Source: Murinocardiopsis flavida | Lineage (GTDB): Bacteria; Actinomycetota; Actinomycetes; Streptosporangiales; Streptosporangiaceae | Assembly (NCBI RefSeq): GCF_003014485.1 | Contig: NZ_PYGA01000017.1 | Span: 1-64,000, forward strand | Direction of reading: 5' to 3' | Length of the DNA stretch: 64,000 nucleotides | In this document: positions 1 through 64,000 of the stretch, piece after piece | Layout of the letters: each line of letters opens with the position of its first letter | Position numbering within the stretch: position 1 is the first letter of the stretch | Made by a program: the position numbers and the translations under genes | Notes under the pieces: generated by a model | Seen by the model: the letters and a program-made list of their open reading frames with translations, nothing else | What the model was told of the DNA's origin: nothing | The model's database searches: none

Positions 1-650
1 ACCACAACCCACCCGCCGGGCCCCCACCCCGGCGGGCCACACCCATGCCCCCACCCCGGCGACCGGCACACGCCGCCCCCAGCCGCCCCAGCAGCCCGCT
101 CCACCGGCACCCTCCAGCGACCGGGGACGGCTGGGGCGGCTCCACGGCCCACCGGTGGCGGCCGGGGCCCGCAGTCCTCTCGCCGGTCCTCGGCTCCCGT
201 CTCTGGTCCCCACCCGGCAGCCACCGGGATCGCCATAGTGCAGCGGCCGACCACGACCGTCTCCGATACCGGGAGTCCCGTTCGTGGGACCGTGCCCCGT
301 GCCCCGTGCCCCGTGCCCCGGCGCCATGCTCCGGCCACCGGGTGCCCGTGCCCTGGTCGGCGCGCAGAGGACCGCCCGCCACTGGTGCGGGGCGTCGGGA
401 TCCGCGCCGGTCCATCGGGATGGATGCCCTTATGGATGCCCTTGTCGTCGCCGCGGCAGGGGAGCTAGTTTCGTCGCTGTGCACCACTATTGACGCCCCC
501 GGCACCGTCCCAGCCCGCCCGGCACCCGGCCGCCGCGCCCGGGTGGCCGTGGCCTGCGCGCGTCCACCGCTGTCCCGCCGCGTGCCCGTTCTCCGCCGTC
601 GCTCAGCGAAACAGGAGGCAACGAAGCACGCAGACGATGGGACCACGGTG
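1..650. other. Leading region with no supported gene
   Basis: I see no convincing gene here. The frame of the downstream kinase stays open back to position 45, but the translation is Pro/Arg/Ala low-complexity sequence without family character, as expected by chance at this GC content. The stretch holds short tandem repeats: a 7-base unit CGTGCCC four times at 291-318 and a 12-base unit ATGGATGCCCTT twice at 420-443. An AGGAGG at 613-618 has no in-frame start at useful spacing. Confidence 0.5.
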
Positions 651-1604
651 ATGACGGAAGCGAACACGACCACGGGCGGCGCATCGGGGCACGGCGCGCC
701 CGCCCCTACCCCCGATGCCCTCGACTGGGTCCGCCGCGCGGTCGGCGCGGACGCCGTGCTCGACGGCGGGCCCGTGCTGATGAGCATCAGCTCCACGACC
801 CTGCACGCCGTCGACGTCCGCGACCGGGCGGCCGGTGCCGTGCACCCGCTGGCGCTGCGGCGGTTCCACGACCGCGCACGGCTCGCGTCGGACCCCTGGT
901 ACCGGCCCGAGAACGAGGCCGCCGTCCTCGACCTCCTCGGCCCGACCTCCGTCGCCGCCCCCGTCCTGCTCGCACGGGACCTCAGCGGCGCGCGGACCGG
1001 CATGCCCGCGCTGCTCACCGGCAGGACACCCGGCAGCGACGACTGGAAGGGCCGCGACCTGCCCGAGGTCCTCGCCGCACTCGCGGCGGAGCTGGCGCGC
1101 ATCCACCGTGTCGACGCGGGCGCCGCAGCGCTGCCCGCGTACCGGAGCTACTACGACCCGGACGCCGATGGGCCGCGCACCCCGCCTGCGTGGAGCCGGG
1201 CGCGTGGCCTGTGGGATCGGGTGTTCGCGGTGATCTCCGCGCCCGCCCCCGATGCCCCGGTCGGGTTCATCCACCGCGATTACCACCCGGGCCAGTCCCT
1301 CTGGCTGGACAGCGGACTGAGCGGCATCGTCGACTGGACCACGGGGTGTACCGGCCCCTTCGCGATCGACATCGCCCGGATGCGGCTCAACCTCGCCATC
1401 GAGGCGGGCGCCGCGGCAGCCGAGGAGTTCGGCGCCCTGTACGCGCGGTCGGCAGGTACCGACCTGCACCACCCGTACTGGGAGCTGGTCGACGCCGGCG
1501 ACCTTCTGCTCGCCTTCGGGGAACCCGAGGACGCCGACGAGTGGGCCGCGTGGGCCGCGTTCGAGTCCTGGGTCGCGCGGGCGCTGGCCGAGATCGGCGG
1601 CTGA
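651..1604 (+). CDS. Aminoglycoside phosphotransferase-family kinase
   Basis: A 317-residue protein of the APH/choline-kinase fold, which uses ATP to phosphorylate small molecules; the substrate cannot be read from sequence. The Brenner-type catalytic loop is HRDYHPGQSLW (His208, Asp210) and the metal-binding segment is GIVDW with Asp228. The family usually has Asn at the end of the first motif (HxDxxxxN); here it is Gln215, so activity or metal binding may differ. ATG 651 is chosen because similarity to the fold begins just after it; GTG 648 is the alternative. The next gene follows after about 120 bases on the same strand. Resistance is possible but not shown, since most chromosomal members have other roles. 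Confidence 0.8.
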   Translation: MTEANTTTGGASGHGAPAPTPDALDWVRRAVGADAVLDGGPVLMSISSTTLHAVDVRDRAAGAVHPLALRRFHDRARLASDPWYRPENEAAVLDLLGPTSVAAPVLLARDLSGARTGMPALLTGRTPGSDDWKGRDLPEVLAALAAELARIHRVDAGAAALPAYRSYYDPDADGPRTPPAWSRARGLWDRVFAVISAPAPDAPVGFIHRDYHPGQSLWLDSGLSGIVDWTTGCTGPFAIDIARMRLNLAIEAGAAAAEEFGALYARSAGTDLHHPYWELVDAGDLLLAFGEPEDADEWAAWAAFESWVARALAEIGG

Positions 1605-1727
1605 CCCGGTGCCGAATCCACGGTGCCGGGCGACACCCGGGAACCCGCCCCTGAGCCGCGGTCGCCGCCTGCGCGGCGCCCGCGGCCGCACGCCGACGCC
1701 GACACCGACACCGAAGGGACCGCACCG

Positions 1728-2249
1728 ATGACGGAACACCGCTACCCGGACCGCTCCTGGCTCAGCGGGAGCGCGGCCCCGCGCACGTCGCCCATCGAGG
1801 GAACGGGCCTGTTCGCGGTCGTGCCCATCAAGGCCGGGGCGACCGTCATGGTCCTCGGCGGCACGACGATCGGCGACCGGGAGCTCGCCGCCCTCACCCC
1901 GCCCTACAGCAGCCTGACGGTTGCGGAGGGCCGCCACCTGCACATCGACCCCGGGCATCCGGTGTGCTTCGGCAACCACTCCTGCGACCCCACGCTCTGG
2001 CACGCCGACGCGACGACGGTCGTCGCCCGGCGGGACGTCGGCGCGGGCGGGGAACTGACCGTCGACTACGCGACGCACACCGGAGTCGAGGGCTGGTCGA
2101 TGGACTGCCGGTGCGGCAGCCCACTGTGCCGGGGCGTGGTGCGGGGCGGCGACTGGCGGTTGGCGTCGCTGCACCGCAGGTACGGCGACCACTGGAGCCC
2201 GCCCCTGCTCGACCGGATCAGGGAGGGCCCGGTGCGCGGAACGGGCTGA
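1728..2249 (+). CDS. SET domain-containing protein
   Basis: A 173-residue single-domain protein. SET domains transfer methyl groups from S-adenosylmethionine to protein lysines, mostly in eukaryotes, but small bacterial versions exist. The SET signature NHSCDPT (residues 83-89), the later Tyr in VDYAT (Tyr114) and a Cys-rich post-SET tail (CRCGSPLCRG) that normally binds zinc are all present, so the enzyme looks intact. The start at 1728 is preceded by GAAGGGA at good spacing. The substrate is unknown; a chromatin or ribosomal protein would be a guess. It lies between the kinase and a broken winged-helix gene with no obvious functional link. Confidence 0.8.
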   Translation: MTEHRYPDRSWLSGSAAPRTSPIEGTGLFAVVPIKAGATVMVLGGTTIGDRELAALTPPYSSLTVAEGRHLHIDPGHPVCFGNHSCDPTLWHADATTVVARRDVGAGGELTVDYATHTGVEGWSMDCRCGSPLCRGVVRGGDWRLASLHRRYGDHWSPPLLDRIREGPVRGTG

Positions 2250-2305
2250 CGATCCGCGGCGGTCGGGGGCGCCTTTCGTCCCCGACCGCCGCCATACTGC
2301 CGCCC

Positions 2306-3483
2306 ATGGCGACGATGAAGCGGCCGGAGCGGGCCGGGCAGACCTCCGACGGTGCGGCGGCCCCCGCGCGGGATCGGGGCGGCTCGGCACCAACGGCCCT
2401 CGACCGCGCGACGCTCAACCGCGCCCTCCTCGACCGGCAGTTCCTGCTGTACAGGACCGACGCCGCGCCGCTCGACGTCATCCGCAGGGCGACGGCCGTG
2501 CAGGCGCAGGAGCCCAATCCGCCCTACCTCGCCCTGTGGGCGCGCCTCGCGTCCTTCCGCAAGGCGGAGCTGACCGCGCTGCTGGAGGACCGCGCCGCGG
2601 TCCGCGGGTCCCTGCTGCGCGGGACCCAGTTCATCGCGGCCGCCGAGGACTACCTCTGGGTCCGCCCGCTCATGCAGGACGTCCTCGCGCGGGGGCGCCA
2701 GGCGGCATACGGCGGCCGGACCTCGGACTCGACCTCGACGCCCTCGCGTCGGCGGCGCGCGCGCTCCTCACCGGGCAGACCCTCACCCGGCCGCAGGTGG
2801 CGCGCGCGATGGCGGAGCGGTGGCCCGAGTACCCGCACGACGCCCTCGGCTGGTCGGTGCAGGCCCTGCTGCCGCTGGTGCACCGCCCGCCGAACGGCAC
2901 ATGGGGGCGGCGCGGCGCCACCCCGTTCACGCTCGCCGAGGAGTGGATCGGGGCGCCCATGCACGCCGAGCCGCGGGTCGACGCCCTCGTCCACCGGTAC
3001 CTGGCCGGGTTCGGGCCGGCCGGGGTCAAGGACTTTCAGGCGTGGTCGGGCCTGCGGCGGACGGACGAGGTGTTCGACCGGCTCCGCCCCGGACTGCGCG
3101 TGTACCGGGACGAGGCCGGGCGGGAGCTGTTCGACCTGCCCGACGCCGTCCTGCCCGACCCGGACGTCCCCGCCCCGCTCCGGCTGCTCCCGGACTTCGA
3201 CAACGTCCTCCTCGCGCACGCCGACCGGACCCGGGTGATCAGCGACGAGTACCGCAAGCGGGTGTGCGTGGGCGCCGCGGTGGCGCCGACCATCCTGGTC
3301 GACGGGCACGTCCGCGGCGTGTGGACGCTGCGCCGCGACGGGGCGGCCACCGTCCTCACCGCCCGCCCGTTCCGGGCGCTGGCGGGGGCCGAGAGCGACG
3401 CGCTCGCGGCCGAGGCCGCCGCGCTCCTCGCGTTCGCGACGCCCGACGACGCACACGAGCTGCGGGTGGAGCGCCCGGAGTAA
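2306..3483 (+). pseudogene. Winged-helix DNA-binding protein (HTH_42/YcaQ-like), frameshifted
   Basis: Two overlapping frames together give one protein of about 390 residues, normal for the AlkX/YcaQ-like winged-helix family (PF06224), whose characterised members act in DNA repair (YcaQ is an interstrand crosslink glycosylase). The first frame starts at ATG 2306 and carries LDRQFLLYR and VQAQEPNPPYLALWAR. Family character stops near 2715 and resumes one base out of frame with LGLDLDALASAARALL through to the stop at 3483, including the C-terminal block LPDFDNVLLAHADR. A single missing G in the CGGCCGGACC stretch near 2710-2720 explains the shift. It is either a real inactivating mutation or a sequencing error; the unbroken remainder favours a recent event. 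Confidence 0.7.
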
Positions 3484-3517
3484 CCCCGGAGCGGTGGGCG
3501 GGCCGGGCGGGCGGCGG

Positions 3518-4492
3518 TCAGCCGGCCGCGGTTCCGTCGAGGAGGGACTGGAAGGCCGCGCGCGCCTTCTCGGGGTCGCCGAGCACGCCGAGCGCCGTCA
3601 TCAGCCGCTCCTCGGGGTCGTCCAGCGCGAGGGGTGTCAGCGCGCGTTCGATCCCGTCGATCGTCCAGCGCTCCTCCTCGTGCACCTCCGCGCCGATGGA
3701 CCAGCCGTGGGCGACGCCGATGGTGCGGTCGTAGACCCGGAACACCTGGCCGGTCAGCGGGCACGTCGCGGTCGCGAGGTAGCCGACCAGGGCGGAGCTG
3801 TTCCGCGGGTCGAAGGGGTCGGGCGCGCCGGCCGCCGGCGCCGCGGACAGGCCGGGGACGTCGCGGGTGAGCCGGGTGCGGTGCGCCGACGGCGCGAAGC
3901 AGTTGACCCGGACGCCGTACCGCCGGAGTTCGAGTGCCGCCACGGTGCTGATGGCGGCGACGCCCGACTTGGCGGCGGCGTAGTTGGCCTGCGTCGGCAG
4001 CGGGTTGAACAGCCCGGACCCGGAGGAGGTGTTGACGATGCTCCGGTCGGCCCGCGCGCCCGCTTCGGCCCGTGCCCGCCAGTGGCGCCCGGCCCGTTGC
4101 GTCATGGCGAACGTGCCGGTGAGGTGGACGCCGAGGACGGCGGTGAAGTCGTCCTCGGTCATGTCGAGGAACGGGGCGTTGCGCAGGATCGCCGCGTTGT
4201 TGACCACCACGTGCAGGTCGCCGAACGCCTCGATCGCCGTGTCGACGACGCGTTGCGCACCTTCGCCGTCCGCCACGCTGTCGGTGCTGGCGACAGCGGT
4301 GCCGCCGAGCGTGGTGATCTCGGCGACCACGCGGTCGGCGACCCCGGTGTCGCCCGCCGCCCCGTCGGGCGCGACCCCGGGGTCGTTGACGACGACCGCC
4401 GCGCCCTCTCTGGCGAACGCGTGGGCGTGCGCGCGCCCGATCCCGTTCCCGGCGCCGGTGATGACGGCGACCCGGCCGTCGAGCTGTCCCAT
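3518..4492 (-). CDS. Short-chain dehydrogenase/reductase
   Basis: A 324-residue NAD(P)-dependent SDR. The cofactor motif TGAGNGIG is at residues 12-19, NNAA at 98-101 and the catalytic Ser157, Tyr171 and Lys175 (YAAAK) are present. The Asn-Asp-Pro-Gly after beta-2 and the extra C-terminal 50-60 residues resemble the MFE-2/hydroxyacyl-CoA dehydrogenase-like branch, so a fatty-acid or steroid substrate is plausible but inferred. The start at 4492 has a strong upstream GAGGAGGAG. It is divergent from a TetR gene across 136 bases of AT-rich repeats, so control by that regulator is likely. Confidence 0.85.
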   Translation of the reverse strand: MGQLDGRVAVITGAGNGIGRAHAHAFAREGAAVVVNDPGVAPDGAAGDTGVADRVVAEITTLGGTAVASTDSVADGEGAQRVVDTAIEAFGDLHVVVNNAAILRNAPFLDMTEDDFTAVLGVHLTGTFAMTQRAGRHWRARAEAGARADRSIVNTSSGSGLFNPLPTQANYAAAKSGVAAISTVAALELRRYGVRVNCFAPSAHRTRLTRDVPGLSAAPAAGAPDPFDPRNSSALVGYLATATCPLTGQVFRVYDRTIGVAHGWSIGAEVHEEERWTIDGIERALTPLALDDPEERLMTALGVLGDPEKARAAFQSLLDGTAAG

Positions 4493-4550
4493 GGTCTCCT
4501 CCTCGCTCGGCCGCACGGGTTGCGGCGCTCCATCAGGAAACCGCAACCTG

Positions 4551-4600
4551 TGCAAAAAAGCAACGAATGCAAAAAATCAGCTGATGCAAAAATGCAATCC
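4551..4600. promoter_or_regulatory. Periodic TGCAAAAA repeats, candidate TetR operator
   Basis: The SDR/TetR intergenic region contains TGCAAAAA at 4551, 4568 and 4585, exactly 17 bases apart, and a further TGCA at 4593. TGCA is self-palindromic, so TGCA-AAAA-TGCA at 4585-4596 forms a small dyad. The stretch is strikingly A-rich for this genome. The position between divergent promoters fits an operator for the adjacent TetR protein; that assignment is inference. Confidence 0.5.
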
Positions 4601-4628
4601 GTGCGATTTTCCGTAGTAGCCTCGCGGC

Positions 4629-5240
4629 ATGGCCGAGCAGGGGTGGCGGGAACGCAAGAAGACGCTGACGCGGCGCGCGCTGATCGAGGCGGGGCTGCGG
4701 CTGTTCCGCGACCAGGGCTACCAGGAGACGAGCATCGCCCAGGTCGCGGCGGCGGCGGGGGTCGCGCCGCGCACCTTCTTCGGCTACTTCGCCGGGAAGG
4801 AGGACCTGGTCTTCGCCGACACCCCCGCCCGCATCGAGACGGCGCTGCGGGTGGTCGACGAACGGGGCCCCGAGGACACCGTGGCCGATGTGCTCACCCG
4901 CGTCGCAGAGGAGACGATCGCCGGCAACCCGGGCGACGTCGACCTGCTGGGGCTCGCGTCGGGCCGCATGGACCTGGTGATGTCGACCCCGTCCCTCCAG
5001 GGCGCGGCCCTGCACCGCCTGTGGACAACGGAGCAGCGCCTGGCCGGGGCGCTGCTGCGCGCGTTCCCGGACGACCTGGACGAGGTGTCCGCCGCGATGG
5101 TCGTCGGGTCGTTCGCCGGGGCGTTCATGGGTGCGGCGGGGGCGTCCCTGCGCCGGGGCGACCGGCCGGACGAGGTCCGCGCCGCGGTCGGCAGGGCGGT
5201 GCGCCACGCGGCACGCGGGATCCGCGCGGGGGTGGGCTGA
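4629..5240 (+). CDS. TetR-family transcriptional regulator
   Basis: A 203-residue TetR regulator. The N-terminal helix-turn-helix covers roughly residues 28-50 (TSIAQVAAAAGVAPRTFFGY), the typical TetR signature with Phe-Phe before GYF. The remainder is an all-helical ligand-binding and dimerisation domain without recognisable specificity. Start ATG 4629 has only a weak ribosome-binding site. It is divergent from an SDR gene, the usual arrangement for a repressor controlling itself and its neighbour in response to a substrate of the enzyme. Confidence 0.9.
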   Translation: MAEQGWRERKKTLTRRALIEAGLRLFRDQGYQETSIAQVAAAAGVAPRTFFGYFAGKEDLVFADTPARIETALRVVDERGPEDTVADVLTRVAEETIAGNPGDVDLLGLASGRMDLVMSTPSLQGAALHRLWTTEQRLAGALLRAFPDDLDEVSAAMVVGSFAGAFMGAAGASLRRGDRPDEVRAAVGRAVRHAARGIRAGVG

Positions 5241-5366
5241 ACCGCGGAGGGCCGCCCGCGGAGGGCCGTACCGCGGGGCCGTCCGGGATTTCGGCGGAAC
5301 GATCCGCACCGGGCCGCCTCGCGCGTAGTGTCGAAGGCAGCCCGCCCGACCCGAGGAGTTGTGGAC

Positions 5367-6299
5367 ATGGTTCTGCGGCACGCCCTGATGACGGCTTCGG
5401 AGAGCGGACGACTGCGCGCGTTCGTGTCCCGCACACCGGCCGCGCGGGGCGCGGTCGACCGCTTCGTCGCGGGGGAGCACGCCGAGGACGCCGTGCGGGC
5501 CGTCGCCGACCTCGCCGCCCAGGGCATGCTGGCGACAATCGACCACCTCGGCGAACGCACCCTGCACCCCCTCCAGGCGGAGGACGCCACCCGCAGCTAC
5601 CTCGTGCTGCTCGGCCGCCTCGCCGACGCCGGGCTGGCCGGATCGGCGGAGGTCTCCGTCAAGCCCACCGCGGTCGGCCTCGGGCTGGGAGCAGAAGGCG
5701 AGGCCCTCGCCGCCGACAACATCGCGCGCATCGCCACCGCGGCGGAACGCGCCGACACCACGGTCACCGTCGACATGGAGGACGCGGGCTCCGTCGCCGC
5801 CATCCTGCGGATCTACCACCAGGTGCGCGACGACCACCCCGGTCTGGGCTGCGTTCTCCAGTCGGCGCTGCGCCGCACCGAAGGGGACCTCGTCGCCGTG
5901 GCGCGCCCGGGAACCAGGGTGCGGCTGTGCAAGGGCGCCTACGCGCCCGATCCGGGCACCGCCCACACCCGCAGGCACGACGTCGACACCGCCTACGTGC
6001 GGCTGCTGCGCTGGCTGATGGAGAGCCAGGCGTACCCGATGGTCGCCACGCACGACCCCAGGCTGATCAAGATCGCGGGGATCCTCGCGGCCGTCAACGG
6101 CAAGGGGCGGACGGAATTCGAGTACCAGATGCTCTACGGCGTGCGCCCGGACGAGCAGTGGCGCCTCGCCCAGGAGGGCGCCCAGGTGCGCGTGTACGTC
6201 CCCTACGGCCCGGACTGGTACGGATACCTCACCCGCAGGCTGGCCGAGCGCCCGGCGAACGTGGGCTTCGCCCTCCGCTCCCTCGCCGGCCGCAAATGA
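5367..6299 (+). CDS. Proline dehydrogenase
   Basis: A 310-residue monofunctional proline dehydrogenase of the PutA PRODH barrel type, oxidising L-proline to pyrroline-5-carboxylate with FAD and feeding electrons to the quinone pool. Diagnostic segments are SEVSVKPTAVGLGLG, TVDMEDAG, RVRLCKGAYAPD and EFEYQMLYGVRPDEQWRL, together covering the FAD and proline sites. ATG 5367 is chosen because GAGGAG at 5353-5358 sits eight bases upstream; GTG 5361 and 5328 are alternatives. The P5C dehydrogenase partner is not adjacent; instead proC, which catalyses the opposite half of proline metabolism, lies 470 bases downstream on the same strand. Confidence 0.9.
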   Translation: MVLRHALMTASESGRLRAFVSRTPAARGAVDRFVAGEHAEDAVRAVADLAAQGMLATIDHLGERTLHPLQAEDATRSYLVLLGRLADAGLAGSAEVSVKPTAVGLGLGAEGEALAADNIARIATAAERADTTVTVDMEDAGSVAAILRIYHQVRDDHPGLGCVLQSALRRTEGDLVAVARPGTRVRLCKGAYAPDPGTAHTRRHDVDTAYVRLLRWLMESQAYPMVATHDPRLIKIAGILAAVNGKGRTEFEYQMLYGVRPDEQWRLAQEGAQVRVYVPYGPDWYGYLTRRLAERPANVGFALRSLAGRK

Positions 6300-6306
6300 C
6301 GACCCC

Positions 6307-6700
6307 CTAGAGCCGCCCGGCCCGCACGGCGAGGAGGAACGAGGCGAAGGTGGTGGGGGAGACGTTCATCGAGTTCTCCGTGAATGTCCCGTATGAGCTG
6401 TAGGGAGTCGTTGGGTGAGAGCGCTTCACCCTGCAATGCGCTGTAGAGCGCATTTGCCTGATGTACCTCGTCAGGAGAGTCGATCACCGGTGGCCTTCCT
6501 CTCCCACTCCACTACCTCCTGGAACCAGACGGGCTAGGAATCCTGGTGGACGAGGCTCACCCAGAGCCGGACCAGTGTGCCGTTGCACGGGAGTACCCCG
6601 TCCAGTCCTTCGGCGTGCTCGCACTTGGGTGCGCGCGTGTCCCGCTCAATGGCACTGACCATCGGGTCGCGGTTCCGGGAACCGGCTGCTCATCCCAGTG
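6307..6700 (-). pseudogene. Remnant of an XRE/DUF5753 regulator plus DUF397 cassette
   Basis: Read on the minus strand, this gap is a decayed copy of the actinobacterial pair of an XRE-DUF5753 regulator and a DUF397 small protein. From 6662 the frame gives MVSAIERDTRAPK and LVRLWVSLVHQDS, the end of the HTH domain, then an in-frame stop at 6536-6534, then PVWFQEVVEWERKAT in the same frame, the start of DUF5753. The bulk of DUF5753 is deleted. A shifted frame resumes at about 6490 with IDSPDEVHQANALYSALQG and EALSPNDSLQLIRDI, the DUF5753 C-terminus. Finally 6369-6307 encodes SPTTFASFLLAVRAGRL, a DUF397 C-terminal end. Stop, frameshift and deletions make it non-functional. Family recognition is by eye. 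Confidence 0.65.
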
Positions 6701-6769
6701 GGCGAGATCGAGATGCCTGCGACCTGGGATGGCGCTAGCGTGGACGGTGGCTGAAAGGTGTGGACTGAC

Positions 6770-7564
6770 ATGATCGCGATCATCGGCGCAGGCAAGATGG
6801 GCGAGGCCCTGCTCGCCGGGCTGCTCGGGACCGGGTACGACCCCACCGACGTCATGGTGGTCGAGCCGCTGCCCGATCACGCCGCCCAGCTGCGCGAACG
6901 GTACTCGGTCGACACCGTCACCGCCGCAGAGGCGGCGCGGCGGGCCCGGACCATCGTCCTCGCGATCAAGCCCCAGGACATGGTGTCGGTCCTCGACGGA
7001 CTGGCCGCCGACATCCCGGCCGGCACGCTGGTCATCTCCGTCGCGGCGGGCATCACCACCGGCGTCCTGGAGAAGCACTTGCCCGGCGAGGTCGCGGCCG
7101 TGCGGGCGATGCCCAACACGCCGGCGCTCGTCGGCAAGGGCATGACCGCCATCGCCGGAGGGCTGCACGCGACCGACGAGCACTTGGAGCGCGCCGAGTC
7201 CCTGCTGAGCACCGTCGGCACCGTGGTCCGGGTGCCCGAGCGGCACATGGACACGGTCACCGCCATCTCGGGCAGCGGCCCCGCGTACTTCTACTTCATC
7301 GCCGAGACCATGATCGACGCGGGCGTCGGCATGGGGATGCCGCGCGCCACCGCGCAGCGCCTTGTGCAGCAGACCATCGAGGGCGCCGCCGCGATGCTGA
7401 ACGAGTCCGGTGAGCACCCCGTCGTCCTGCGCGAGGCGGTGACCTCGCCGGGCGGGACCACGGCCGCCGCGGTCCGCGAACTCGACCGCCACGGTGTGCG
7501 CACCGCCTTCGCCGACGCCATCGAGGCGGCGCGCGACCGCAGCCGGGCCCTGTCCGAGGGCTGA
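6770..7564 (+). CDS. proC: Pyrroline-5-carboxylate reductase
   Basis: A 264-residue cytosolic enzyme that reduces pyrroline-5-carboxylate to L-proline with NAD(P)H, the last step of proline synthesis. The N-terminal Rossmann motif is IGAGKMGEALLAGLL; the middle has AVRAMPNTPALVG, and the C-terminal dimer domain shows AISGSGPAYFYFIAETMIDAG and VTSPGGTT, the family signature. Start ATG 6770 is preceded by GAAAGG at 6753-6758; GTG 6758 would add four residues. It opens the conserved actinobacterial neighbourhood that continues with acuC, a phosphatase and an excisionase-type HTH gene, here interrupted by nat/marR. Confidence 0.96.
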   Translation: MIAIIGAGKMGEALLAGLLGTGYDPTDVMVVEPLPDHAAQLRERYSVDTVTAAEAARRARTIVLAIKPQDMVSVLDGLAADIPAGTLVISVAAGITTGVLEKHLPGEVAAVRAMPNTPALVGKGMTAIAGGLHATDEHLERAESLLSTVGTVVRVPERHMDTVTAISGSGPAYFYFIAETMIDAGVGMGMPRATAQRLVQQTIEGAAAMLNESGEHPVVLREAVTSPGGTTAAAVRELDRHGVRTAFADAIEAARDRSRALSEG

Positions 7565-7710
7565 TCCCGGCGGGAGAGCCGGGCGGACGGCGGCCGTGCC
7601 CGCCGCCTGTGCCCGGCGCCCGCCCCCGGTGGCGTCCTCCCCGATGGCCGCCCGCGTTCCGGCGGCGCGCAACGGCGCCGGGCGGACCCCACGACGGACC
7701 CCACGCCGTA

Positions 7711-8616
7711 CTACTGGTCGGCGGCCTGCTCGGCGGAGTGGACGACCGCCGCCTCGTCGGCCGGGTCGAGTTCGATGCCGAACGTGTCGCGCAGGATCCC
7801 GGGTATGTCCGCCGGGTCCACCTCCCTGGTCCGGGGTTCCTCGTCGGGTCGGGTCTCACTCAGTGCGGTGCCGCGCAGCGCGCGGCGGAGGTCGGGCCGG
7901 GTGTGCTGGACCATGGGCCCGCGGGTGAACGGCGACCTCGGGTGGGTGGACGTGTAGTGGTTGTAGACCGCGTAGTCCACGGGGTACTGCGGTTGGGCGG
8001 TGAACGCGTACATGTCCTGCGGCCCGTCCGGGTGCAGCGAGCGCAGCACCCATTGGGCCGCTCCGGCGGCGTCGACCCGGTCGAGGCGGAAGGTCCACCG
8101 CCCCTGGCGCATCTCGGTGCCGGGCGCGAACGGGATGGGTTCGAGCAGTCCGCCGCCGCCGAAGCCGACATCGGCGATCCACTCGGCGCCGTCGTCGTCG
8201 GTGACGTGCAGCAGCGCGTGCGAGGTGGGGCGGATGCGGTCGTCGCCCACGCGGATCCGGGCGCTGAACCCCTCGACCCGGAAGCCGAGTCGGTCGAGGG
8301 CCGCCGCCAGCAGCACGTTCTGTTCGTAGCAGTAGCCGCCGCGCTGCTGGTCGACCAGTTTGCGCTGCAACGACGCGATGTCGAGCGGGACGGGGCGGCC
8401 GAGGACGATCTCCAGGTTCTCGAACGGGATCGCCGCGACATGGGCGCGGTGGACCGCGCGCAGCGTGTGATGGTCGGGCACGAGTGTGCCTGAGCGGCGG
8501 GCGAGACCGACGCGGGCGAGGTAGCGCTCCAGGTCGAGCGCTGCCGAGTCCCAGTCGGGCGCGGGATCGGGAGCGGGCGCGGGGACCGGGGCGGGGGTGC
8601 GGACGGTTGCGGCCAC
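7711..8616 (-). CDS. nat: Arylamine N-acetyltransferase
   Basis: A 301-residue NAT, acetyl-CoA-dependent, acetylating arylamines and hydrazines in the cytoplasm. The Cys-His-Asp triad is intact: Cys96 in RGGYCYEQN, His133 in SHALLHV and Asp149 in IADVGFG, with spacing normal for the family. GTG 8616 is chosen because AGGAGG lies just upstream; the preceding 20 residues are a Pro/Ala-rich leader absent from most NATs. It is divergent from marR, and the shared region holds three copies of a GCCGGACAA element, so MarR repression is likely. The physiological substrate is unknown; some actinomycete NAT homologues act in secondary metabolism. Confidence 0.92.
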   Translation of the reverse strand: MAATVRTPAPVPAPAPDPAPDWDSAALDLERYLARVGLARRSGTLVPDHHTLRAVHRAHVAAIPFENLEIVLGRPVPLDIASLQRKLVDQQRGGYCYEQNVLLAAALDRLGFRVEGFSARIRVGDDRIRPTSHALLHVTDDDGAEWIADVGFGGGGLLEPIPFAPGTEMRQGRWTFRLDRVDAAGAAQWVLRSLHPDGPQDMYAFTAQPQYPVDYAVYNHYTSTHPRSPFTRGPMVQHTRPDLRRALRGTALSETRPDEEPRTREVDPADIPGILRDTFGIELDPADEAAVVHSAEQAADQ

Positions 8617-8650
8617 AGATCCTCCTGAGATGGCTTTGGGGCTATCATGA

Positions 8651-8712
8651 GCCGGACAACGATTAGACGTTAGCCGGACAATGAGCAAAAGTAAACGTTA
8701 GCCGGACAATGA
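8651..8712. promoter_or_regulatory. Repeated CGTTAGCCGGACAATGA elements, candidate MarR operators
   Basis: The 17-base sequence CGTTAGCCGGACAATGA occurs exactly twice, at 8668-8684 and 8696-8712, and a partial copy (GCCGGACAA) begins at 8651. The core TTAGCCGGACAA is an imperfect dyad of form TTnnCCGGnnAA, as expected for a dimeric winged-helix regulator. The copies lie in the divergent nat/marR promoter region, the third just ahead of the marR start. Binding by the marR product is inferred. Confidence 0.65.
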
Positions 8713-8727
8713 ACTCACGAAGGACAT

Positions 8728-9174
8728 GTGATCGCCGTGCTGGACTGGCTCGAACCGTGGGATGACGACTTCCTGCCGGCGTTCTGGGCGGCCAAACGCG
8801 CGATGCTCAAGGCCGCCGAGGAGGCCATGGGCAGGCACGGGGTCCGCGAGGGGCAGCAGTTCATCCTCATGGCGCTGTGGCGTGAGGACGGCCTGTCGCC
8901 CGGCGAGATCGCCCGCCGTCTCGGCCTCGCAACCTCGACGGTGACCAGGGCGGCGACCCGGATGGTCAGGTCCGGGCTGCTGGAACGCCGCCCGCACCCC
9001 AGTGACGCGCGGCTGGTCAACATCCACCTCACCGACCGCGGCCGCGACCTGCGGGACGACCTCAACGCCGAGATGCGGCGCCTCTCCGAACGCGCCCTCG
9101 CCGGGTTCACCACGGAGCAGCGCGCCGAGTTCCGGCGGTCACTGGAACGCCTGCACGACAACCTGTCCCACTGA
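8728..9174 (+). CDS. MarR-family transcriptional regulator
   Basis: A 148-residue winged-helix regulator. The recognition region is SPGEIARRLGLATSTVTRAATRM (about residues 53-75, quoted in part: GEIARRLGLATSTVTR), followed by the wing RRPHPSDARLVNIHLTDRGR, a textbook MarR layout with the conserved D-x-R. N- and C-terminal helices form the dimer. GTG 8728 is preceded by GAAGGA. Divergent orientation with nat and the repeated operator-like elements between them point to autorepression and repression of nat, relieved by a small aromatic ligand; the ligand is inferred only from MarR family habit. Confidence 0.92.
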   Translation: MIAVLDWLEPWDDDFLPAFWAAKRAMLKAAEEAMGRHGVREGQQFILMALWREDGLSPGEIARRLGLATSTVTRAATRMVRSGLLERRPHPSDARLVNIHLTDRGRDLRDDLNAEMRRLSERALAGFTTEQRAEFRRSLERLHDNLSH

Positions 9175-9391
9175 ACAACCCGCCCCACCGACGGCCCACT
9201 CGGACCCCATCGGGACCGCACCGGGAATCCACCGGAACCCCACCGGGCATCCACCGAGGTCCCACCGGGTCCGCGACGGGACGCCCGGCGGGCGCGTCCG
9301 GGCACCGCGCCACCCCGGCGGCGCTCACCTGGATCGTCGTTGGCTAGTGTTGTGGTGCGGTGCATACGTCGTCGGCACGGTTGGAGGACGG

Positions 9392-10570
9392 GTGGCCTGT
9401 TCATTGCGGATCGCGTGGGACGACGGTCTGACCGCCTACAACTTCGGCCCCCAGCACCCCTTGGCGCCCGTGCGGGTCGAGCTGACCATGGCGCTGGCGA
9501 GGGAGCTCGGCGTGTTCGACGCCCCCGGCGTCTCCTTCGCCGACGTCGAACCCGCCTCGCGGGAGCTGCTGGAGCTCGTCCACCACCCCGACTACATCAC
9601 CGCCGTCGAACGCGCCGGCCGCACCCTTGAGCCGGACGACCCGTACTGCCTCGGCACCGACGACAACCCCGTCTTCCCGCACATGCACGAGGCGGCGTCG
9701 CTCATCACGGGCGCCTCCGTCGCCGCTGCGCGCGCGGTCTGGACCGGCCAGGCCGAACACGGCGCGAACGTCGCAGGCGGGCTCCACCACGCCATGCCCA
9801 AGAACGCGTGGGGCTTCTGCGTCTACAACGACCCCGCGGTCGCCATCGCCTGGCTGCTGGAGCAGGGCGCCAAACGGGTGGCCTACGTCGACGTCGACGT
9901 CCACCACGGCGACGGCGTGCAGACCATGTTCTACGACGACCCCCGCGTCCTCACCATCAGCCTGCACGAGTCGCCGCTCACCCTGTTCCCCGGAACGGGC
10001 CGCCCCACGGAGATCGGCGGACCCGACGCCGAGGGCTACGCGGTGAACGTCGCCCTGCCCGCCGGCACCGGCGACGCCCAGTGGCTGCGCTCGTTCCACG
10101 CGATCGTCCCCCAGCTCCTGCGCGAGTTCCAGCCCGAGATCCTCGTGACCCAGCACGGCTGCGACACCCACGCTCTCGACCCCCTCGCCAACCTCATGCT
10201 CAGCATGGACGGCCAGCGCAGCATCCACGCCGCACTGCACGAACTCGCCAAGGAGACGGCGGGCGGGCGCTGGGTGCTGCTCGGCGGCGGCGGATACGAA
10301 CTGGTGCAGGTCGTGCCGCGCTCGTGGACCCACCTGCTCGCCGACGCCGCCGGTGTGCACATCGACCCCGCGACCGCCACCCCGGAGTCCTGGCGCTCCC
10401 TGGTCCAGCGCCGCACCGGCGAGCACGCCCCGCTGTCCATGACCGACGGCCGCACGCCCGAGCACGTGCCGTTCGAGAACGGCTTCGACCCCGACGACGC
10501 GGTCGACCGCGCCATCCAGGCCACGCGCAAAGCAGTGTTTCCCTGTCATGGGATCGATCCGACGTTGTGA
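9392..10570 (+). CDS. acuC: AcuC-like histone deacetylase-family protein
   Basis: A 392-residue zinc-dependent deacetylase of the arginase/HDAC fold. AcuC removes acetyl groups from acetyl-CoA synthetase and other proteins; direct targets here are inferred. Active-site elements are present: His132-His133 in GGLHHAM, the DVDVHHGDG block with zinc ligands Asp169 and His171, ISLHESP and LLGGGGYE. GTG 9392 has GGAGG at 9383-9387; the long in-frame upstream extension lacks family character. In many actinomycetes acuC lies between proC and a phosphatase gene, as here. Confidence 0.92.
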   Translation: MACSLRIAWDDGLTAYNFGPQHPLAPVRVELTMALARELGVFDAPGVSFADVEPASRELLELVHHPDYITAVERAGRTLEPDDPYCLGTDDNPVFPHMHEAASLITGASVAAARAVWTGQAEHGANVAGGLHHAMPKNAWGFCVYNDPAVAIAWLLEQGAKRVAYVDVDVHHGDGVQTMFYDDPRVLTISLHESPLTLFPGTGRPTEIGGPDAEGYAVNVALPAGTGDAQWLRSFHAIVPQLLREFQPEILVTQHGCDTHALDPLANLMLSMDGQRSIHAALHELAKETAGGRWVLLGGGGYELVQVVPRSWTHLLADAAGVHIDPATATPESWRSLVQRRTGEHAPLSMTDGRTPEHVPFENGFDPDDAVDRAIQATRKAVFPCHGIDPTL

Positions 10571-10707
10571 GCGGGCGGTGTCGCATTGAATCCGGTGCGA
10601 TTGGGGTATGACGTCCCTTCAGTGGATCTTCGGTCGACTCCGGGCAGTGCCGCCCGGCGGCCGGAGCGTCCTGCACTGCTCCACGCGCCCGAGAAGGAGG
10701 AGAACTG

Positions 10708-11505
10708 GTGACGCCGCCCTCCCGCGCGGAACTGGTCGAGCACCTGGTTCGCACTGGCATCGCAGGCCAGGTCGACACCCCGCGGCAGAACAACCTCAAG
10801 CACTACCGGCGGCTCGTCCAGAAGGACTCCTACTACCAGTTCGGCCTGACCTTCGCCCATGACTGGTCGTTCGCCGAGGTGCTGGCGCTGATGTCGAAGC
10901 GCTGCGGTGTGGTCGCCGATGAGAACTACGTGTGGGGCATCGACACCATCGACCCCGACCGCACCGTCGACGCGCTCGAAGCGTTCGCCGACCGCCTCGC
11001 CGAGGCCGCCCGCAACCGCGAGCGGGTGATGTTCGCGACCGGGCACCCGAAGAACCTGCTCGCCACCTACCAAGGGTGGAAGGAGGCGCTGAGCTACGCC
11101 GGGTGCGAGGTCGTCACGGCGGCGGCCGGCCACACCTACGAGGTCACCACTGAGCATCCGCCGAACCGGCGCACGCTCACGTGGCGCGACGATGTCGCTC
11201 TGGTCATGGACGGCCGCGCCCCCCGGCACAGTCATCACCCGTTCGGCATGCGGGCCATCATCGACGACCTCGCCCGTCGTAACGCCGCGTGGCCGCAGTT
11301 GGTCATCGCCGACCACGGGTTCGCGGGCGCCGCGGGCGAGGCGGGCATTCCGACCCTGGGTTTCGCCGATAGCAACGATCCGGCGCTCTTCCTCGGGGAG
11401 CATGAGGGGAAACTGCTTGTGACCGTGCCTTTGGACGACGGCTACCTCACCGACGACTACCTTCCGTTGTCGTCGTACGTGCTCCGCAAGGCCGGTCTGG
11501 TCTGA
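10708..11505 (+). CDS. Putative phosphatase (PF15698-type)
   Basis: A 265-residue cytosolic protein resembling the small actinobacterial phosphatase family that accompanies acuC. Features likely to matter are ENYVWGIDTIDPDR, FATGHPKNLL, the His-rich RAPRHSHHPFGMRAI and VIADHGFAGAAGEAGIPTLG, with Asp and His residues able to hold metal. I do not recognise an experimentally defined substrate. GTG 10708 is preceded by a strong AAGGAGGAG. It follows acuC by 137 bases on the same strand and is probably co-transcribed. Confidence 0.65.
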   Translation: MTPPSRAELVEHLVRTGIAGQVDTPRQNNLKHYRRLVQKDSYYQFGLTFAHDWSFAEVLALMSKRCGVVADENYVWGIDTIDPDRTVDALEAFADRLAEAARNRERVMFATGHPKNLLATYQGWKEALSYAGCEVVTAAAGHTYEVTTEHPPNRRTLTWRDDVALVMDGRAPRHSHHPFGMRAIIDDLARRNAAWPQLVIADHGFAGAAGEAGIPTLGFADSNDPALFLGEHEGKLLVTVPLDDGYLTDDYLPLSSYVLRKAGLV

Positions 11506-11772
11506 GAACCGGCTGGTTATACCCACCTCCTAAACCTCACGGGCACCCCCACGTGCATGTAGCCGCACGGACAGAAAAAACGGGCTTTCAATGCTGTGAA
11601 CCCGGATTTACGCTGAAATCGGACGTGTCGATAGTGACCGAATGACACCCGGGCGAGGAGTTGAGGCACTGCGACCCGAATGTGCCCCGGAGGGGCCGAT
11701 CAGGGTTGCCTCGCCGGGTGCCGGGCCGGGTCGGTGAGGGTGCACGTCCCAGGAAGAAGAGGGCGTCTGATC

Positions 11773-11976
11773 ATGAGTGGCAGTAAGGCACCCCTGGACG
11801 AGGTCAGGTTCCTGACCGTCGCCGAGGTCGCCACCATCATGCGAGTCTCGAAGATGACCGTCTACCGAATGGTCCACTCCGGTGGGCTTCCCGCGATCCG
11901 CGTGGGGCGCTCCTACCGGGTGCCCGAACGTGCCGTACACGACTACCTACGCGAGGCATTCGTCGAAGCCGGGTAG
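11773..11976 (+). CDS. Excisionase-type helix-turn-helix DNA-binding protein
   Basis: A 67-residue protein that is essentially one MerR/excisionase-like winged HTH: FLTVAEVATIMRVSKMTVYRM, then the wing GGLPAIRVGRSYRVPERAV. It resembles the small Streptomyces regulator BdtA (a BldD target), encoded in the same neighbourhood after acuC; that orthology is from memory. Start ATG 11773 follows AGGAAGAAGAGG. The 267-base gap before it contains no gene. Despite the excisionase name there is no phage or integrase nearby, so it is a chromosomal regulator, possibly developmental. Confidence 0.8.
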   Translation: MSGSKAPLDEVRFLTVAEVATIMRVSKMTVYRMVHSGGLPAIRVGRSYRVPERAVHDYLREAFVEAG

Positions 11977-12202
11977 CACACGAGGCGCGTCACCCGCAGG
12001 GGGCGGTGCACTCCCCGCCCACCGCCTCCACGGGTGTCCACGCCGCGACTCCCCATAACCGCCCTGGACCTGGGAGGGCCGGGCGGTCGACCTCTCTGCG
12101 CGGGGCCCCGGGGCGGCCGCGAAGGCATCTACTACACTGTGTCGTCAACGACGCGTAACGCGCTTGACCGCCAGTTTCACCTCGCCTCTTGAGGTCTCAT
12201 TG

Positions 12203-12949
12203 ATGCCTTTGTACCGACCCGGCGCCCCCTTGCGTCCCCGTTCCGCGCGAAGCGGCCTGCTGCGGGCCGCCGCGGCTGTGGCGGCAGTCGCGCTCCTGTC
12301 CGGCTGCGCCGGCGGCGGGGCCGACGGAGGCGGCGGCGCCGAGGCGAACTCCGGCGAACGGTTCGTCGGCGGCGACGGTTCGTCCGCGTCCTTCGCACCC
12401 GACGAGCGCCAGGCCGCCCCGGAGATCAAGGGGAAGGGCCTCGAAGGCGAGGACATCTCCCTCGCCGACTACGAGGGCGACATCGTGGTGGTGAACTTCT
12501 GGGGGAGCTGGTGCGCGCCCTGCCGGGCCGAGGCACCCGTACTCGAAGAGATCTACCAGGAGCACCGCGACGACGGCGTGCAGTTCCTCGGCATCAACAT
12601 CCGCGACAACAAGGTCGCGGCGCAGGCGTTCGAGCGCAAGCAGAAGATCTCCTACCCCAGCATCGAGGACAAGAAGGGCACTGTGGCGCAGGCGTTCCGC
12701 GACACCGTGCCGCCGTCGGCGATCCCCAGCACGATGATCATCGACCGCGATGGCCGCATCGCCGCGCGCATCATCGGCGCCACCAACTACAACGGGCTCG
12801 ACAAACTCGTCACGCCCGTGCTGGACGAAGGCGGCGCGCCCGAGGGCAAGGGCGAAGCCGAGCAAGACAAGGAAGCCGAGCAAGACAAGGAAGAGGGCGG
12901 GGACAAGGCCGAGGACAAGGGCGGCGACGCGAAGGACACGGGGTCCTAG
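12203..12949 (+). CDS. resA: ResA/TlpA-like thiol-disulfide lipoprotein
   Basis: A 248-residue membrane-anchored thioredoxin-fold protein that reduces the CxxCH haem-binding cysteines of apocytochrome c. The arginine-rich start, a hydrophobic segment and the lipobox LLSGC (Cys35) mark a lipoprotein. The redox motif is WCAPC (Cys104, Cys107), and VPPSAIPSTMIIDRDG holds the cis-proline. The tail after about residue 210 is charged and repetitive (two EAEQDK copies, then Glu/Lys/Asp runs) and is probably disordered. ATG 12203 fits a GAGG eight bases upstream. The stop abuts the start of ccdA, so the four genes form one operon. Confidence 0.92.
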   Translation: MPLYRPGAPLRPRSARSGLLRAAAAVAAVALLSGCAGGGADGGGGAEANSGERFVGGDGSSASFAPDERQAAPEIKGKGLEGEDISLADYEGDIVVVNFWGSWCAPCRAEAPVLEEIYQEHRDDGVQFLGINIRDNKVAAQAFERKQKISYPSIEDKKGTVAQAFRDTVPPSAIPSTMIIDRDGRIAARIIGATNYNGLDKLVTPVLDEGGAPEGKGEAEQDKEAEQDKEEGGDKAEDKGGDAKDTGS

Positions 12950-13804
12950 ATGATCTCCGAAACCGTCCTGACCGGGTCGCTGCTCCTCGCGATTCCGCTG
13001 GCGTTCGCCGCCGGGCTGGTCTCATTCCTCTCGCCGTGCGTGCTGCCGCTGGTCCCCGGCTACCTGTCCTACGTCACGGGGATGTCCGGCGCCGACATCG
13101 CCGCGCGCCGCCGCGGCGCCGCGGCACCTCCCGAGGGAACCGCCGACGGGACGGCCGGCGGCGCCGACCCGGGAGCGGGCGGCACCGCGATCGCGGTGCG
13201 CACCGTCGACGAGGAGTTGGCGGGGCGGCGCGGGACGATGCTGGCGGGGAGCCTGCTGTTCGTCGCCGGGTTCTCGGCGGTGTTCGTCGCGGGCGGTGTC
13301 CTCGTGGGCGGGGTCGGCGGGCTGCTGTTCGACCACGCCGAGATCATCACCCGCGTCCTCGGCGGGCTCACGGTGCTGCTCGGCCTGGCGTTCATGGGTG
13401 TCGTCCCCGGGCTGAACCGCGAGTTCCGGTTCAACCGGCTGCCGGCGGCCGGGCTGGCGGGGGCGCCGCTGCTCGGCATCCTCTTCGGGCTCGGGTGGAC
13501 CCCGTGTATCGGCCCGACGCTCGCAGCGGTGCAGACCCTCGCGTTCACGGAGGGCAGCGCGGGGCGCGGCGCCGTGCTGTCCCTGGTGTACTGCTTCGGG
13601 CTCGGACTCCCGTTCATCCTCGCCTCGCTGGCCTACCGCAGGGCGCTCGGCGCGTTCGGCTGGGTGAAGCGCCACTACCGCCTGGTCACCGCCATCGGCG
13701 GGGCGATGCTCGTCGCCATCGGCCTGCTGCTCGCCAGCGGGCTCTGGGTCGAGCTAACCGCTGTACTGCAAGGCTGGGCCGCGAACTACACGACGGTGAT
13801 CTGA
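12950..13804 (+). CDS. ccdA: CcdA/DsbD-like cytochrome c biogenesis membrane protein
   Basis: A 284-residue polytopic protein with about six membrane helices that passes electrons from cytoplasmic thioredoxin across the membrane to ResA. The two conserved cysteines are in SPCVLPLVPGYLS and GWTPCIGPTLAA. Between the first and second helix pairs there is a long Gly/Ala/Thr-rich loop (about residues 50-90) not found in compact homologues. ATG 12950 immediately follows the resA stop, indicating translational coupling. Confidence 0.95.
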   Translation: MISETVLTGSLLLAIPLAFAAGLVSFLSPCVLPLVPGYLSYVTGMSGADIAARRRGAAAPPEGTADGTAGGADPGAGGTAIAVRTVDEELAGRRGTMLAGSLLFVAGFSAVFVAGGVLVGGVGGLLFDHAEIITRVLGGLTVLLGLAFMGVVPGLNREFRFNRLPAAGLAGAPLLGILFGLGWTPCIGPTLAAVQTLAFTEGSAGRGAVLSLVYCFGLGLPFILASLAYRRALGAFGWVKRHYRLVTAIGGAMLVAIGLLLASGLWVELTAVLQGWAANYTTVI

Positions 13805-13805
13805 C

Positions 13806-15488
13806 ATGGCCGCGAAACCGTCACCAGGCGAAGCCGAGACCGCCCTGCCCGAAGGGCACGTCAAGGCGCCCAAGCGTGACACCGGCAAGGGCGGCGCGCC
13901 GCCCGCGCTGTCGGTCACGGGGTGGGCCCGCTGGACGTGGCGCACCCTGACCTCGATGCGCACGGCGCTCGTCCTGCTCTTCCTCCTCGCCATCGGCGCG
14001 ATCCCGGGGTCGCTGCTGCCGCAGCGCACGGTCAGCGTCGAGCAGGTGCAGAACTACTTCGTGGAGAACCCCGACCTCGCGCCGTGGCTCGACCGCTTCG
14101 CCCTCTTCGACGTCTACTCCTCGCCGTGGTACTCGGCCATCTACCTGCTCCTGTTCGTCTCCCTGACCGGCTGTGTGCTGCCGCGCGCAGCGGTGCACAT
14201 CCGGGCGATGCGGGCGCGGCCGCCGAAGACCCCGCGCCACCTCAACCGGATGCCGTACGCGGCGCGCTTCACCACCGCGGCGAGCCCCGAGGACGCACTC
14301 GCCGCGGCCCGCACGGCGCTCAAGCGCTACCGGACCGACGAGGTCGCCGAGACCGGCGGCGGCTCGATCGCCGCCGAGAAGGGGTACCTGCGGGAGACGG
14401 GCAACGTCCTGTTCCACTTCGCGCTGCTCGCGCTGCTGATCTCCCTGGGGATCGGCTCGTTCTTCGGCTACCGCGGCAACATGGTGGTCATCGAGGGCGA
14501 GGGGTTCGCGAACACGCCGACGTCCTTCGACGCCTTCCACCCGGGGACGGCCATCGGCCCGGAGGACCTCCAGCCGTTCTCCTTCTCGGTCGAGGACTTC
14601 CAGGCCGAGTTCATCCAGGACGGCAGACTCAACGGCCAGGCACTGTCCTTCTCCGCCGACCTGAGCTACCAGGAGTCGCCGGAGGCGCCCCAGGGCACCC
14701 ACAAGCTCGAGGTGAACCACCCGCTGTCCGTCGACGGAGCCCAGGTGTACCTGCTGGGGCGCGGCTACGCGCCGGCCTTCAAGGTGACCGACTCCGAGGG
14801 CAACGTGGTGTACGACCAGGCGGTCCCGTTCATCTACCGCGACGAGGCGACGTTCACCTCCGACGGTGTGGTGAAGGTGCCCGACAGCGTCCCGGAGCAG
14901 CTCGGGTTCACCGCGGTCTTCCTGCCGTCGGCGGCGGAGTCGGAGAACGGCATGCTCGTCTCGGACTTCCCGGACGACCGGAACCCGGTCATCACCCTCC
15001 AGGGCTACAAGGGCGACCTGGGGATCGACTCGGGCGAGGCGCAGTCCGTCTACCAGCTCGACACCGACGACATGAAGAAGGTCGGCAAGTCGCCCGAGAT
15101 GAAGCCGGGCGACGTCTGGGAGCTGCCCGACGGTTCGGGCAAGATCGAGTTCACCGGGGTCAAGGACCACCTGAGCATGCAGGTCAACAGCAATCCCGGG
15201 CGCATCCCGGCGCTGCTGTCGGCGGCGGCGGCCGTTCTCGGCCTGATCGCCACACTGTTCGTCCGGCCGCGCCGGGCCTGGGTCCGCGCGCGCACCGGGG
15301 AGGACGGGCGTACGGTGGTCGAGGTCGCGGGGCTCGCCAAGGCCGACACCAGCGGTGCCGCCACGGAGTTCCACGAGCTCAGTCTCCGCGTCCGTGCCGA
15401 CCTCCGGGCGAGTGAACGGTCCGACGCAGCGGACGAACCGAGCGGGCCGGAGTCGCCCGATTCCCAGCAGGGCACGCAAAAGGGGTAG
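13806..15488 (+). CDS. resB: Cytochrome c assembly protein ResB (Ccs1)
   Basis: A 560-residue membrane protein, one half of the system II cytochrome c synthetase. It has the family layout: TM helix near residues 50-70 (SMRTALVLLFLLAIGAIPGS), a second near 105-125, a third near 205-225, a large extracytoplasmic domain and a final TM near 475-490, then a hydrophilic tail. With CcsB it exports haem and attaches it to apocytochrome. The start lies one base after the ccdA stop and the stop is two bases before ccsB, so co-translation is expected. Confidence 0.95.
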   Translation: MAAKPSPGEAETALPEGHVKAPKRDTGKGGAPPALSVTGWARWTWRTLTSMRTALVLLFLLAIGAIPGSLLPQRTVSVEQVQNYFVENPDLAPWLDRFALFDVYSSPWYSAIYLLLFVSLTGCVLPRAAVHIRAMRARPPKTPRHLNRMPYAARFTTAASPEDALAAARTALKRYRTDEVAETGGGSIAAEKGYLRETGNVLFHFALLALLISLGIGSFFGYRGNMVVIEGEGFANTPTSFDAFHPGTAIGPEDLQPFSFSVEDFQAEFIQDGRLNGQALSFSADLSYQESPEAPQGTHKLEVNHPLSVDGAQVYLLGRGYAPAFKVTDSEGNVVYDQAVPFIYRDEATFTSDGVVKVPDSVPEQLGFTAVFLPSAAESENGMLVSDFPDDRNPVITLQGYKGDLGIDSGEAQSVYQLDTDDMKKVGKSPEMKPGDVWELPDGSGKIEFTGVKDHLSMQVNSNPGRIPALLSAAAAVLGLIATLFVRPRRAWVRARTGEDGRTVVEVAGLAKADTSGAATEFHELSLRVRADLRASERSDAADEPSGPESPDSQQGTQKG

Positions 15489-15490
15489 TT

Positions 15491-16501
15491 GTGGGTTACA
15501 TGTTCGCCGCCGAGCCGGTCGTGGACGAGCAGATGGCGTCGTTGAGCGACTCCATGATCATCGGCATGATCGTCGCGTACGCCGCGGCGCTGTTCCTCTT
15601 CGCGCTGGAGGCCGCCTACGGGCGCCGCGTGACACTGCGCAGCAGGGACTCGGCCATGGCGACCGTCGGCGCGGGGGGCGCCGGGGGCGCAGACGCGGCC
15701 GACGACATGACGGTCAACGTCCGCGACGCCGAACCCGAGACCAGCGTGGCCAAGCACGCCGTGGGCACGGCGGGGCTCGCCGCGACCATCGTCGCGTTCC
15801 TGCTGAACGGCGCCCAGATCGTCACTCGCGGCATCGCGGCCGACCGGTGGCCGTGGGGCAACATGTTCGAGTTCGTGGTCGCCATCTGCCTGTGCACGGT
15901 CGCGGTGTTCCTGTTCGCCGCGTTCCGCTACAAGGCCCGCTACCTCGGCACCTTCGTGCTCGTCCCGGTGCTGCTGCTGCTCGGTATCGCGGTCAGGTGG
16001 CTCTACACCGAGGCCGGACCGGTGATCCCGGCGCTGCACTCGTACTGGATCGCCATCCACGTGTCGGCGGCGATCCTCGCCACGGGCGGCTTCATGGTGT
16101 CGGCGTCGGCGGGCGTCACCTACCTCATCGCCCACAAGGTGGAGCTGCGCCGCGCGGCGGGGGAGACCGTCACCGGCATCGCGGCGAAGCTGCCGAGCGC
16201 CGAGCTGCTCGACCGCGTGTCGCACCGGTTCATCCTCTTCGCGTTCCCGCTGTGGACGTTCGGCATCATCGCCGGGGCGATCTGGGCCGACGAGGCGTGG
16301 GGCCGCTTCTGGGGCTGGGACCCCAAGGAGGTGTGGTCGTTCATCACCTGGACGGTCTACGCCGCCTACCTGCACGCACGCGCAACGGCGGGCTGGCGCG
16401 GCCCCAAGTCCACCTGGATCGGGCTCGCCGGGTTCGCGTGCCTGATGTTCAATTTCTTCGCGGTGAATTACCTGTTCAGCGGTTTGCACTCGTACGCGTG
16501 A
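15491..16501 (+). CDS. ccsB: Cytochrome c haem lyase subunit CcsB (CcsA family)
   Basis: A 336-residue protein with about eight membrane helices. The tryptophan-rich WWD-type motif GRFWGWDPKEVWSF, which handles haem, is present, with conserved histidines in ALHSYWIAIHV and LHSYA flanking it. With ResB it forms the system II synthase that attaches haem to cytochromes c of the bc1 and oxidase complexes. GTG 15491 follows AAAAGGGG; ATG 15500 is a possible alternative. A strong hairpin follows the stop, so this is the last gene of the operon. Confidence 0.95.
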   Translation: MGYMFAAEPVVDEQMASLSDSMIIGMIVAYAAALFLFALEAAYGRRVTLRSRDSAMATVGAGGAGGADAADDMTVNVRDAEPETSVAKHAVGTAGLAATIVAFLLNGAQIVTRGIAADRWPWGNMFEFVVAICLCTVAVFLFAAFRYKARYLGTFVLVPVLLLLGIAVRWLYTEAGPVIPALHSYWIAIHVSAAILATGGFMVSASAGVTYLIAHKVELRRAAGETVTGIAAKLPSAELLDRVSHRFILFAFPLWTFGIIAGAIWADEAWGRFWGWDPKEVWSFITWTVYAAYLHARATAGWRGPKSTWIGLAGFACLMFNFFAVNYLFSGLHSYA

Positions 16502-16502
16502 C

Positions 16503-16556
16503 GCACAGCAGAGTGGGGCCGGTCCCTGGTTCGGGGCCGGCCCCACTCTGCTGTGC
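16503..16556 (+). terminator. Strong hairpin terminator after ccsB
   Basis: A perfect 20-base-pair inverted repeat: arms 16503-16522 (beginning GCACAGCAGAGTGGGG) and 16537-16556, with a 14-base loop. It starts one base after the ccsB stop and lies between converging genes, so it probably ends transcription from both sides. There is no U-tract, usual for actinomycetes. Confidence 0.85.
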
Positions 16557-16595
16557 ACGTGCTCGGCCCCCAGGGGGTGCGGGGCCGGTGGAAGG

Positions 16596-16943
16596 TCACT
16601 CCTCGGGGTTGATCCTCTTGTTCAACCCGCGGAGGAAGTCGGGGTCGTCGTCGGGGCCGACAGGTCCGCCGCGATTGGTGGGCTGCTGGAAGTCCGACGG
16701 GTCGAGGTCCTCGGCGGAGGCGGGGTCCATCGGGGGGTCGGCCGGGTCGGGCGCGGGCGCCCGGGGACGGCCGAAGAACAGCCAGAACAGCGACCCGAAC
16801 AGGGGGAACAGCACGATCAGGACGACCCACAGGTACTTGTGCAGGTTGCGTACTTCATCGACCGGGCTCGTCAGCGCGTCGAAGAACGCGTAGACCCACA
16901 GCACGATCGAGAGCAGCGTGAAAAGGGCACCGAGCCACACCAT
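16596..16943 (-). CDS. Small membrane protein with PLDc_N domain
   Basis: A 115-residue protein with two N-terminal membrane helices (about 3-22 and 37-60; LWVVLIVLFPLFGSLFWLFFG) and a hydrophilic, Pro/Asp-rich cytosolic tail. The two-helix unit with the intervening charged loop is the PLD-nuclease N-terminal (PLDc_N) domain, which alone has no catalytic residues. Function unknown; such proteins are common near respiratory or cell-envelope genes in actinobacteria. It converges on ccsB and shares its terminator. Confidence 0.8.
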   Translation of the reverse strand: MVWLGALFTLLSIVLWVYAFFDALTSPVDEVRNLHKYLWVVLIVLFPLFGSLFWLFFGRPRAPAPDPADPPMDPASAEDLDPSDFQQPTNRGGPVGPDDDPDFLRGLNKRINPEE

Positions 16944-17053
16944 GGTTCCAGCCTAGCTGCTGTGTCGGCGGGCGCAGCAGGATCGGCGGATCGTCCGGGT
17001 GCCGGGAGTGCCTGTGCGGTAGGCGCGTGGGGTGCCGTGGCCGGTCGGGATCG

Positions 17054-17248
17054 TCAGTGGGAGGTCTCGCTGGCCTCCCCGTGCAGCAGAGCGCGTACCT
17101 CCGACTCGCGGAACCGGCGGTGTCCCCCGGGCGTGCGGATGCTGCTGATGCGACCTGAGGCCGCCCAACGGGTGACCGTCTTCGGGTCGACCCGGAACAG
17201 GGAGGCCACCTCGCCAGGTGTCAGCAGCCTTTCGCTTCCTCTTTCCAC
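17054..17248 (-). CDS. bldC: BldC developmental transcription factor
   Basis: A 64-residue MerR-like DNA-binding protein matching BldC: LLTPGEVASLFRVDPKTVTR, then TPGGHRRFRESEVRALL. BldC binds direct repeats cooperatively and controls the timing of sporulation and antibiotic production in streptomycetes. GTG 17248 is chosen because AAGGGGG lies seven bases upstream and the length then matches known BldC (about 68 residues); ATG 17314 would add a 22-residue Ser/Gly-rich leader without family support. The long AT-richer upstream region suggests extensive regulation. Confidence 0.92.
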   Translation of the reverse strand: MERGSERLLTPGEVASLFRVDPKTVTRWAASGRISSIRTPGGHRRFRESEVRALLHGEASETSH

Positions 17249-17675
17249 CTTTACATCCCCCTTCGGGCCCGGCTCAGAAGTGCTCTGGCGGGCGTTTGCT
17301 CCCCTAGTGTGCATGAGTTAGTCCGTTTCCTCCCTAGTTTTCGTAAAAACAAGGCCGAAGAGGTCGCGACGACGCAATATGTGATCGGAACGTAATATTC
17401 ATTTCGGACGGTCTCTTAATGCGTCGGTTGATGGGGGAACGCGTACTCTGCGGCCGGGTGCGGCGGCGCCGGAGGTCCCCCCAAGGCGAACCGCGACGGC
17501 GGTGAGAGGTCGCGCGAGGTGCCCCCTACCATGGGAAGAGCGGGTTCTCCGGTTCCGGTAGGGCACGGGAGTGCGGTGCCGGCCTGCGGCGATGGTCCGT
17601 CGCGGCCGCGGCGCGGGCGTAGGGCGCCGGGGTCCCCAACCTAATAGCCGACTCGTCCGTTGTGAGGCAGTTTCC
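17249..17675. other. Intergenic regulatory region between bldC and the DUF4229 gene
   Basis: No gene is supported here. The part nearest bldC (about 17290-17420) is unusually A/T-rich for this genome, with TTTTCGTAAAAAC and an ATATGTGATC...GTAATATTC stretch, and is the likely bldC promoter region. The remainder is ordinary GC-rich sequence leading to the DUF4229 gene. I could not assign a precise operator. Confidence 0.5.
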
Positions 17676-18068
17676 ATGCGCAGCGTCTTCGCCTACACCG
17701 CATCGCGGCTCCTTCTCTTCGCGATCGCCTACGGCATTGTGGTCCTGCTCGGTGGGCGCAGCCTCTTCGCGATCGTCGTGGCGTTCCTGGCGAGCGGCCT
17801 GGTGAGTTACTTCGTGCTGTCCGCGCAGCGCGACGCGATGTCCGCCGCGGTCGCCTCGGGCATCGATCGGATGCGCGGCGTGGGCTCCCGGCTGGAGGCC
17901 GGCGCCGCCCAGGAGGACGACGCCGCCGATTCGGTGCGCGCGCAGGCCGCGGCACAGGACCGAGACGGCGCGACGGAGGAGCCCGCGGACGACCCCGATC
18001 CGGTCGCGGCGGCCCCCGCACCGGGCGACGGCGACCGCGACCCCGCCGCGACCAGTGGGCAGCACTGA
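17676..18068 (+). CDS. DUF4229-type membrane protein
   Basis: A 130-residue protein with two close N-terminal membrane helices (about 8-25 and 28-47: LLLFAIAYGIVVLLGG and SLFAIVVAFLASGLVSYFVL) and an acidic, Ala/Asp-rich tail expected to be disordered and cytosolic. It matches the actinobacterial DUF4229 family, which has no known function and is often encoded beside menaquinone genes, as here ahead of menG. ATG 17676 is preceded by GTGAGG. Confidence 0.7.
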   Translation: MRSVFAYTASRLLLFAIAYGIVVLLGGRSLFAIVVAFLASGLVSYFVLSAQRDAMSAAVASGIDRMRGVGSRLEAGAAQEDDAADSVRAQAAAQDRDGATEEPADDPDPVAAAPAPGDGDRDPAATSGQH

Positions 18069-18261
18069 CGACGTCCCCCTCGCTCGCCGACGACGCACCT
18101 CCCGCGGTCCGGGCGCCCGTCCGCAGACAGCGGGCACGCACCGAAAACACATGGCCGACCACACACCGTAGCGGTTCCGGCCCGTCCGGGTGGGCGAAGT
18201 CCGATGCCGGTCCCATGGGACCGGGTCCGGCCCGTCCGGGGCCCGATCTAGGCTGGGCGTC

Positions 18262-18969
18262 ATGACGCGCGCGGAACTCGACAAGCAGCCCCAAGACGTC
18301 GCAGCGATGTTCGACGGCATCGCCGACCGCTACGACCTGGTGAACGACGTCCTCTCCCTCGGGCAGGACCGCATCTGGCGGCGCGCCGTCGTGAACGCTG
18401 TCGACGCCTACAGCGGCGAACTGGTCCTCGACCTCGCCGCGGGCACCGCGACCTCCTCGGAACCCCTGACCGCCAAGGGCGCCAGGGTCATCGCGAGCGA
18501 CTTCTCGCAGGGCATGCTGAAGGTCGGCGCGCAGCGCCGCGGCGGCGCATCGGTGCGCGGGGTGACGATGGTGGCCGGCGACGCTCTGGCGCTGCCGTTC
18601 GCCGACGCGACCTTCGACGCCGTCACCATCTCCTTCGGCCTGCGCAACGTCAACGACACCCATCGGGCGCTCGCCGAACTGCTGCGGGTGACCCGGCCCG
18701 GCGGCAGGATCGTGGTCTGCGAGTTCAGCCACCTGCCCATCGGGGTCCTCGACACGGTCTACAACCAGTACCTGATGGCGGCGCTCCCCAAGATCGCCGG
18801 CCGGTTCACGGCGAACTCGGCCGCCTACGACTACCTCTCCGAGTCGATCATGGCGTGGCCGGACCAGCGCGAGCTGGCCGCGGTGATGCAGGGCGCCGGA
18901 TGGTCCAAGGTGGCGTGGCGCAACCTGTCGCTGGGGGTCGTCGCGCTGCACCGCGCCGTGCGCCCGTGA
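18262..18969 (+). CDS. menG: Demethylmenaquinone methyltransferase
   Basis: A 235-residue SAM-dependent methyltransferase of the UbiE/MenG family that methylates demethylmenaquinone, the last classical step of menaquinone synthesis. Family signatures are [23 protein letters not shown] (quoted in part: [14 protein letters not shown]), the SAM motif [13 protein letters not shown] and [15 protein letters not shown]. It supplies the quinone reduced by the complex I encoded just downstream. ATG 18262 is used. The gene ends at a hairpin and the next operon has its own promoter region. Confidence 0.93.
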
Positions 18970-18971
18970 CC

Positions 18972-19006
18972 CCCCGGCGGCCCGGCCGCCGTCGGCGGCG
19001 CCGGGG
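18972..19006 (+). terminator. Hairpin after menG
   Basis: CCCCGGCG at 18972-18979 pairs with CGCCGGGG at 18999-19006, and CCGCC at 18986-18990 pairs with GGCGG at 18994-18998 inside it. It starts two bases after the menG stop, consistent with a terminator. At this GC content short hairpins are common, so confidence is moderate. Confidence 0.5.
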
Positions 19007-19413
19007 TGGAACCGCTCCCGGCTGCCGGTTTATATAGGTCTTATCTCTATTCCGCCCCGGCCGAATCGGGTTCCGCCGCGGTTCGTGCGCGGAATTTCAT
19101 TCGGACAATTCGGACACTATGCAGGTCGGAGCCTTATAACGGCATCGACATTGCACCGTTGTCGGGATATGGCTGAATCAGGGGTGGGGGTCGCTCGTCG
19201 CTCGGTAAAGGTCTAGACTTTCGGCCACACGCCTTGTGAAGTGCTTCACAAGCGAACTAGTTCCCGGTTCACCCGTTGCCACGGCCGGACCGGGCCGCTA
19301 GTCCACAACCGCATGACCGCAGCCACAAGCATCCGCACGCTCTTCGCAGAACCGCGCCCGCACGCGGCATTCCGCGGCGTGCGGTGTCCCGCGAGAGCAG
19401 TCAGGACCATTCC
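19007..19413. other. Promoter region of the reductase-nuo operon
   Basis: A gap of about 400 bases without a gene, AT-richer than its surroundings around 19030-19260. It holds the Rex-type palindrome at 19233-19252 and, just after it, ACTAGTTC (19257-19264), which could serve as a -10 element with the TTGTGA of the palindrome acting as -35. If so, Rex would occlude RNA polymerase directly. The downstream part is a probable 5' leader of roughly 140 bases. Confidence 0.5.
19233..19252. promoter_or_regulatory. Perfect Rex (redox repressor) operator
   Basis: CTTGTGAAGTGCTTCACAAG is a perfect 9+9 inverted repeat with a 2-base centre. It contains TTGTGAA-N4-TTCACAA, the established consensus of the NADH/NAD+-sensing repressor Rex. 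In streptomycetes Rex controls respiratory operons including cyd and nuo. Its place upstream of the flavoprotein/complex I operon fits exactly: high NADH would release Rex and raise NADH dehydrogenase. No rex gene is in this window. Confidence 0.88.
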
Positions 19414-20712
19414 GTGAGCGAGACCGCAGCGACCTCACCGTCCGTCCGTGAAAGCGCCGACGCCGATGTGATCGTCGTCGGCGCGGGGCCGGCCGGGTCG
19501 ACGGCCGCCTATTACCTCGCACAGTCCGGGCTCGACGTCCTGGTACTGGAGAAGTCCGCGTTCCCCCGCGAGAAGGTGTGCGGCGACGGCCTGACTCCGC
19601 GCGCGGTCAAGCAGCTCATCGCCATGGGGATCACCTTCGAGGACCCGGCCTGGGTCAAGAACCACGGCCTGCGGATCATCGGCGGCGGCACCCGGCTCGA
19701 ACTGCCCTGGCCGGACCTTGCCGCGTACCCCTCCTACGGCCTGGTGCGCACCCGCCAGGACTTCGACCAGATCCTCGTGAACCAGGCGGTCAAGGCCGGT
19801 GCGACCCTCATGGAGCGCACCACCGTCACCGCGCCGCTGATCGACGCCCGCAGCAACCGCATCGTCGGCGTCCAGGCGAAGAACAGCGACCGCGAGCCGG
19901 TGACCTACCGCGCCCCGCTGGTCCTCGCCGCCGACGGCAACTCCTCGCGGCTGTCGGTCGCCATGGGCATCCGCAAGCGCGACGACCGCCCCATGGGCGT
20001 CGCCGTGCGCACCTACTTCACCAGCCCCCGGCACGACGACGACTACCTGGAGTCCTGGCTGGAGCTGTGGGACAAGAGCAGCGGCAAGGACGTGCTGCTG
20101 CCGGGCTACGGCTGGGTCTTCGGCGTCGGCGACGGCACCAGCAACGTCGGCCTGGGCATCCTCAACTCCACGGCGTCGTTCAAGGACGTCGACTACCGCA
20201 AGCTGCTGCGCCGCTGGGCCGACTCCATGCCCGAGGAGTGGGGCTTCACCGAGGACAACCAGGTGGGCCCCATCCGCGGCGCCGCGCTGCCGATGGGCTT
20301 CAACCGCGTCCCCCACTACTCGCGCGGGATGCTGCTCCTCGGCGACTCCGGCGGCATGGTCAACCCGTTCAACGGCGAGGGCATCGCCTACGCCATGGAG
20401 GCGGGCAAGATCGCCGCGGACGTCGTCGTGCAGGCGTCCAGCCGGCTGACCGTCGCCGAGCGCGAACGCACGCTGCTGAGCTACCGCAGCATCCTGAGCG
20501 ACACCTACGGCGGCTACTACACGCTCGGCCGCTACTTCGTGAAGGCCATCGGCCAGCCGGAGTTCATGAAGTACGCGACCAAGTACGGGCTGCCGCAGCG
20601 CACCCTCATGCGGTTCACCCTCAAGATGCTGGCGAACCTCACCGAACCCAGTCACGGGGACGCCATGGACCGGCTGATCAACGGAATGTCCAAGATCACC
20701 CCGGCCGCATAA
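19414..20712 (+). CDS. Geranylgeranyl reductase-family flavoprotein
   Basis: A 432-residue FAD enzyme. The Rossmann motif VIVVGAGPAGSTAAYYLA begins at residue 20, followed by PREKVCGDGLTPRA and the second FAD segment GDSGGMVNPFNGEGIAYAME near residue 310. The family saturates double bonds of isoprenoid chains; in mycobacteria the homologue MenJ reduces one unit of the menaquinone tail, the likely role here given menG, nuo and a prenyl synthase nearby (inferred). GTG 19414 has AGGA seven bases upstream; GTG 19384 is the alternative, while the longer upstream frame lacks family character. Confidence 0.9.
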   Translation: MSETAATSPSVRESADADVIVVGAGPAGSTAAYYLAQSGLDVLVLEKSAFPREKVCGDGLTPRAVKQLIAMGITFEDPAWVKNHGLRIIGGGTRLELPWPDLAAYPSYGLVRTRQDFDQILVNQAVKAGATLMERTTVTAPLIDARSNRIVGVQAKNSDREPVTYRAPLVLAADGNSSRLSVAMGIRKRDDRPMGVAVRTYFTSPRHDDDYLESWLELWDKSSGKDVLLPGYGWVFGVGDGTSNVGLGILNSTASFKDVDYRKLLRRWADSMPEEWGFTEDNQVGPIRGAALPMGFNRVPHYSRGMLLLGDSGGMVNPFNGEGIAYAMEAGKIAADVVVQASSRLTVAERERTLLSYRSILSDTYGGYYTLGRYFVKAIGQPEFMKYATKYGLPQRTLMRFTLKMLANLTEPSHGDAMDRLINGMSKITPAA

Positions 20713-20792
20713 CCGGACGACAACGAGCGGGACCACAAGGAAGACCCTGGGGACCACACAGCCATGCCCACTCTGATTGAATGGCCAGCCGC

Positions 20793-20814
20793 CCATGTGA
20801 ACCCAATCACATGG
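20793..20814. promoter_or_regulatory. Second Rex-like operator upstream of nuoA
   Basis: Positions 20796-20811 read TGTGAACCCAATCACA, which matches TGTGAA-N4-TTCACA at all but one base. It sits in an 8+8 perfect inverted repeat (CCATGTGA at 20793-20800, TCACATGG at 20807-20814) with a 6-base centre, about 100 bases before nuoA. This suggests an internal Rex-controlled promoter for nuoA-N in addition to the one upstream of the flavoprotein. A hairpin or chance similarity is possible. Confidence 0.6.
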
Positions 20815-20912
20815 CCCGGCGCCGCCGTGTCCACGGCGACAGTGTGCGCCGACGAGCCCGGGGGCAGCGTGCGCGCGCGGCCCCGTGGCGACAGGAACGG
20901 GAGCAGCTAGCG

Positions 20913-21272
20913 ATGGAGTTGTACGCGCCCATCTTCGTGCTCGCCGGTATCGGCGCGGCGTTCGTCGCCGTCTCGATGCTGGTCGGTTCCCTCGCGGGGC
21001 CGAAGCGGTACAACCGCGCGAAGCTCCAGCCGTACGAGTGCGGGATCGAGCCGACCCCGCAGCCGGCCGGCGGCGGCCGGTTCACGATCAAGTACTACAT
21101 GGCGGCGATGCTGTTCATCGTCTTCGACATCGAGATCGTCTTCCTCTACCCCTGGGCGGTCCACCTGAACCAGATGGGGCTGTTCGCGCTGATCGCGATG
21201 CTGCTCTTCCTGGTGAACGTGTCGATCGTCTACGCATACGAGTGGCGCCGCGGCGGCCTGGAGTGGGACTGA
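20913..21272 (+). CDS. nuoA: NADH-quinone oxidoreductase subunit A
   Basis: A 119-residue membrane subunit of complex I with three helices. It carries the conserved loop [11 protein letters not shown], whose Cys sits near the quinone channel, and [13 protein letters not shown]. It is the first gene of the fourteen-gene nuo set. ATG 20913 follows a GGGAG at moderate spacing; an in-frame ATG at 20781 would add 44 residues without family support and overlap the Rex-like site. Confidence 0.96.
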
Positions 21273-21345
21273 GCGCAGTGCCGAGAACGCAGTCGATGAC
21301 ACCGACACCAACCGGGTCGAGCGACTCGGAAAGGGGGTTCGCCTG

Positions 21346-21903
21346 ATGGGAATCGAGGAGAAGCTGCCCAGCGGCATCCTGCTGACGACGGTCGAGCAGG
21401 TGGCGGGATTCGTCCGCAAGACCTCGATGTGGCCCGCGACCTTCGGCCTCGCCTGCTGCGCCATCGAGATGATGTCCGTGGGCGGTCCGCACTACGACCT
21501 CGCCAGGTTCGGCATGGAGAAGTTCGGCGCCACACCGCGCCAGGCCGACCTGATGATCGTCGCCGGCAGGGTGAGCCAGAAGATGGCACCCGTCCTGCGC
21601 CAGATCTACGACCAGATGCCCGGCCCGAAGTGGGTCATCGCGATGGGGGTCTGCGCGTCCAGCGGCGGCATGTTCAACAACTACGCCATCGTGCAGGGCG
21701 TCGACCACGTCGTCCCTGTCGACATCTACCTCCCGGGTTGTCCGCCGCGGCCCGAAATGCTGCTGCACGCGGTCATGAAGCTGCACGACAACGTGCAGCA
21801 CGAGAAGCTCGGCGCGCACCGCGACCGCGAGATCGAGGAACTCGACCAGCGGCAGCTCCGGACCCTGCCACTGATCGAACGGCCCGAAGGGGCGCAACGG
21901 TGA
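21346..21903 (+). CDS. nuoB: NADH-quinone oxidoreductase subunit B
   Basis: A 185-residue subunit that holds the terminal 4Fe-4S cluster N2, which hands electrons to menaquinone. The four ligands are present: the tandem Cys37-Cys38 in GLACCAIE, Cys103 in GVCASSGG and Cys132 in PGCPPRPE. The C-terminal 30 residues are a charged extension typical of actinobacterial NuoB. ATG 21346 is used; the stop overlaps the nuoC start (GTGA). Confidence 0.97.
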
Positions 21904-22658
21904 GCACCAACGAACACGAAGGCAAGCCTAACCTCAATAGCGAGGAGAACGCACCCGCGCGGCGCGGTGAAGAGCGTCTCACCTCCCCGGTGCGGGGCAC
22001 GGGCCTGTTCGGCGCGCAGACCACGGGCGACACCTCGGGGTACGGCGGCCTGGTCGTGCGCGGCACGGCGCCGCTCGGCTCCGAGCGCCCGTACACCGAC
22101 CCCGACGACCCGCACACCGCGTTCTTCGACGACGTCGCCGACAAGATCGAGGCGTCACTGGGCGCCACCGACGTCGGCTACGGCGACGCCGTGGAACGGG
22201 TCGTGGTCGACCGCGGCGAGATCACCTTCCACGTCCGCCGCGAGGCCCTGCTCACGCTGGCGCGCCGGCTGCGCGACGACGAGGCGCTGCGCTTCGAGCT
22301 GTGCATCGGCGTCACCGGCGTCCACTACCCGAGCGACACCGGCCGGGAGCTGCACGCGGTCTACGAGTTCCGGTCGATCACCCACAACCGGAAGATCCGG
22401 CTCGAGGTGGCCTGCCCGGACGCCGATCCGCACATCCCGTCGATCGTGTCCGCCTATCCCACGAACGACTGGCACGAGCGGGAGGCGTGGGACTTCTTCG
22501 GCATCGTCTTCGACGGCCACCCCGCGCTGACCCGGATCCAGATGCCGGACGACTGGCATGGGCACCCCCAGCGCAAGGACTACCCGCTGGGCGGGATCCC
22601 GGTGGAGTACCGCGGCGCGAAGATCCCGCCGCCGGACGAGCGGAGGTCGTACGCATGA
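21900..22658 (+). CDS. nuoC: NADH-quinone oxidoreductase subunit C
   Basis: A 252-residue peripheral-arm subunit (30 kDa type). The signature [17 protein letters not shown] followed by RKDYPLGG is present. The first 75 residues are a hydrophilic, low-complexity extension absent from E. coli NuoC but common in actinobacteria. Unlike in E. coli, C and D are separate genes here. GTG 21900 overlaps the nuoB stop by four bases. Confidence 0.95.
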
Positions 22659-22698
22659 GCGCCCAGCGGCGAGCTGAGTGGACGAGGGGAGCGCGGGC

Positions 22699-24000
22699 AT
22701 GAGTACAGCTCCCACTGAGGACTACATCGACGCTTCGGGCGGCGACTGGGACCAGGTGGTCGAGGCGGCGCAGAAGTCCAGCGCCGAGCGCCTCGTCGTG
22801 AACATGGGCCCGCAGCACCCCTCGACCCACGGCGTCCTCCGGCTGATCCTCACCCTCGACGGCGAGAGCGTCACCGAGGCGCGGGTCGGCATCGGGTACC
22901 TGCACACCGGCATCGAGAAGAACATGGAGTACCGAACGTGGACGCAGGGCTCCACGTTCGTGACCCGCATGGACTACCTGACGCCGCTGTTCAACGAGAC
23001 GGCGTACTGCCTCGCGGTGGAGAAGCTGCTGGGCATCACCGATTCGATCCCCGAGCGGGCGAGCGTCATCCGGGTGCTCATGATGGAGCTCAACCGGATG
23101 TCGTCGCACTTCGTGGCCATGGCGACGTTCGGCATGGAGCTGGGCGCCACCACGATCATGACCAACGGGTTCCGCGAGCGGGAGATGGTGCTCGACATCT
23201 TCGAGCACATCACCGGCCTGCGGATGAACCACGCCTACGTGCGGCCGGGCGGCGTCTCCCAGGACCTCCCGGCCAGCGCCATCCCCAAGATCAAGGAACT
23301 GCTGGTCGAGATGCCGAAGCGCATCAAGGTCATGCGCAAGCTCCTCGATGAGAACCCGATCTACCTGGCGCGGACCCGCAACGTCGCGCACCTGAACCTG
23401 GCGGGCTGCATGGCGCTCGGGCTCACCGGGCCGCTGGTGCGCGCCTCGGGCCTGGCGTGGGACCTCCGCAAGGCGCAGCCCTACTGCGGGTACGAGGACT
23501 ACGACTTCGACATCCCGGTGTCCGACGGCGGCGACGTGTACGCGCGCTACCGGGTCAGGGTGGCCGAGATCGAGCAGAGCCTGCGCATCGTCCAGCAGTG
23601 CATGGACCGGTTGCAGGCCGGCCCGGTGATGGTCGAGGACGCCAAGATCGCGTGGCCGGCGCGGCTCGCCATCGGGCCCGACGGCCTGGGCAACTCGCCC
23701 GACCACATCGCGCACATCATGGGCGGCTCGATGGAGGCGCTCATCCACCACTTCAAGATCGTGACCGAGGGCTTCCGGGTCCCGGCCGGGCAGGCGTACG
23801 CGGCCGTGGAGAGCGCCAAGGGCGAACTCGGCTGCTACGCGGTCAGCGACGGCGGCCCGCGCCCCTACCGGACGCACTTCCGCGACCCCTCCTTCGTGCA
23901 CCTCCAGGCGGTCGCCGCCATGTGCGAGGGCGGCTCGGTCGCCGACGTGGTCGCGGCCGTGGCCAGTATCGACCCCGTAATGGGAGGGGTAGACCGCTAA
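22699..24000 (+). CDS. nuoD: NADH-quinone oxidoreductase subunit D
   Basis: A 433-residue subunit (49 kDa type, derived from NiFe-hydrogenase large subunit) that with NuoB forms the quinone-binding site. It contains [20 protein letters not shown] (20 residues), the conserved GYLHTGIEK and the C-terminal DPVMGGVDR. His and Tyr residues lining the quinone cavity are in the first motif and in the EKLLGI region. ATG 22699 has GAGGGGA eight bases upstream. The stop overlaps the nuoE start (TAATG). Confidence 0.97.
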
Positions 24001-24716
24001 TGCCTTTCAGTGACGAGGCGCTGGCCCGCATGGCGCCCGACGCCAAGGAGATCATCGCGCGCTACCCGCGCGAACGCTCGGCGCTGCTGCCGCTGCTGCA
24101 CCTGGTGCAGTCGGAGGAGGGGTTCGTCAGCACCGACGGGATCGCGTTCTGCGCCGACCAGCTCGGCATCACCACGGCCGAGGTCACCGCCGTCGCGACC
24201 TTCTACACCATGTACAAGCGGCGGCCCGGCGGCGACTACCACGTCGGGGTGTGCACCAACACGCTGTGCGCGGTCATGGGCGGCGACGAGATCTTCGCGA
24301 CCCTCAAGGACCACCTCGGTGTCGGCAACGGGGGTACCACCGACGACGGCAAGGTGTCCCTTGAGCACGTCGAGTGCAACGCCGCCTGCGACTTCGCCCC
24401 CGTGGTGATGGTCAACTGGGAGTTCTTCGACGACCAGACCCCCGAGTCCGCCACGGCGCTGGTGGACGACCTGCGCCTCGGCAACGACGTCAAGCCCACC
24501 CGCGGGCCGGAGTCGCTCTGCACCTGGAAGCAGGCGTCCCGGGTCCTCGCCGGGTTCTCCGACGGCCGCGGCGGCGAGGGCGTGCAGGCGTCCGGGCCGT
24601 CCCTCGCCGGTCTGGAGCTGGCGCGCGAGCGCGGCTGGTCGGCGCCCGACCCGAACGACCTTCCGGCGAAGCCCGCGCCCGAAAAGCCCGCGCCCGAAAA
24701 GGGAGACGCGAAGTGA
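24000..24716 (+). CDS. nuoE: NADH-quinone oxidoreductase subunit E
   Basis: A 238-residue thioredoxin-like 2Fe-2S subunit of the NADH-oxidising module. The cluster N1a ligands are Cys85, Cys90, Cys126 and Cys130 (CX4C...CX3C). The last 60 or so residues beyond the fold are a Pro/Ala/Lys-rich tail (repeated KPAPE) that is longer than in E. coli and probably unstructured. ATG 24000 overlaps the nuoD stop and the gene's own stop overlaps nuoF. Confidence 0.96.
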
Positions 24717-26011
24717 CCACCCTGACCCCCGTTCTCTCCAAGAACTGGGACCGTTCCGACTCCTTCACCCTGGACGCCTACCGCGAGACCGGCGGCTACG
24801 GCCCGCTGCACACCGCGCTGGGCATGGCGCCCGACGCGCTGGTCGACCTGGTCAAGGGCTCCGGGCTGCGCGGCCGCGGCGGTGCGGGCTTCCCCACCGG
24901 GATGAAGTGGGGTTTCCTGCCGAAGGACAACCCCAACCCCCGCTACCTCGTCGTCAACGCCGACGAGTCGGAGCCGGGCACGTGCAAGGACATCCCGCTG
25001 ATGCTGGCGAACCCGCACGCGCTCGTCGAGGGCGTCGCCATCGCCTCCTACGCGATCAAGGCGAACCAGGCGTTCATCTACGTGCGCGGCGAGGTCCTGC
25101 ACGTCATCCGGCGCATGCAGCACGCCGTGGCCGAGGCGTACGCCGCCGGGCTGCTCGGCAGGGACATCCTCGGCTCGGGCTACGACCTGGACGTCGTGGT
25201 CCACGCCGGCGCCGGCGCCTACATCTGCGGCGAGGAGACGGCGCTGCTCGACTCGCTCGAGGGCTACCGCGGCCAGCCGCGGCTGAAGCCCCCGTTCCCC
25301 GCCGTCGCCGGCCTGTACGCCTCGCCGACGGTCGTGAACAACGTCGAGTCCATCGCCAGCGTCCCCAGCATCGTGGAGAACGGCGCCGACTGGTTCACCG
25401 CCATGGGCACCGAGAAGTCCGCGGGCTTCGGGTTCTTCTCGCTGTCGGGGCACGTCGCGAAGCCCGGCCAGTACGAAGCGCCCCTCGGCATCACGCTGCG
25501 GGAACTGCTCGACATGGCGGGCGGGATCCGGGCCGGGCACCGGTTGAAGTTCTGGACACCGGGCGGCTCGTCCACCCCGATCTTCACCGACGAGCACCTC
25601 GACACCCCGTTGGACTTCGAGTCGGTGGGCGCCGCCGGTTCGATGCTGGGCACCAGGGCGCTCCAGATCTTCGACGAGACCACCTGCGTGGTGAAGGCCG
25701 TCGGCCGGTGGATCTCGTTCTACGCGCACGAGTCCTGCGGCAAGTGCACGCCGTGCCGCGAGGGCAACTACTGGATGGTGCAGGTGCTCGACCGCCTGGA
25801 GAACGGCGAGGGCACCGAGGCCGACATCGAGAAGCTCCTCGACATCTGCGACAACCTGCTCGGCCGGTCCTTCTGCGCGCTGGGCGACGGCGCCGCCAGC
25901 CCGGTCATGTCCTCCATCCAGTACTTCCGGCAGGAGTACGTGGACCACATGGAGCAGCGCGGCTGCCCGTTCGACCATGCGAAATCGACCCTGTGGGGAG
26001 GGAACCGATGA
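24713..26011 (+). CDS. nuoF: NADH-quinone oxidoreductase subunit F
   Basis: A 432-residue subunit that binds NADH and FMN and passes electrons to cluster N3. The NADH/FMN loop [18 protein letters not shown] is near residue 50; [12 protein letters not shown] and [14 protein letters not shown] follow. The 4Fe-4S ligands are in [12 protein letters not shown] with the fourth Cys in [12 protein letters not shown] 24713 overlaps the nuoE stop (GTGA), and its stop overlaps nuoG (ATGA). Confidence 0.97.
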
Positions 26012-28500
26012 CCGTCGTCACCAACGCGGCCTCGGGCGGCACACCGGCGGTGCCGCCCGAGGATCTGGTCACCGTCACCATCGACGGCTTCGAGATCCAG
26101 GTCCCCAAGGGCACCCTGGTGATCCGGGCGGCCGAGCTGCTCGGCATCCAGATCCCGCGGTTCTGCGACCACCCGCTGCTCGACCCGGTGGGCGCCTGCC
26201 GCCAGTGCCTGGTGGAGATCCCCGACGCCGGCAACGGGCGGGGGATGCCCAAGCCGCAGGCGTCGTGCACCCTCACGGTCATGCCCGGCATGGTGGTCAA
26301 GACCCAGCTCACCTCTCCCGTCGCGGAGAAGGCGCAGCGCGGGATCATGGAGTTCCTGCTCATCAACCACCCGCTGGACTGCCCGGTCTGCGACAAGGGC
26401 GGCGAGTGCCCCCTCCAGAACCAGGCGATGTCGTCGGGGCAGGGCGAGACCCGCTTCCAGGACGTCAAGCGCACCTTCCCCAAGCCCATCCCGCTGTCCA
26501 CCGAGGTGCTGCTGGACAGGGAGCGCTGCATCCAGTGCGCCCGCTGCACCCGCTTCTCCGCGCAGATCGCCGGCGACCCGTTCATCGAGCTGATGGAGCG
26601 GGGCGCCGACGAGCAGGTCGGCATCGCCGAAGGGCAGCCCTTCCAGTCCTACTTCTCCGGCAACACCGTGCAGATCTGCCCGGTCGGCGCGCTGACCGGT
26701 GCCGCGTACCGCTTCCGTTCGCGCCCGTTCGACCTGGTCAGCACGCCGAGCGTGTGCGAGCACTGCGCGTCCGGGTGCTCGCTGCGCACCGATCACCGGC
26801 GGGGCAAGGTCACCCGGCGCCTCGCCGGCGACGACCCGCGCGTCAACGAGGAGTGGAACTGCGACAAGGGCCGGTGGGCGTTCACCTACGCCACCCGGCC
26901 CGACCGGCTCACGCAGCCGCTGGTGCGCGACGCCGACAGCCGCGCGCTGGAGACCGCGTCCTGGCCCGAGGCGCTGACCCTCGCTGCGCAGGGGCTCGCG
27001 AAGGCCCGCGGCCGCGGCCGGATCGGCGTCCTCACCGGCGGCCGGCTCACCCTCGAGGACGCCTACGCCTACGCGAAGTTCGCGCGGGTCGCCCTGAACA
27101 CCAACGACATCGACATGCGGGCCCGCGCCCACACCGCGGAGGAGGCCGACTTCCTGGCGTCCCGGGTGGCGGGGCGCGGCATCGAGGTCGGCTACGACGA
27201 CCTGGAGAAGGCGCCGGCGGTGCTGCTCGCGGGGTTCGAACCCGAGGACGAGTCGCCCGTCGTCTTCCTCCGGCTGCGCAAGGCCGTCCGCAAGAACGGC
27301 CTCGCCGTCTACTCCATCGGCTCCCACACCACGCGGGGCCTGGCGAAGGTCGGCGGGACGCTGATCCCCGCGGCGCCGGGTGACGAGGCCGACGTCCTCG
27401 ACACGCTGTTCGCCGAGTCGGCGGCCGCCGAGGCGGCGCTGGCCGCGCCCGGCGCGGTCATCCTCGTCGGGGAGCGGCTGGCCGAGACCGCCGGGGCGCT
27501 GTCCGCGGCGGCGCGGCTCGCCGACCGCACCGGCGCCCGGCTCGCGTGGGTGCCGCGCCGCGCGGGGGAGCGCGGCGCGCTGGAGGCCGGGGCGCTGCCC
27601 AACCTGCTGCCGGTCGGCCGCCCGGTCGCCGACGCCGACGCCCGCACCGAGGTCGCCCGCTCCTGGTCGGTCGGCGCGCTGCCGGACCGGCCCGGACGCG
27701 ACGCGGCCGCCATCATCGCCGCAGCGGCGGCGGGCGAGCTGGACGCGCTGGTGGTCGCCGGGGTCGAGATCGACGACCTGCCCGACCCCGACGGCGTCCG
27801 CGCGGCCCTCGCCCGGGTGCCGTTCATCGTCAGTCTGGAGCTGCGCGCGAGTGACGTCACCGACCGCGCCGACGTGGTCCTGCCCGTCGCGGCGGTCGCG
27901 GAGAAGTCGGGGACGTTCGTCGACTGGGAGGGCCGCGGCCGCCCGTTCGACAACGCGTTGAAGGTCCCCGGGGCGCTGTCGGACCTGCGGGTCCTCTCGG
28001 CGGTCGCGGACGAGATGGACGTCCACCTCGGGCTGCCCGACGCCGAGGCGGCCCGCCGCGAAATGGCGGAGCTCGGCTCCTGGCGCGGCACGCGGGTCGC
28101 CGACCCTGCGTCGCACGGGGCCGAGCGCGAGCGTCCGCCCGCCGGCCGGGCGGTGCTCGCCACCTGGCGCCAGCTCCTCGGCACCGGCCGCATGGAGGAC
28201 GGCGAGCCCTACCTTGCCGGGACCGCCCGCCCCGCGATCGCGCGAGTGTCCGCCGCGACGGCGGCGGAGGCCGGCGTCGCCGACGGCGGCCTGCTGCGGG
28301 TCACCGGCGGCAACGGCGCGGTGGACGTCCCCGTGGCCGTCGACGCGGCAATGCCCGACCGGGTGGTGTGGCTGCCCGCGAACGCCAAGGACTGCGACGT
28401 CCGCCGCGACCTCAAGGTCGGCGCCGGGGCGGTCGTGGAGCTCGCGGCCGGGACCACGGCCGCGTCGGCAGGCACGAGTGCTGGGAGCGACGAGTCATGA
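26008..28500 (+). CDS. nuoG: NADH-quinone oxidoreductase subunit G
   Basis: An 830-residue subunit with several Fe-S clusters. Residues 1-250 form the ferredoxin-like part with Cys-rich segments [33 protein letters not shown] and [26 protein letters not shown] starts the molybdopterin-oxidoreductase-like domain, which has lost its cofactor in complex I. The C-terminal half is alanine-rich and poorly conserved, as usual for actinobacterial NuoG. ATG 26008 overlaps the nuoF stop. Confidence 0.96.
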
Positions 28501-29864
28501 CCGGTGTGCCGATGCTGTCGGGAACGGCGGCGCAGGTCGCGGCCGAGCCGGGGTTGGAAGCCTTCGGCAACGACCCGTGGTGGATCGTGACCATCAAGGC
28601 GCTCGCGATCTTCGTGTTCCTGATGGTCTGCGTGCTGATGATGATCATGGCGGACCGGAAGGTCATGGGCCGCATGCAGCAGCGCCACGGGCCCAACCGG
28701 TTCGGGCCGTGGGGCCTGCTGCAATCCCTCGCCGACGGCGTCAAGCTGTCGCTGAAGGAGGACCTGATCCCGCGCAACGTCGACAAGGCCGTGTACATCG
28801 CCGCTCCGGCGATCGCCGCGGTCCCGGCGTTCATCGCGTTCTCCATCATCCCCGTGGGGCCCGAGGTCACCATGTTCGGGGTGGAGACCCGGTTGCAGCT
28901 CACCGACCTGCCGATCGCGGCGCTGCTGGTGCTCGCGACCGCGTCGATCGGGGTCTACGGGATCGTGCTCGGCGGGTGGGCGTCGCAGTCGCCCTACGCC
29001 CTGCTCGGTGGCCTGCGGGCCTCGGCGCAGGTCATCAGCTACGAGATCGCGATGGGGCTGTCGTTCGTCGCGGTGTTCATCTTCTCCGGGACGATGACCA
29101 CCTCGGGGATCGTCGAGGCGCAGAAACCCCTGTGGTTCGCGATCATCCTGTTCCCGTCCTTCCTGATCTACCTGATCACGATGATCGGCGAGACGAACCG
29201 GCTGCCGTTCGACCTCGCCGAGGGCGAGGGCGAGATCGTCGGCGGCTTCATGACCGAGTACGGCTCGATGAAGTTCACCATGTTCTTCCTCGCGGAGTAC
29301 GTGAACATGGTGACCGTCGCGGCGGTGTCCGTCACCTTCTTCCTCGGCGGCTACCTCGCGCCGGGGCCGCTGGTGTCGGTGTGGCCGGGCGCGAACGAGG
29401 GCTGGTGGCCGGCGCTGTGGTGGCTGCTCAAGTTCATGGCCGTCATGTTCCTGTTCATCTGGACCCGCGGCTCCCTGCCCCGCACGCGCTACGACCAGCT
29501 CATGGCGCTGGGCTGGAAGATCCTCATCCCGATCCAGCTCGTCTGGATCACCGTGGTGGCGACCATGGTCGTCCTCGGCAACGAGGGCTTCGGGTACGCC
29601 GTCACGGGCGGCGTGGGGCTCGGCTTCGTCGTGGTGATCGCCGCCGTCCTCGCCGTGTGGCGCAGGCAGCACAACAAGTCCAAGGCCGCGGAGTCCGCCG
29701 AACGCGTCGAGGAGGCCCGCGCGATGCGCACCGACCCGGCCTTCGGCGGGTTCCCCGTCCCACCGACCACCGCCCCGCACTACGGCAGCAGTGTCCTCGC
29801 GGAGCGGACCGAGACGAACTCACCGGCCTCGACCAAGAAGCGTGAGGAGGTTACCGGTGCTTGA
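28497..29864 (+). CDS. nuoH: NADH-quinone oxidoreductase subunit H
   Basis: A 455-residue membrane subunit with about eight helices that joins the membrane and peripheral arms and forms the quinone entrance. Family signatures are [21 protein letters not shown], given in part as [16 protein letters not shown], then [32 protein letters not shown] and [15 protein letters not shown]. The C-terminal 60 residues are a hydrophilic cytosolic tail longer than in E. coli. ATG 28497 overlaps the nuoG stop. Confidence 0.97.
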
Positions 29865-30402
29865 CTGGCTCAACCCCGTGAAGGGGTTCGGCGTCACCTT
29901 CCACACCATGTTCAAGAAGGTGCCGACCGTCGAATACCCCGAGGTGAAGGCGCCCACCGCGCCCCGCTTCCACGGCCGCCACCAGCTCAACCGCTGGCCC
30001 GACGGCCTGGAGAAGTGCATCGGCTGCGAGCTGTGCGCCTGGGCGTGTCCCGCCGACGCGATCTACGTCGAAGGCGGCGACAACACCGAGGCGGAGCGCT
30101 ACTCGCCGGGCGAGCGCTACGGCAGGGTGTACCAGATCAACTACCTGCGCTGCATCCTGTGCGGGCTGTGCATCGAGGCGTGCCCCACCAGGGCGCTCAC
30201 CATGACCAACGAGTACGAGCTCGCCGACGACAACCGCGAGAGCCTCATCTTCACCAAGGAGCAGCTCCTCGCTCCGCTGGTGGAGGCGATGGAGGCCCCG
30301 CCGCACCCGATGCGCCTCGGCGAGACCGAAGAGGACTACTACCTGATGGGCCGCGCCGGCGGCACCGGGGCGCAGAGCACGGACAGCGAGGCGAAGCAGT
30401 GA
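29857..30402 (+). CDS. nuoI: NADH-quinone oxidoreductase subunit I
   Basis: A 181-residue ferredoxin-like subunit with two 4Fe-4S clusters (N6a, N6b). Both motifs are complete: [12 protein letters not shown] and [12 protein letters not shown]. It is the last relay before NuoB. GTG 29857 overlaps the nuoH end by eight bases and has GAGGAGG six bases upstream, an unusually strong site. Confidence 0.97.
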
Positions 30403-31328
30403 CCACCGCTCCCGTCCCGCTCCAGGTGACCACCTCCGCCGCCGCCATCTCCGGTGGTGAGACCGCGGCGTTCTGGGTCATCGGCACGATCGTCGTGCTC
30501 GCGGCGCTCGGCGTCGTCTTCAGCAAGAAGGCCGTGCACTCGGCGATGATGATGGCGACCGTGATGATCGGGCTGGCCGTGTTCTACGGCATCAACGAGG
30601 CCCCCTTCCTCATGGTCGTGCAGATCGTCGTCTACACCGGCGCCGTCCTGATGCTGTTCCTGTTCGTGCTGATGCTCATCGGCGTGAGCTCGGCCGACTC
30701 CCTGGTCGAGACGATCAAGGGGCAGCGGCTGCTGACCGCCGTCATCGCGCTGTGCTTCCTCGGGGCGCTGGCCCTGGGGCTGACCAGGATCTCCACCGAC
30801 GGGCCCGTGGGACTCGCCGCGGGCGAGGCCGCGGCCGGCGGCAACATCTCCTGGATCGCGACCGAGGTGATCTACCGCTACGTCATCGCCTTCGAGGCGA
30901 CCGCGGCGCTGCTCATCACGGCGGTCCTCGGGGCGCTGGTGCTGGCGCACAGCGTGCGCATCGGCAAGCGCCCCTCGCAGCGGGAGACGGCGCGCGACCG
31001 CATCCGCGGCGACCACCCGACCCCCCTGCCCGGCCCCGGCACCTACGCGCGCCACAACGCGATCGACATGCCGGCCCTGCTGCCCGACGGTACGGTCGCG
31101 AAGCTGTCGCTCAACCCCGTCCTGACGGCGCGCGACCCCGAACACCAGTCGGACGTGCCGCAGGACGTCCGGATGACGGTCGCGGCGCCCGAGCCGGGCG
31201 GCGGCGCCGACTCCGCCGCCTCCAAGGAGCGGGGCGGCGCGCCGGACGACAGTGAACAGAGCGCCGTGGCGACCGACCGGGCCGAGCGCCCGGCGGGCGA
31301 GCCGGGCGACGCGGAAGCGGGGCGGTAA
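30399..31328 (+). CDS. nuoJ: NADH-quinone oxidoreductase subunit J
   Basis: A 309-residue membrane subunit. The first 190 residues hold the usual five helices with the hallmark [19 protein letters not shown]. The C-terminal 110 residues are a hydrophilic Gly/Asp/Glu-rich tail not found in E. coli NuoJ (184 residues); a predicted cytosolic disordered extension is typical of actinomycetes. GTG 30399 overlaps the nuoI stop. Confidence 0.95.
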
Positions 31329-31330
31329 CC

Positions 31331-31630
31331 GTGGACCCGATGAACTACATCGCCCTCGCGGCGGTCCTGTTCACCATCGGCGCGGTCGGCGTGCTGGTGC
31401 GCCGCAACGCGATCATCGTCTTCATGTGCGTCGAGCTGATGCTCAACGCGTGCAACCTCGCGCTCGTCACGTTCGCGCGGCTGCATGGCGACATCGAAGG
31501 CCAGGTCATCGCGTTCTTCGTGATGGTCGTGGCGGCAGCGGAAGTGGTCGTCGGCCTCGCCATCATCATGCAGATCTTCCGGACACGCAGGTCGGCGTCT
31601 GTCGATGACGCCAACCTGCTCAAGCACTAG
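31331..31630 (+). CDS. nuoK: NADH-quinone oxidoreductase subunit K
   Basis: A 99-residue, three-helix subunit of the proton-pumping arm. The conserved membrane glutamate is in [25 protein letters not shown] holds the second. Start GTG 31331 gives VDPMNY, matching the start of related proteins; ATG 31340 is an alternative. It follows nuoJ by two bases. Confidence 0.96.
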
Positions 31631-31642
31631 AGGGCGCTGGGC

Positions 31643-33589
31643 ATGTCTGCACTACACCTCGCGGCCGAGGCGCACTACACCCCGGCCGTCGATGCCGGGG
31701 GCGCGGTCCTGGGCGGCGTCTGGCTGCTGATCGCCCTGCCGCTCCTCGGCGCCGCGGTCCTGCTGCTCGGCGGGCGGCGCACCAACGCCTGGGGGCACTG
31801 GCCGGCGATCGCCATGTCGCTGGCCAGCTTCGCCTGGGGGGTCGCGGCGCTGTTCGCGATGCTGGGGCGGGCCCCCGACGAACGGGTCATTGCGGCGAAG
31901 GGCTACGAGTGGGTGGCGGTCGGCGACCTCTCCCTGCGCGTCGACTTCCTGCTCGACCCGCTGTCGATCAGCTTCGTGCTGCTCATCACCGGCGTCGGCT
32001 CGCTCATCCACATCTACTCCGTGGGCTACATGGCCCACGACGACGACCGGCGGCGGTTCTTCGGCTACCTGAACCTGTTCGTCGCGGCCATGCTGCTGCT
32101 GGTCCTCGCCGACAACTACGCGGTCCTGTTCATCGGGTGGGAAGGCGTGGGCCTCGCGTCCTACCTGCTCATCGGGTTCTGGCAGGCCAAGCCGTCGGCG
32201 GCGGCAGCGGCGAAGAAGGCGTTCCTGGTGAACCGGGTCGGCGACCTCGGCCTGCTCATCGCGATCATGCTGATGTTCACCACCTTCGGCAGCGTCGCGT
32301 TCTCCGACGTGTTCACCGGGCTCGACGGCGCCTCCCAGGGCGTGCTGACGGCGATCGGGCTGCTGCTGCTCCTCGGGGCGTGCGGCAAGTCCGCGCAGCT
32401 GCCGCTCCAGTCCTGGCTGCTGGACGCGATGGAGGGCCCGACCCCGGTGTCGGCGCTGATCCACGCGGCGACCATGGTCACCGCCGGCGTCTACCTGATC
32501 GTCCGCTCGGGCCTGGTGTTCCAGGCCGCGCCCGCAGCGCAGCTCGCCGTGGCCGTCGTCGGCGCGGCGACACTGCTCGCCGGGGCGATCATCGGCTGCG
32601 CCAAGGACGACATCAAGAAGGCGCTGGCCGGGTCGACCATGAGCCAGATCGGCTACATGACGCTCGCCGCCGGGCTGGGCCCCATCGGCTACGCCGCGGC
32701 GATCGCGCACCTCATCACGCACGGCTTCTTCAAGGCGGGGCTGTTCCTCGGCGCCGGGTCGGTCATGCACGGCATGAACGACGAGGTCGACATGCGCAAG
32801 TACGGCGGCCTCGCCCGGTCCATGCCCATCACCTTCGCCACGTTCGGCGCCGGCTACCTCGCCATCATCGGGGTGCCGTTCCTGTCGGGCTGGTGGACCA
32901 AGGAGGGCATCATCCAGGCGGCGTTCGACGTGGGCGGCACCCAGGGGCAGGTCCTCGGCTGGGCCACCCTCCTCGGTGCCGGGCTGACCGCGTTCTACAT
33001 GTCGCGGATCATGTTCATGACCTTCTTCGGCGCGAAGCGGTGGGACGACGGCGTGCACCCGCACGAGTCCCCGGCGTCCATGACCGGCCCGATGGTCGTG
33101 CTCGCTGTCGGCTCGCTCGGACTGGGCGCGCTGCTGGTGTTCAACTACGCCTTCGCCGGGTTCCTCGCGCCGGTCGTCGGCGAACCGCACCACGAGTTCG
33201 ACCTCGCGCACATGCTGACCAGCCCCTACTCGCTGATCGCCCTGGGCGTGATGGTTGTGGGGGTCGGGTTCGCGTGGCTGCGCTACGGCCGCGCGGCCGT
33301 GCCGCGCGAGGCGCCCAAGGGCAACTTCGTCACCGTGGCGGCGCGCAACGAGCTCTACGGCAACGCCATCAACGAAGGGCTGCTGATGCGCCCCGGCCAG
33401 GTCCTCACCAAGGCCCTGGTCGCCATCGACACGCACGTGGTCGACGGTCTGGTGAACAAGGTCGGCACCGGGGTGCGCGACGGCTCGGAGGGGCTGCGCC
33501 GCACGCAGTCCGGTTTCGCCCGGACCTACGCACTGACCATGCTGTTCGGCGCGGCCATCGTGGTCGCGGCGCTGGCGGTGAGGATCTAA
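31643..33589 (+). CDS. nuoL: NADH-quinone oxidoreductase subunit L
   Basis: A 648-residue antiporter-like subunit with about sixteen membrane helices at the end of the pumping arm. Conserved charged positions are visible in [18 protein letters not shown] (Glu), [20 protein letters not shown] (Lys) and [20 protein letters not shown]. The amphipathic lateral helix region and final TM are present, so the protein is complete. It is followed without a gap by nuoM. Confidence 0.96.
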
Positions 33590-35146
33590 ATGACCATCCC
33601 CTGGCTCACACTCGCCATCGCGCTGCCCGCACTGGGCGGGCTCGCCGTCGCGCTGCTCCCGCGCGACCGGGCCGAGACCGCCAAACGCGTCACCCTCGGC
33701 GTCACCCTGGCGACACTGCTGCTGGTCGTGGCGATGGCGGCGCAGTTCGCGCCGTCGGGGTCCGGGCCGCTCCAGTTCGAGGAGGTCTACCCCTGGATCC
33801 CGCAGTTCGGGATCTCCTTCGCGGTCGGCGTCGACGGCATCGCGCTGGTGCTGATCCTGCTGTCGGTGCTGCTGGTGCCGCTCGTCGTCCTCGCGGCGTG
33901 GCACGAGAACGACGACGCGCCCGACCAGGGCAAGGGCTACTTCGCCCTGATCCTGGTGCTGGAGGCGATGATGATCGGCGTCTTCGCGGCGACCGACGTC
34001 TTCCTCTTCTACGTCTTCTTCGAGGCGATGCTGATCCCGGTCTACTTCATGATCGGGCGGTACGGCCGCGGCGAGGGGCGGCGCCGCGCGGCGGTCAAGT
34101 TCCTGCTGTTCAGCCTGCTGGGCGGGCTGCTGATGCTGGTCGCCGTCATCGGCGTGTACGTCTACGGCGGCACCTTCCTGTGGAGCGACCTCGCCGACCC
34201 CGCGGGCGGGCTCGCCGGGGTCGACACGGCGACGGCGCGGTGGCTGTTCCTCGGGTTCTTCGTGGCGTTCGCCATCAAGGCCCCGATGTGGCCGGTGCAC
34301 ACCTGGCTGCCCGACGCCGCCGGCTCGTCCCGGCCGGGTACCGCGGTGCTGCTGGTGGGCGTCCTCGACAAGGTCGGCACCTACGGCATGCTGCGCTACT
34401 GCCTGGAGCTGTTCCCCGAGGCCGCCAAGTGGTTCGTGTGGCCGGTCGTGGTGCTCAGCCTCGTCAGCATCGTCTACGGGGCGATCGTCGCCATCGGCCA
34501 GTCCGACATGATGCGGCTCATCGCGTTCACGTCGGTGTCGCACTTCGGGTTCATCACCCTCGGCATCTTCGCGATGACCTCGCAGGGGCAGTCCGGTGCG
34601 GCGCTGTACATGGTGAACCACGGGTTCTCCACGGGCGCGCTGTTCCTGATCGTCGGGTTCCTCGTCGCGCGGCGCGGCTCCGCCGCCATCGCCGACTTCG
34701 GCGGGGTGCAGAAGGTCGCGCCGGTCCTGGCGGGGGTGTTCCTGGTCGCGGGACTGTCGAGCCTCGCGCTGCCGGGGCTGTCGCCGTTCGTCAGCGAGTT
34801 CCTGGTGTTCCTGGGCACCTACGCGTTCCACCCCGTCCCGGCGATCATCGCCACGAGCGGCGTGGTGCTCGCCGCGCTGTACATCTTGTGGATGTACCAG
34901 CGCACCATGACCGGGCCGCTGCCCGACAGCCTCGCGAAGCTGCGCGACCTGTCGGGGCGCGAGGTCTGGGCCGTCGCACCGCTCATCGCGCTCCTCGTCG
35001 TCTTCGGGGTGTACCCCAAGCCGCTGCTCGACGCCGTGAACCCGGCGGTCGAGCGGACCATGCAACAGATCGACGTCAGTGACCCCGCTCCGGCGGTCGG
35101 CCAGGCCGGCTCGTCGTCCGGTGGCGCGGAAGGAGAAAGCGAGTGA
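33590..35146 (+). CDS. nuoM: NADH-quinone oxidoreductase subunit M
   Basis: A 518-residue antiporter-like subunit with about fourteen helices. Conserved elements include FYVFFEAMLIPVYFMIG (the pumping Glu), KAPMWPVHTWLPDAAGSS and VLDKVGTYGMLRY (Lys), and the C-terminal WMYQRTMTGP. It directly follows nuoL (stop then ATG) and its stop overlaps the nuoN start, so all three antiporter subunits are translationally coupled. Confidence 0.96.
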   Translation: MTIPWLTLAIALPALGGLAVALLPRDRAETAKRVTLGVTLATLLLVVAMAAQFAPSGSGPLQFEEVYPWIPQFGISFAVGVDGIALVLILLSVLLVPLVVLAAWHENDDAPDQGKGYFALILVLEAMMIGVFAATDVFLFYVFFEAMLIPVYFMIGRYGRGEGRRRAAVKFLLFSLLGGLLMLVAVIGVYVYGGTFLWSDLADPAGGLAGVDTATARWLFLGFFVAFAIKAPMWPVHTWLPDAAGSSRPGTAVLLVGVLDKVGTYGMLRYCLELFPEAAKWFVWPVVVLSLVSIVYGAIVAIGQSDMMRLIAFTSVSHFGFITLGIFAMTSQGQSGAALYMVNHGFSTGALFLIVGFLVARRGSAAIADFGGVQKVAPVLAGVFLVAGLSSLALPGLSPFVSEFLVFLGTYAFHPVPAIIATSGVVLAALYILWMYQRTMTGPLPDSLAKLRDLSGREVWAVAPLIALLVVFGVYPKPLLDAVNPAVERTMQQIDVSDPAPAVGQAGSSSGGAEGESE

Positions 35147-36783
35147 TCCCCGTGACCCTCCCGGGGGCCGCCCTGATGGCGGCACCGGTGATCACCGAGG
35201 AGCCGCCCGCCATCGACTACGGGCTGCTCGCCCCGATGCTGGTGATCTTCGGCGCCGGCGTCGTCGCCGTGATCGTCGAGACGGCGGTGCCGCAGGCGCG
35301 CCGCCGGGTCGTGCAGGTCGCGCTGACACTGGCCGCTGTCGCCGCGGCGTTCGTGCTGACCGTCCTCCAGGTCGGCATGCTCCCCGCCGACGAGGCGGGG
35401 GCGACGGTGGCGTTCGCCAGCGTCGCCGTCGACCGGCCCACACTGTTCCTGCAAGGGACCATCCTGCTGCTGGGCCTGATCAGCCTGCTGCTCATCGCCG
35501 AGCACCGCAACGGTGAGAGCGCGTTCGCGGCCCAGGCCGCGGCCGTGCCCGGCAGCGACGAGGAGCGCGCCCACGTCATGGCGGGGTCGCAGCACACCGA
35601 GGTGTACCCCCTGGTGCTGTTCGCCCTTCTGGGCATGCAGCTGTTCCCCGCGGCGAACGACTTCCTCACCATGTTCATCGCGCTGGAGGTCATGAGCCTC
35701 CCGCTGTACCTGCTGTGCGGGCTGGCCCGCAGGCGGCGGCTGTTCTCCCAGGAGGCGGCCGTGAAGTACTTCCTGCTGGGCGCGTTCTCCTCGGCGTTCT
35801 TCCTGTTCGGCATCGCGATGGTCTACGGCTACGCGGGCTCGGTGAACTTCGCCCGGATCGCCGAGTCCATCGACGCCGGCGGCGCCGGGGTGGTCGAGAA
35901 CGGGCAGCCGCTGCTGCTGCTCGGCATCGGCCTGGTCGCCGTCGGGCTGCTCTTCAAGGTCGGCGCGGTCCCGTTCCACAACTGGAAGCCCGACGTCTAC
36001 CAGGGGGCGCCCACGCCCATCACGGCGCTCATGGCGTCGTGCACCCTGGTCGCCGCGTTCGGTGCGCTGCTGCGGGTCTTCGGGGTGGCGTTCGGCGGCG
36101 CGGCGGCCGACTGGCGGCCGATGATGTGGATCGTGGCGATTCTCACCATGGTGGTCGCCGCGGTCATCGCCGTCACCCAGCGGGACGTGAAGCGGCTGCT
36201 GGCGTACTCGTCGGTCGTGCACGCCGGGTTCATCCTCACGGCCGTCATCGCCAACACCGCCGAAGGGCTCGGCGGCGCGCTGTTCTACCTGGCGGCGTAC
36301 GGGTTCACCACCATCGGGGCGTTCGCCGTGATCACCCTGGTCCGGACGCACGAGAACGGGCCGGAGGCCGGCGACATCACCCAGTGGGCCGGCCTGGGCC
36401 GCACCTCGCCGCTGCTGGCGGGTGCCCTCACCCTGTTCCTGCTCGCCTTCGCGGGTATCCCGCTGACCAGCGGTTTCATCGGCAAGTTCGCGGTGTTCGA
36501 GGCCGCGGTCGCCGCCGACGCCACCCCGCTGGTCGTCGTCGGCGTGCTGAGCAGCGCGGTCACGGCGTTCTTCTACGTCCGCATCATCGTGCAGATGTTC
36601 TTCGCCGAACCCGAGGGCGACGGGCCCACCGTGGTGAAGGCCGGGGCGTTCACCGGATCGGTGATCGGCATCGGGGTGGCGGCGACCCTCGTGCTCGGCG
36701 TCTACCCGACCCCGTTGCTCGCGGAACTGCTCCCGGACCCGGGCGGTGAGACCCCGGCGGCAGCCGTCGGATTCACCAGGTAG
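35143..36783 (+). CDS. nuoN: NADH-quinone oxidoreductase subunit N
   Basis: A 546-residue antiporter-like subunit, last of the operon. Typical segments are FIALEVMSLPLYLLCGL, KVGAVPFHNWKPDVYQGAPT, QRDVKRLLAYSSVVHAGF and PLTSGFIGKFAVF. A polar insert near residues 120-150 between early helices is longer than in E. coli. GTG 35143 overlaps the nuoM stop; GTG 35152 is an alternative. About 170 bases separate it from the next gene. Confidence 0.96.
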   Translation: MIPVTLPGAALMAAPVITEEPPAIDYGLLAPMLVIFGAGVVAVIVETAVPQARRRVVQVALTLAAVAAAFVLTVLQVGMLPADEAGATVAFASVAVDRPTLFLQGTILLLGLISLLLIAEHRNGESAFAAQAAAVPGSDEERAHVMAGSQHTEVYPLVLFALLGMQLFPAANDFLTMFIALEVMSLPLYLLCGLARRRRLFSQEAAVKYFLLGAFSSAFFLFGIAMVYGYAGSVNFARIAESIDAGGAGVVENGQPLLLLGIGLVAVGLLFKVGAVPFHNWKPDVYQGAPTPITALMASCTLVAAFGALLRVFGVAFGGAAADWRPMMWIVAILTMVVAAVIAVTQRDVKRLLAYSSVVHAGFILTAVIANTAEGLGGALFYLAAYGFTTIGAFAVITLVRTHENGPEAGDITQWAGLGRTSPLLAGALTLFLLAFAGIPLTSGFIGKFAVFEAAVAADATPLVVVGVLSSAVTAFFYVRIIVQMFFAEPEGDGPTVVKAGAFTGSVIGIGVAATLVLGVYPTPLLAELLPDPGGETPAAAVGFTR

Positions 36784-36950
36784 CGGCGGCCGCACCGGCT
36801 GTCGAAGCGGCGGTGGCGGATCCGGCGCGGGCCTTTTGGTAGATGATTCCGGGTCCGCTACCTTGGCAAGTCGGTTGGTGTTCATCCAGAGCGCGCTGTT
36901 TGTCCGAATTCGGGGCGTGCGGCGTGCTTGCTGAAATGTGGAGCTATCAG

Positions 36951-37955
36951 GTGAGCGGTGCTGTTCCGAGCGGTTTCCTCGCGCTCCCGAGCGTCGACGC
37001 GACGCTCGCCCAGGAGATCCAGGAGGACCTGGAACGCGTCGAGGAGACCCTGCGGTCCACCGTCGCCGCCAGCGATCCGATGCTGACCGAGGCGGCGACC
37101 CATCTGCTGTCGGCGGGCGGCAAGCGCTTCCGCGCCACACTCGTGCTGCTCGCCGCCCGGTTCGGCGACCACACGCGGCCGGAGCTGGTGCCGGCGGCCG
37201 CCGTCGTGGAGCTCACCCACGTCGCCACGCTCTACCACGACGACGTCATGGACGAGGCGAAGATGCGCCGCGGCGAGCCGAGCGCCAACCAGCGCTGGGG
37301 CAACAGCATCGCCATCCTCACCGGCGACTTCGTGTTCGCCCGCGCGTCGGAGATCCTCGCCGACCTCGGCACCGACGCCGTGCGCTTGCAGGCGCAGACG
37401 TTCGGGCGGCTCGTGCAGGGCCAGATCCTGGAGACCTCCGGCCCGCCGGCCGGCACCGACCCCCTCCAGCACTACGTTCAGGTCATCGCCGACAAGACCG
37501 CGTCGCTCATCGCGTCCTCGGCGCGGTTCGGCGCCACCTTCGCCGACGCCGACCCCAAGGTCATTGAGACCATCACCCGCGCCTGCGACGCCCTCGGCAT
37601 GGCGTTCCAGCTGTCCGACGACATCCTCGACGTCGCCAGCGAGTCGGCCGAGTCCGGCAAGACGCCAGGCACCGACCTGCGCGAAGGCGTCCTGACCCTG
37701 CCGATGTTCCACGCGCTGCGCAGCGGCGCACCCGAGGACGCGCGGCTGCGGTCCCTGCTCGGCCGCCCGCTCGACGACGCCGAGACCGAGGAGGCGCTGC
37801 GGCTGCTGCGGGCGCATTCCGCCATGGCCACGGCGCGGGCCGACCTCAACGGCTGGGCCGACCTCGCCCGCGCCGAACTCGCCACCCTGCCCGACGGGTC
37901 GGCGCGCAGCGCGTTCGAGGTCCTGTGCGACTACGTGGTCGAGCGCTCGGGCTGA
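36951..37955 (+). CDS. Polyprenyl diphosphate synthase
   Basis: A 334-residue trans-isoprenyl diphosphate synthase that lengthens allylic diphosphates with isopentenyl diphosphate using Mg2+. The two Asp-rich motifs are DDVMD (97-101) and DDILD (223-227), with GGKRFRATLVLLAARFGD before the first. Small residues ahead of the first motif suggest a long-chain product such as a menaquinone side chain, consistent with the nuo/men context (inferred). GTG 36951 has GGAG seven bases upstream; ATG 36936 would add five residues. A terminator follows. Confidence 0.92.
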   Translation: MSGAVPSGFLALPSVDATLAQEIQEDLERVEETLRSTVAASDPMLTEAATHLLSAGGKRFRATLVLLAARFGDHTRPELVPAAAVVELTHVATLYHDDVMDEAKMRRGEPSANQRWGNSIAILTGDFVFARASEILADLGTDAVRLQAQTFGRLVQGQILETSGPPAGTDPLQHYVQVIADKTASLIASSARFGATFADADPKVIETITRACDALGMAFQLSDDILDVASESAESGKTPGTDLREGVLTLPMFHALRSGAPEDARLRSLLGRPLDDAETEEALRLLRAHSAMATARADLNGWADLARAELATLPDGSARSAFEVLCDYVVERSG

Positions 37956-37968
37956 CCCCGCCGCCGTC

Positions 37969-38003
37969 CGACGGCCCGTACCCGCAACGGGTGCGGGCCG
38001 TCG
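37969..38003 (+). terminator. Hairpin after the prenyl synthase
   Basis: Sixteen-base arms 37969-37984 (CGACGGCCCGTACCCG) and 37988-38003 pair with a single T-G wobble around a 3-base loop. It lies 14 bases after the stop and separates this gene from the stress genes downstream. Confidence 0.8.
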
Positions 38004-38081
38004 CCGCGTCCCGGCCCGGTCCTGGCGGGGCTTCGCAGGTCATCGCCGTGACCAATCTCGGCAAAGCCCCCGCCAACCGCC

Positions 38082-38106
38082 GCATTGCGGGTTGTGCCGG
38101 GGGTAG
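38082..38106 (+). promoter_or_regulatory. Candidate sigma-B/F-type stress promoter
   Basis: GCAT at 38082-38085, a 15-base spacer, then GGGTAG at 38101-38106. This fits the GNNT-N14-16-GGGTA pattern of actinomycete sigma-B-like factors. It lies about 90 bases before a PRC-barrel stress gene, and the same layout recurs before the second PRC-barrel gene. Confidence 0.5.
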
Positions 38107-38195
38107 TCCGTCGTGAGGCAGGGCCTGTGCCGGCACGGGGGCGTCGACCGGCCGCGACCGCTCAGGCGGGAGAACGATCGGGGGACTGATTCACC

Positions 38196-39119
38196 ATGGC
38201 ACTGCAACACTCAGCGCAGGAGTACATCGGCCACAAGCTCCTGGACCGCGAAGGCCACAACGTCGGCAAGATCGAGCAGGTCTACTTCGACGACCAGACC
38301 GGCGCGGTCAAGTGGGTCACGGTGCAGACGGGGATGCTCGGCGCCAAGCACAGCTTCGTGCCGCTCGACGGCATGCGCGGGGCCGAGGACGACTACATGG
38401 CGCCCTACGACAAGGACACCATCAAGGACGCGCCGCAGTTCGACGCGGAGCGCCACCTCTCCGTCGAGGAGGAGAACTCGCTGTACCGCCATTACGGCGT
38501 GCAGGTGCCCGGCCAGCGCTCGGCCGGACACGGCGAGCAGGACACCGCTCCGGCGGGCCAGGGCAGGCACGCCATGGGCGCCGGGACGGCGGCGACCGCC
38601 GCCGATGACACGCGCGCCGACACCGCCGACATGCGTTCCGACACGCGCTCCGACATGGCGATGACGGACGCGGATTCCGAAATGGGGACGGCCGAGGCGG
38701 GCGCGGCGGGCCAGGACCTCCAGGAGGAGGCCGCGGCCAGCATGGTCCGCTCCGAGGAGCAGGCGCACGTGGGCGTGGAGCGCGAGGAGAGCGGCCGCGT
38801 CCGCCTGCACAAGAGCGTCGAGACCGAGCACTTCGAGCGGGACGTGCCGCTCATGCACGAGGAGGTCCGGGTCGAGCGTATTCCCGTCACCGACGCGGAG
38901 CGCGAGGGCGGCATGGCGCAGTTCGAGGAGGACGACCGGGAGGTCATCCTCTACGCCGAACGCGCCGTGATCGCCACGGAGAGCGTGCCCGTGGAGCGGG
39001 TCCGCCTCGTGAAAGAGGAGGTCACCGAGCAGCAGCACGTCGAAGGCGACGTCCGCAAGGAGCGTGTGGACGTCGAGCAGGAGGAGCGCGAGGAGCGGGG
39101 GCGCGCGGACGGCGCCTGA
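38196..39119 (+). CDS. PRC-barrel and DUF2382 stress protein
   Basis: A 307-residue soluble protein. Residues 8-90 form a PRC-barrel (YIGHKLLDREGHNVGKIEQV; VPLDGMRG). Residues 105-180 are a low-complexity Ala/Asp/Thr linker. The C-terminal 120 residues are a DUF2382/YsnF-like domain: GVEREESGRVRLHKSVETEH, then VPLMHEEVRVERIPV and EDDREVILYAERAVI. DUF2382 proteins are linked to general stress in several bacteria, but no biochemical activity is established. A sigma-B-like promoter candidate and a terminator frame it as a single-gene unit. Confidence 0.85.
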   Translation: MALQHSAQEYIGHKLLDREGHNVGKIEQVYFDDQTGAVKWVTVQTGMLGAKHSFVPLDGMRGAEDDYMAPYDKDTIKDAPQFDAERHLSVEEENSLYRHYGVQVPGQRSAGHGEQDTAPAGQGRHAMGAGTAATAADDTRADTADMRSDTRSDMAMTDADSEMGTAEAGAAGQDLQEEAAASMVRSEEQAHVGVEREESGRVRLHKSVETEHFERDVPLMHEEVRVERIPVTDAEREGGMAQFEEDDREVILYAERAVIATESVPVERVRLVKEEVTEQQHVEGDVRKERVDVEQEEREERGRADGA

Positions 39120-39130
39120 CCGCGGAAGCG

Positions 39131-39168
39131 CGGCAACGGGCGGGCGGTCGGGCGCCCGCCCGTTGCCG
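39131..39168 (+). terminator. Hairpin after the PRC/DUF2382 gene
   Basis: Perfect 16-base arms 39131-39146 (CGGCAACGGGCGGGCG) and 39153-39168 with a 6-base loop, starting 11 bases after the stop. A clear intrinsic-type hairpin without U-tract. Confidence 0.85.
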
Positions 39169-39220
39169 TGGCGGGCGGTAACCGGACGGTCCAGTTCTGG
39201 CAATGTCATGGTAATGCTCC

Positions 39221-39245
39221 GCATATGTCGGACTACTCAGGGTAA
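39221..39245 (+). promoter_or_regulatory. Candidate sigma-B/F-type stress promoter
   Basis: GCAT at 39221-39224, a 15-base spacer, then GGGTAA at 39240-39245, about 88 bases before the second PRC-barrel gene. Spacing, -35-like box and leader length match the candidate promoter of the first PRC-barrel gene. Confidence 0.5.
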
Positions 39246-39332
39246 TTGGCGCGTGAGGGTGGGACGACCGCCCGATGGCGTCCGCCGTGCCGCGACCGGC
39301 CGGCGGGAGAGTGGTGCGAACAGGGGGAGACC

Positions 39333-39869
39333 GTGGCAGACCAGTTCGGAGCGGAGCAGCTCATCGGCCACCGGCTGGTGGACCGCGACGGTGTCGGCAT
39401 CGGCAGGATCGGGCAGGTCTACTTCGACGATCAGACGGACACGCCGACCTGGGTGACCGTCCGGATCGGACTGTTCGGCACCAAGGAGGCGTTCGTGCCC
39501 CTCCAGGGCGCCAAACTGCGCGAGGACAGCCTGCACGTCCCCTTCGACAAGGAGCAGGTGCGCCGGGCGCCGAGCTTCCACAGCGACCAGCACATCTCCG
39601 TGGCGCAGGAGGACGAGGTCTACCTGCACTACGGCCTGGACATCCCCGGGCAGTGGGTACCCAGCCGCGGGCGGCACGCGGCCCCGCAGGCCGCGGCGCA
39701 GGCCCCGGCCCAGCGCCCGGGCGAGGCGCCGGAACGGCCGGTCCCGGCCACCGCGGCCCGGCACAAGCGGGTCTCGTGGGAGTTCGACGAGGCGGGGGCC
39801 GCCGGACCGCAGATCGGCGGGGTCGGCGCCGAGCAGGACCCGCCGGGGCGGTCGACGGTCAGCCCCTGA
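39333..39869 (+). CDS. PRC-barrel domain protein
   Basis: A 178-residue paralogue of the preceding protein. Residues 7-90 are the PRC-barrel (LIGHRLVDRDGVGIGRIGQV, YFDDQTDTPTWVTVRIGLFG), close to that of the neighbour. In place of DUF2382 it has a Pro/Ala/Gln-rich tail with KRVSWEFDEAG. GTG 39333 follows CAGGGGGA. Tandem duplication followed by loss of the C-terminal domain is the simplest history. Function unknown; stress-related by context. Confidence 0.8.
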   Translation: MADQFGAEQLIGHRLVDRDGVGIGRIGQVYFDDQTDTPTWVTVRIGLFGTKEAFVPLQGAKLREDSLHVPFDKEQVRRAPSFHSDQHISVAQEDEVYLHYGLDIPGQWVPSRGRHAAPQAAAQAPAQRPGEAPERPVPATAARHKRVSWEFDEAGAAGPQIGGVGAEQDPPGRSTVSP

Positions 39870-39890
39870 GCGGGGGCGTGCGCCACCGGG

Positions 39891-40811
39891 TCAGGGCTCC
39901 ACTGCGACGGCGGGCCGCGCGGCGCGCGGCCGGGCGGTGCGGCGCGCCGTGCGCACCATGTCGAAGGCGAAGGCCGCCAGCGCGGCCCAGACGATGGCGA
40001 AGCCGATCCAGCGGCTGGCCGGCATCTCCTCGCCGAACACCAGCCAGCCGATGATGAAGTGCATGACGGGCGTGATGAACTGGAGGAGCCCGATCATGCT
40101 CAGCGGGATCCGCAGCGCCGCCGCGCCGAAGCACAGCAGCGGCAGCGCCGTCACGGCGCCCGCCCCGATGAGGAGCAGCGTGTGCGGCGCGGAGACGTGC
40201 CCGAACGTGCCCGATCCGGTCGCCTCCAGGTAGAGCACGAAGCCGAGCGCCGGCACGAACATCACCAGGGTCTCCAGGGTCAGGCTCTCGACCGCGTCGA
40301 GCCGGACGAACTTCTTCAGCACCCCGTAGGTGGCGAACGAGAACGCCATGGCGAGCGACAGCCACGGCGGTGCCCCGTAGTCGACGGCGAGCACGACCAC
40401 CGCCGCGGTGCCCAGTGCCACGGCGGCCCATTGCACCCGGCGCAGCCGTTCTGCGAAGACGATGACCCCGAGGGCGACGCTCACCAGGGGGTTGATGAAG
40501 TAGCCGAACGCGGCCTGGAGCGTGTGCCCGGCGTTGACCGTGTAGATGAAGGCGCCCCAGTTGACCGAGATGGCGAGCGCCGCGGCGGTCAGGATCAGCA
40601 GCTCCCTGGGGCTGCGCAGGGCCGTCGCCAGCCACCGCCAGTGGCGGGTCGCCGCGAGGATCACCAGCACGGCGAGCAGCGACCACAGCATCCTGTGGGC
40701 GAGGATCTCCACGGACCCGGAGGGCGCGAGAAGCGGCCAGTAGAGAGGGAAGACGCCCCACAGCACATAGGCGGCGGCGCCGAAAGCGGCCCCGCGGTTC
40801 AGTTCAGACAC
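39891..40811 (-). CDS. rarD: RarD-like EamA/DMT family transporter
   Basis: A 306-residue inner-membrane protein with ten predicted helices in two EamA repeats. Segments typical of RarD are [42 protein letters not shown] and [20 protein letters not shown]. The transported substrate is not established for RarD proteins (linked to chloramphenicol resistance in Pseudomonas). GTG 40811 is chosen where homology begins; an in-frame ATG at 40934 would add 41 hydrophilic residues. It is divergent from msrA. Confidence 0.88.
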
Positions 40812-40831
40812 GGGTTTAAGGCTATTGGGAT

Positions 40832-40846
40832 ATTCACGCCGTGAAT
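40832..40846. promoter_or_regulatory. Palindrome ATTCACGCCGTGAAT between rarD and msrA
   Basis: ATTCACG and CGTGAAT form a perfect 7+7 dyad around one base, inside an AT-rich patch upstream of rarD. The position and symmetry suit a repressor site for rarD, msrA or both. I cannot name the regulator; no regulator gene is adjacent. Confidence 0.45.
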
Positions 40847-40975
40847 AATTAGAATTGCTGTATCGATGTTCGAGTGCCGCTGAACCGCGCGGCGCCTGCG
40901 CCGGCCGGCCGCCGCCCGCGGTCGGGGCGGACACCGCCGCCGTCGGCCGCTTGTCGGCACGGATAGCCTGGCAGC

Positions 40976-41644
<669 letters not shown>

Positions 41645-41799
41645 GGCCCGGGGCGGCCTACCGGACACGACCTGACGGCGCGGGGGTCCGATAGGGACTT
41701 GGATGGTCGGCGGGGCCGTTCGGTTCGACCGGGGCGGCGCCCGCAACCGGCCGTTTCGAGGGCTCGGCAGCGGCGGCACCGTGCCGTACGTTGTGGGGC

Positions 41800-42138
41800 A
41801 TGAGCGACGACTTTCGCGAAGACGTGTCAGCGGCGGCGGCGTCGAGCCGCTCGCTGGGCCCCGACTACGACGACGCCGTGGCGGCCGGCCTGGTCGACCG
41901 GATCGGCGCGGAGATCGACGCCCGCATCGACGCGAAGCTCGCCCAGCAGCCGCGTCCCGGCCTGGTGTGGAAACCCGTCCACACCTCGCTGGCGCTCTCC
42001 GCGCTCGGCCTCATGGTCGCCTGCGGGGCGCTCCTGGTCGGGATGGTGACAGGCGCGATGGAACTGGCGTTCGTGGTCTGGCCGCCCATCGCGCTCTCCG
42101 CCATGGTCTACGCCGTCGTGCGCGACGCACGGCGCTGA
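41800..42138 (+). CDS. Small two-helix membrane protein, unknown function
   Basis: A 112-residue protein I do not recognise. The first 55 residues are hydrophilic with a helical stretch [18 protein letters not shown]; two membrane helices follow (about 62-82 and 85-106) and the protein ends in a short basic tail. ATG 41800 has a weak upstream GGGG. Codon use is normal for the window, which supports it being a real gene. It may be in one unit with nothing else, as it is flanked by gaps on both sides. Confidence 0.65.
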
Positions 42139-42250
42139 CCCCGCTCCCGGTCCGGCGGCAGGCACGGCGCAAGGCCCGGCAGCCGGCCGAACGCACGACG
42201 GCCCCCGCGCGCCTGCGCGGGGGCCGTCGGCTCGATGACCGCGGATCAGC

Positions 42251-42790
42251 TCACCACTGCTGCTGGCCGTATCCCGGGTACTGCTGCCCGTAGCCCGGCT
42301 GCTGCGGTTGCTGGCCATAGCCCGGGTACTGCTGCTGCCCGTATCCGGGGTACTGCTGTTGCTGCTGGTACCCCTGCTGATAGCCCTGCTGGTACTGCTG
42401 CCCCGTGGGGTACTGGTACCCGGCGTAGGGGTCCTGCTGCTGTTGCGCGCCGGTGTTGTGCTGGTACTCCTGCTGCGGCGGCTGGGGCTGCTGCGCGGGC
42501 TCCTCGGCCTTCGGCTGCTCCTCCGCAGGCTGCCCGTCGGTGTCGGGCCGGAAGACGAAGAGCTGCGCGGGCTCGCCGCTGCTGCCCTGGCTGTAGGAGG
42601 TCTGCTCCAGCTTCCACCCGGCCTCCTCGATGCCTTCGAGGATTCGGGTCAGACCGGGCCGGACACTGCTGGACGCGTCGTCATAGGTGTTGACGCGCAA
42701 CTGCACGACGAACATCTTGCGCTTCTGCTGCGCTGCGACCTTGGCGTGCTCGACGACGGTGCTGTCCCTCACGACCTGCGTGACGCTCAT
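42251..42790 (-). CDS. Protein with Gln/Tyr/Gly/Pro repeat tail
   Basis: A 179-residue protein. Residues 1-85 form a compact domain (FVVQLRVNTYDDASSSVRPG, then LTRILEGIEEAGWKLEQ) that I cannot place in a named family. From about residue 90 it becomes a low-complexity tail with repeated YPGYGQQ and YQQGYQQ units. Such prion-like, aromatic-rich tails favour weak multivalent contacts and are unusual in actinobacterial housekeeping proteins. No signal peptide or TM helix is seen, so it is probably cytosolic. Single gene with its own promoter region. Confidence 0.7.
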   Translation of the reverse strand: MSVTQVVRDSTVVEHAKVAAQQKRKMFVVQLRVNTYDDASSSVRPGLTRILEGIEEAGWKLEQTSYSQGSSGEPAQLFVFRPDTDGQPAEEQPKAEEPAQQPQPPQQEYQHNTGAQQQQDPYAGYQYPTGQQYQQGYQQGYQQQQQYPGYGQQQYPGYGQQPQQPGYGQQYPGYGQQQW

Positions 42791-42935
42791 GTGCCACCCG
42801 TACCCATCTGCCTACTGCGGCGTTCTCACTGGAGCGCAGCCAGCCCCCGGTGGGGGGCCACGCCGGTCCTCTGACTTCCATGATGCCCGCTATGGTTCCG
42901 TGCGGCCACCGATGCCCCGGAAACCACCGGGCCCA

Positions 42936-43598
42936 CTACCCTGCCAGTCCCCGGACGGCGTCCTCGACCCGGGTGTCGCCGCCGACCAGATCGAGGCTCC
43001 TGCCGATGGCGGCCGGCTCGGTGAGCAGCGCGGCGATCACCGCCGCCACGTCCTCGCGCGGGACCTCCCCGCGGCCGGTGTCGGCGCCGAGCGACACCCT
43101 GCCGGTTCCGGGATCGTCGGTGAGGCGCCCCGGCCGCAGGACGGTCCAGTCGAGTTCGAGGGAGCGGTCGCGGAGGTCGTCGTCGGCGGCCTTCTTCGCG
43201 CGGACGTAGGCGGCCCACACGGGCTCGGCGTCGGGCGCCGGCCCGGCGTCGACCCCGATGGCGGACACCAGGACGTACCGGCGCACACCCGCGAGGGACG
43301 CGGCGTCGGCGCACAGCACCGCGGCGCCGTGGTCGACCGAGTCCTTGCGCCCGGCCCCGCTGCCCGGCCCGGCGCCGGCCGCGAAGACGACCGCGTCGGC
43401 GCCCATGACCTTCTCGGTGAGCTCGGTGACGGTGGCCGACTCCAGGTCGACAACGACGGGTTCGGCCCCCGCCGCCTCGACGTCCGCGGCATGGTCGGGG
43501 TTGCGGATGAGCGCGACGGGCTGGTCCCCGCGGGCGGCGAGCAGCCGCTCCAGGCGCAGGGCGATCTTGCCGTGTCCTCCGGCGATGACGATACGCAT
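42936..43598 (-). CDS. NAD(P)-binding atypical SDR (YwnB-like)
   Basis: A 220-residue Rossmann protein of the atypical SDR group (NmrA/YwnB-like). The cofactor loop is IAGGHGKIALRLERLLAARG; VFAAGAGPGSGAGRKDSVDH and YVLVSAIGV follow. It keeps VRAKKAADDDL in place of the canonical YxxxK helix. These proteins act as flavin or quinone reductases or as redox sensors; the role here is undetermined. It lies between the repeat-tail protein and an acyl-CoA synthetase on the same strand. Confidence 0.8.
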   Translation of the reverse strand: MRIVIAGGHGKIALRLERLLAARGDQPVALIRNPDHAADVEAAGAEPVVVDLESATVTELTEKVMGADAVVFAAGAGPGSGAGRKDSVDHGAAVLCADAASLAGVRRYVLVSAIGVDAGPAPDAEPVWAAYVRAKKAADDDLRDRSLELDWTVLRPGRLTDDPGTGRVSLGADTGRGEVPREDVAAVIAALLTEPAAIGRSLDLVGGDTRVEDAVRGLAG

Positions 43599-43664
43599 GG
43601 CAGCAAGGCTATGTCGGCCGCGGCGCCGGCGCGCGGAAGCCCCCGGGGCGCGGCGCGCGGCGCG

Positions 43665-45224
43665 TCACCCAGGGGGCGCGCCATCCGGCGTGTACTCGTC
43701 GCGCAGCACCCGTTTGAGGAGCTTCCCGCTGGCGTTGCGGGGCAGCGCACCGGCGACGTGGACCCGCTTGGGGGTCTTGAAACCGGCGAGGTGCTCGCGC
43801 ACCGAGGCGATGAGCTCCGCCTCGGTGGCCGGCCCTTTCAGCACCACCACCGCGGTGACCGCCTCGCCCCAGTCGGCGTCGGGGACGGCGATGACCGCCG
43901 CCTCGGCGACGGCGGGGTGCAGGTACAGGGCGTCCTCGACCTCGCGCGAGGCGACGAGCACGCCACCGGTGTTGATGACGTCCTTCACCCGGTCGACGAT
44001 CGTGAAGTAGCCGTCGGCGTCGCGGCGGGCGATGTCGCCGGAGTGGAACCAGCCGCCGCGGAACGCCGCCTCGGTCTCCTCTGGCTTGTCCCAGTAGCCG
44101 TCGCACAGCTGCGGCGAGCGGTAGGCGATCTCGCCGGGCTCGCCCGCGGGCGGCTCCGAACCGTCCTCGGCGACCAGCCGGGCCTCGACGAACAGGGCCG
44201 GCCGCCCGCAGGAGTCCATGCGGCCCGGCACGTGCTCCTCGGGGCGCAGCACCGTCGCCAGCGGGCCGATCTCGCTCTGCCCGAAGCAGTTGTAGAACCC
44301 GATCGCCGGATACCGGTCGCGGATGCGCCGGAGGACCGGCACCGGCATGATCGCCGCGCCGTAGTACGCCTTGCGCAGCCCCGACAGGTCGCGCTCGGCG
44401 AAGTCGGCGTGGTTGGCGAGCGCGACCCACACGGTGGGCGCCGCGAAGAACGAGGTGATGCCGCCGGTGGCGATGCGGCGCAGCAGGTCGCCCGGCTCCG
44501 GGGTCTCGACCAGGTCGTTCACCGCCCCCACGGCCAGGCTGGGCAGCAGGAAGACGTGCATCTGCGCGGAGTGGTAAAGCGGCAGCGCGTGCAGCGGGTG
44601 GTCGTCGGCGGAGATGTCGAGGCCCTGCACGGCGCTCAGGTACTCGTGGACCAGGGCGCGGTGGCTCATCATCGCGCCCTTGGGCCGCGACGTCGTGCCC
44701 GAGGTGTACAGCAACTGCACCAGGTCGGTGTCGGCGACCTCCGCGGCGACCTCGGCCGGCGAATCGCGGTGCCGCGCGACCTCCAGCAGCGACCCGGGCG
44801 CGCCCCGCAGGGCGAGGACGTCGCGCACCGGGACCTCGGAGCGCACCGCCTCGACCTCGCCGGCCAGTTGCGGGTCGGCGAGGACCACGGTGCTGCCCGA
44901 CTGCGCCAGCAGGTAGCCGAGTTCGCCGCCGGTGAGGTTGTAGTTGACGGGGACGTGGACGAGGCCCGCGCGGGCGCAGCCGAGGAACGACAGCAGGTAC
45001 GCGTCGGAGTTGCGGCCGTAGGCGGCGACCCGGTCGCCCTTGCCGAGCCCCAGGCCCAGCAGCCACGCCGCGGCGCGGCTCGCACCGGCGTCGAGTTCGG
45101 CGTAGGTCCACTCGCGGTCGGCGAACCGCAGCGCGGTCCGCTGCGGTGTGCGGGCGGCCGACCGGTGCAGCAGGCCGTCGACCGTGCTCGCGCCGATACC
45201 GCCCGCCGTCTCCGCAGGTGCCAT
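43665..45224 (-). CDS. Long-chain/aryl acyl-CoA synthetase (AMP-binding)
   Basis: A 519-residue member of the ANL superfamily that activates a carboxylate as an acyl-adenylate and then a CoA thioester. The P-loop YTSGTTSRPKGAMMSH, the adenylate motif YNCFGQSEIGPLA, the hinge region YFTIVDRVKDVI and the C-terminal lysine in PRNASGKLLKRVL are all present, so it should be active. Fatty-acid or aromatic-acid substrate cannot be decided. ATG 45224 has AAGGGA upstream and a homologous beginning. It follows korAB on the same strand after a terminator. Confidence 0.9.
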   Translation of the reverse strand: MAPAETAGGIGASTVDGLLHRSAARTPQRTALRFADREWTYAELDAGASRAAAWLLGLGLGKGDRVAAYGRNSDAYLLSFLGCARAGLVHVPVNYNLTGGELGYLLAQSGSTVVLADPQLAGEVEAVRSEVPVRDVLALRGAPGSLLEVARHRDSPAEVAAEVADTDLVQLLYTSGTTSRPKGAMMSHRALVHEYLSAVQGLDISADDHPLHALPLYHSAQMHVFLLPSLAVGAVNDLVETPEPGDLLRRIATGGITSFFAAPTVWVALANHADFAERDLSGLRKAYYGAAIMPVPVLRRIRDRYPAIGFYNCFGQSEIGPLATVLRPEEHVPGRMDSCGRPALFVEARLVAEDGSEPPAGEPGEIAYRSPQLCDGYWDKPEETEAAFRGGWFHSGDIARRDADGYFTIVDRVKDVINTGGVLVASREVEDALYLHPAVAEAAVIAVPDADWGEAVTAVVVLKGPATEAELIASVREHLAGFKTPKRVHVAGALPRNASGKLLKRVLRDEYTPDGAPPG

Positions 45225-45318
45225 GCGGGGTCCCTTCGTCGCCGTGGGATGTGACCTGCCGCACAGCACAATCTAGCGGTTCGCCGACCGGGGGCGAGGG
45301 CGCGGCCCCGGTACGCGC

Positions 45319-45353
45319 GCGGCCCGCCCCGCCGCGAGGCGGGAGCGGGCCGC
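45319..45353 (-). terminator. Hairpin terminator after korB
   Basis: GCGGCCCGC plus CCCGCC (45319-45333) pairs with GGCGGG plus GCGGGCCGC (45338-45353) with a single bulged A and a 4-base loop. On the minus strand it begins six bases after the korB stop, so it ends korAB transcription. Confidence 0.8.
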
Positions 45354-45358
45354 GGAGG

Positions 45359-46436
<1,078 letters not shown>

Positions 46437-46447
<11 letters not shown>

Positions 46448-48290
46448 GGTCGATGACCTCCTGGAGCACCCCGGCCAGTTCCTCTGCCTTGAAGGGCAGG
46501 CCGTTGACCTTGGTGTAGCTGATGACGTCGACCAGGAACCTGCCGCGCAGCAGCAGCGCGAGCTGGCCGAGGTTGATCTCGGGGACGAGCACCCGGTCGT
46601 AGCGCCGCAGCACCTCGCCCAGGTCCGCCGGGAACGGGTTGATGTGGCGCAGGTGGGCCTGCGCGACCGTGCCGCCGGCGCGGCGCACCCGGCGCACCGC
46701 TGCGCCGATGGAGCCGTAGGTGCCGCCCCAGCCCAGCACGAGGACGTCGGCGTCGCCCGAGGGGTCGTCGACCTCCAGCGGCGGGATGTCGCGGGCGATC
46801 CCGTCGATCTTGGCCTGCCGGGTGCGCACCATGAGGTCGTGGTTCGACGGGGTGTAGGAGATGTTGCCGGTGCCGTCGCTCTTCTCGATGCCGCCGAGCC
46901 GGTGCTCCAGACCCGGGGTCCCGGGCACCGCCCACGGGCGGGCCAGGGTCTCGGGGTCGCGCTGGTAGGGCAGGAACGCGCCGTCGTCGCCGTTGGGCTC
47001 GGTGGTGAACTCGACGGTGAGGTCGGGGAGGTTCTCGACATCGGGCAGCCGCCACGGCTCCGAACCGTTGGCGAGGTAGCCGTCGGACAGCACGATGACC
47101 GGGGTCCGGTACGTCGCCGCGATGCGGGTTGCCTCGACGGCGATGTCGAAGCAGTCGGCGGGGGAGCGGGGGGCGAGGACCGGCACGGGGGACTCGCCGT
47201 TGCGGCCGAACATCGCCATGAGCAGGTCGGACTGCTCGGTCTTCGTGGGCATCCCCGTGCTGGGGCCGGCGCGCTGCACGTCGATGACGAGCAGCGGCAG
47301 CTCGGTCATCAGCGCCAGCCCGATGGTCTCGGCCTTCAGCACCATGCCGGGGCCCGACGTGGTGGTGACCCCGAGCGCCCCGCCGAACGCCGCGCCCAGC
47401 GCGGCGCCGACCCCGGCGATCTCGTCCTCGGCCTGGAACGTGCGGATGCCGAACCGCTTGTGCTTGGACAGCTCGTGCAGGATGTCGGAGGCGGGGGTGA
47501 TCGGGTACGACCCGAGGAACAGCGGCAGCCCCGACAGCTGCGAGCCCGCGATCAGGCCGTAGGAGATCGCCAGGTTCCCGGTGATGTTGCGGTAGGTGCC
47601 CGGCGGCAGCGGGGCCGGCTTCACCTCGTAGGAGACGGCGAAGTCCTCGGTGGTCTCGCCGAAGTTCCACCCGGCCTGGAACGCCGCGAGGTTCGCCGCC
47701 ATGATGACCGGCTTGTTGGCGAACTTCGCCTTCAGGAAGCCGAGGGTGCCCTCGGTGGGCCGGTTGTACATCCACGAGAGGAGGCCCAGCGCGAACATGT
47801 TCTTCGCGCGCTCGGCGTCCTTCTTGGAGATCTCGAAGTCCTCCAGCGCCTTGACCGTCATCGAGGTCAGCGGCACCGAGCTGAGCTTGAACTCCGCGAG
47901 GGAGCCGTCCTCGACCGGGTTGCTGCCGTAGCCGACCTTGGTGAGGTTGCGCTTGGTGAACTCGTCGGTGTTGACGATGACCATGGCGCCGTTGGGGACG
48001 TCGTCGATGTTGGCCTTCAGCGCCGCGGGGTTCATCGCCACCAGGACGTTCGGGGCATCGCCCGGGGTCATGATGTCGTGGTCGGCGAAGTGCAGCTGGA
48101 AGCTCGACACCCCGGGCAGCGTGCCGGCGGGGGCGCGGATCTCGGCGGGAAAGTTCGGCAGGGTGGAGAGGTCGTTGCCGAACGACGCGGTTTCCTGGGT
48201 GAAGCGATCGCCGGTCAACTGCATGCCGTCGCCGGAGTCACCGGCGAAGCGGATGATGACGCGGTCGATTTGCTGGACCTGTTTGGTCAC
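46437..48290 (-). CDS. korA: 2-oxoacid:ferredoxin oxidoreductase alpha subunit
   Basis: A 617-residue fusion of the gamma domain (residues 1-200, RVIIRFAGDSGDGMQLTG) and the alpha domain (GSYPITPASDILHELSKHK; FQAEDEIAGVGAALGAAFGG). This gamma-alpha fusion is the normal form in actinobacteria. The motif YPITPAS in the alpha domain contacts ThDP and substrate. GTG 48290 is the start with AGGAGG upstream. The pair forms a two-gene operon ending at the korB terminator. Confidence 0.94.
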
Positions 48291-48698
48291 TGAGATCGCC
48301 GACCTCCTGGTGAAGCCGCCGAACGCGGGCGGCGGCTTAGGGTTGCCTCAGTCTCGCCATGATGGTACGTAGCGGTCGCGTACCGGATGGATGGCGGGGT
48401 CCCCATCGATGCTGGACCGCCCGGTCAAGCCTAGGGTGCGGAGCACGGGGCCGCCGGTGGATCTCGGCGCGGCCCGTGCACAGCGGGACCGGGTGGTCGT
48501 GGACGGGGCCGCAGGGGAGCACGGTTCCCGCCCGCGGTACTGCGAGGGTCGCGGTGGGGGTCAGCGACACAGCGCGCTGGCGACCCGTCCGAGGTCGACG
48601 TGCGGGCGCCCGACGAGCAGCGCGCCGGGCGCGGCGATCCTCCGATGAGTGGCCACTCCCGCACTATAGGTCGTCCGCCTCCGGGAGGCGCGGGGCGG
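48291..48698. other. Intergenic region upstream of korA
   Basis: About 400 bases between divergent korA and the htpX unit. The korA-proximal part holds its AGGAGG site and leader. No gene of recognisable character is present on either strand. CACTATAGG at 48663-48671 could be part of a promoter for the small frame that follows. Confidence 0.45.
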
Positions 48699-48905
48699 GT
48701 GTCCGAAATCACGCTTGCGGACGGCCGCGTCCATGCGCACGGGCCTGCCGGGACCAGTGCGCGCCGCGCAGCGGCTGATGAGATCGTGACCGCCATTGGG
48801 GAACGCGACGCCATGACCCGGACGTTCACCCGTTGGCGGGACACGGGGCAAACCCGACCACGCACCCCGCCCACCGGGAGCGGGCAGACGCGAAGGAGGC
48901 CGTGA
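48699..48905 (+). CDS. Possible small CDS ahead of htpX
   Basis: A 68-codon frame starting at GTG 48699, ten bases after GGGAGG (48683-48688), and ending seven bases before the htpX start. The first 45 residues have mixed composition (ITLADGRVHAHGPAGTSARR; DEIVTAIGERDAM) rather than the Arg/Pro runs of spurious frames; the end becomes Arg/Pro-rich. No family is recognised. It may be a short leader coupled to htpX or a chance frame. Confidence 0.3.
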   Translation: MSEITLADGRVHAHGPAGTSARRAAADEIVTAIGERDAMTRTFTRWRDTGQTRPRTPPTGSGQTRRRP

Positions 48906-48911
48906 GACGTC

Positions 48912-49781
48912 GTGCACCACAACACGATCCGCACAGCGGCCCTGCTCGCCGGGCTCTCCGGGGTCATCATCCTGGCCGGCCAGTTCTTCGGCGGGCCGTG
49001 GGGCCTGCAACTCGGCGTGGTCATCGCCATCGTGCTGATCGGCCTGGTGTTCTTCTTCGGCGACACCATGACCCTGCGGGCCATGCACGCCCGCCCCGTC
49101 AGCGAGATCGAGCAGCCCGACCTCTACCGGGTGGTCCGCGAACTGGCCACGGCGGCGCGCCAGCCCATGCCGCGCATCTACCTGTCGCCCACCCGCGCGC
49201 CCAACGCCTTCGCCACCGGGCACACGCCCCGCCGTGCCGTTGTCTGCTGCACCACGGGCCTGCTGGCCCTGCTGAACGAGAGTGAACTGCGCGGCGTGCT
49301 CGCCCACGAGCTGTCGCACATCCGCAGCCGCGACACGCTCGCCTGCTCCGTCGCCGCGACGGTCGCCACGCTCATCACCTCGCTCACGGCGCTGGCGCTG
49401 CTGATCCCGCTCGGCGACTCCGAGGACGAGGACGTCCCCAGCCTCATCAGCGCGCTGCTGTTCCTGGTGCTGGGGCCCGCGGCGGCCATGGTGATCCAGG
49501 CCGCGGTGAGCCGCCGCCGGGAGTTCCGCGCCGACGAGGCCGCCGCCGAACTCACCGGCGAACCGCTCGCCCTCGCGACGGCGCTGCGCAAGATCGAGGT
49601 CGGCGGCCGGGTCCACTCGCTCCCCGCCGAACGCGGCCTGCTCGCCGCCGGGCACCTGATGATCGCCCCGCCGTTCCACCGCAAGGGGATGTCGCGGCTG
49701 TTCTGCGCGCACCCGCCCACCACCGAGCGCATCCGGCGCCTGCGCGACCTCGCCCGGCGCTGGGGCGAGGGGCACCGGTAG
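48912..49781 (+). CDS. htpX: HtpX-like M48 membrane metalloprotease
   Basis: A 289-residue integral-membrane zinc protease for quality control of membrane proteins. Two N-terminal helices (about 8-28 and 33-52) precede the zinc motif HELSH (132-136); two more helices (145-168 and 178-197) are followed by the third ligand region RRREFRADEAAAELTG. The family's N-terminal cytosolic site is complete. GTG 48912 follows AAGGAGG at slightly long spacing (12 bases). Confidence 0.9.
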   Translation: MHHNTIRTAALLAGLSGVIILAGQFFGGPWGLQLGVVIAIVLIGLVFFFGDTMTLRAMHARPVSEIEQPDLYRVVRELATAARQPMPRIYLSPTRAPNAFATGHTPRRAVVCCTTGLLALLNESELRGVLAHELSHIRSRDTLACSVAATVATLITSLTALALLIPLGDSEDEDVPSLISALLFLVLGPAAAMVIQAAVSRRREFRADEAAAELTGEPLALATALRKIEVGGRVHSLPAERGLLAAGHLMIAPPFHRKGMSRLFCAHPPTTERIRRLRDLARRWGEGHR

Positions 49782-49962
49782 CCGCAGCGGCGGAGCGCTG
49801 CGCGCGGGGGAGCGCGGCGTCGTCCCCGGAACGGCATTCGGCGCCGCGCCGGAAAGCGCGCCCGCACGGGATCGCAATTCCCCACCCGGGACTCGATTTC
49901 ATCTCACACCCGGCAAAAGGGGTGCGTCACGGTACGAATCCTCGTACACTGACCGCGTCGAA

Positions 49963-49981
49963 GCCCGCCATTTCGGCGGGC
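49963..49981 (+). promoter_or_regulatory. Leader hairpin with ATTTC loop
   Basis: GCCCGCC and GGCGGGC form a perfect 7-base-pair stem around the loop ATTTC, 35 bases before the first secreted-protein gene. TACACT at 49945-49950 is a plausible -10 element just upstream, so the hairpin would be at the very 5' end of the message. A hairpin with the same loop recurs before the second gene. Confidence 0.45.
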
Positions 49982-50016
49982 CATTTCTTCGGAACAAATA
50001 GAAAGTCCCCCATTCG

Positions 50017-50337
50017 ATGCAGATCAAACGCGCCATTTTCTCCGCCGCCGCGGCCCTCGGGGTCGCGGCGGTGTCGTTCGGAGTGGCGGGTGCCGCCGCC
50101 CCCGCTGCCGAGGCGGGGCTGATGTGCCAGGCGAAGATCTCGAAGGCCGGGGTCTCCCACGCCGCGTACTCCGTGTGCAAGGGCTACTCCGGCAACGACT
50201 ACCGCCAGGTTCGCGCGGTCGCCTACTGCAAGGGCGACCAGACCGTCTACGGCCCGTGGAAGTGGAACGGCGCCAAGAGCACCGCACCGTGCCCGCGCAA
50301 TATCGCGATCAACCGCGCCGGGGTGCAGCTGAAGTAG
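50017..50337 (+). CDS. Small secreted four-cysteine protein, first of a tandem pair
   Basis: A 106-residue exported protein of unknown function. A Sec signal peptide (MQIKRAIFSAAAALGVAAVS...) ends at APAAEA, with likely cleavage after Ala33. The mature part, about 73 residues, has four cysteines (37, 54, 71, 92), presumably two disulfides, and conserved blocks GLMCQAK, CKGYSGNDYRQVRAVA and YGPW. The next gene encodes a close paralogue. No family is recognised. Context gives no function; size and disulfides would suit an extracellular structural, inhibitor or toxin-like role, all speculative. Confidence 0.8.
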   Translation: MQIKRAIFSAAAALGVAAVSFGVAGAAAPAAEAGLMCQAKISKAGVSHAAYSVCKGYSGNDYRQVRAVAYCKGDQTVYGPWKWNGAKSTAPCPRNIAINRAGVQLK

Positions 50338-50395
50338 CCCGGACCGCGACCGGGATTCCGGGGGCCGCATGGCTCCCGCCGCCGCGAATGCGGTA

Positions 50396-50416
50396 CCGCG
50401 CGGATTTCCCGCGCGG
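50396..50416 (+). promoter_or_regulatory. Intergenic hairpin with ATTTC loop between the secreted-protein genes
   Basis: CCGCGCGG (50396-50403) and CCGCGCGG (50409-50416) pair around the loop ATTTC. The loop is identical to that of the hairpin before the first gene while the stem sequence differs. It may end the first transcript, protect the second, or both. Confidence 0.4.
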
Positions 50417-50509
50417 TTCGGCGCGGACCGGCATCGCCCCCGAATTCCCCATTCCCCTGACCATGGAATCCGGAATCGTCCGGACGAAGCGAGAAAGCCA
50501 CCCGAAACG

Positions 50510-50824
50510 ATGTCGATGAAACGCACTCTGGCATCCGTGACCGCCGCACTGGGCGTCGCGGTGACGTCCTTCGCCCTCATGGGCACCGCCGCCCCGGCGG
50601 CTGAAGCCGGGCTGATGTGCCAGGCCAAGGTCGCGAAGAGCAAGGCGTACGTCTACTCCGCGTGCAAGGGCTACTCAGGCAACAACTACCGCCAGGTCCG
50701 CGCGGTCGCCTCGTGCGACAGCTACAAGACCTACGGCCCCTGGGTCGACGGCGGCGCCGCGACGAGCCGCGCGTACTGCGCCGAGTCGTTCGCGGTCAAG
50801 TTCGCCTCCGTGCAACTGCGCTAG
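50510..50824 (+). CDS. Small secreted four-cysteine protein, second of a tandem pair
   Basis: A 104-residue paralogue of the preceding protein, in the same orientation 172 bases downstream. The signal peptide (MSMKRTLASVTAALGVAVTS...) again ends at APAAEA. The mature protein has cysteines 37, 52, 69 and 90 and the same blocks GLMCQAK, CKGYSGNNYRQVRAVAS and YGPW. The middle and C-terminal loops differ, so the disulfide core is conserved while surface segments have diverged. ATG 50516 is a possible second start. Function unknown. Confidence 0.8.
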   Translation: MSMKRTLASVTAALGVAVTSFALMGTAAPAAEAGLMCQAKVAKSKAYVYSACKGYSGNNYRQVRAVASCDSYKTYGPWVDGGAATSRAYCAESFAVKFASVQLR

Positions 50825-50869
50825 CCGACCCGCCCGGCCGAGGGCGGGAGCCCGCCCTCGGCCGCCCGA

Positions 50870-51367
50870 CTACCGGTAGTTCACGAACTGAAGGGCCACG
50901 TCGAGGTCCTGCTCCTTGAGCAGGGTCATGACGGCCTGCAATTCGTCCTTCTTCTTCGAGCTGACCCGCAGCTCGTCGCCCTGGATCTGCGCCTTGACGC
51001 CCTTGGGGAACTCGTCGCGGATCAGCTTGGAGATCTTCTTCGCGTCCTCGGAGCCGATGCCTTCCTTGAGGCTGATCGGCAGCCGGTACTCCTTGCCGGA
51101 GATCTTCGGCTCCTCCTCGGTGTCGAGGATCTTCAGCGAGAGGTTGCGCTTGATGAGCTTGGACTTGAAGACGTCCAGCGCCGCCAGCACGCGCTCCTCG
51201 GAATTGCCCTTGATCTCCACGACCTGGTCGCCCGACCACGAGATGTCCGCGCCGGTGCCCTTGAAGTCGAAGCGCTGGGACAGTTCCTTCGCGGTCTGGT
51301 TCAGCGCGTTGTCGACCTCCTGGCGGTCGAGTTTGGACACGACGTCGAAACTGGAATCTGCGGCCAC
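50870..51367 (-). CDS. yajQ: YajQ-family cyclic-di-GMP/nucleotide-binding protein
   Basis: A 165-residue cytosolic protein of the YajQ (UPF0234) family, two ferredoxin-like RNP domains. Signature segments are [19 protein letters not shown] and [13 protein letters not shown]. YajQ binds nucleotides, and some homologues bind cyclic-di-GMP and act as transcriptional co-regulators. GTG 51367 gives the family length (about 163); the longer upstream frame has no family support. It converges on the secreted-protein pair. Confidence 0.92.
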
Positions 51368-51613
51368 TGCGCTCGCACCCCTGCAACGTTGTTTCGGGCC
51401 CGACCCCCGGGAGGGGCGGGCGACGGCGGTTGACGGAGCGGCCGGACGCCACCCGTACGCATGAGAGCCCGACCACACCAGGCTAAGAGCCTAGCCGGGG
51501 ACTGGGGTGGGGGACGGGCGTGCCGCGGCGGCGCGATGAATGCGTTCGAGTCACTGCCGCGAATCCGCTATCCTCGTTCGTGTGCCGCGGCGCGGAGTCG
51601 CCGCAGTACTCCC

Positions 51614-51695
51614 GGCAGGTTGCCCGAGTGGCCAAAGGGAGCGGACTGTAAATCCGCCGGCTCAGCCTTCGTAGGTTCGAACCCTACACCTGCCA
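51614..51695 (+). tRNA. tRNA-Tyr (GUA)
   Basis: An 82-base class II tRNA. Acceptor arms GGCAGGT (51614-51620) and ACCTGCC (51688-51694), discriminator A51695, and TTCGAAC in the T loop. The anticodon loop CTGTAAA gives GTA at 51648-51650. The long variable arm is as expected for bacterial tRNA-Tyr. CCA is not encoded. It marks the left edge of the Wadjet/ATPase island. Confidence 0.95.
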
Positions 51696-51700
51696 CACCA

Positions 51701-51748
51701 CGAGAACCCCTGATGAGCAGCATCAACGCTGCCCATCGGGGGTTCTCG
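51701..51748 (+). terminator. Hairpin after tRNA-Tyr
   Basis: CGAGAACCCC at 51701-51710 pairs with GGGGTTCTCG at 51739-51748; inner bases GAGCAG and CTGCCC can extend the structure. It begins six bases after the tRNA and is its likely terminator. Confidence 0.7.
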
Positions 51749-52019
51749 CGTTTCCGGTGGGTCCCGGTCGGTCGCGGCCGCTGTGGAACAGCCGCGGAAC
51801 GTGCCCGGACGGGGGAGTGATCGGCGTGGCTCGGGGTGGGCGGGCGGTGACCGAGAGCCGCCGCCCCGCCGCCGTCCGGTGGGCGCGCCGACGGTGGCGG
51901 GAAGTTCTCGGGTAAAACTGTGAATCTCCTGCTCACAGGCGACATTTCAGCGCCGTCGATGGGGCGTGTACGCCGATTTTGGGCACGGCGGTCGTGTGGG
52001 GTCTTTAGTCTGCTGAGTT
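51749..52019. other. Region between tRNA-Tyr terminator and the jet genes
   Basis: No gene is supported. It does not encode the missing N-terminal half of JetA in any frame I read. TAGTCT at 52006-52011 lies eight bases before the GTG of the short jetA, a spacing typical of actinomycete leaderless transcripts. No duplicate of the tRNA 3' end that would mark an attachment site is seen. Confidence 0.5.
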
Positions 52020-52922
52020 GTGGGTGATTCAGCGAAGCGAGGCAGGGGCGCGCGGGCGGCGGTACCGCGCGCCGAGTCGTCGACGCTGCCGACCGGAGCG
52101 CCCGACGCCCCCCACTCCCACCGCCCGGTGGCGCGGCACGGCCGTGCGGCGCTGCTGCGCCTCGCGTCCTGGTTCGACGCCGCCGACAGCGCGTCCGCGC
52201 ACGAGATCTACACCGCCGCGTTCGGCGCCCACGGCGGGCACCACCTCGGCGGCGGGGTCGTGGACGACTCCGTCCACGCCACCACGAGCTGGTGGGACGC
52301 CCCCACCGCGGTGCTGCCCAGCGGCCCGCGCAGCGCCGTTCCGGCCGCGGCGGTCGCCGACTACGGCGACCAGCAGGCCCGGTTGCGCGACGCCGCCGAG
52401 GCCGCGGCGCACTGGCGGCGCTCGGCGGCCCGCGAGGTCCGCCGGCTGCTGTCCGAGCCCACCGGCGACGACTCCCGGGTCGACCTGTCGGCCGCGGCGA
52501 TGGAAGTACTCATGGAGCTGCTCACCGCGGCCCTCGGTTCCGGCGACACCGGGGCGGGGCCGGTCTCGGCCGGCGACCTCGAACTCGACGTCCGGCTGCA
52601 CGTCAGCCGCGACCCCGACGCCAGGCTCACGCTCAGCCGCAGCGCGGGCGCACTGGTGCTGGCCGAGCTGCGACTGCGGGCCACCGGGTACGCCGAGACC
52701 GACGCCGGCGGCGCGCGGGGTCCCGCAACGGACGCCGACGACCCCGGTCCCGGCCACGGCGCCGCGCGCACCCCCGACGACTCCGACGACCCCGACGAGT
52801 TCGCCAACGCCGCGACCCCGCCCGCCGGGTTCGCGGCCCCCGGTGGCACGCCCGGCACGGGCGGCCGCCACAGCCAGTCCGGCCGTTCGCACGCGGCGAC
52901 CCGCCTGGTGCGCAACGGATGA
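52020..52922 (+). CDS. jetA: JetA-like protein (DUF2397/TIGR02677), C-terminal half only
   Basis: A 300-residue protein matching only the C-terminal half of the Wadjet kleisin JetA. Recognisable blocks are RLASWFDAADSASAHEIYTAAFG (in part: LASWFDAADSASAHEIY), HATTSWWDAP and ARLRDAAEAAAHWRRSAARE. Full JetA proteins are about 480-500 residues; the N-terminal winged-helix and SMC-neck part is missing and replaced by 45 low-complexity residues. The C-terminal 70 residues are Asp/Pro/Gly-rich. TAGTCT just upstream would give a leaderless message from GTG 52020, so the short form may be expressed. It is either a truncated remnant or a minimal variant; jetB follows after 46 bases. Confidence 0.7.
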   Translation: MGDSAKRGRGARAAVPRAESSTLPTGAPDAPHSHRPVARHGRAALLRLASWFDAADSASAHEIYTAAFGAHGGHHLGGGVVDDSVHATTSWWDAPTAVLPSGPRSAVPAAAVADYGDQQARLRDAAEAAAHWRRSAAREVRRLLSEPTGDDSRVDLSAAAMEVLMELLTAALGSGDTGAGPVSAGDLELDVRLHVSRDPDARLTLSRSAGALVLAELRLRATGYAETDAGGARGPATDADDPGPGHGAARTPDDSDDPDEFANAATPPAGFAAPGGTPGTGGRHSQSGRSHAATRLVRNG

Positions 52923-52968
52923 CCAAGAGCCCACGACCGGCGGCGAGGGCGGCGAGGAGGTGACCCCC

Positions 52969-54237
52969 ATGACATCCGATCCCGACATCGCGCTCATCTT
53001 CGAGCGGCAGGGGGCCGCCCGCACACTGCTCGCGGCCCCGATCATCGGCGCGCGCACCCACCCTGAGGAGTTCGCGCTGGTCGCCGCGCACTCCGACTGG
53101 CTGATCCAGCGGTTCGGCCGGGTGCTCGGCTACCGGCTCGACGTCGGCACCGACCACGCCCGGCTCGCGAAGGCCGGGCTGGTGCGCGGCGTCACCCGGC
53201 CGCCGGCCCGCGCCAGCGGGGCCGTGTTCTCCCCGCGGTCGTACGCGTTCCTGGCGCTGACCCTCGCCGTCCTTGTCGAGGCGCCGCCCAGCGTCGCGCT
53301 ACCGGACCTCGCCGCGGAGGTCCGCGCGGCCGCGGCGGAGGCCGGGCTCGGACTCGACCCTGAGGGCAGCACCGCCGAACGCCACGCGTTCGCCGCCGCG
53401 CTGCGCCGCCTCACCGAATGGGGCGCCGTGCGCCCGGTGGCCGACCCGGCGAGCGGGCCCGCCGCGAACGGCGGCGCCGAAGTGCCGCACACCCGCCTGG
53501 AGGTCGACAGCGCCATTGCGCGCTCGGTCGTGGCGAACCCCCCGCACTCCGAGTCCGACGCAGGCGCGTTCCTCGGCGCGGCGCACGACGTCGAGCCCGC
53601 CGACCCCGGGGCCGCCGAACTCGCCCTGCGGCGCCTCCTCGCCGAGACCCCGGTGGTGTACCGCGCCGACCTGTCCCCGGCGATGCGCGACCACCTCGCC
53701 CGGCACCAGTGGCGCGCCGCCGCGGAGCTCGGCGGCCTGCTGGGCTGCGAGGCCGAGATCCGCGCCGAAGGCGTCGCGCTGATCATGCCCGACGACCCCG
53801 ACCGCTCCGGCCGCGCCGCAGTGCCGCGCACCCCCGTGTTCCCCGGGGCCGACCCCGTCAGCCAGGCCGCGCTGGCGCTCGTCGGGCGGCTTGTCGAGCG
53901 GCTCGGCCCGCGTGCACCCCGGGCCGACTCCGTCCCGGTGCCGGGCGAGCTGCTGGAACGGGAACTCACCGCGGTCACCGACCCCGCCGGTGCGGCGTCC
54001 CGCAGGTGGGCCCGCGCCGCCGTCGGCCACGACCCCGACCCCGAGCACCTGTCCGGCCGGGTCCTCACGCTGCTCGCCGAGGCCCGGCTGCTCGACCGCG
54101 TCCCCGCCGCCGACGGCGCCCCCGGGGAGTGGACGCTCGCCGCCGCGGCGGCCCGCTACGGCCCGCGCGCCGCCGACCCCGGGGAGGAGGCGGGGGCCAA
54201 TGACGAACCCGCGCGCCCGAACGAGCACCCGCGATGA
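52969..54237 (+). CDS. jetB: JetB-like protein (DUF2398/TIGR02678)
   Basis: A 422-residue, apparently full-length member of the TIGR02678 family, the MukE-like winged-helix subunit of Wadjet that bridges kleisin and SMC. Typical segments are FERQGAARTLLAAPIIGART, HSDWLIQRFGRVLGYRLDV, SPRSYAFLALTLAVL and VVYRADLSPAMRDHLARHQW. ATG 52969 has GAGGAGG eight bases upstream; GTG 52960 is an alternative. The tail is acidic. It lies between the short jetA and jetC on one strand, so one operon. Confidence 0.82.
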   Translation: MTSDPDIALIFERQGAARTLLAAPIIGARTHPEEFALVAAHSDWLIQRFGRVLGYRLDVGTDHARLAKAGLVRGVTRPPARASGAVFSPRSYAFLALTLAVLVEAPPSVALPDLAAEVRAAAAEAGLGLDPEGSTAERHAFAAALRRLTEWGAVRPVADPASGPAANGGAEVPHTRLEVDSAIARSVVANPPHSESDAGAFLGAAHDVEPADPGAAELALRRLLAETPVVYRADLSPAMRDHLARHQWRAAAELGGLLGCEAEIRAEGVALIMPDDPDRSGRAAVPRTPVFPGADPVSQAALALVGRLVERLGPRAPRADSVPVPGELLERELTAVTDPAGAASRRWARAAVGHDPDPEHLSGRVLTLLAEARLLDRVPAADGAPGEWTLAAAAARYGPRAADPGEEAGANDEPARPNEHPR

Positions 54238-54442
54238 CCGGTGTTTTCGCAGGTACCGGGCCATAGCGCCGACAAATCCGCAGGTCGGCCCCAATGCGCC
54301 GGGCCACTCGGGACATCCGGGAGAATAAGGAGGGTGCCTCCGACCGCGGCCCCCCGGATCGCGCGGAGCCCCGCGGGCCACCGGCGGCCCGGGAATCCCA
54401 CCGAACACACCCCATAGGGACACACCAACGAGGCGACGAGGC

Positions 54443-57400
54443 GTGGCACAGAGTTCCGAAACGGGCACGGCCCAAGACGACACCGCCCGGTCCACGACCG
54501 GCCCCGTCGCCGCGTCCACCGCAGGCGCGCCGGCGTCGGAGCAGGCAGCGCCGTCACCGGTCGGCACCGCGACGGACACCCCCGCCGCCGACCCCGCACG
54601 GCAGGCCGGGCGGCGCCCCGGGCGCAGCCGCCTCAACCGGGCCGGTATCCACAACGTCTGGCAGTACGACGACCACGTCTTCCGCTTCGCCGACGGCCGC
54701 CTGCTGCTCCGCGGCCGCAACGGCGCCGGGAAGTCCAAGGCGCTGGAGATGCTGCTGCCGTTCCTGCTCGACGGCGACGCCCGCCGGCTCGACACCACCG
54801 GCACGAGCCGCACCAGCCTGCGCTGGCTGGTGCTCGACGGCCGCACCCCCGCGACCGTCGGCTCCGCCGCGACGCTGGGCTACCTGTGGGTGGAGTTCGC
54901 CGGGCGCGACTCCGACGGCGAACCGCGCTGGACCACCCTCGGGGCCGCCGTCACCGCTGTCCCCGGCGCCACCGACGCCCGAACGGTCTTCTTCGTCACC
55001 GACCGCCGCCCCGGGGAGGACCTCCGGCTGGTCGACGACGGCCGCCCGATGCCCATCGAGCGGCTCCGCGCCGAGGTCGGCCCCGACAACTGCTACGACA
55101 CCCCTGCGCCCTACCGGGCCCGGGTCATGGCCGAGCTGTTCGGCCTGGACGACCCGCTGCGGTACCGCAACCTGATGCACCTGCTGTACCGGCTGCGCCG
55201 CCCCACGATCGGCGAGCGCCTCGAAGCGGGCGAACTCGTCTCGGTCCTCGCCGAGGCGCTGCCGCCCATGGACGAGACGGTTCTCGACCAGGTCGCCCGC
55301 AACATCTCCGACCTCGACTCCGCCCGCGACCGGTTGCGCAGCCTCCGCTCGGCGAAGGAGCAGGTGGGCGACTTCCTCGCCGACTACCGGCATTACCTGC
55401 ACGGCACCCTGCGCGACCAGGTCGCAGCGGTGCGCGCGCAGCTCGACGCCTATTGGCGGCGCGACTCCGAGGTCGCCCGGCTGAGCGAGGAGCTCGACCA
55501 CCTCGTCGCCGAGGAGGGCGAGGTCCAGGAGGAGCGCGACCGGCTGCGCCGCAGCCGCGACACCGCGGCCGCCGACGCCGCCACCCTGGCGTCCAGCAGC
55601 CCCGGCGGTGCGCCGCCCGGCGACGGCGAGCGCGAGGCGCGCTACGCCGCCGTCAACGCCTACATCCGCGCCGCGGAATCCGCGTGGGCCGGCGCCGGGT
55701 ACGCCCTGACCGCCGAGCAGGACGCCAGGACCCGGCTCGACACCGACGTCGCGGCCCTGGAGTCCCGCCTCGCCGCGCTGGGGCGCGAGCACGCCGTCCT
55801 CGCCGAGACGGCGCTCGACTGCGGCATCGGCGCCGACCTGCTCGGCCAGGTCCCCCAGGCCGTGCCCACCACACTCGCGCCGCGCGAGAGCACCACCCGG
55901 GTCAACCTCGAAGGCCTTGAGGAGGCGGTGGAGCGCGACCCCGTGCACGGCATCGACTCCGCCGCGCTTAGCACCGCCCTCGGCGCACTGCACGACCGCC
56001 TCACCGGCGCCGACGACGTCGCCGCCGAACGCGGGCGCGCGGCGTCGGAGCTGCACGAGCGCGCCGTCGCGCGCGACCGCGCGGCGCGGCGCGAGACCGC
56101 GCTCGCCGACGAGGCCGAATGGTGCGACGCCGCACTCGAACGCGCCCGCGAGCGCGAGGCCGTCGCCATCGACACCGTGCGCCGGGCCGGCACCGAGTAC
56201 GCGGCCGCCGTGCGCGCCTGGGCGGGCGAGCTGGGCGCCGCCGCGGAGGACGCCCCGCGCCTCGACGCGCTGGAGGCCTCCGTCGAGCTTCCCCTCGACG
56301 ACGCCCTGCGCGTCCTCGACCCCGATGTGCCGCTGTCCGTCGCCGCGCACGCGCACGCCGCCGTCGACCCCCTCCTCACCGAGCTGCGCTCGCGGCGCGA
56401 CACCGCCGTCAGCGAGGAGCGCGAGCTCGCCGCCGAACTCGATGAGCTGTCCGAGCGCAAGCGCAGCGGCGTCGACCCGGTTCCCGCTGTCCAGCCGTGG
56501 GCCGCCGCCGACCGCGACCACACCAAGGGCGCCCCGTTCTACCTCGCCCTGGAGTTCGCCCCCGGGCTCAGCGACGCCCGCCGCGCCGGGCTCGAGGCGG
56601 CGCTGGAGGCCAGCGGGCTGCTGTCCGGCTGGATCGGCGCCGACGGCGGGGTCCGCGACCCGATGACCCGCGACCTCGTCCTCGCCCCAGGCGAGCCGCT
56701 CACCGGCCGCACCCTCGCCGACCTGCTCGACCCCGTCGAACCGCCGGGGTCCGGGGTCACCCAGCGCACCGTTGCCGCGCTGCTGTCGTCCATCGCGCTG
56801 GACCCCGATGACGGCGCGCCGCCCGCCTCGGGTACCTGCGCCGTCGCCACCGACGGACGCTGGCGGCTCGGTGTGGCGTCGGGCGCGCACAGCAAGACCG
56901 TCGCCGAGTTCATCGGCAGGGAGGCGCGCACGCGCGGCAACGCGCGCCAGCTCGCCAACGTCGACCGGCGCATCGCCATAGCCGAGGCGCTGCTCGCCGA
57001 GGCCGAGGAGCGGCGCGCCGACATCGAACGCCGCCACGCCGCCCTCGTCCGGCTCGCGCGCACCGTGCCGTCGAGCGCCGACCTGCTCTCGGGCTGGGCC
57101 GCGCTCGACACCGCGCGCACCTGGCTGTCGCAGGCCGAACGCGACCGCGCCACCGCGGCGCGCGCCGCCGAGACCGCCCGCACAGCGGCCCTGGACCTGC
57201 GCCGCGCCGTCGCGGACCAGGCCGACCCCGACACCCTGCCCACCGGGGCCGACGAACTCGCCGGTGTCCTCGCCGGGATCGGGCGGCTGCGCGCCGAGAT
57301 CGGCGCGACGCACCGCGACCTCGAATCGCTCGCCCTGCGCCTGGCTGAGTACCGCACCCGCATCGAGGAGTGGGAGCGGATCCGCGACGACCGGATCCTC

Positions 57401-58864
57401 GCGGAGGACGCCCGCTCCGCCGCCATCAGCGACATGATCACCGTCCGGCGCGAGACCGAGCTCACCGACCGCGCGCGCGGAGCGGCGCCGGAGCAGATCG
57501 AGGCAGCCGTCGGCGAGGTCCGCGGCCGCCGCGACACGGCAGCCGACGCCCTGCCCGCGGTCGAGCGCGCCGCCCAGCAGGCCCGCGACGACAGGGTCGC
57601 GGCCGAGACCCGGCTCGACACCGGCGTGTCGGAGCGCGCGGCGCAGGCGCAGCGGGCGCTCGACTCCGGCGCGCCGCTGCGCGCCATGCTGGCGGGCCCC
57701 GACGGGGCGCCCGACCCCGCCCTGCTCACGGCGGCCGGCCTGCCCGAGAAGACCGCGTCGCTCGCCGCCGCCGCACCCGAGACGGCGGCGGCCGAGCCGG
57801 ACACCGACGAACCGGCCGACCTCGCCGAGCAGGTGCGGGCGCTCGACTCCCTCGTCGCCGCCATCGAGGACGCGCTGCCCGACGAGGCGACCGCCGACAT
57901 CGACAACAGCGGCATCCTGCGCCGCCGCGAGGAATTGCACGGGCTGCTCGCCGAGGGCGGCGCCGCGGCCGCGCGCACCGAGCTGACCGAGCCGGCCGGG
58001 GTCAAGCGGCTCCTCGTCCACGACGACGACGGCACGCACGACATCACGGCCTTCGGCGACCGGCTCACCGACGCCATCGCGCAAGCGGAGGAGACGGCCG
58101 CGCGGCGCGAGGAGGAGGCGTACGAGCGCCACCTGCTGGGCGAGCTCGCCGCCCACCTGTCCCGCCAGATCGACCAGGCCCGCGCCCTCATCGCCACCAT
58201 GAACGAGGTCCTCGGCGAGGTCACCACCTCCCAGGGGCTCGGCGTGCGGCTCGACTGGCGGCTCGCGCCGGACGCCGACGAGGACATCCGCGCGGTGGTC
58301 CCGCTGCTGGACCGCCCCGCAGAGCAGCGGACCCGGGTCGAGACCACCCGGCTGCGCGACGCACTGCGCCGCTGCATCGAGGCCATCCGCCGACTCGACC
58401 CCACCGCCACGGGCGGCGCCCAGCTCCGCTCGGCGCTCGACTACCGGTCCTGGTTCGCCTTCACGGTCTATGTGACCGACACCGCCCGCCCCGAGCGGGA
58501 GCGCAGGCTCAGCCACCGCACCGCGCTCAGCCAGGGCGAGCAGCGGGTCATCGCCTACCTGGTGCTGTTCGCCGCGGCGGCGGCGCAGTTCGATTCCCTC
58601 GCGGAGCACGCGCCCGACGCGCCGCGCCTCATCCTCCTCGACGATGCTTTCGCCAAGGTCGACGAGCCCACCCACGGCCGCCTCCTCGGCCTGCTCGTCG
58701 AGCTCGACCTCGACTTCGTGCTCACCTCCGAACGCCTGTGGGGCTGCTTCGCCAGCGTCCCGAGCCTGCACATCTACGAATGCCTGCGCGACCCCGCGTC
58801 GCCCGGGATCGCCACCCTGCACTTCACCTGGGACGGCAACCGCCGCAAACTCCTCGGCGTCTGA
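54443..58864 (+). CDS. jetC: JetC-like SMC ATPase (TIGR02680)
   Basis: A 1473-residue SMC/MukB-like ATPase, the motor of Wadjet, which extrudes DNA loops and in complete systems presents plasmids to JetD for cleavage. Walker A is GRNGAGKS (91-98) after a 60-residue disordered start; two long coiled coils rich in Glu/Arg/Ala flank a central hinge; the signature LSQGEQRV is near 1362 and Walker B LILLDDAFAKVDE near 1396, followed by TSERLWGC. The residue after the Walker B Asp is Asp, where many ABC ATPases have Glu. No JetD gene follows. Length and motifs look complete. Confidence 0.85.
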   Translation: MAQSSETGTAQDDTARSTTGPVAASTAGAPASEQAAPSPVGTATDTPAADPARQAGRRPGRSRLNRAGIHNVWQYDDHVFRFADGRLLLRGRNGAGKSKALEMLLPFLLDGDARRLDTTGTSRTSLRWLVLDGRTPATVGSAATLGYLWVEFAGRDSDGEPRWTTLGAAVTAVPGATDARTVFFVTDRRPGEDLRLVDDGRPMPIERLRAEVGPDNCYDTPAPYRARVMAELFGLDDPLRYRNLMHLLYRLRRPTIGERLEAGELVSVLAEALPPMDETVLDQVARNISDLDSARDRLRSLRSAKEQVGDFLADYRHYLHGTLRDQVAAVRAQLDAYWRRDSEVARLSEELDHLVAEEGEVQEERDRLRRSRDTAAADAATLASSSPGGAPPGDGEREARYAAVNAYIRAAESAWAGAGYALTAEQDARTRLDTDVAALESRLAALGREHAVLAETALDCGIGADLLGQVPQAVPTTLAPRESTTRVNLEGLEEAVERDPVHGIDSAALSTALGALHDRLTGADDVAAERGRAASELHERAVARDRAARRETALADEAEWCDAALERAREREAVAIDTVRRAGTEYAAAVRAWAGELGAAAEDAPRLDALEASVELPLDDALRVLDPDVPLSVAAHAHAAVDPLLTELRSRRDTAVSEERELAAELDELSERKRSGVDPVPAVQPWAAADRDHTKGAPFYLALEFAPGLSDARRAGLEAALEASGLLSGWIGADGGVRDPMTRDLVLAPGEPLTGRTLADLLDPVEPPGSGVTQRTVAALLSSIALDPDDGAPPASGTCAVATDGRWRLGVASGAHSKTVAEFIGREARTRGNARQLANVDRRIAIAEALLAEAEERRADIERRHAALVRLARTVPSSADLLSGWAALDTARTWLSQAERDRATAARAAETARTAALDLRRAVADQADPDTLPTGADELAGVLAGIGRLRAEIGATHRDLESLALRLAEYRTRIEEWERIRDDRILAEDARSAAISDMITVRRETELTDRARGAAPEQIEAAVGEVRGRRDTAADALPAVERAAQQARDDRVAAETRLDTGVSERAAQAQRALDSGAPLRAMLAGPDGAPDPALLTAAGLPEKTASLAAAAPETAAAEPDTDEPADLAEQVRALDSLVAAIEDALPDEATADIDNSGILRRREELHGLLAEGGAAAARTELTEPAGVKRLLVHDDDGTHDITAFGDRLTDAIAQAEETAARREEEAYERHLLGELAAHLSRQIDQARALIATMNEVLGEVTTSQGLGVRLDWRLAPDADEDIRAVVPLLDRPAEQRTRVETTRLRDALRRCIEAIRRLDPTATGGAQLRSALDYRSWFAFTVYVTDTARPERERRLSHRTALSQGEQRVIAYLVLFAAAAAQFDSLAEHAPDAPRLILLDDAFAKVDEPTHGRLLGLLVELDLDFVLTSERLWGCFASVPSLHIYECLRDPASPGIATLHFTWDGNRRKLLGV

Positions 58865-59170
58865 CCCGATCGATCCGCACCGGAGCCACAACGACCGGCC
58901 AAGCAGGCCGGTCCCCGAGGCGTAATCAGTCCGGTCGCCCAAGGGGGTTTTGTACCTCATTCCCAGGGGGTGTCTCCGGGAGTCGCGGTGGAGGGGCGCG
59001 CCGGTGTCTGGACTGACGAGCGAGGAGCGACCGAGGTACGAGGGAGCGACGAGCGAGGAGGGAAGGCACCGGCCTGAAGCGCCCCGTAGCCGCGGCGACC
59101 AAGAAGCAGGTCTACTTGTTTGGCATGACCTGTCCTAGTCTGCAATGGCGAGATCGACTCAGAAGCAGGT
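58865..59170. repeat. Intergenic region with GA-rich direct repeats
   Basis: Where jetD would be expected there is only about 300 bases of non-coding sequence. GACGAGCGAGGAG occurs at 59015-59027 and again at 59048-59060, 33 bases apart, within a longer purine-rich stretch of GAGCGA/GAGGAG units. AGAAGCAGGT is also repeated at 59102 and 59161. TAGTCT at 59136-59141 is a possible -10 for the ATPase gene. No JetD (DUF3322/DUF2399) sequence is readable in any frame. Confidence 0.55.
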
Positions 59171-61261
59171 GTGGTGACGGTGACGGCCCCAGCAACGTTC
59201 GCCGGACAGGTTCCGAATCGGCGCGGTGATCCGGCGCGTCCTGAGCGTTCTATTGAGGAGCGGCTGGCCGAGGCGCCTCTTGATGGTGAGGCCCGCCGCT
59301 GGGCGGTCGCGGCTCTGCTCGGTGATGACGCTGTCGCGTCGTGCGTCGACGGCGATGACGCCCCGCTGCCGGAGCCGCGGCCGGGCCCCGCTCCGGAGCC
59401 TGTCGCGGTTCGGCGCAGTTTCCTCAGCAGGGTCGAGGTGCAGGGGTTCCGCGGTATCGGTCGTACGGCGGCGTTGGAGTTCCCGCCGGGGCCGGGGCTC
59501 ACGGTCATCGTGGGCCGCAACGGTTCGGGGAAGTCCAGTTTCGCCGAGGCGGCCGAGGCGGCGTTGACGGGCCGCAATCTGCGGTGGGATGCCATGCCCA
59601 CCGCGTGGCGCGATGGCTGGCGGAATCTGCATTTCGACGACCGCACGGAGATCGCGGTCGATCTGCACTTGTCGGGCGACTCCGCGCCGACGCGCATCAC
59701 GCGCACGTGGTCGGGTGAGAGTGTGCGGTCGGCGCGCGGCCGCGTGGTGGGCCCGGACGGTGTCTCCGGGCCGCTGCGCAGTCTGGGGTGGGACACCGAA
59801 CTGGTGCGCTACCGCCCGTTCCTGTCCTATGACGAGCTCGGGCGGGCGGTGCATGGCCGCTCCGCGGAGCTGTACGACACTCTCACGGGTTTGCTGGGCC
59901 TCACCGGGTTGGCCGATGCGGAGCGGCGGCTCGCCAAGGCGTGTGAGCGTCTGGCGAAGGAGCAGGACGCGCCCAGCCGCGCGCTGCCTCTTCTGGTCGA
60001 GCGGTTGCGGGGCTACGACGATCCCCGTGCGCGTTCCGCTGTGGAGCTGCTCACCGCGCAGTCGATCGATCTCGGCCGCGTCGCGGCGATCGCGGCCGAC
60101 GACGGGCCGGCCGATCCCGCGGCGCAGGTGGTCCTGCGGCGGTTGCGGCGGCTCGCCGTGCCGGAGCGGGCGCTGCTGAACGACGTCGTCAACGAGTTGC
60201 GGGGCGCCGCCATGGAGCTCGCCATGGCGGCGGGCACCAAGGGCGACCGCGCCCATGGCCTTGTCGAGCTGTTGGGAGCGGCGCTGGAGCACCATCGCCG
60301 CCACCCGGCGGAGCAGGACTGCCCCACGTGCGGCACCTCCGACGCGATCGGGCCGCAGTGGGTGCGCCGCGCCGAGGCGGAGATCGCGTCCCTGCGGACT
60401 CTCGCTGCGAGTGCGTCGTCGGCGTACGAACGGGCCGAGAAGGCCCGCGACCAGGCCCGGTTCCTAGTGGCGCCGCCGCCGTCCTGGCTGCCGCCCGACA
60501 GCGACCTCGGCGTGCTGTGGGCCGAGTGGGCCGCCGGCGGTGAACTCGCGGACCTCCGCGAGCTGGCCGACCACATCGAGACGGTCGGCCGCAGGCTGCG
60601 TTCGGCCGCCATCAGCGCGCGCAAGGCGGCGACCGAGCGTCTGGCCGACCCCACGGAGGGCTGGTCGTCGGCGGCCGAGGATCTCGCGGCGTGGGTCGAG
60701 GACGCCCACGCGGCCATGCGGGCCCGGCAGACCCTCGCCCCCGCGGGGCAGGCGCTCGAATGGTTCACCGAGGCGGCCCGGCAGGTCCGGGCCGACCGCC
60801 TGCGCCCGCTGTCGGCGCAGGCCGAGCAGGTCTGGCACCGGCTCCGCCAGGAGCGCCACATCGATCTCGACGCTCTGCGCCTGGTGGGCAGGGGCGCGCA
60901 GCGGCGGGTGGCGGTCGATGTGAGCGTCGACGGCTCCGATCCCGGCGGCAACGCGCCCGGGCTGCTGAGCCAGGGCGAGTTCCAGGCGCTCGCGCTGTCG
61001 ATCTGCCTGCCGCGCACGCTCATCGCCGAGAACCCGTTCGGGTTCCTGGTGCTCGACGACCCGGTGCAGGCCATGGACACCGAGACGGTCGAGGGGCTCG
61101 CGGCCGTGCTGGCCGAGGTGGGGCGGCACCGCCAGCTCATCGTGTTCACCCACGACACCCGGTTGTCCGACTCCATCCGGCGCCTCGGCCTGCCGGCCGG
61201 GATCCGCACGATCCACCGCGATGCGATGTCGAACGTGTGGGTGACCGAGGACACCGCATGA
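59171..61261 (+). CDS. Rad50/SbcC-like ATPase with zinc-hook motif
   Basis: A 696-residue ABC-type ATPase of the Rad50/RecF/SMC class. After a 75-residue variable start come FLSRVEVQGFRGIGRTAALE, Walker A GRNGSGKSS (115-123), a first coiled region, a central CPTCG (Cys384, Cys387) that matches a Rad50 zinc hook, a second coil, the signature LLSQGEFQALALS (near 598), Walker B FLVLDDPVQAMD (near 624) and the H-loop FTHD. No nuclease partner is adjacent. Codons end in T more often than in neighbours, hinting at acquisition. Similar ATPases occur in Lamassu and related defences, but a lone gene is not diagnostic. GTG 59171 is used; 59174 and 59180 are alternatives. Confidence 0.78.
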   Translation: MVTVTAPATFAGQVPNRRGDPARPERSIEERLAEAPLDGEARRWAVAALLGDDAVASCVDGDDAPLPEPRPGPAPEPVAVRRSFLSRVEVQGFRGIGRTAALEFPPGPGLTVIVGRNGSGKSSFAEAAEAALTGRNLRWDAMPTAWRDGWRNLHFDDRTEIAVDLHLSGDSAPTRITRTWSGESVRSARGRVVGPDGVSGPLRSLGWDTELVRYRPFLSYDELGRAVHGRSAELYDTLTGLLGLTGLADAERRLAKACERLAKEQDAPSRALPLLVERLRGYDDPRARSAVELLTAQSIDLGRVAAIAADDGPADPAAQVVLRRLRRLAVPERALLNDVVNELRGAAMELAMAAGTKGDRAHGLVELLGAALEHHRRHPAEQDCPTCGTSDAIGPQWVRRAEAEIASLRTLAASASSAYERAEKARDQARFLVAPPPSWLPPDSDLGVLWAEWAAGGELADLRELADHIETVGRRLRSAAISARKAATERLADPTEGWSSAAEDLAAWVEDAHAAMRARQTLAPAGQALEWFTEAARQVRADRLRPLSAQAEQVWHRLRQERHIDLDALRLVGRGAQRRVAVDVSVDGSDPGGNAPGLLSQGEFQALALSICLPRTLIAENPFGFLVLDDPVQAMDTETVEGLAAVLAEVGRHRQLIVFTHDTRLSDSIRRLGLPAGIRTIHRDAMSNVWVTEDTA

Positions 61262-61370
61262 GCCTGCCGCCGGAGGGGATTTCGATTTGGCAGAGCACCC
61301 CGCGACACCTGTATAGTCGTGTCCAACGCCAGCGCGGAGCACCGCACGGAAGTGCCGCCCGCAGTAGCGT

Positions 61371-61443
61371 GCCCCTTTAGCTCAGTCGGCAGAGCGTCTC
61401 CATGGTAAGGAGAAGGTCTACGGTTCGATTCCGTAAAGGGGCT
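61371..61443 (+). tRNA. tRNA-Thr (GGU)
   Basis: A 73-base tRNA. Acceptor GCCCCTT/AAGGGGC, D-stem GCTC/GAGC, anticodon stem TCTCC/GGAGA with loop ATGGTAA giving anticodon GGT, T-stem TACGG/CCGTA. CCA is encoded at 61444-61446. It closes the island on the right and begins the conserved tRNA-Thr/tRNA-Met/rpmG block. Confidence 0.95.
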
Positions 61444-61557
61444 CCACCACTTGATGAGGTCCGGTCCACTCAGGTGGGTGACCGGCGGAAATCTCATTCG
61501 CCGGTCGGATCGGGTTCGGGTAGCATGCAAAGGCCGCCCGGGGGACCCGGTCGACGA

Positions 61558-61630
61558 GGCGGAGTAGCTCAGTCGGTAGAGCAAGCGGCTCATAATCGCT
61601 GTGTCGTCGGTTCAAGTCCGGCCTCCGCTA
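61558..61630 (+). tRNA. tRNA-Met (CAU), elongator type
   Basis: A 73-base tRNA. Acceptor GGCGGAG/CTCCGCT (one G-U pair), anticodon loop CTCATAA giving CAT at 61591-61593, T-loop TTCAAGT. The paired first base of the acceptor stem argues against an initiator. Its place between tRNA-Thr and rpmG is standard in actinomycetes. Confidence 0.92.
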
Positions 61631-61748
61631 CTACCTGCGCGTACCCCTGCCGAGTTCGTCAGGGGTCCACGCAGGTCTTTTTGAGTGTCGCGGCATCTTC
61701 GCCGCGCGGATATGTCCTAAGGTTTTCCAGCGAGAAAGGCACTCCGAC

Positions 61749-61913
61749 GTGGCTGCCACCGACGTGAGGCCGAAGATCACCCTGGCCTGCCAGGAGTGCA
61801 AGCACCGCAACTACATCACGCGCAAGAACCGTCGGAACAACCCCGACCGGCTTGAGCTGAAGAAGTTCTGCCCCAACTGCCGCACCCACCGCGAGCACAA
61901 AGAGACCCGCTAG
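61749..61913 (+). CDS. rpmG: Large ribosomal subunit protein bL33
   Basis: A 54-residue ribosomal protein. It keeps the four cysteines of the zinc-binding (C+) form: CQECKHRN and [17 protein letters not shown] 61749 is preceded by AGAAAGG at good spacing. Streptomycetes have zinc-dependent and zinc-independent copies; this is the zinc-type form. A terminator follows. Confidence 0.95.
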
Positions 61914-61965
61914 TCTCGCCGCGGCACCGGCGCGCCCGAGGGTCCGGTGCGGTGCCCATCGCAGC

Positions 61966-62002
61966 AGTAGCCCAGTGAGCGCGCGGCGCTCTCTGGGCTA
62001 CT
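61966..62002 (+). terminator. Hairpin after rpmG
   Basis: Seventeen-base arms 61966-61982 (starting AGTAGCCCAG) and 61986-62002 pair with one mismatch around a 3-base loop. It lies about 50 bases after rpmG and before hadA. Confidence 0.85.
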
Positions 62003-62066
62003 AGTGTGTTCGGGGCCCTGCCCGCGGTCGCCGCCCGGGCCCGGGGCCAGTCGTGAGAGGGAGTCC

Positions 62067-62528
62067 ATGGCGATCAACCGCGAGTTCCTGGGGCGGGAGT
62101 ACACCTCCCCTGAACCGTACGAAGTCACCCGGGTGAAGATCCGCGAGTTCGCCGACGCGATCGGCGACGCCAACCCGGTGTACCGCGACCCGGCCACCGC
62201 GCGCGCCGCCGGGTATCCCGACGTCATCGCCCCGCCGACCTTCGCCATCGTCATGGGGATGGAGGGCGCCGGGCAGGCCATGTTCGACCCCGACCTGCGG
62301 TTGGACTACTCGCGTGTGGTCCACGGCGACCAGAGCTTCCGCCACTCCCGCCCGGTCCGGGCCGGCGACGTGCTCACCTGCGTCACCCGCATCCGCGACG
62401 TCAAGGCGCTCGGCGGCAACGAGCTGCTCACCGTCGACAGCGACATCAGCACGGTCGACGGTGAGCACGTCGTCACCGCGTCCAACATGATGGTCGTGCG
62501 CGGCGGTGCCGCGCAGGGCTCCGAGTAG
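62067..62528 (+). CDS. hadA: MaoC-like (3R)-hydroxyacyl dehydratase subunit HadA
   Basis: A 153-residue hot-dog fold protein, the substrate-holding partner of the heterodimeric (3R)-hydroxyacyl-ACP dehydratase. In mycobacteria HadAB acts in FAS-II/mycolate synthesis; in other actinobacteria the pair is kept upstream of murB, with a role in fatty-acid elongation inferred. Segments: KIREFADAIGDANPVYRDP, PPTFAIVMGM and RVVHGDQSFRHSRPVRAGD. It lacks the catalytic Asp-His pair, which is in HadB. ATG 62067 follows GAGAGGGAG. Confidence 0.9.
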   Translation: MAINREFLGREYTSPEPYEVTRVKIREFADAIGDANPVYRDPATARAAGYPDVIAPPTFAIVMGMEGAGQAMFDPDLRLDYSRVVHGDQSFRHSRPVRAGDVLTCVTRIRDVKALGGNELLTVDSDISTVDGEHVVTASNMMVVRGGAAQGSE

Positions 62529-62541
62529 CGGGGAGACGCCC

Positions 62542-62970
62542 ATGACCGCCGTCATCAAGTACGCCGACGTCGAGGTCGGCACCGAGATCCCGGAGCAGTC
62601 GTACCCGGTGCGCCGGCTCGACCTCGTCCGCTACGCCGGGGCGTCCGGCGACTTCAACGAGATCCACTGGAGCGGCCGCGTCGCCAAGTCCGTCGGGCTG
62701 CCCGACGTCATCGCGCACGGCATGTTCACCATGGCGCAGGCCGGGCGGCTCATCACCGACTGGGCCGGCGACCCCGGTGCGGTCGAGGAGTACTCGGTGC
62801 GGTTCTCCGCGCCCGTGGTGGTCCCCGACGACGACACCGGCACCGAGATCACCGTCAGCGGTGTGGTGCGCAAGAAGCTCGACGACAACCGGGTCGAGGT
62901 CGCCCTCACGGCGCGCTCCGGCGGCGCCAAGGTCCTGGCCCGCCCCACGGCCGTCGTCCGCCTCGCCTGA
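62542..62970 (+). CDS. hadB: MaoC-like (3R)-hydroxyacyl dehydratase subunit HadB
   Basis: A 142-residue hot-dog fold subunit carrying the catalytic hydratase-2 motif: Asp and His in YAGASGDFNEIHWSGRVA, followed by GLPDVIAHGMFTMAQAGR. It pairs with HadA to dehydrate (3R)-hydroxyacyl thioesters. ATG 62542 has GGGGAG upstream, 13 bases after hadA, so the two are translated as a unit; murB follows after 11 bases. Confidence 0.92.
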   Translation: MTAVIKYADVEVGTEIPEQSYPVRRLDLVRYAGASGDFNEIHWSGRVAKSVGLPDVIAHGMFTMAQAGRLITDWAGDPGAVEEYSVRFSAPVVVPDDDTGTEITVSGVVRKKLDDNRVEVALTARSGGAKVLARPTAVVRLA

Positions 62971-62981
62971 GAAGGAACCGC

Positions 62982-64000
62982 GTGTCAGCAACCGCCCGCC
63001 AGGTCCCCCTCTCCGACTACACGACGCTGCGACTCGGAGGGCCCGCAGCGGTCCTCCGGCGCGCGTCCGACACCGAGTCGCTCGTCGCGGCCGTGCGCGC
63101 CGCCGACGCCGAGGGGATCCCGCTGCTGGTCCTCGGCGGCGGCAGCAACCTCGTCATCGCCGACTCCGGGTTCCCCGGCACGGTCGTCCACGTCGACTCC
63201 CCGGGGGTGCGGTTCACCCCGGGCGAGGGCGACACGGTGCGGGTCGCCGCCGAGGCCGGCGTCGACTGGGACTCCCTGGTCGAGCGCTGCACCGCCGAGG
63301 GTCTCAGCGGCATCGAGTGCCTGTCCGGCATCCCCGGCAGGGTCGGTTCCACGCCCATCCAGAACGTCGGCGCCTACGGCCAGGACGTCAGCGAGACCAT
63401 CAGCACGGTGCGCGTCTACGACCGGCGCACCGGGGAACTGCGCACGCTGACCGGGGCCGAATGCGGCTTCGCCTACCGCGACAGCGCGTTCAAGGGCGAC
63501 GACCGCTTCATCGTCTGCGAGGTCGCCTTCGACCTCACCCGCTCCCCGCTGAGCCGGCCCATCGCCTATGCGGAACTCGCCCGGCGCCTCGGTGTCGAGC
63601 CCGGCGACCGGGTGCCACTGGCCGCCGCCCGCGCGGCAGTCCTCGAACTGCGCAAGGGCAAGGGCATGGTGCTCGACCCCGGCGACCCCGACACCCGCAG
63701 CGCCGGGTCGTTCTTCACCAACCCCATCCTGGGCCCCGACGAGTTCACCGAGTTCACCAAGCGCGCCGCCGAGCGCCTCGGCCCGGACCTGCCGCCGCCC
63801 GGCTTCGCGGTGCCCGACGGGCGCACCAAGACCTCCGCCGCCTGGCTCATCGAGAAGGCCGGGTTCCGCAAGGGCTTCAGCGTCGGCCCGGCGCGCATCT
63901 CCACCAAGCACACGCTCGCGCTCACGAACCCGGGCGGCGCCACGACCGCCGACCTGCTCGACCTCGCCCGGACGGTGCGCGCCGGGGTTGCCGAGGCGTT
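62982..64000 (+). CDS. murB: UDP-N-acetylenolpyruvoylglucosamine reductase (partial)
   Basis: The first 339 codons of MurB, cut by the window end. It reduces the enolpyruvyl group to give UDP-MurNAc in peptidoglycan synthesis, using FAD and NADPH. Visible: LSDYTTLRLGGPA, the FAD motif VLGGGSNLVIADSGFPG, GIPGRVGSTPIQNVGAYGQ and the catalytic Ser region RSAGSFFTNPIL. GTG 62982 follows GAAGGAA. It overlaps nothing upstream and is probably in one transcript with hadAB. Confidence 0.95.
   Translation, partial: MSATARQVPLSDYTTLRLGGPAAVLRRASDTESLVAAVRAADAEGIPLLVLGGGSNLVIADSGFPGTVVHVDSPGVRFTPGEGDTVRVAAEAGVDWDSLVERCTAEGLSGIECLSGIPGRVGSTPIQNVGAYGQDVSETISTVRVYDRRTGELRTLTGAECGFAYRDSAFKGDDRFIVCEVAFDLTRSPLSRPIAYAELARRLGVEPGDRVPLAAARAAVLELRKGKGMVLDPGDPDTRSAGSFFTNPILGPDEFTEFTKRAAERLGPDLPPPGFAVPDGRTKTSAAWLIEKAGFRKGFSVGPARISTKHTLALTNPGGATTADLLDLARTVRAGVAEA

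What the first reader, a model, noticed from the sequence alone, without database searches (positions are those of the whole stretch)
52020..58864. Wadjet-type SMC locus with a half-length JetA and no JetD
The order jetA-jetB-jetC is that of Wadjet, whose known form needs JetD, a topoisomerase VI-like nuclease, to cut plasmids. Here JetB and JetC look complete, JetA retains only its C-terminal family region, and the 300 bases after jetC hold no JetD. Either the system is decaying next to a tRNA gene, or it is a nuclease-free minimal SMC complex with a non-cleaving role similar to MukBEF/MksBEF. The intact 1473-residue JetC, with no stop or frameshift, argues that selection still acts on it.
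Basis: partly seen in the sequence, partly recalled or inferred. Interest (0 to 1): 0.75.

Follow-up and report, generated by a model that had tools for sequence, protein, structure and literature searches.

The report
Nuclease-free SMC complex with half kleisin
A bacterial DNA-handling motor that descends from a plasmid-cutting defence machine has lost its cutting enzyme and half of one ring subunit, yet related bacteria keep it intact at the same chromosomal place, which suggests that it was turned to a new, non-cutting use.

Summary
In detail: the window holds a half-length jetA with jetB and jetC of type II Wadjet, and no jetD. It is not decay. The same short jetA, with a conserved start and upstream block, is in 33 of 150 sampled genomes of the window's family. 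ATPase gene, HadA and MurB follow in 30 of 30 stretches that reach that far; YajQ precedes in 21 of 33. By KorA, 24 of the 25 nearest of 100 genomes carry the locus. JetC keeps its ATPase motifs. The JetC tree nests the short clade inside JetABCD systems; its sister, Allonocardiopsis, has full-length JetA but no JetD there. This genome has a complete JetABCD and an orphan jetD elsewhere, but 7 of 14 short-JetA genomes tested have no type II JetD. A Rad50-like ATPase gene (59171-61261) occurs in all 24 carriers. Best reading: a Wadjet core domesticated as a vertically inherited, nuclease-free SMC complex whose kleisin keeps only its C-terminal half, so it probably neither dimerises nor closes the neck gate. 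Function is inferred, not shown.

The parts
52006..52011 (+). TAGTCT, -10-like element 8 nt before the jetA GTG (leaderless start inferred)
   Evidence: sequence; TANNNT at this spacing in 29 of 33 short-jetA loci, TAGTCT in 26 of 33
52014..52016 (+). in-frame TGA just before the jetA start, excludes a longer JetA here
   Evidence: in-frame TGA at the same place in 23 of 33 loci
52020..52922 (+). short jetA (300 aa): C-terminal part of a type II Wadjet kleisin
   Evidence: PF09660 300-482 of 483, TIGR02677 302-485 of 494 (below cut-off), PADLOC JetA2
52969..54237 (+). jetB (KITE subunit), whole family profile covered
   Evidence: PF09661 1-362 of 363, TIGR02678 1-373 of 376 below its cut-off, PADLOC JetB2
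54443..58864 (+). jetC (SMC ATPase, 1473 aa), Walker A, signature and Walker B present
   Evidence: TIGR02680 867 bits; motifs; PDB 9qe0 JetC E 1.6e-64
59136..59141 (+). TAGTCT, -10-like element before the downstream ATPase gene, like the one before jetA (seen by eye)
59171..61261 (+). RecF/Rad50-like ATPase gene with a CPTC (zinc-hook-like) motif; companion of the locus
   Evidence: PF02463, PF13476; Rad50/SMC chains in the PDB; co-occurrence
51614..51696 (+). tRNA-Tyr, upstream neighbour
   Evidence: same in 6 of 9 named relatives
61371..61446 (+). tRNA-Thr, downstream neighbour
   Evidence: same in 8 of 9 named relatives, the ninth contig ends before it

Best explanation
A type II Wadjet core that lost its nuclease and was domesticated in an ancestor of the Nocardiopsidaceae. 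Shown: JetD absent from the locus, the N-terminal part of JetA absent, JetB and the JetC ATPase intact, the arrangement kept across the sampled clade, and no type II JetD at all in 7 of 14 genomes tested. Without the dimerising winged helix there would be no dimer of motors, and without the neck-binding helical domain JetA could not close the neck gate. The complex would then be a single motor that clamps, bridges or tethers chromosomal DNA transiently and does not cut it: an accessory to Smc-ScpAB (ScpA is present in 15 of 15 genomes checked), probably together with the neighbouring Rad50-like ATPase.
For: 33 of 150 family genomes carry the short JetA, with conserved N-termini (VGDS and variants) and mostly the same upstream block. 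ATPase gene, HadA and MurB follow in 30 of 30 stretches that reach them. JetD in 0 of 33 stretches. No type II JetD in the whole genome in 7 of 14 short-JetA genomes, two of them single-contig. ATPase motifs kept: Walker A 31 of 32, signature and Walker B 32 of 32. Within-genus dN/dS medians: JetC 0.32, JetB 0.36, JetA 0.43 against MurB 0.27 and HadA 0.27. 24 of the 25 genomes nearest by KorA carry the locus. JetC tree: short clade monophyletic (0.967), sister to a full-JetA locus without JetD (1.0), nested in JetABCD lineages. ScpA in 15 of 15.
Against: No experiment exists. That the lost part equals MukF's dimerisation and neck-binding domains rests on sizes, low-confidence AlphaFold helices (pLDDT 52) and the MukF literature; hhalign of JetA against MukF failed, and 9qe0 was matched, not inspected. 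In E. coli, impairing the kleisin-neck contact releases MukBEF from chromosomes (PMC5812716, abstract), so a neck-free complex might be a poor DNA holder. The JetC neck coil (bounds set by eye) is not selectively relaxed: its conservation rank falls by 0.13, the hinge by 0.12, and the largest falls lie elsewhere, so something may still bind the neck. Seven of the 14 genomes tested, this one included, have a type II JetD match from another locus that might act in trans. JetA is the least constrained of the genes compared. Chromosome care rather than cleavage-free defence is inferred from distribution only.
Confidence: 0.55

Rival explanations
1. Still a defence system: JetABC senses small circular DNA or phage DNA without cutting it, and the adjacent Rad50-like ATPase (or a silencing or sequestering effect) replaced JetD as effector.
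For: Origin inside JetABCD lineages. The ATPase gene is present in 24 of 24 carriers and adjacent in 30 of 30 stretches that reach it. Its best PADLOC matches are mad3, LmuB and PDC-S06. Similar -10-like elements stand before jetA and, by eye, before the ATPase gene.
Against: Presence in 24 of the 25 nearest genomes beside housekeeping genes is unlike the patchy spread usual for defence genes (recalled). Co-occurrence with the ATPase gene is within one clade, so possibly one event. No nuclease domain in its Pfam matches; the small gene that follows its paralogues is not found here.
Confidence: 0.25
2. Missing parts are supplied in trans: JetD and the JetA N-terminal part come from another Wadjet in the genome.
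For: This genome has jetABCD at C14 and an orphan jetD at C29; 7 of 14 short-JetA genomes tested have a type II JetD match.
Against: The other 7 of 14 have none, and in 5 of those 7 the short JetA is the only JetA found by the A1 profile. The C14 system is distant: its JetA is 28% identical to the full-length JetA of L022.
Confidence: 0.1
3. The locus is decaying beside a tRNA gene.
For: Short jetA and no jetD at the locus.
Against: The same short form, start and gene order in 33 of 150 genomes, open frames, ATPase motifs kept, dN/dS near housekeeping neighbours.
Confidence: 0.03
4. A split kleisin: another protein, not recognisable by sequence, closes the neck and takes the role of the lost JetA part.
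For: JetC neck not selectively relaxed. A lipoprotein-like gene lies upstream of jetA in 21 of 33 short-JetA stretches.
Against: tblastn with two JetA N-terminal parts finds nothing in the 33 short-JetA stretches, and PF09660 finds no separate N-terminal piece in this genome. The upstream gene is not found in the window and precedes full-length jetA too (L022).
Confidence: 0.07

Closest known systems
Type II Wadjet (JetABCD; PDB 9qe0/9qe1, Neobacillus vireti Wadjet-II JetABC)
   Same: Gene order jetA-jetB-jetC, families DUF2397/DUF2398/TIGR02680; JetC-tree position inside JetABCD lineages.
   Different: No JetD in the locus; JetA lacks about the first 300 positions of its family; inheritance with the clade at one place.
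MksBEF of Pseudomonas aeruginosa and MukBEF of Escherichia coli
   Same: An SMC-kleisin-KITE core of Wadjet type without the JetD nuclease; [quoted passage not shown]
   Different: MukF keeps winged-helix and middle domains; MksF of P. aeruginosa was not examined here. This locus comes from type II Wadjet and has only the C-terminal kleisin part.
Laboratory truncation FC2 of MukF (PMC5812716)
   Same: Kleisin reduced to middle region plus C-terminal domain; binds the MukB head and stimulates its ATPase to 60% of the maximum.
   Different: An engineered fragment; here the short form is the natural, conserved protein, and its activity is unmeasured.

Membership tests
Wadjet type II | JetC of the TIGR02680 / JetC2 family with ATPase motifs | tested here: met
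Wadjet type II | JetB (DUF2398) adjacent | tested here: met
   PF09661 and PADLOC JetB2; below the TIGR02678 cut-off
Wadjet type II | full-length JetA (DUF2397, about 490-500 aa) | tested here: not met
   only positions about 300-485 present; TIGR02677 below cut-off; same short form in the 33 loci picked for it
Wadjet type II | JetD nuclease (TIGR02679) in the operon | tested here: not met
   0 of 33 stretches, three of which end soon after jetC or before it; absent from 7 of 14 whole genomes
Wadjet type II | plasmid restriction | not testable with these tools
   needs plasmid uptake tests
MukBEF/MksBEF | JetD-free SMC-kleisin-KITE operon | tested here: met
MukBEF/MksBEF | kleisin with winged-helix and neck-binding middle domains | tested here: not met
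   JetA N-terminal part absent; MukF has both domains; equivalence of the parts inferred
MukBEF/MksBEF | role in chromosome organisation or segregation | not testable with these tools
   needs deletion and chromosome-conformation data
Lamassu / MADS (for the 59171 ATPase) | SMC-like ATPase plus its partner components | tested here: inconclusive
   partial profile matches to mad3 and LmuB; partner components were not searched for; only about 110 bases separate the gene from tRNA-Thr

The most novel reading that the evidence does not exclude
A natural SMC motor that works without a kleisin that can close the neck gate and without dimerising: a plasmid-cutting Wadjet disarmed in two steps (JetD lost, then half of the kleisin) and turned into a core chromosome complex with a Rad50-like ATPase partner across the Nocardiopsidaceae.
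Probability: 0.4. Interest if true: 0.85.

Novelty: new variant of a known kind. Interest (0 to 1): 0.72.

Why it matters
MksBEF, and perhaps MukBEF, are thought to descend from nuclease-armed Wadjet systems (PMC10586767), but intermediates are hard to find. Here one clade shows possible steps side by side: complete JetABCD, full JetABC without JetD at the locus, then JetABC with half a kleisin. It also offers a natural test of which kleisin contacts an SMC motor really needs, because the part usually credited with dimerisation and neck-gate closure is gone while the ATPase stays under selection.

Tried and rejected
Decay and strain-specific truncation: rejected by the comparative data. A full-length JetA read from an upstream start or another frame: rejected (in-frame TGA; tblastn with two JetA N-terminal parts negative in the 33 short-JetA stretches). 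jetABC as an island at tRNA-Tyr: rejected, since the block also sits in place where the gap to tRNA-Tyr is empty or filled with other genes; in Actinorugispora (L018), however, an integrase-like gene (by eye) lies in that gap and no tRNA-Tyr or YajQ is found in the 6.7 kb upstream, so elements do enter there. Release of the JetC neck from constraint: inconclusive. Domain equivalence by hhalign of JetA with E. coli MukF: no useful alignment. AlphaFold of short JetA (pLDDT 47) and of the full-length L022 JetA (pLDDT 52): poor; only the second was searched, and it finds 9qe0_E and 9qe1_E (E 1.5e-9 and 9.5e-8, TM-scores of only 0.15-0.23), with MukF 3euh_B at a non-significant E of 0.17. A scan of viral contigs with full-length JetA found no relative. 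JetB has no match in the PDB by sequence. A regular expression for a core-helix motif was badly designed, matched nothing in either group and was not used. The LRERG.R motif, absent from 33 of 33 short JetA and present in 7 of 8 fetched full-length ones, is also absent from the full-length C14 and C12 JetA, C14 having a JetD, so it says little. In one search the query called JetD29 was translated from the wrong strand and is not used; JetD hits rest on the C14 JetD query. dN/dS is by simple counting, on pairs with dS 0.05-1.5, without a neutral control; third-position GC bias probably inflates the ratios, so only comparison with the neighbours is meaningful.

The 33 loci are the window plus L077-L108, picked because they are short. 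The eight full-length loci (L069-L076) are eight of the next matches, not a random sample. The 14 short-JetA genomes are 14 of the 33. L077, L090 and L108 end before the ATPase gene; L108 holds jetA but no jetB or jetC. In the class search four matches of short-JetA strength lie in frames of 446-538 aa that I did not fetch.

Literature: searches in the open-licence PubMed Central library listed no title or abstract about a half-length JetA or this locus; of the listed papers I looked into five only. Subscription papers on Wadjet structures (recalled: Deep 2022, Liu 2023, Roisne-Hamelin 2024) were not looked up.
Full report
jetA at 52020-52922 encodes 300 aa that match only about the last 185 positions of the JetA families: 300-482 of 483 in PF09660, 302-485 of 494 in TIGR02677 (below its cut-off), and a JetA2 model of PADLOC. 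The frame cannot be extended, because TGA stands at 52014-52016. jetB (52969-54237) and jetC (54443-58864) cover their family profiles nearly from end to end (PF09661, TIGR02680), though jetB scores below the TIGR02678 cut-off (84.1 against 124.65 bits). No JetD lies before the next gene, a RecF/Rad50-like ATPase gene at 59171-61261.

The window's own genome (7.38 Mb, 75 contigs) has three JetC: this one, one at C14 inside a complete jetABCD, and one at C12 with a full-length jetA but no jetD found on that contig. It has two clear type II JetD matches: one in the C14 operon and one alone at C29. So a full jetA and a jetD exist in the genome, but at other loci.

A scan of named genomes with JetC returned nine loci, eight with short JetA and one with full-length JetA. 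The organisms include Marinitenerispora, Nocardiopsis, Actinorugispora, Thermobifida, Allosalinactinospora, Marinactinospora and Allonocardiopsis; six of these seven genera are listed under Nocardiopsidaceae in the NCBI taxonomy, Allonocardiopsis is not. Downstream, the ATPase gene, tRNA-Thr, tRNA-Met, HadA and MurB are present in 8 of 9; the ninth contig ends first. Upstream, YajQ and tRNA-Tyr are present in 6 of 9; two contigs begin close to jetA, and L018 has other genes there, one integrase-like. Allonocardiopsis opalescens (L022) differs: full-length JetA (567 aa) and the ATPase gene inverted, but again no JetD at the locus. Its genome (G067) has a partial JetD match elsewhere, with a stop inside.

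In 150 genomes drawn from the family, a profile of short JetA (A1) finds 33 with a strong match (E 6.5e-49 or better) in a frame of 220-389 aa. Allonocardiopsis matches at 3.0e-56 in a frame of 575 aa, and the other weaker matches lie nearly always in frames of over 500 aa. I fetched stretches for all 33 (the window and L077-L108) and for eight of the full-length loci. All 33 short frames offer a start with a conserved N-terminus (VGDS and variants such as VGVS, VGLN, VNDS). A -10-like TANNNT stands at the same spacing before it in 29 of 33, and an in-frame TGA at the same place in 23 of 33. This spacing suggests a leaderless messenger (inference). The ATPase gene, HadA and MurB follow in 30 of 30 stretches that reach them; YajQ was found upstream in 21 of 33. 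JetD was found in 0 of the 33. Of the eight full-length loci, seven have JetD; the one without is Allonocardiopsis. In 394 genomes spread over the class, matches of short-JetA strength (E 4e-75 or better) fall only in this family; the best outside it is 1.6e-40 in a 586-aa frame.

Selection. No stop interrupts the conserved part of JetA, JetB or JetC in these loci; tblastn runs past a stop only at the variable ends of L081 JetA, L107 JetB and L084 JetC. Walker A is present in 31 of 32 JetC (L077, whose search hit starts after it, is the likely gap), signature and Walker B in 32 of 32. Within-genus dN/dS medians are JetA 0.43 (34 pairs), JetB 0.36 (31), JetC 0.32 (31), the ATPase 0.23 (27), against MurB 0.27 (27), HadA 0.27 (26) and YajQ 0.21 (16). 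JetA is the least constrained; the method has no neutral control.

Clade-wide presence. In a fully listed sample of 100 family genomes, 24 have the locus (23 with short JetA, and Allonocardiopsis). Ranked by KorA similarity these are 24 of the nearest 25. The exception, G033 (84%), carries a complete JetABCD on another contig; the next genome, G069 (82%), is not among the matches. Genomes with KorA split in pieces were judged by eye: G056 (86-88%), a carrier; G059 (83% and 75%) and G085 (78%), non-carriers. Three of the 100 had no KorA match. This is inheritance with the clade, unlike the patchiness usual for defence systems (recalled).

Independence from JetD. Of 14 whole genomes with short JetA that I tested, 7 have no TIGR02679 match at E 0.001 (G009, G025, G030, G070, G087, G109, G139); G030 and G070 are single contigs. 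In five of the seven (all but G087 and G109) the short JetA is the only JetA found by the A1 profile. JetD of other Wadjet types was not searched. ScpA of the ordinary Smc-ScpAB complex is present in 15 of 15.

History. In a JetC tree of 42 sequences (1421 columns, rooted on the C12 paralogue) the short clade is monophyletic (0.967), sister to Allonocardiopsis (1.0), and nested among loci with JetD. The simplest order is JetABCD, then loss of JetD, then loss of the JetA N-terminal part; separate losses of JetD are not excluded.

What the lost part does. In MukBEF the kleisin's N-terminal winged helix and middle domain hold two complexes together, the middle domain binds the SMC neck, the C-terminal winged helix binds the cap, and the kleisin recruits the KITE protein (PMC7617805, passages). 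Pfam divides E. coli MukF into 3-117, 121-281 and 283-440, so its C-terminal domain (158 residues) is close in size to what JetA keeps. In type I Wadjet, dimerisation of the kleisin N-terminus joins the two motors (PMC10586767, section 7 and passages). A MukF fragment of middle region plus C-terminal domain (FC2) gives 60% of maximal ATPase and has the complete MukE site, while impairing the MukF-MukB interaction in vivo releases MukBEF from chromosomes (PMC5812716, abstract, outline and passages). In C. glutamicum the nuclease MksG binds the kleisin MksF (PMC10123090, passages). Hence the inference that short JetABC is a single, hydrolysing motor without neck-gate closure and without a nuclease. 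Structural proof is lacking. By sequence the full-length JetA of L022 matches 9qe0_E (E 1.4e-17), and the short JetA profile matches only its residues 310-382 weakly (E 0.0023). AlphaFold models were poor. The JetC neck coil is not selectively relaxed, which counts against a simple version of this model.

The neighbouring ATPase. An orthologue (58% identity or more) is present in exactly the 24 carriers out of 100 genomes, in G007, G053 and G056 on another contig than jetA; 11 other genomes hold only paralogues of 48% identity or less. Because the 24 form one clade this may be a single event. It is very conserved (mean column identity 80% in 8 sequences), carries CPTC (CPAC in one of the eight) in a zinc-hook-like place (recalled motif), and resembles Rad50 and SMC heads. 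In 5 of 6 paralogue stretches inspected a gene of 114-132 aa follows the paralogue; no credible relative of it was found in the Jet stretches. TAGTCT-like elements precede jetA and, by eye, the ATPase gene in many loci. A shared role with JetABC is likely but unproven.

Known status. [quoted passage not shown] New here, as far as the searches named in Tried and rejected reach, are such a loss in type II Wadjet, the conserved half kleisin, its kept place across a clade, and the Rad50-like companion. PMC12287153 (passages) gave background on Wadjet function only.

Noticed in passing
G000:C12:134382-141417 (L012): A second jetABC in the same genome, with full-length jetA but no jetD found on its contig; a MarR-type regulator and a PEP-utilising-enzyme gene follow.
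   Followed up: partly
G000:C29:29510-30643, minus strand (L013): An orphan type II jetD; no jetABC in the 19 kb around it.
   Followed up: partly
L149, L150, L151, L153, L154: Paralogues of the 59171 ATPase gene in other genera are followed by a gene of 114-132 aa, with AxHxHxYEL in four of five: possibly an undescribed two-gene system.
   Followed up: partly
L017:6022-6537 and counterparts: A lipoprotein-like gene without Pfam match lies upstream of jetA in 21 of 33 short-JetA stretches, and before full-length jetA in L022; not found in the window.
   Followed up: no
50017-50337 and 50369-50824: Two neighbouring small secreted-type proteins that resemble each other (shared AAPAAEAGLMCQAK and CKGYSGN).
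   Followed up: no
G033:C371 (L070): The one genome close to the clade by KorA that lacks the locus carries a complete jetABCD that branches just outside Allonocardiopsis and the short clade in the JetC tree; it may preserve the ancestral state.
   Followed up: partly
L018:2158-6321: In Actinorugispora the gap upstream of jetA holds other genes, one of them integrase-like by eye.
   Followed up: no
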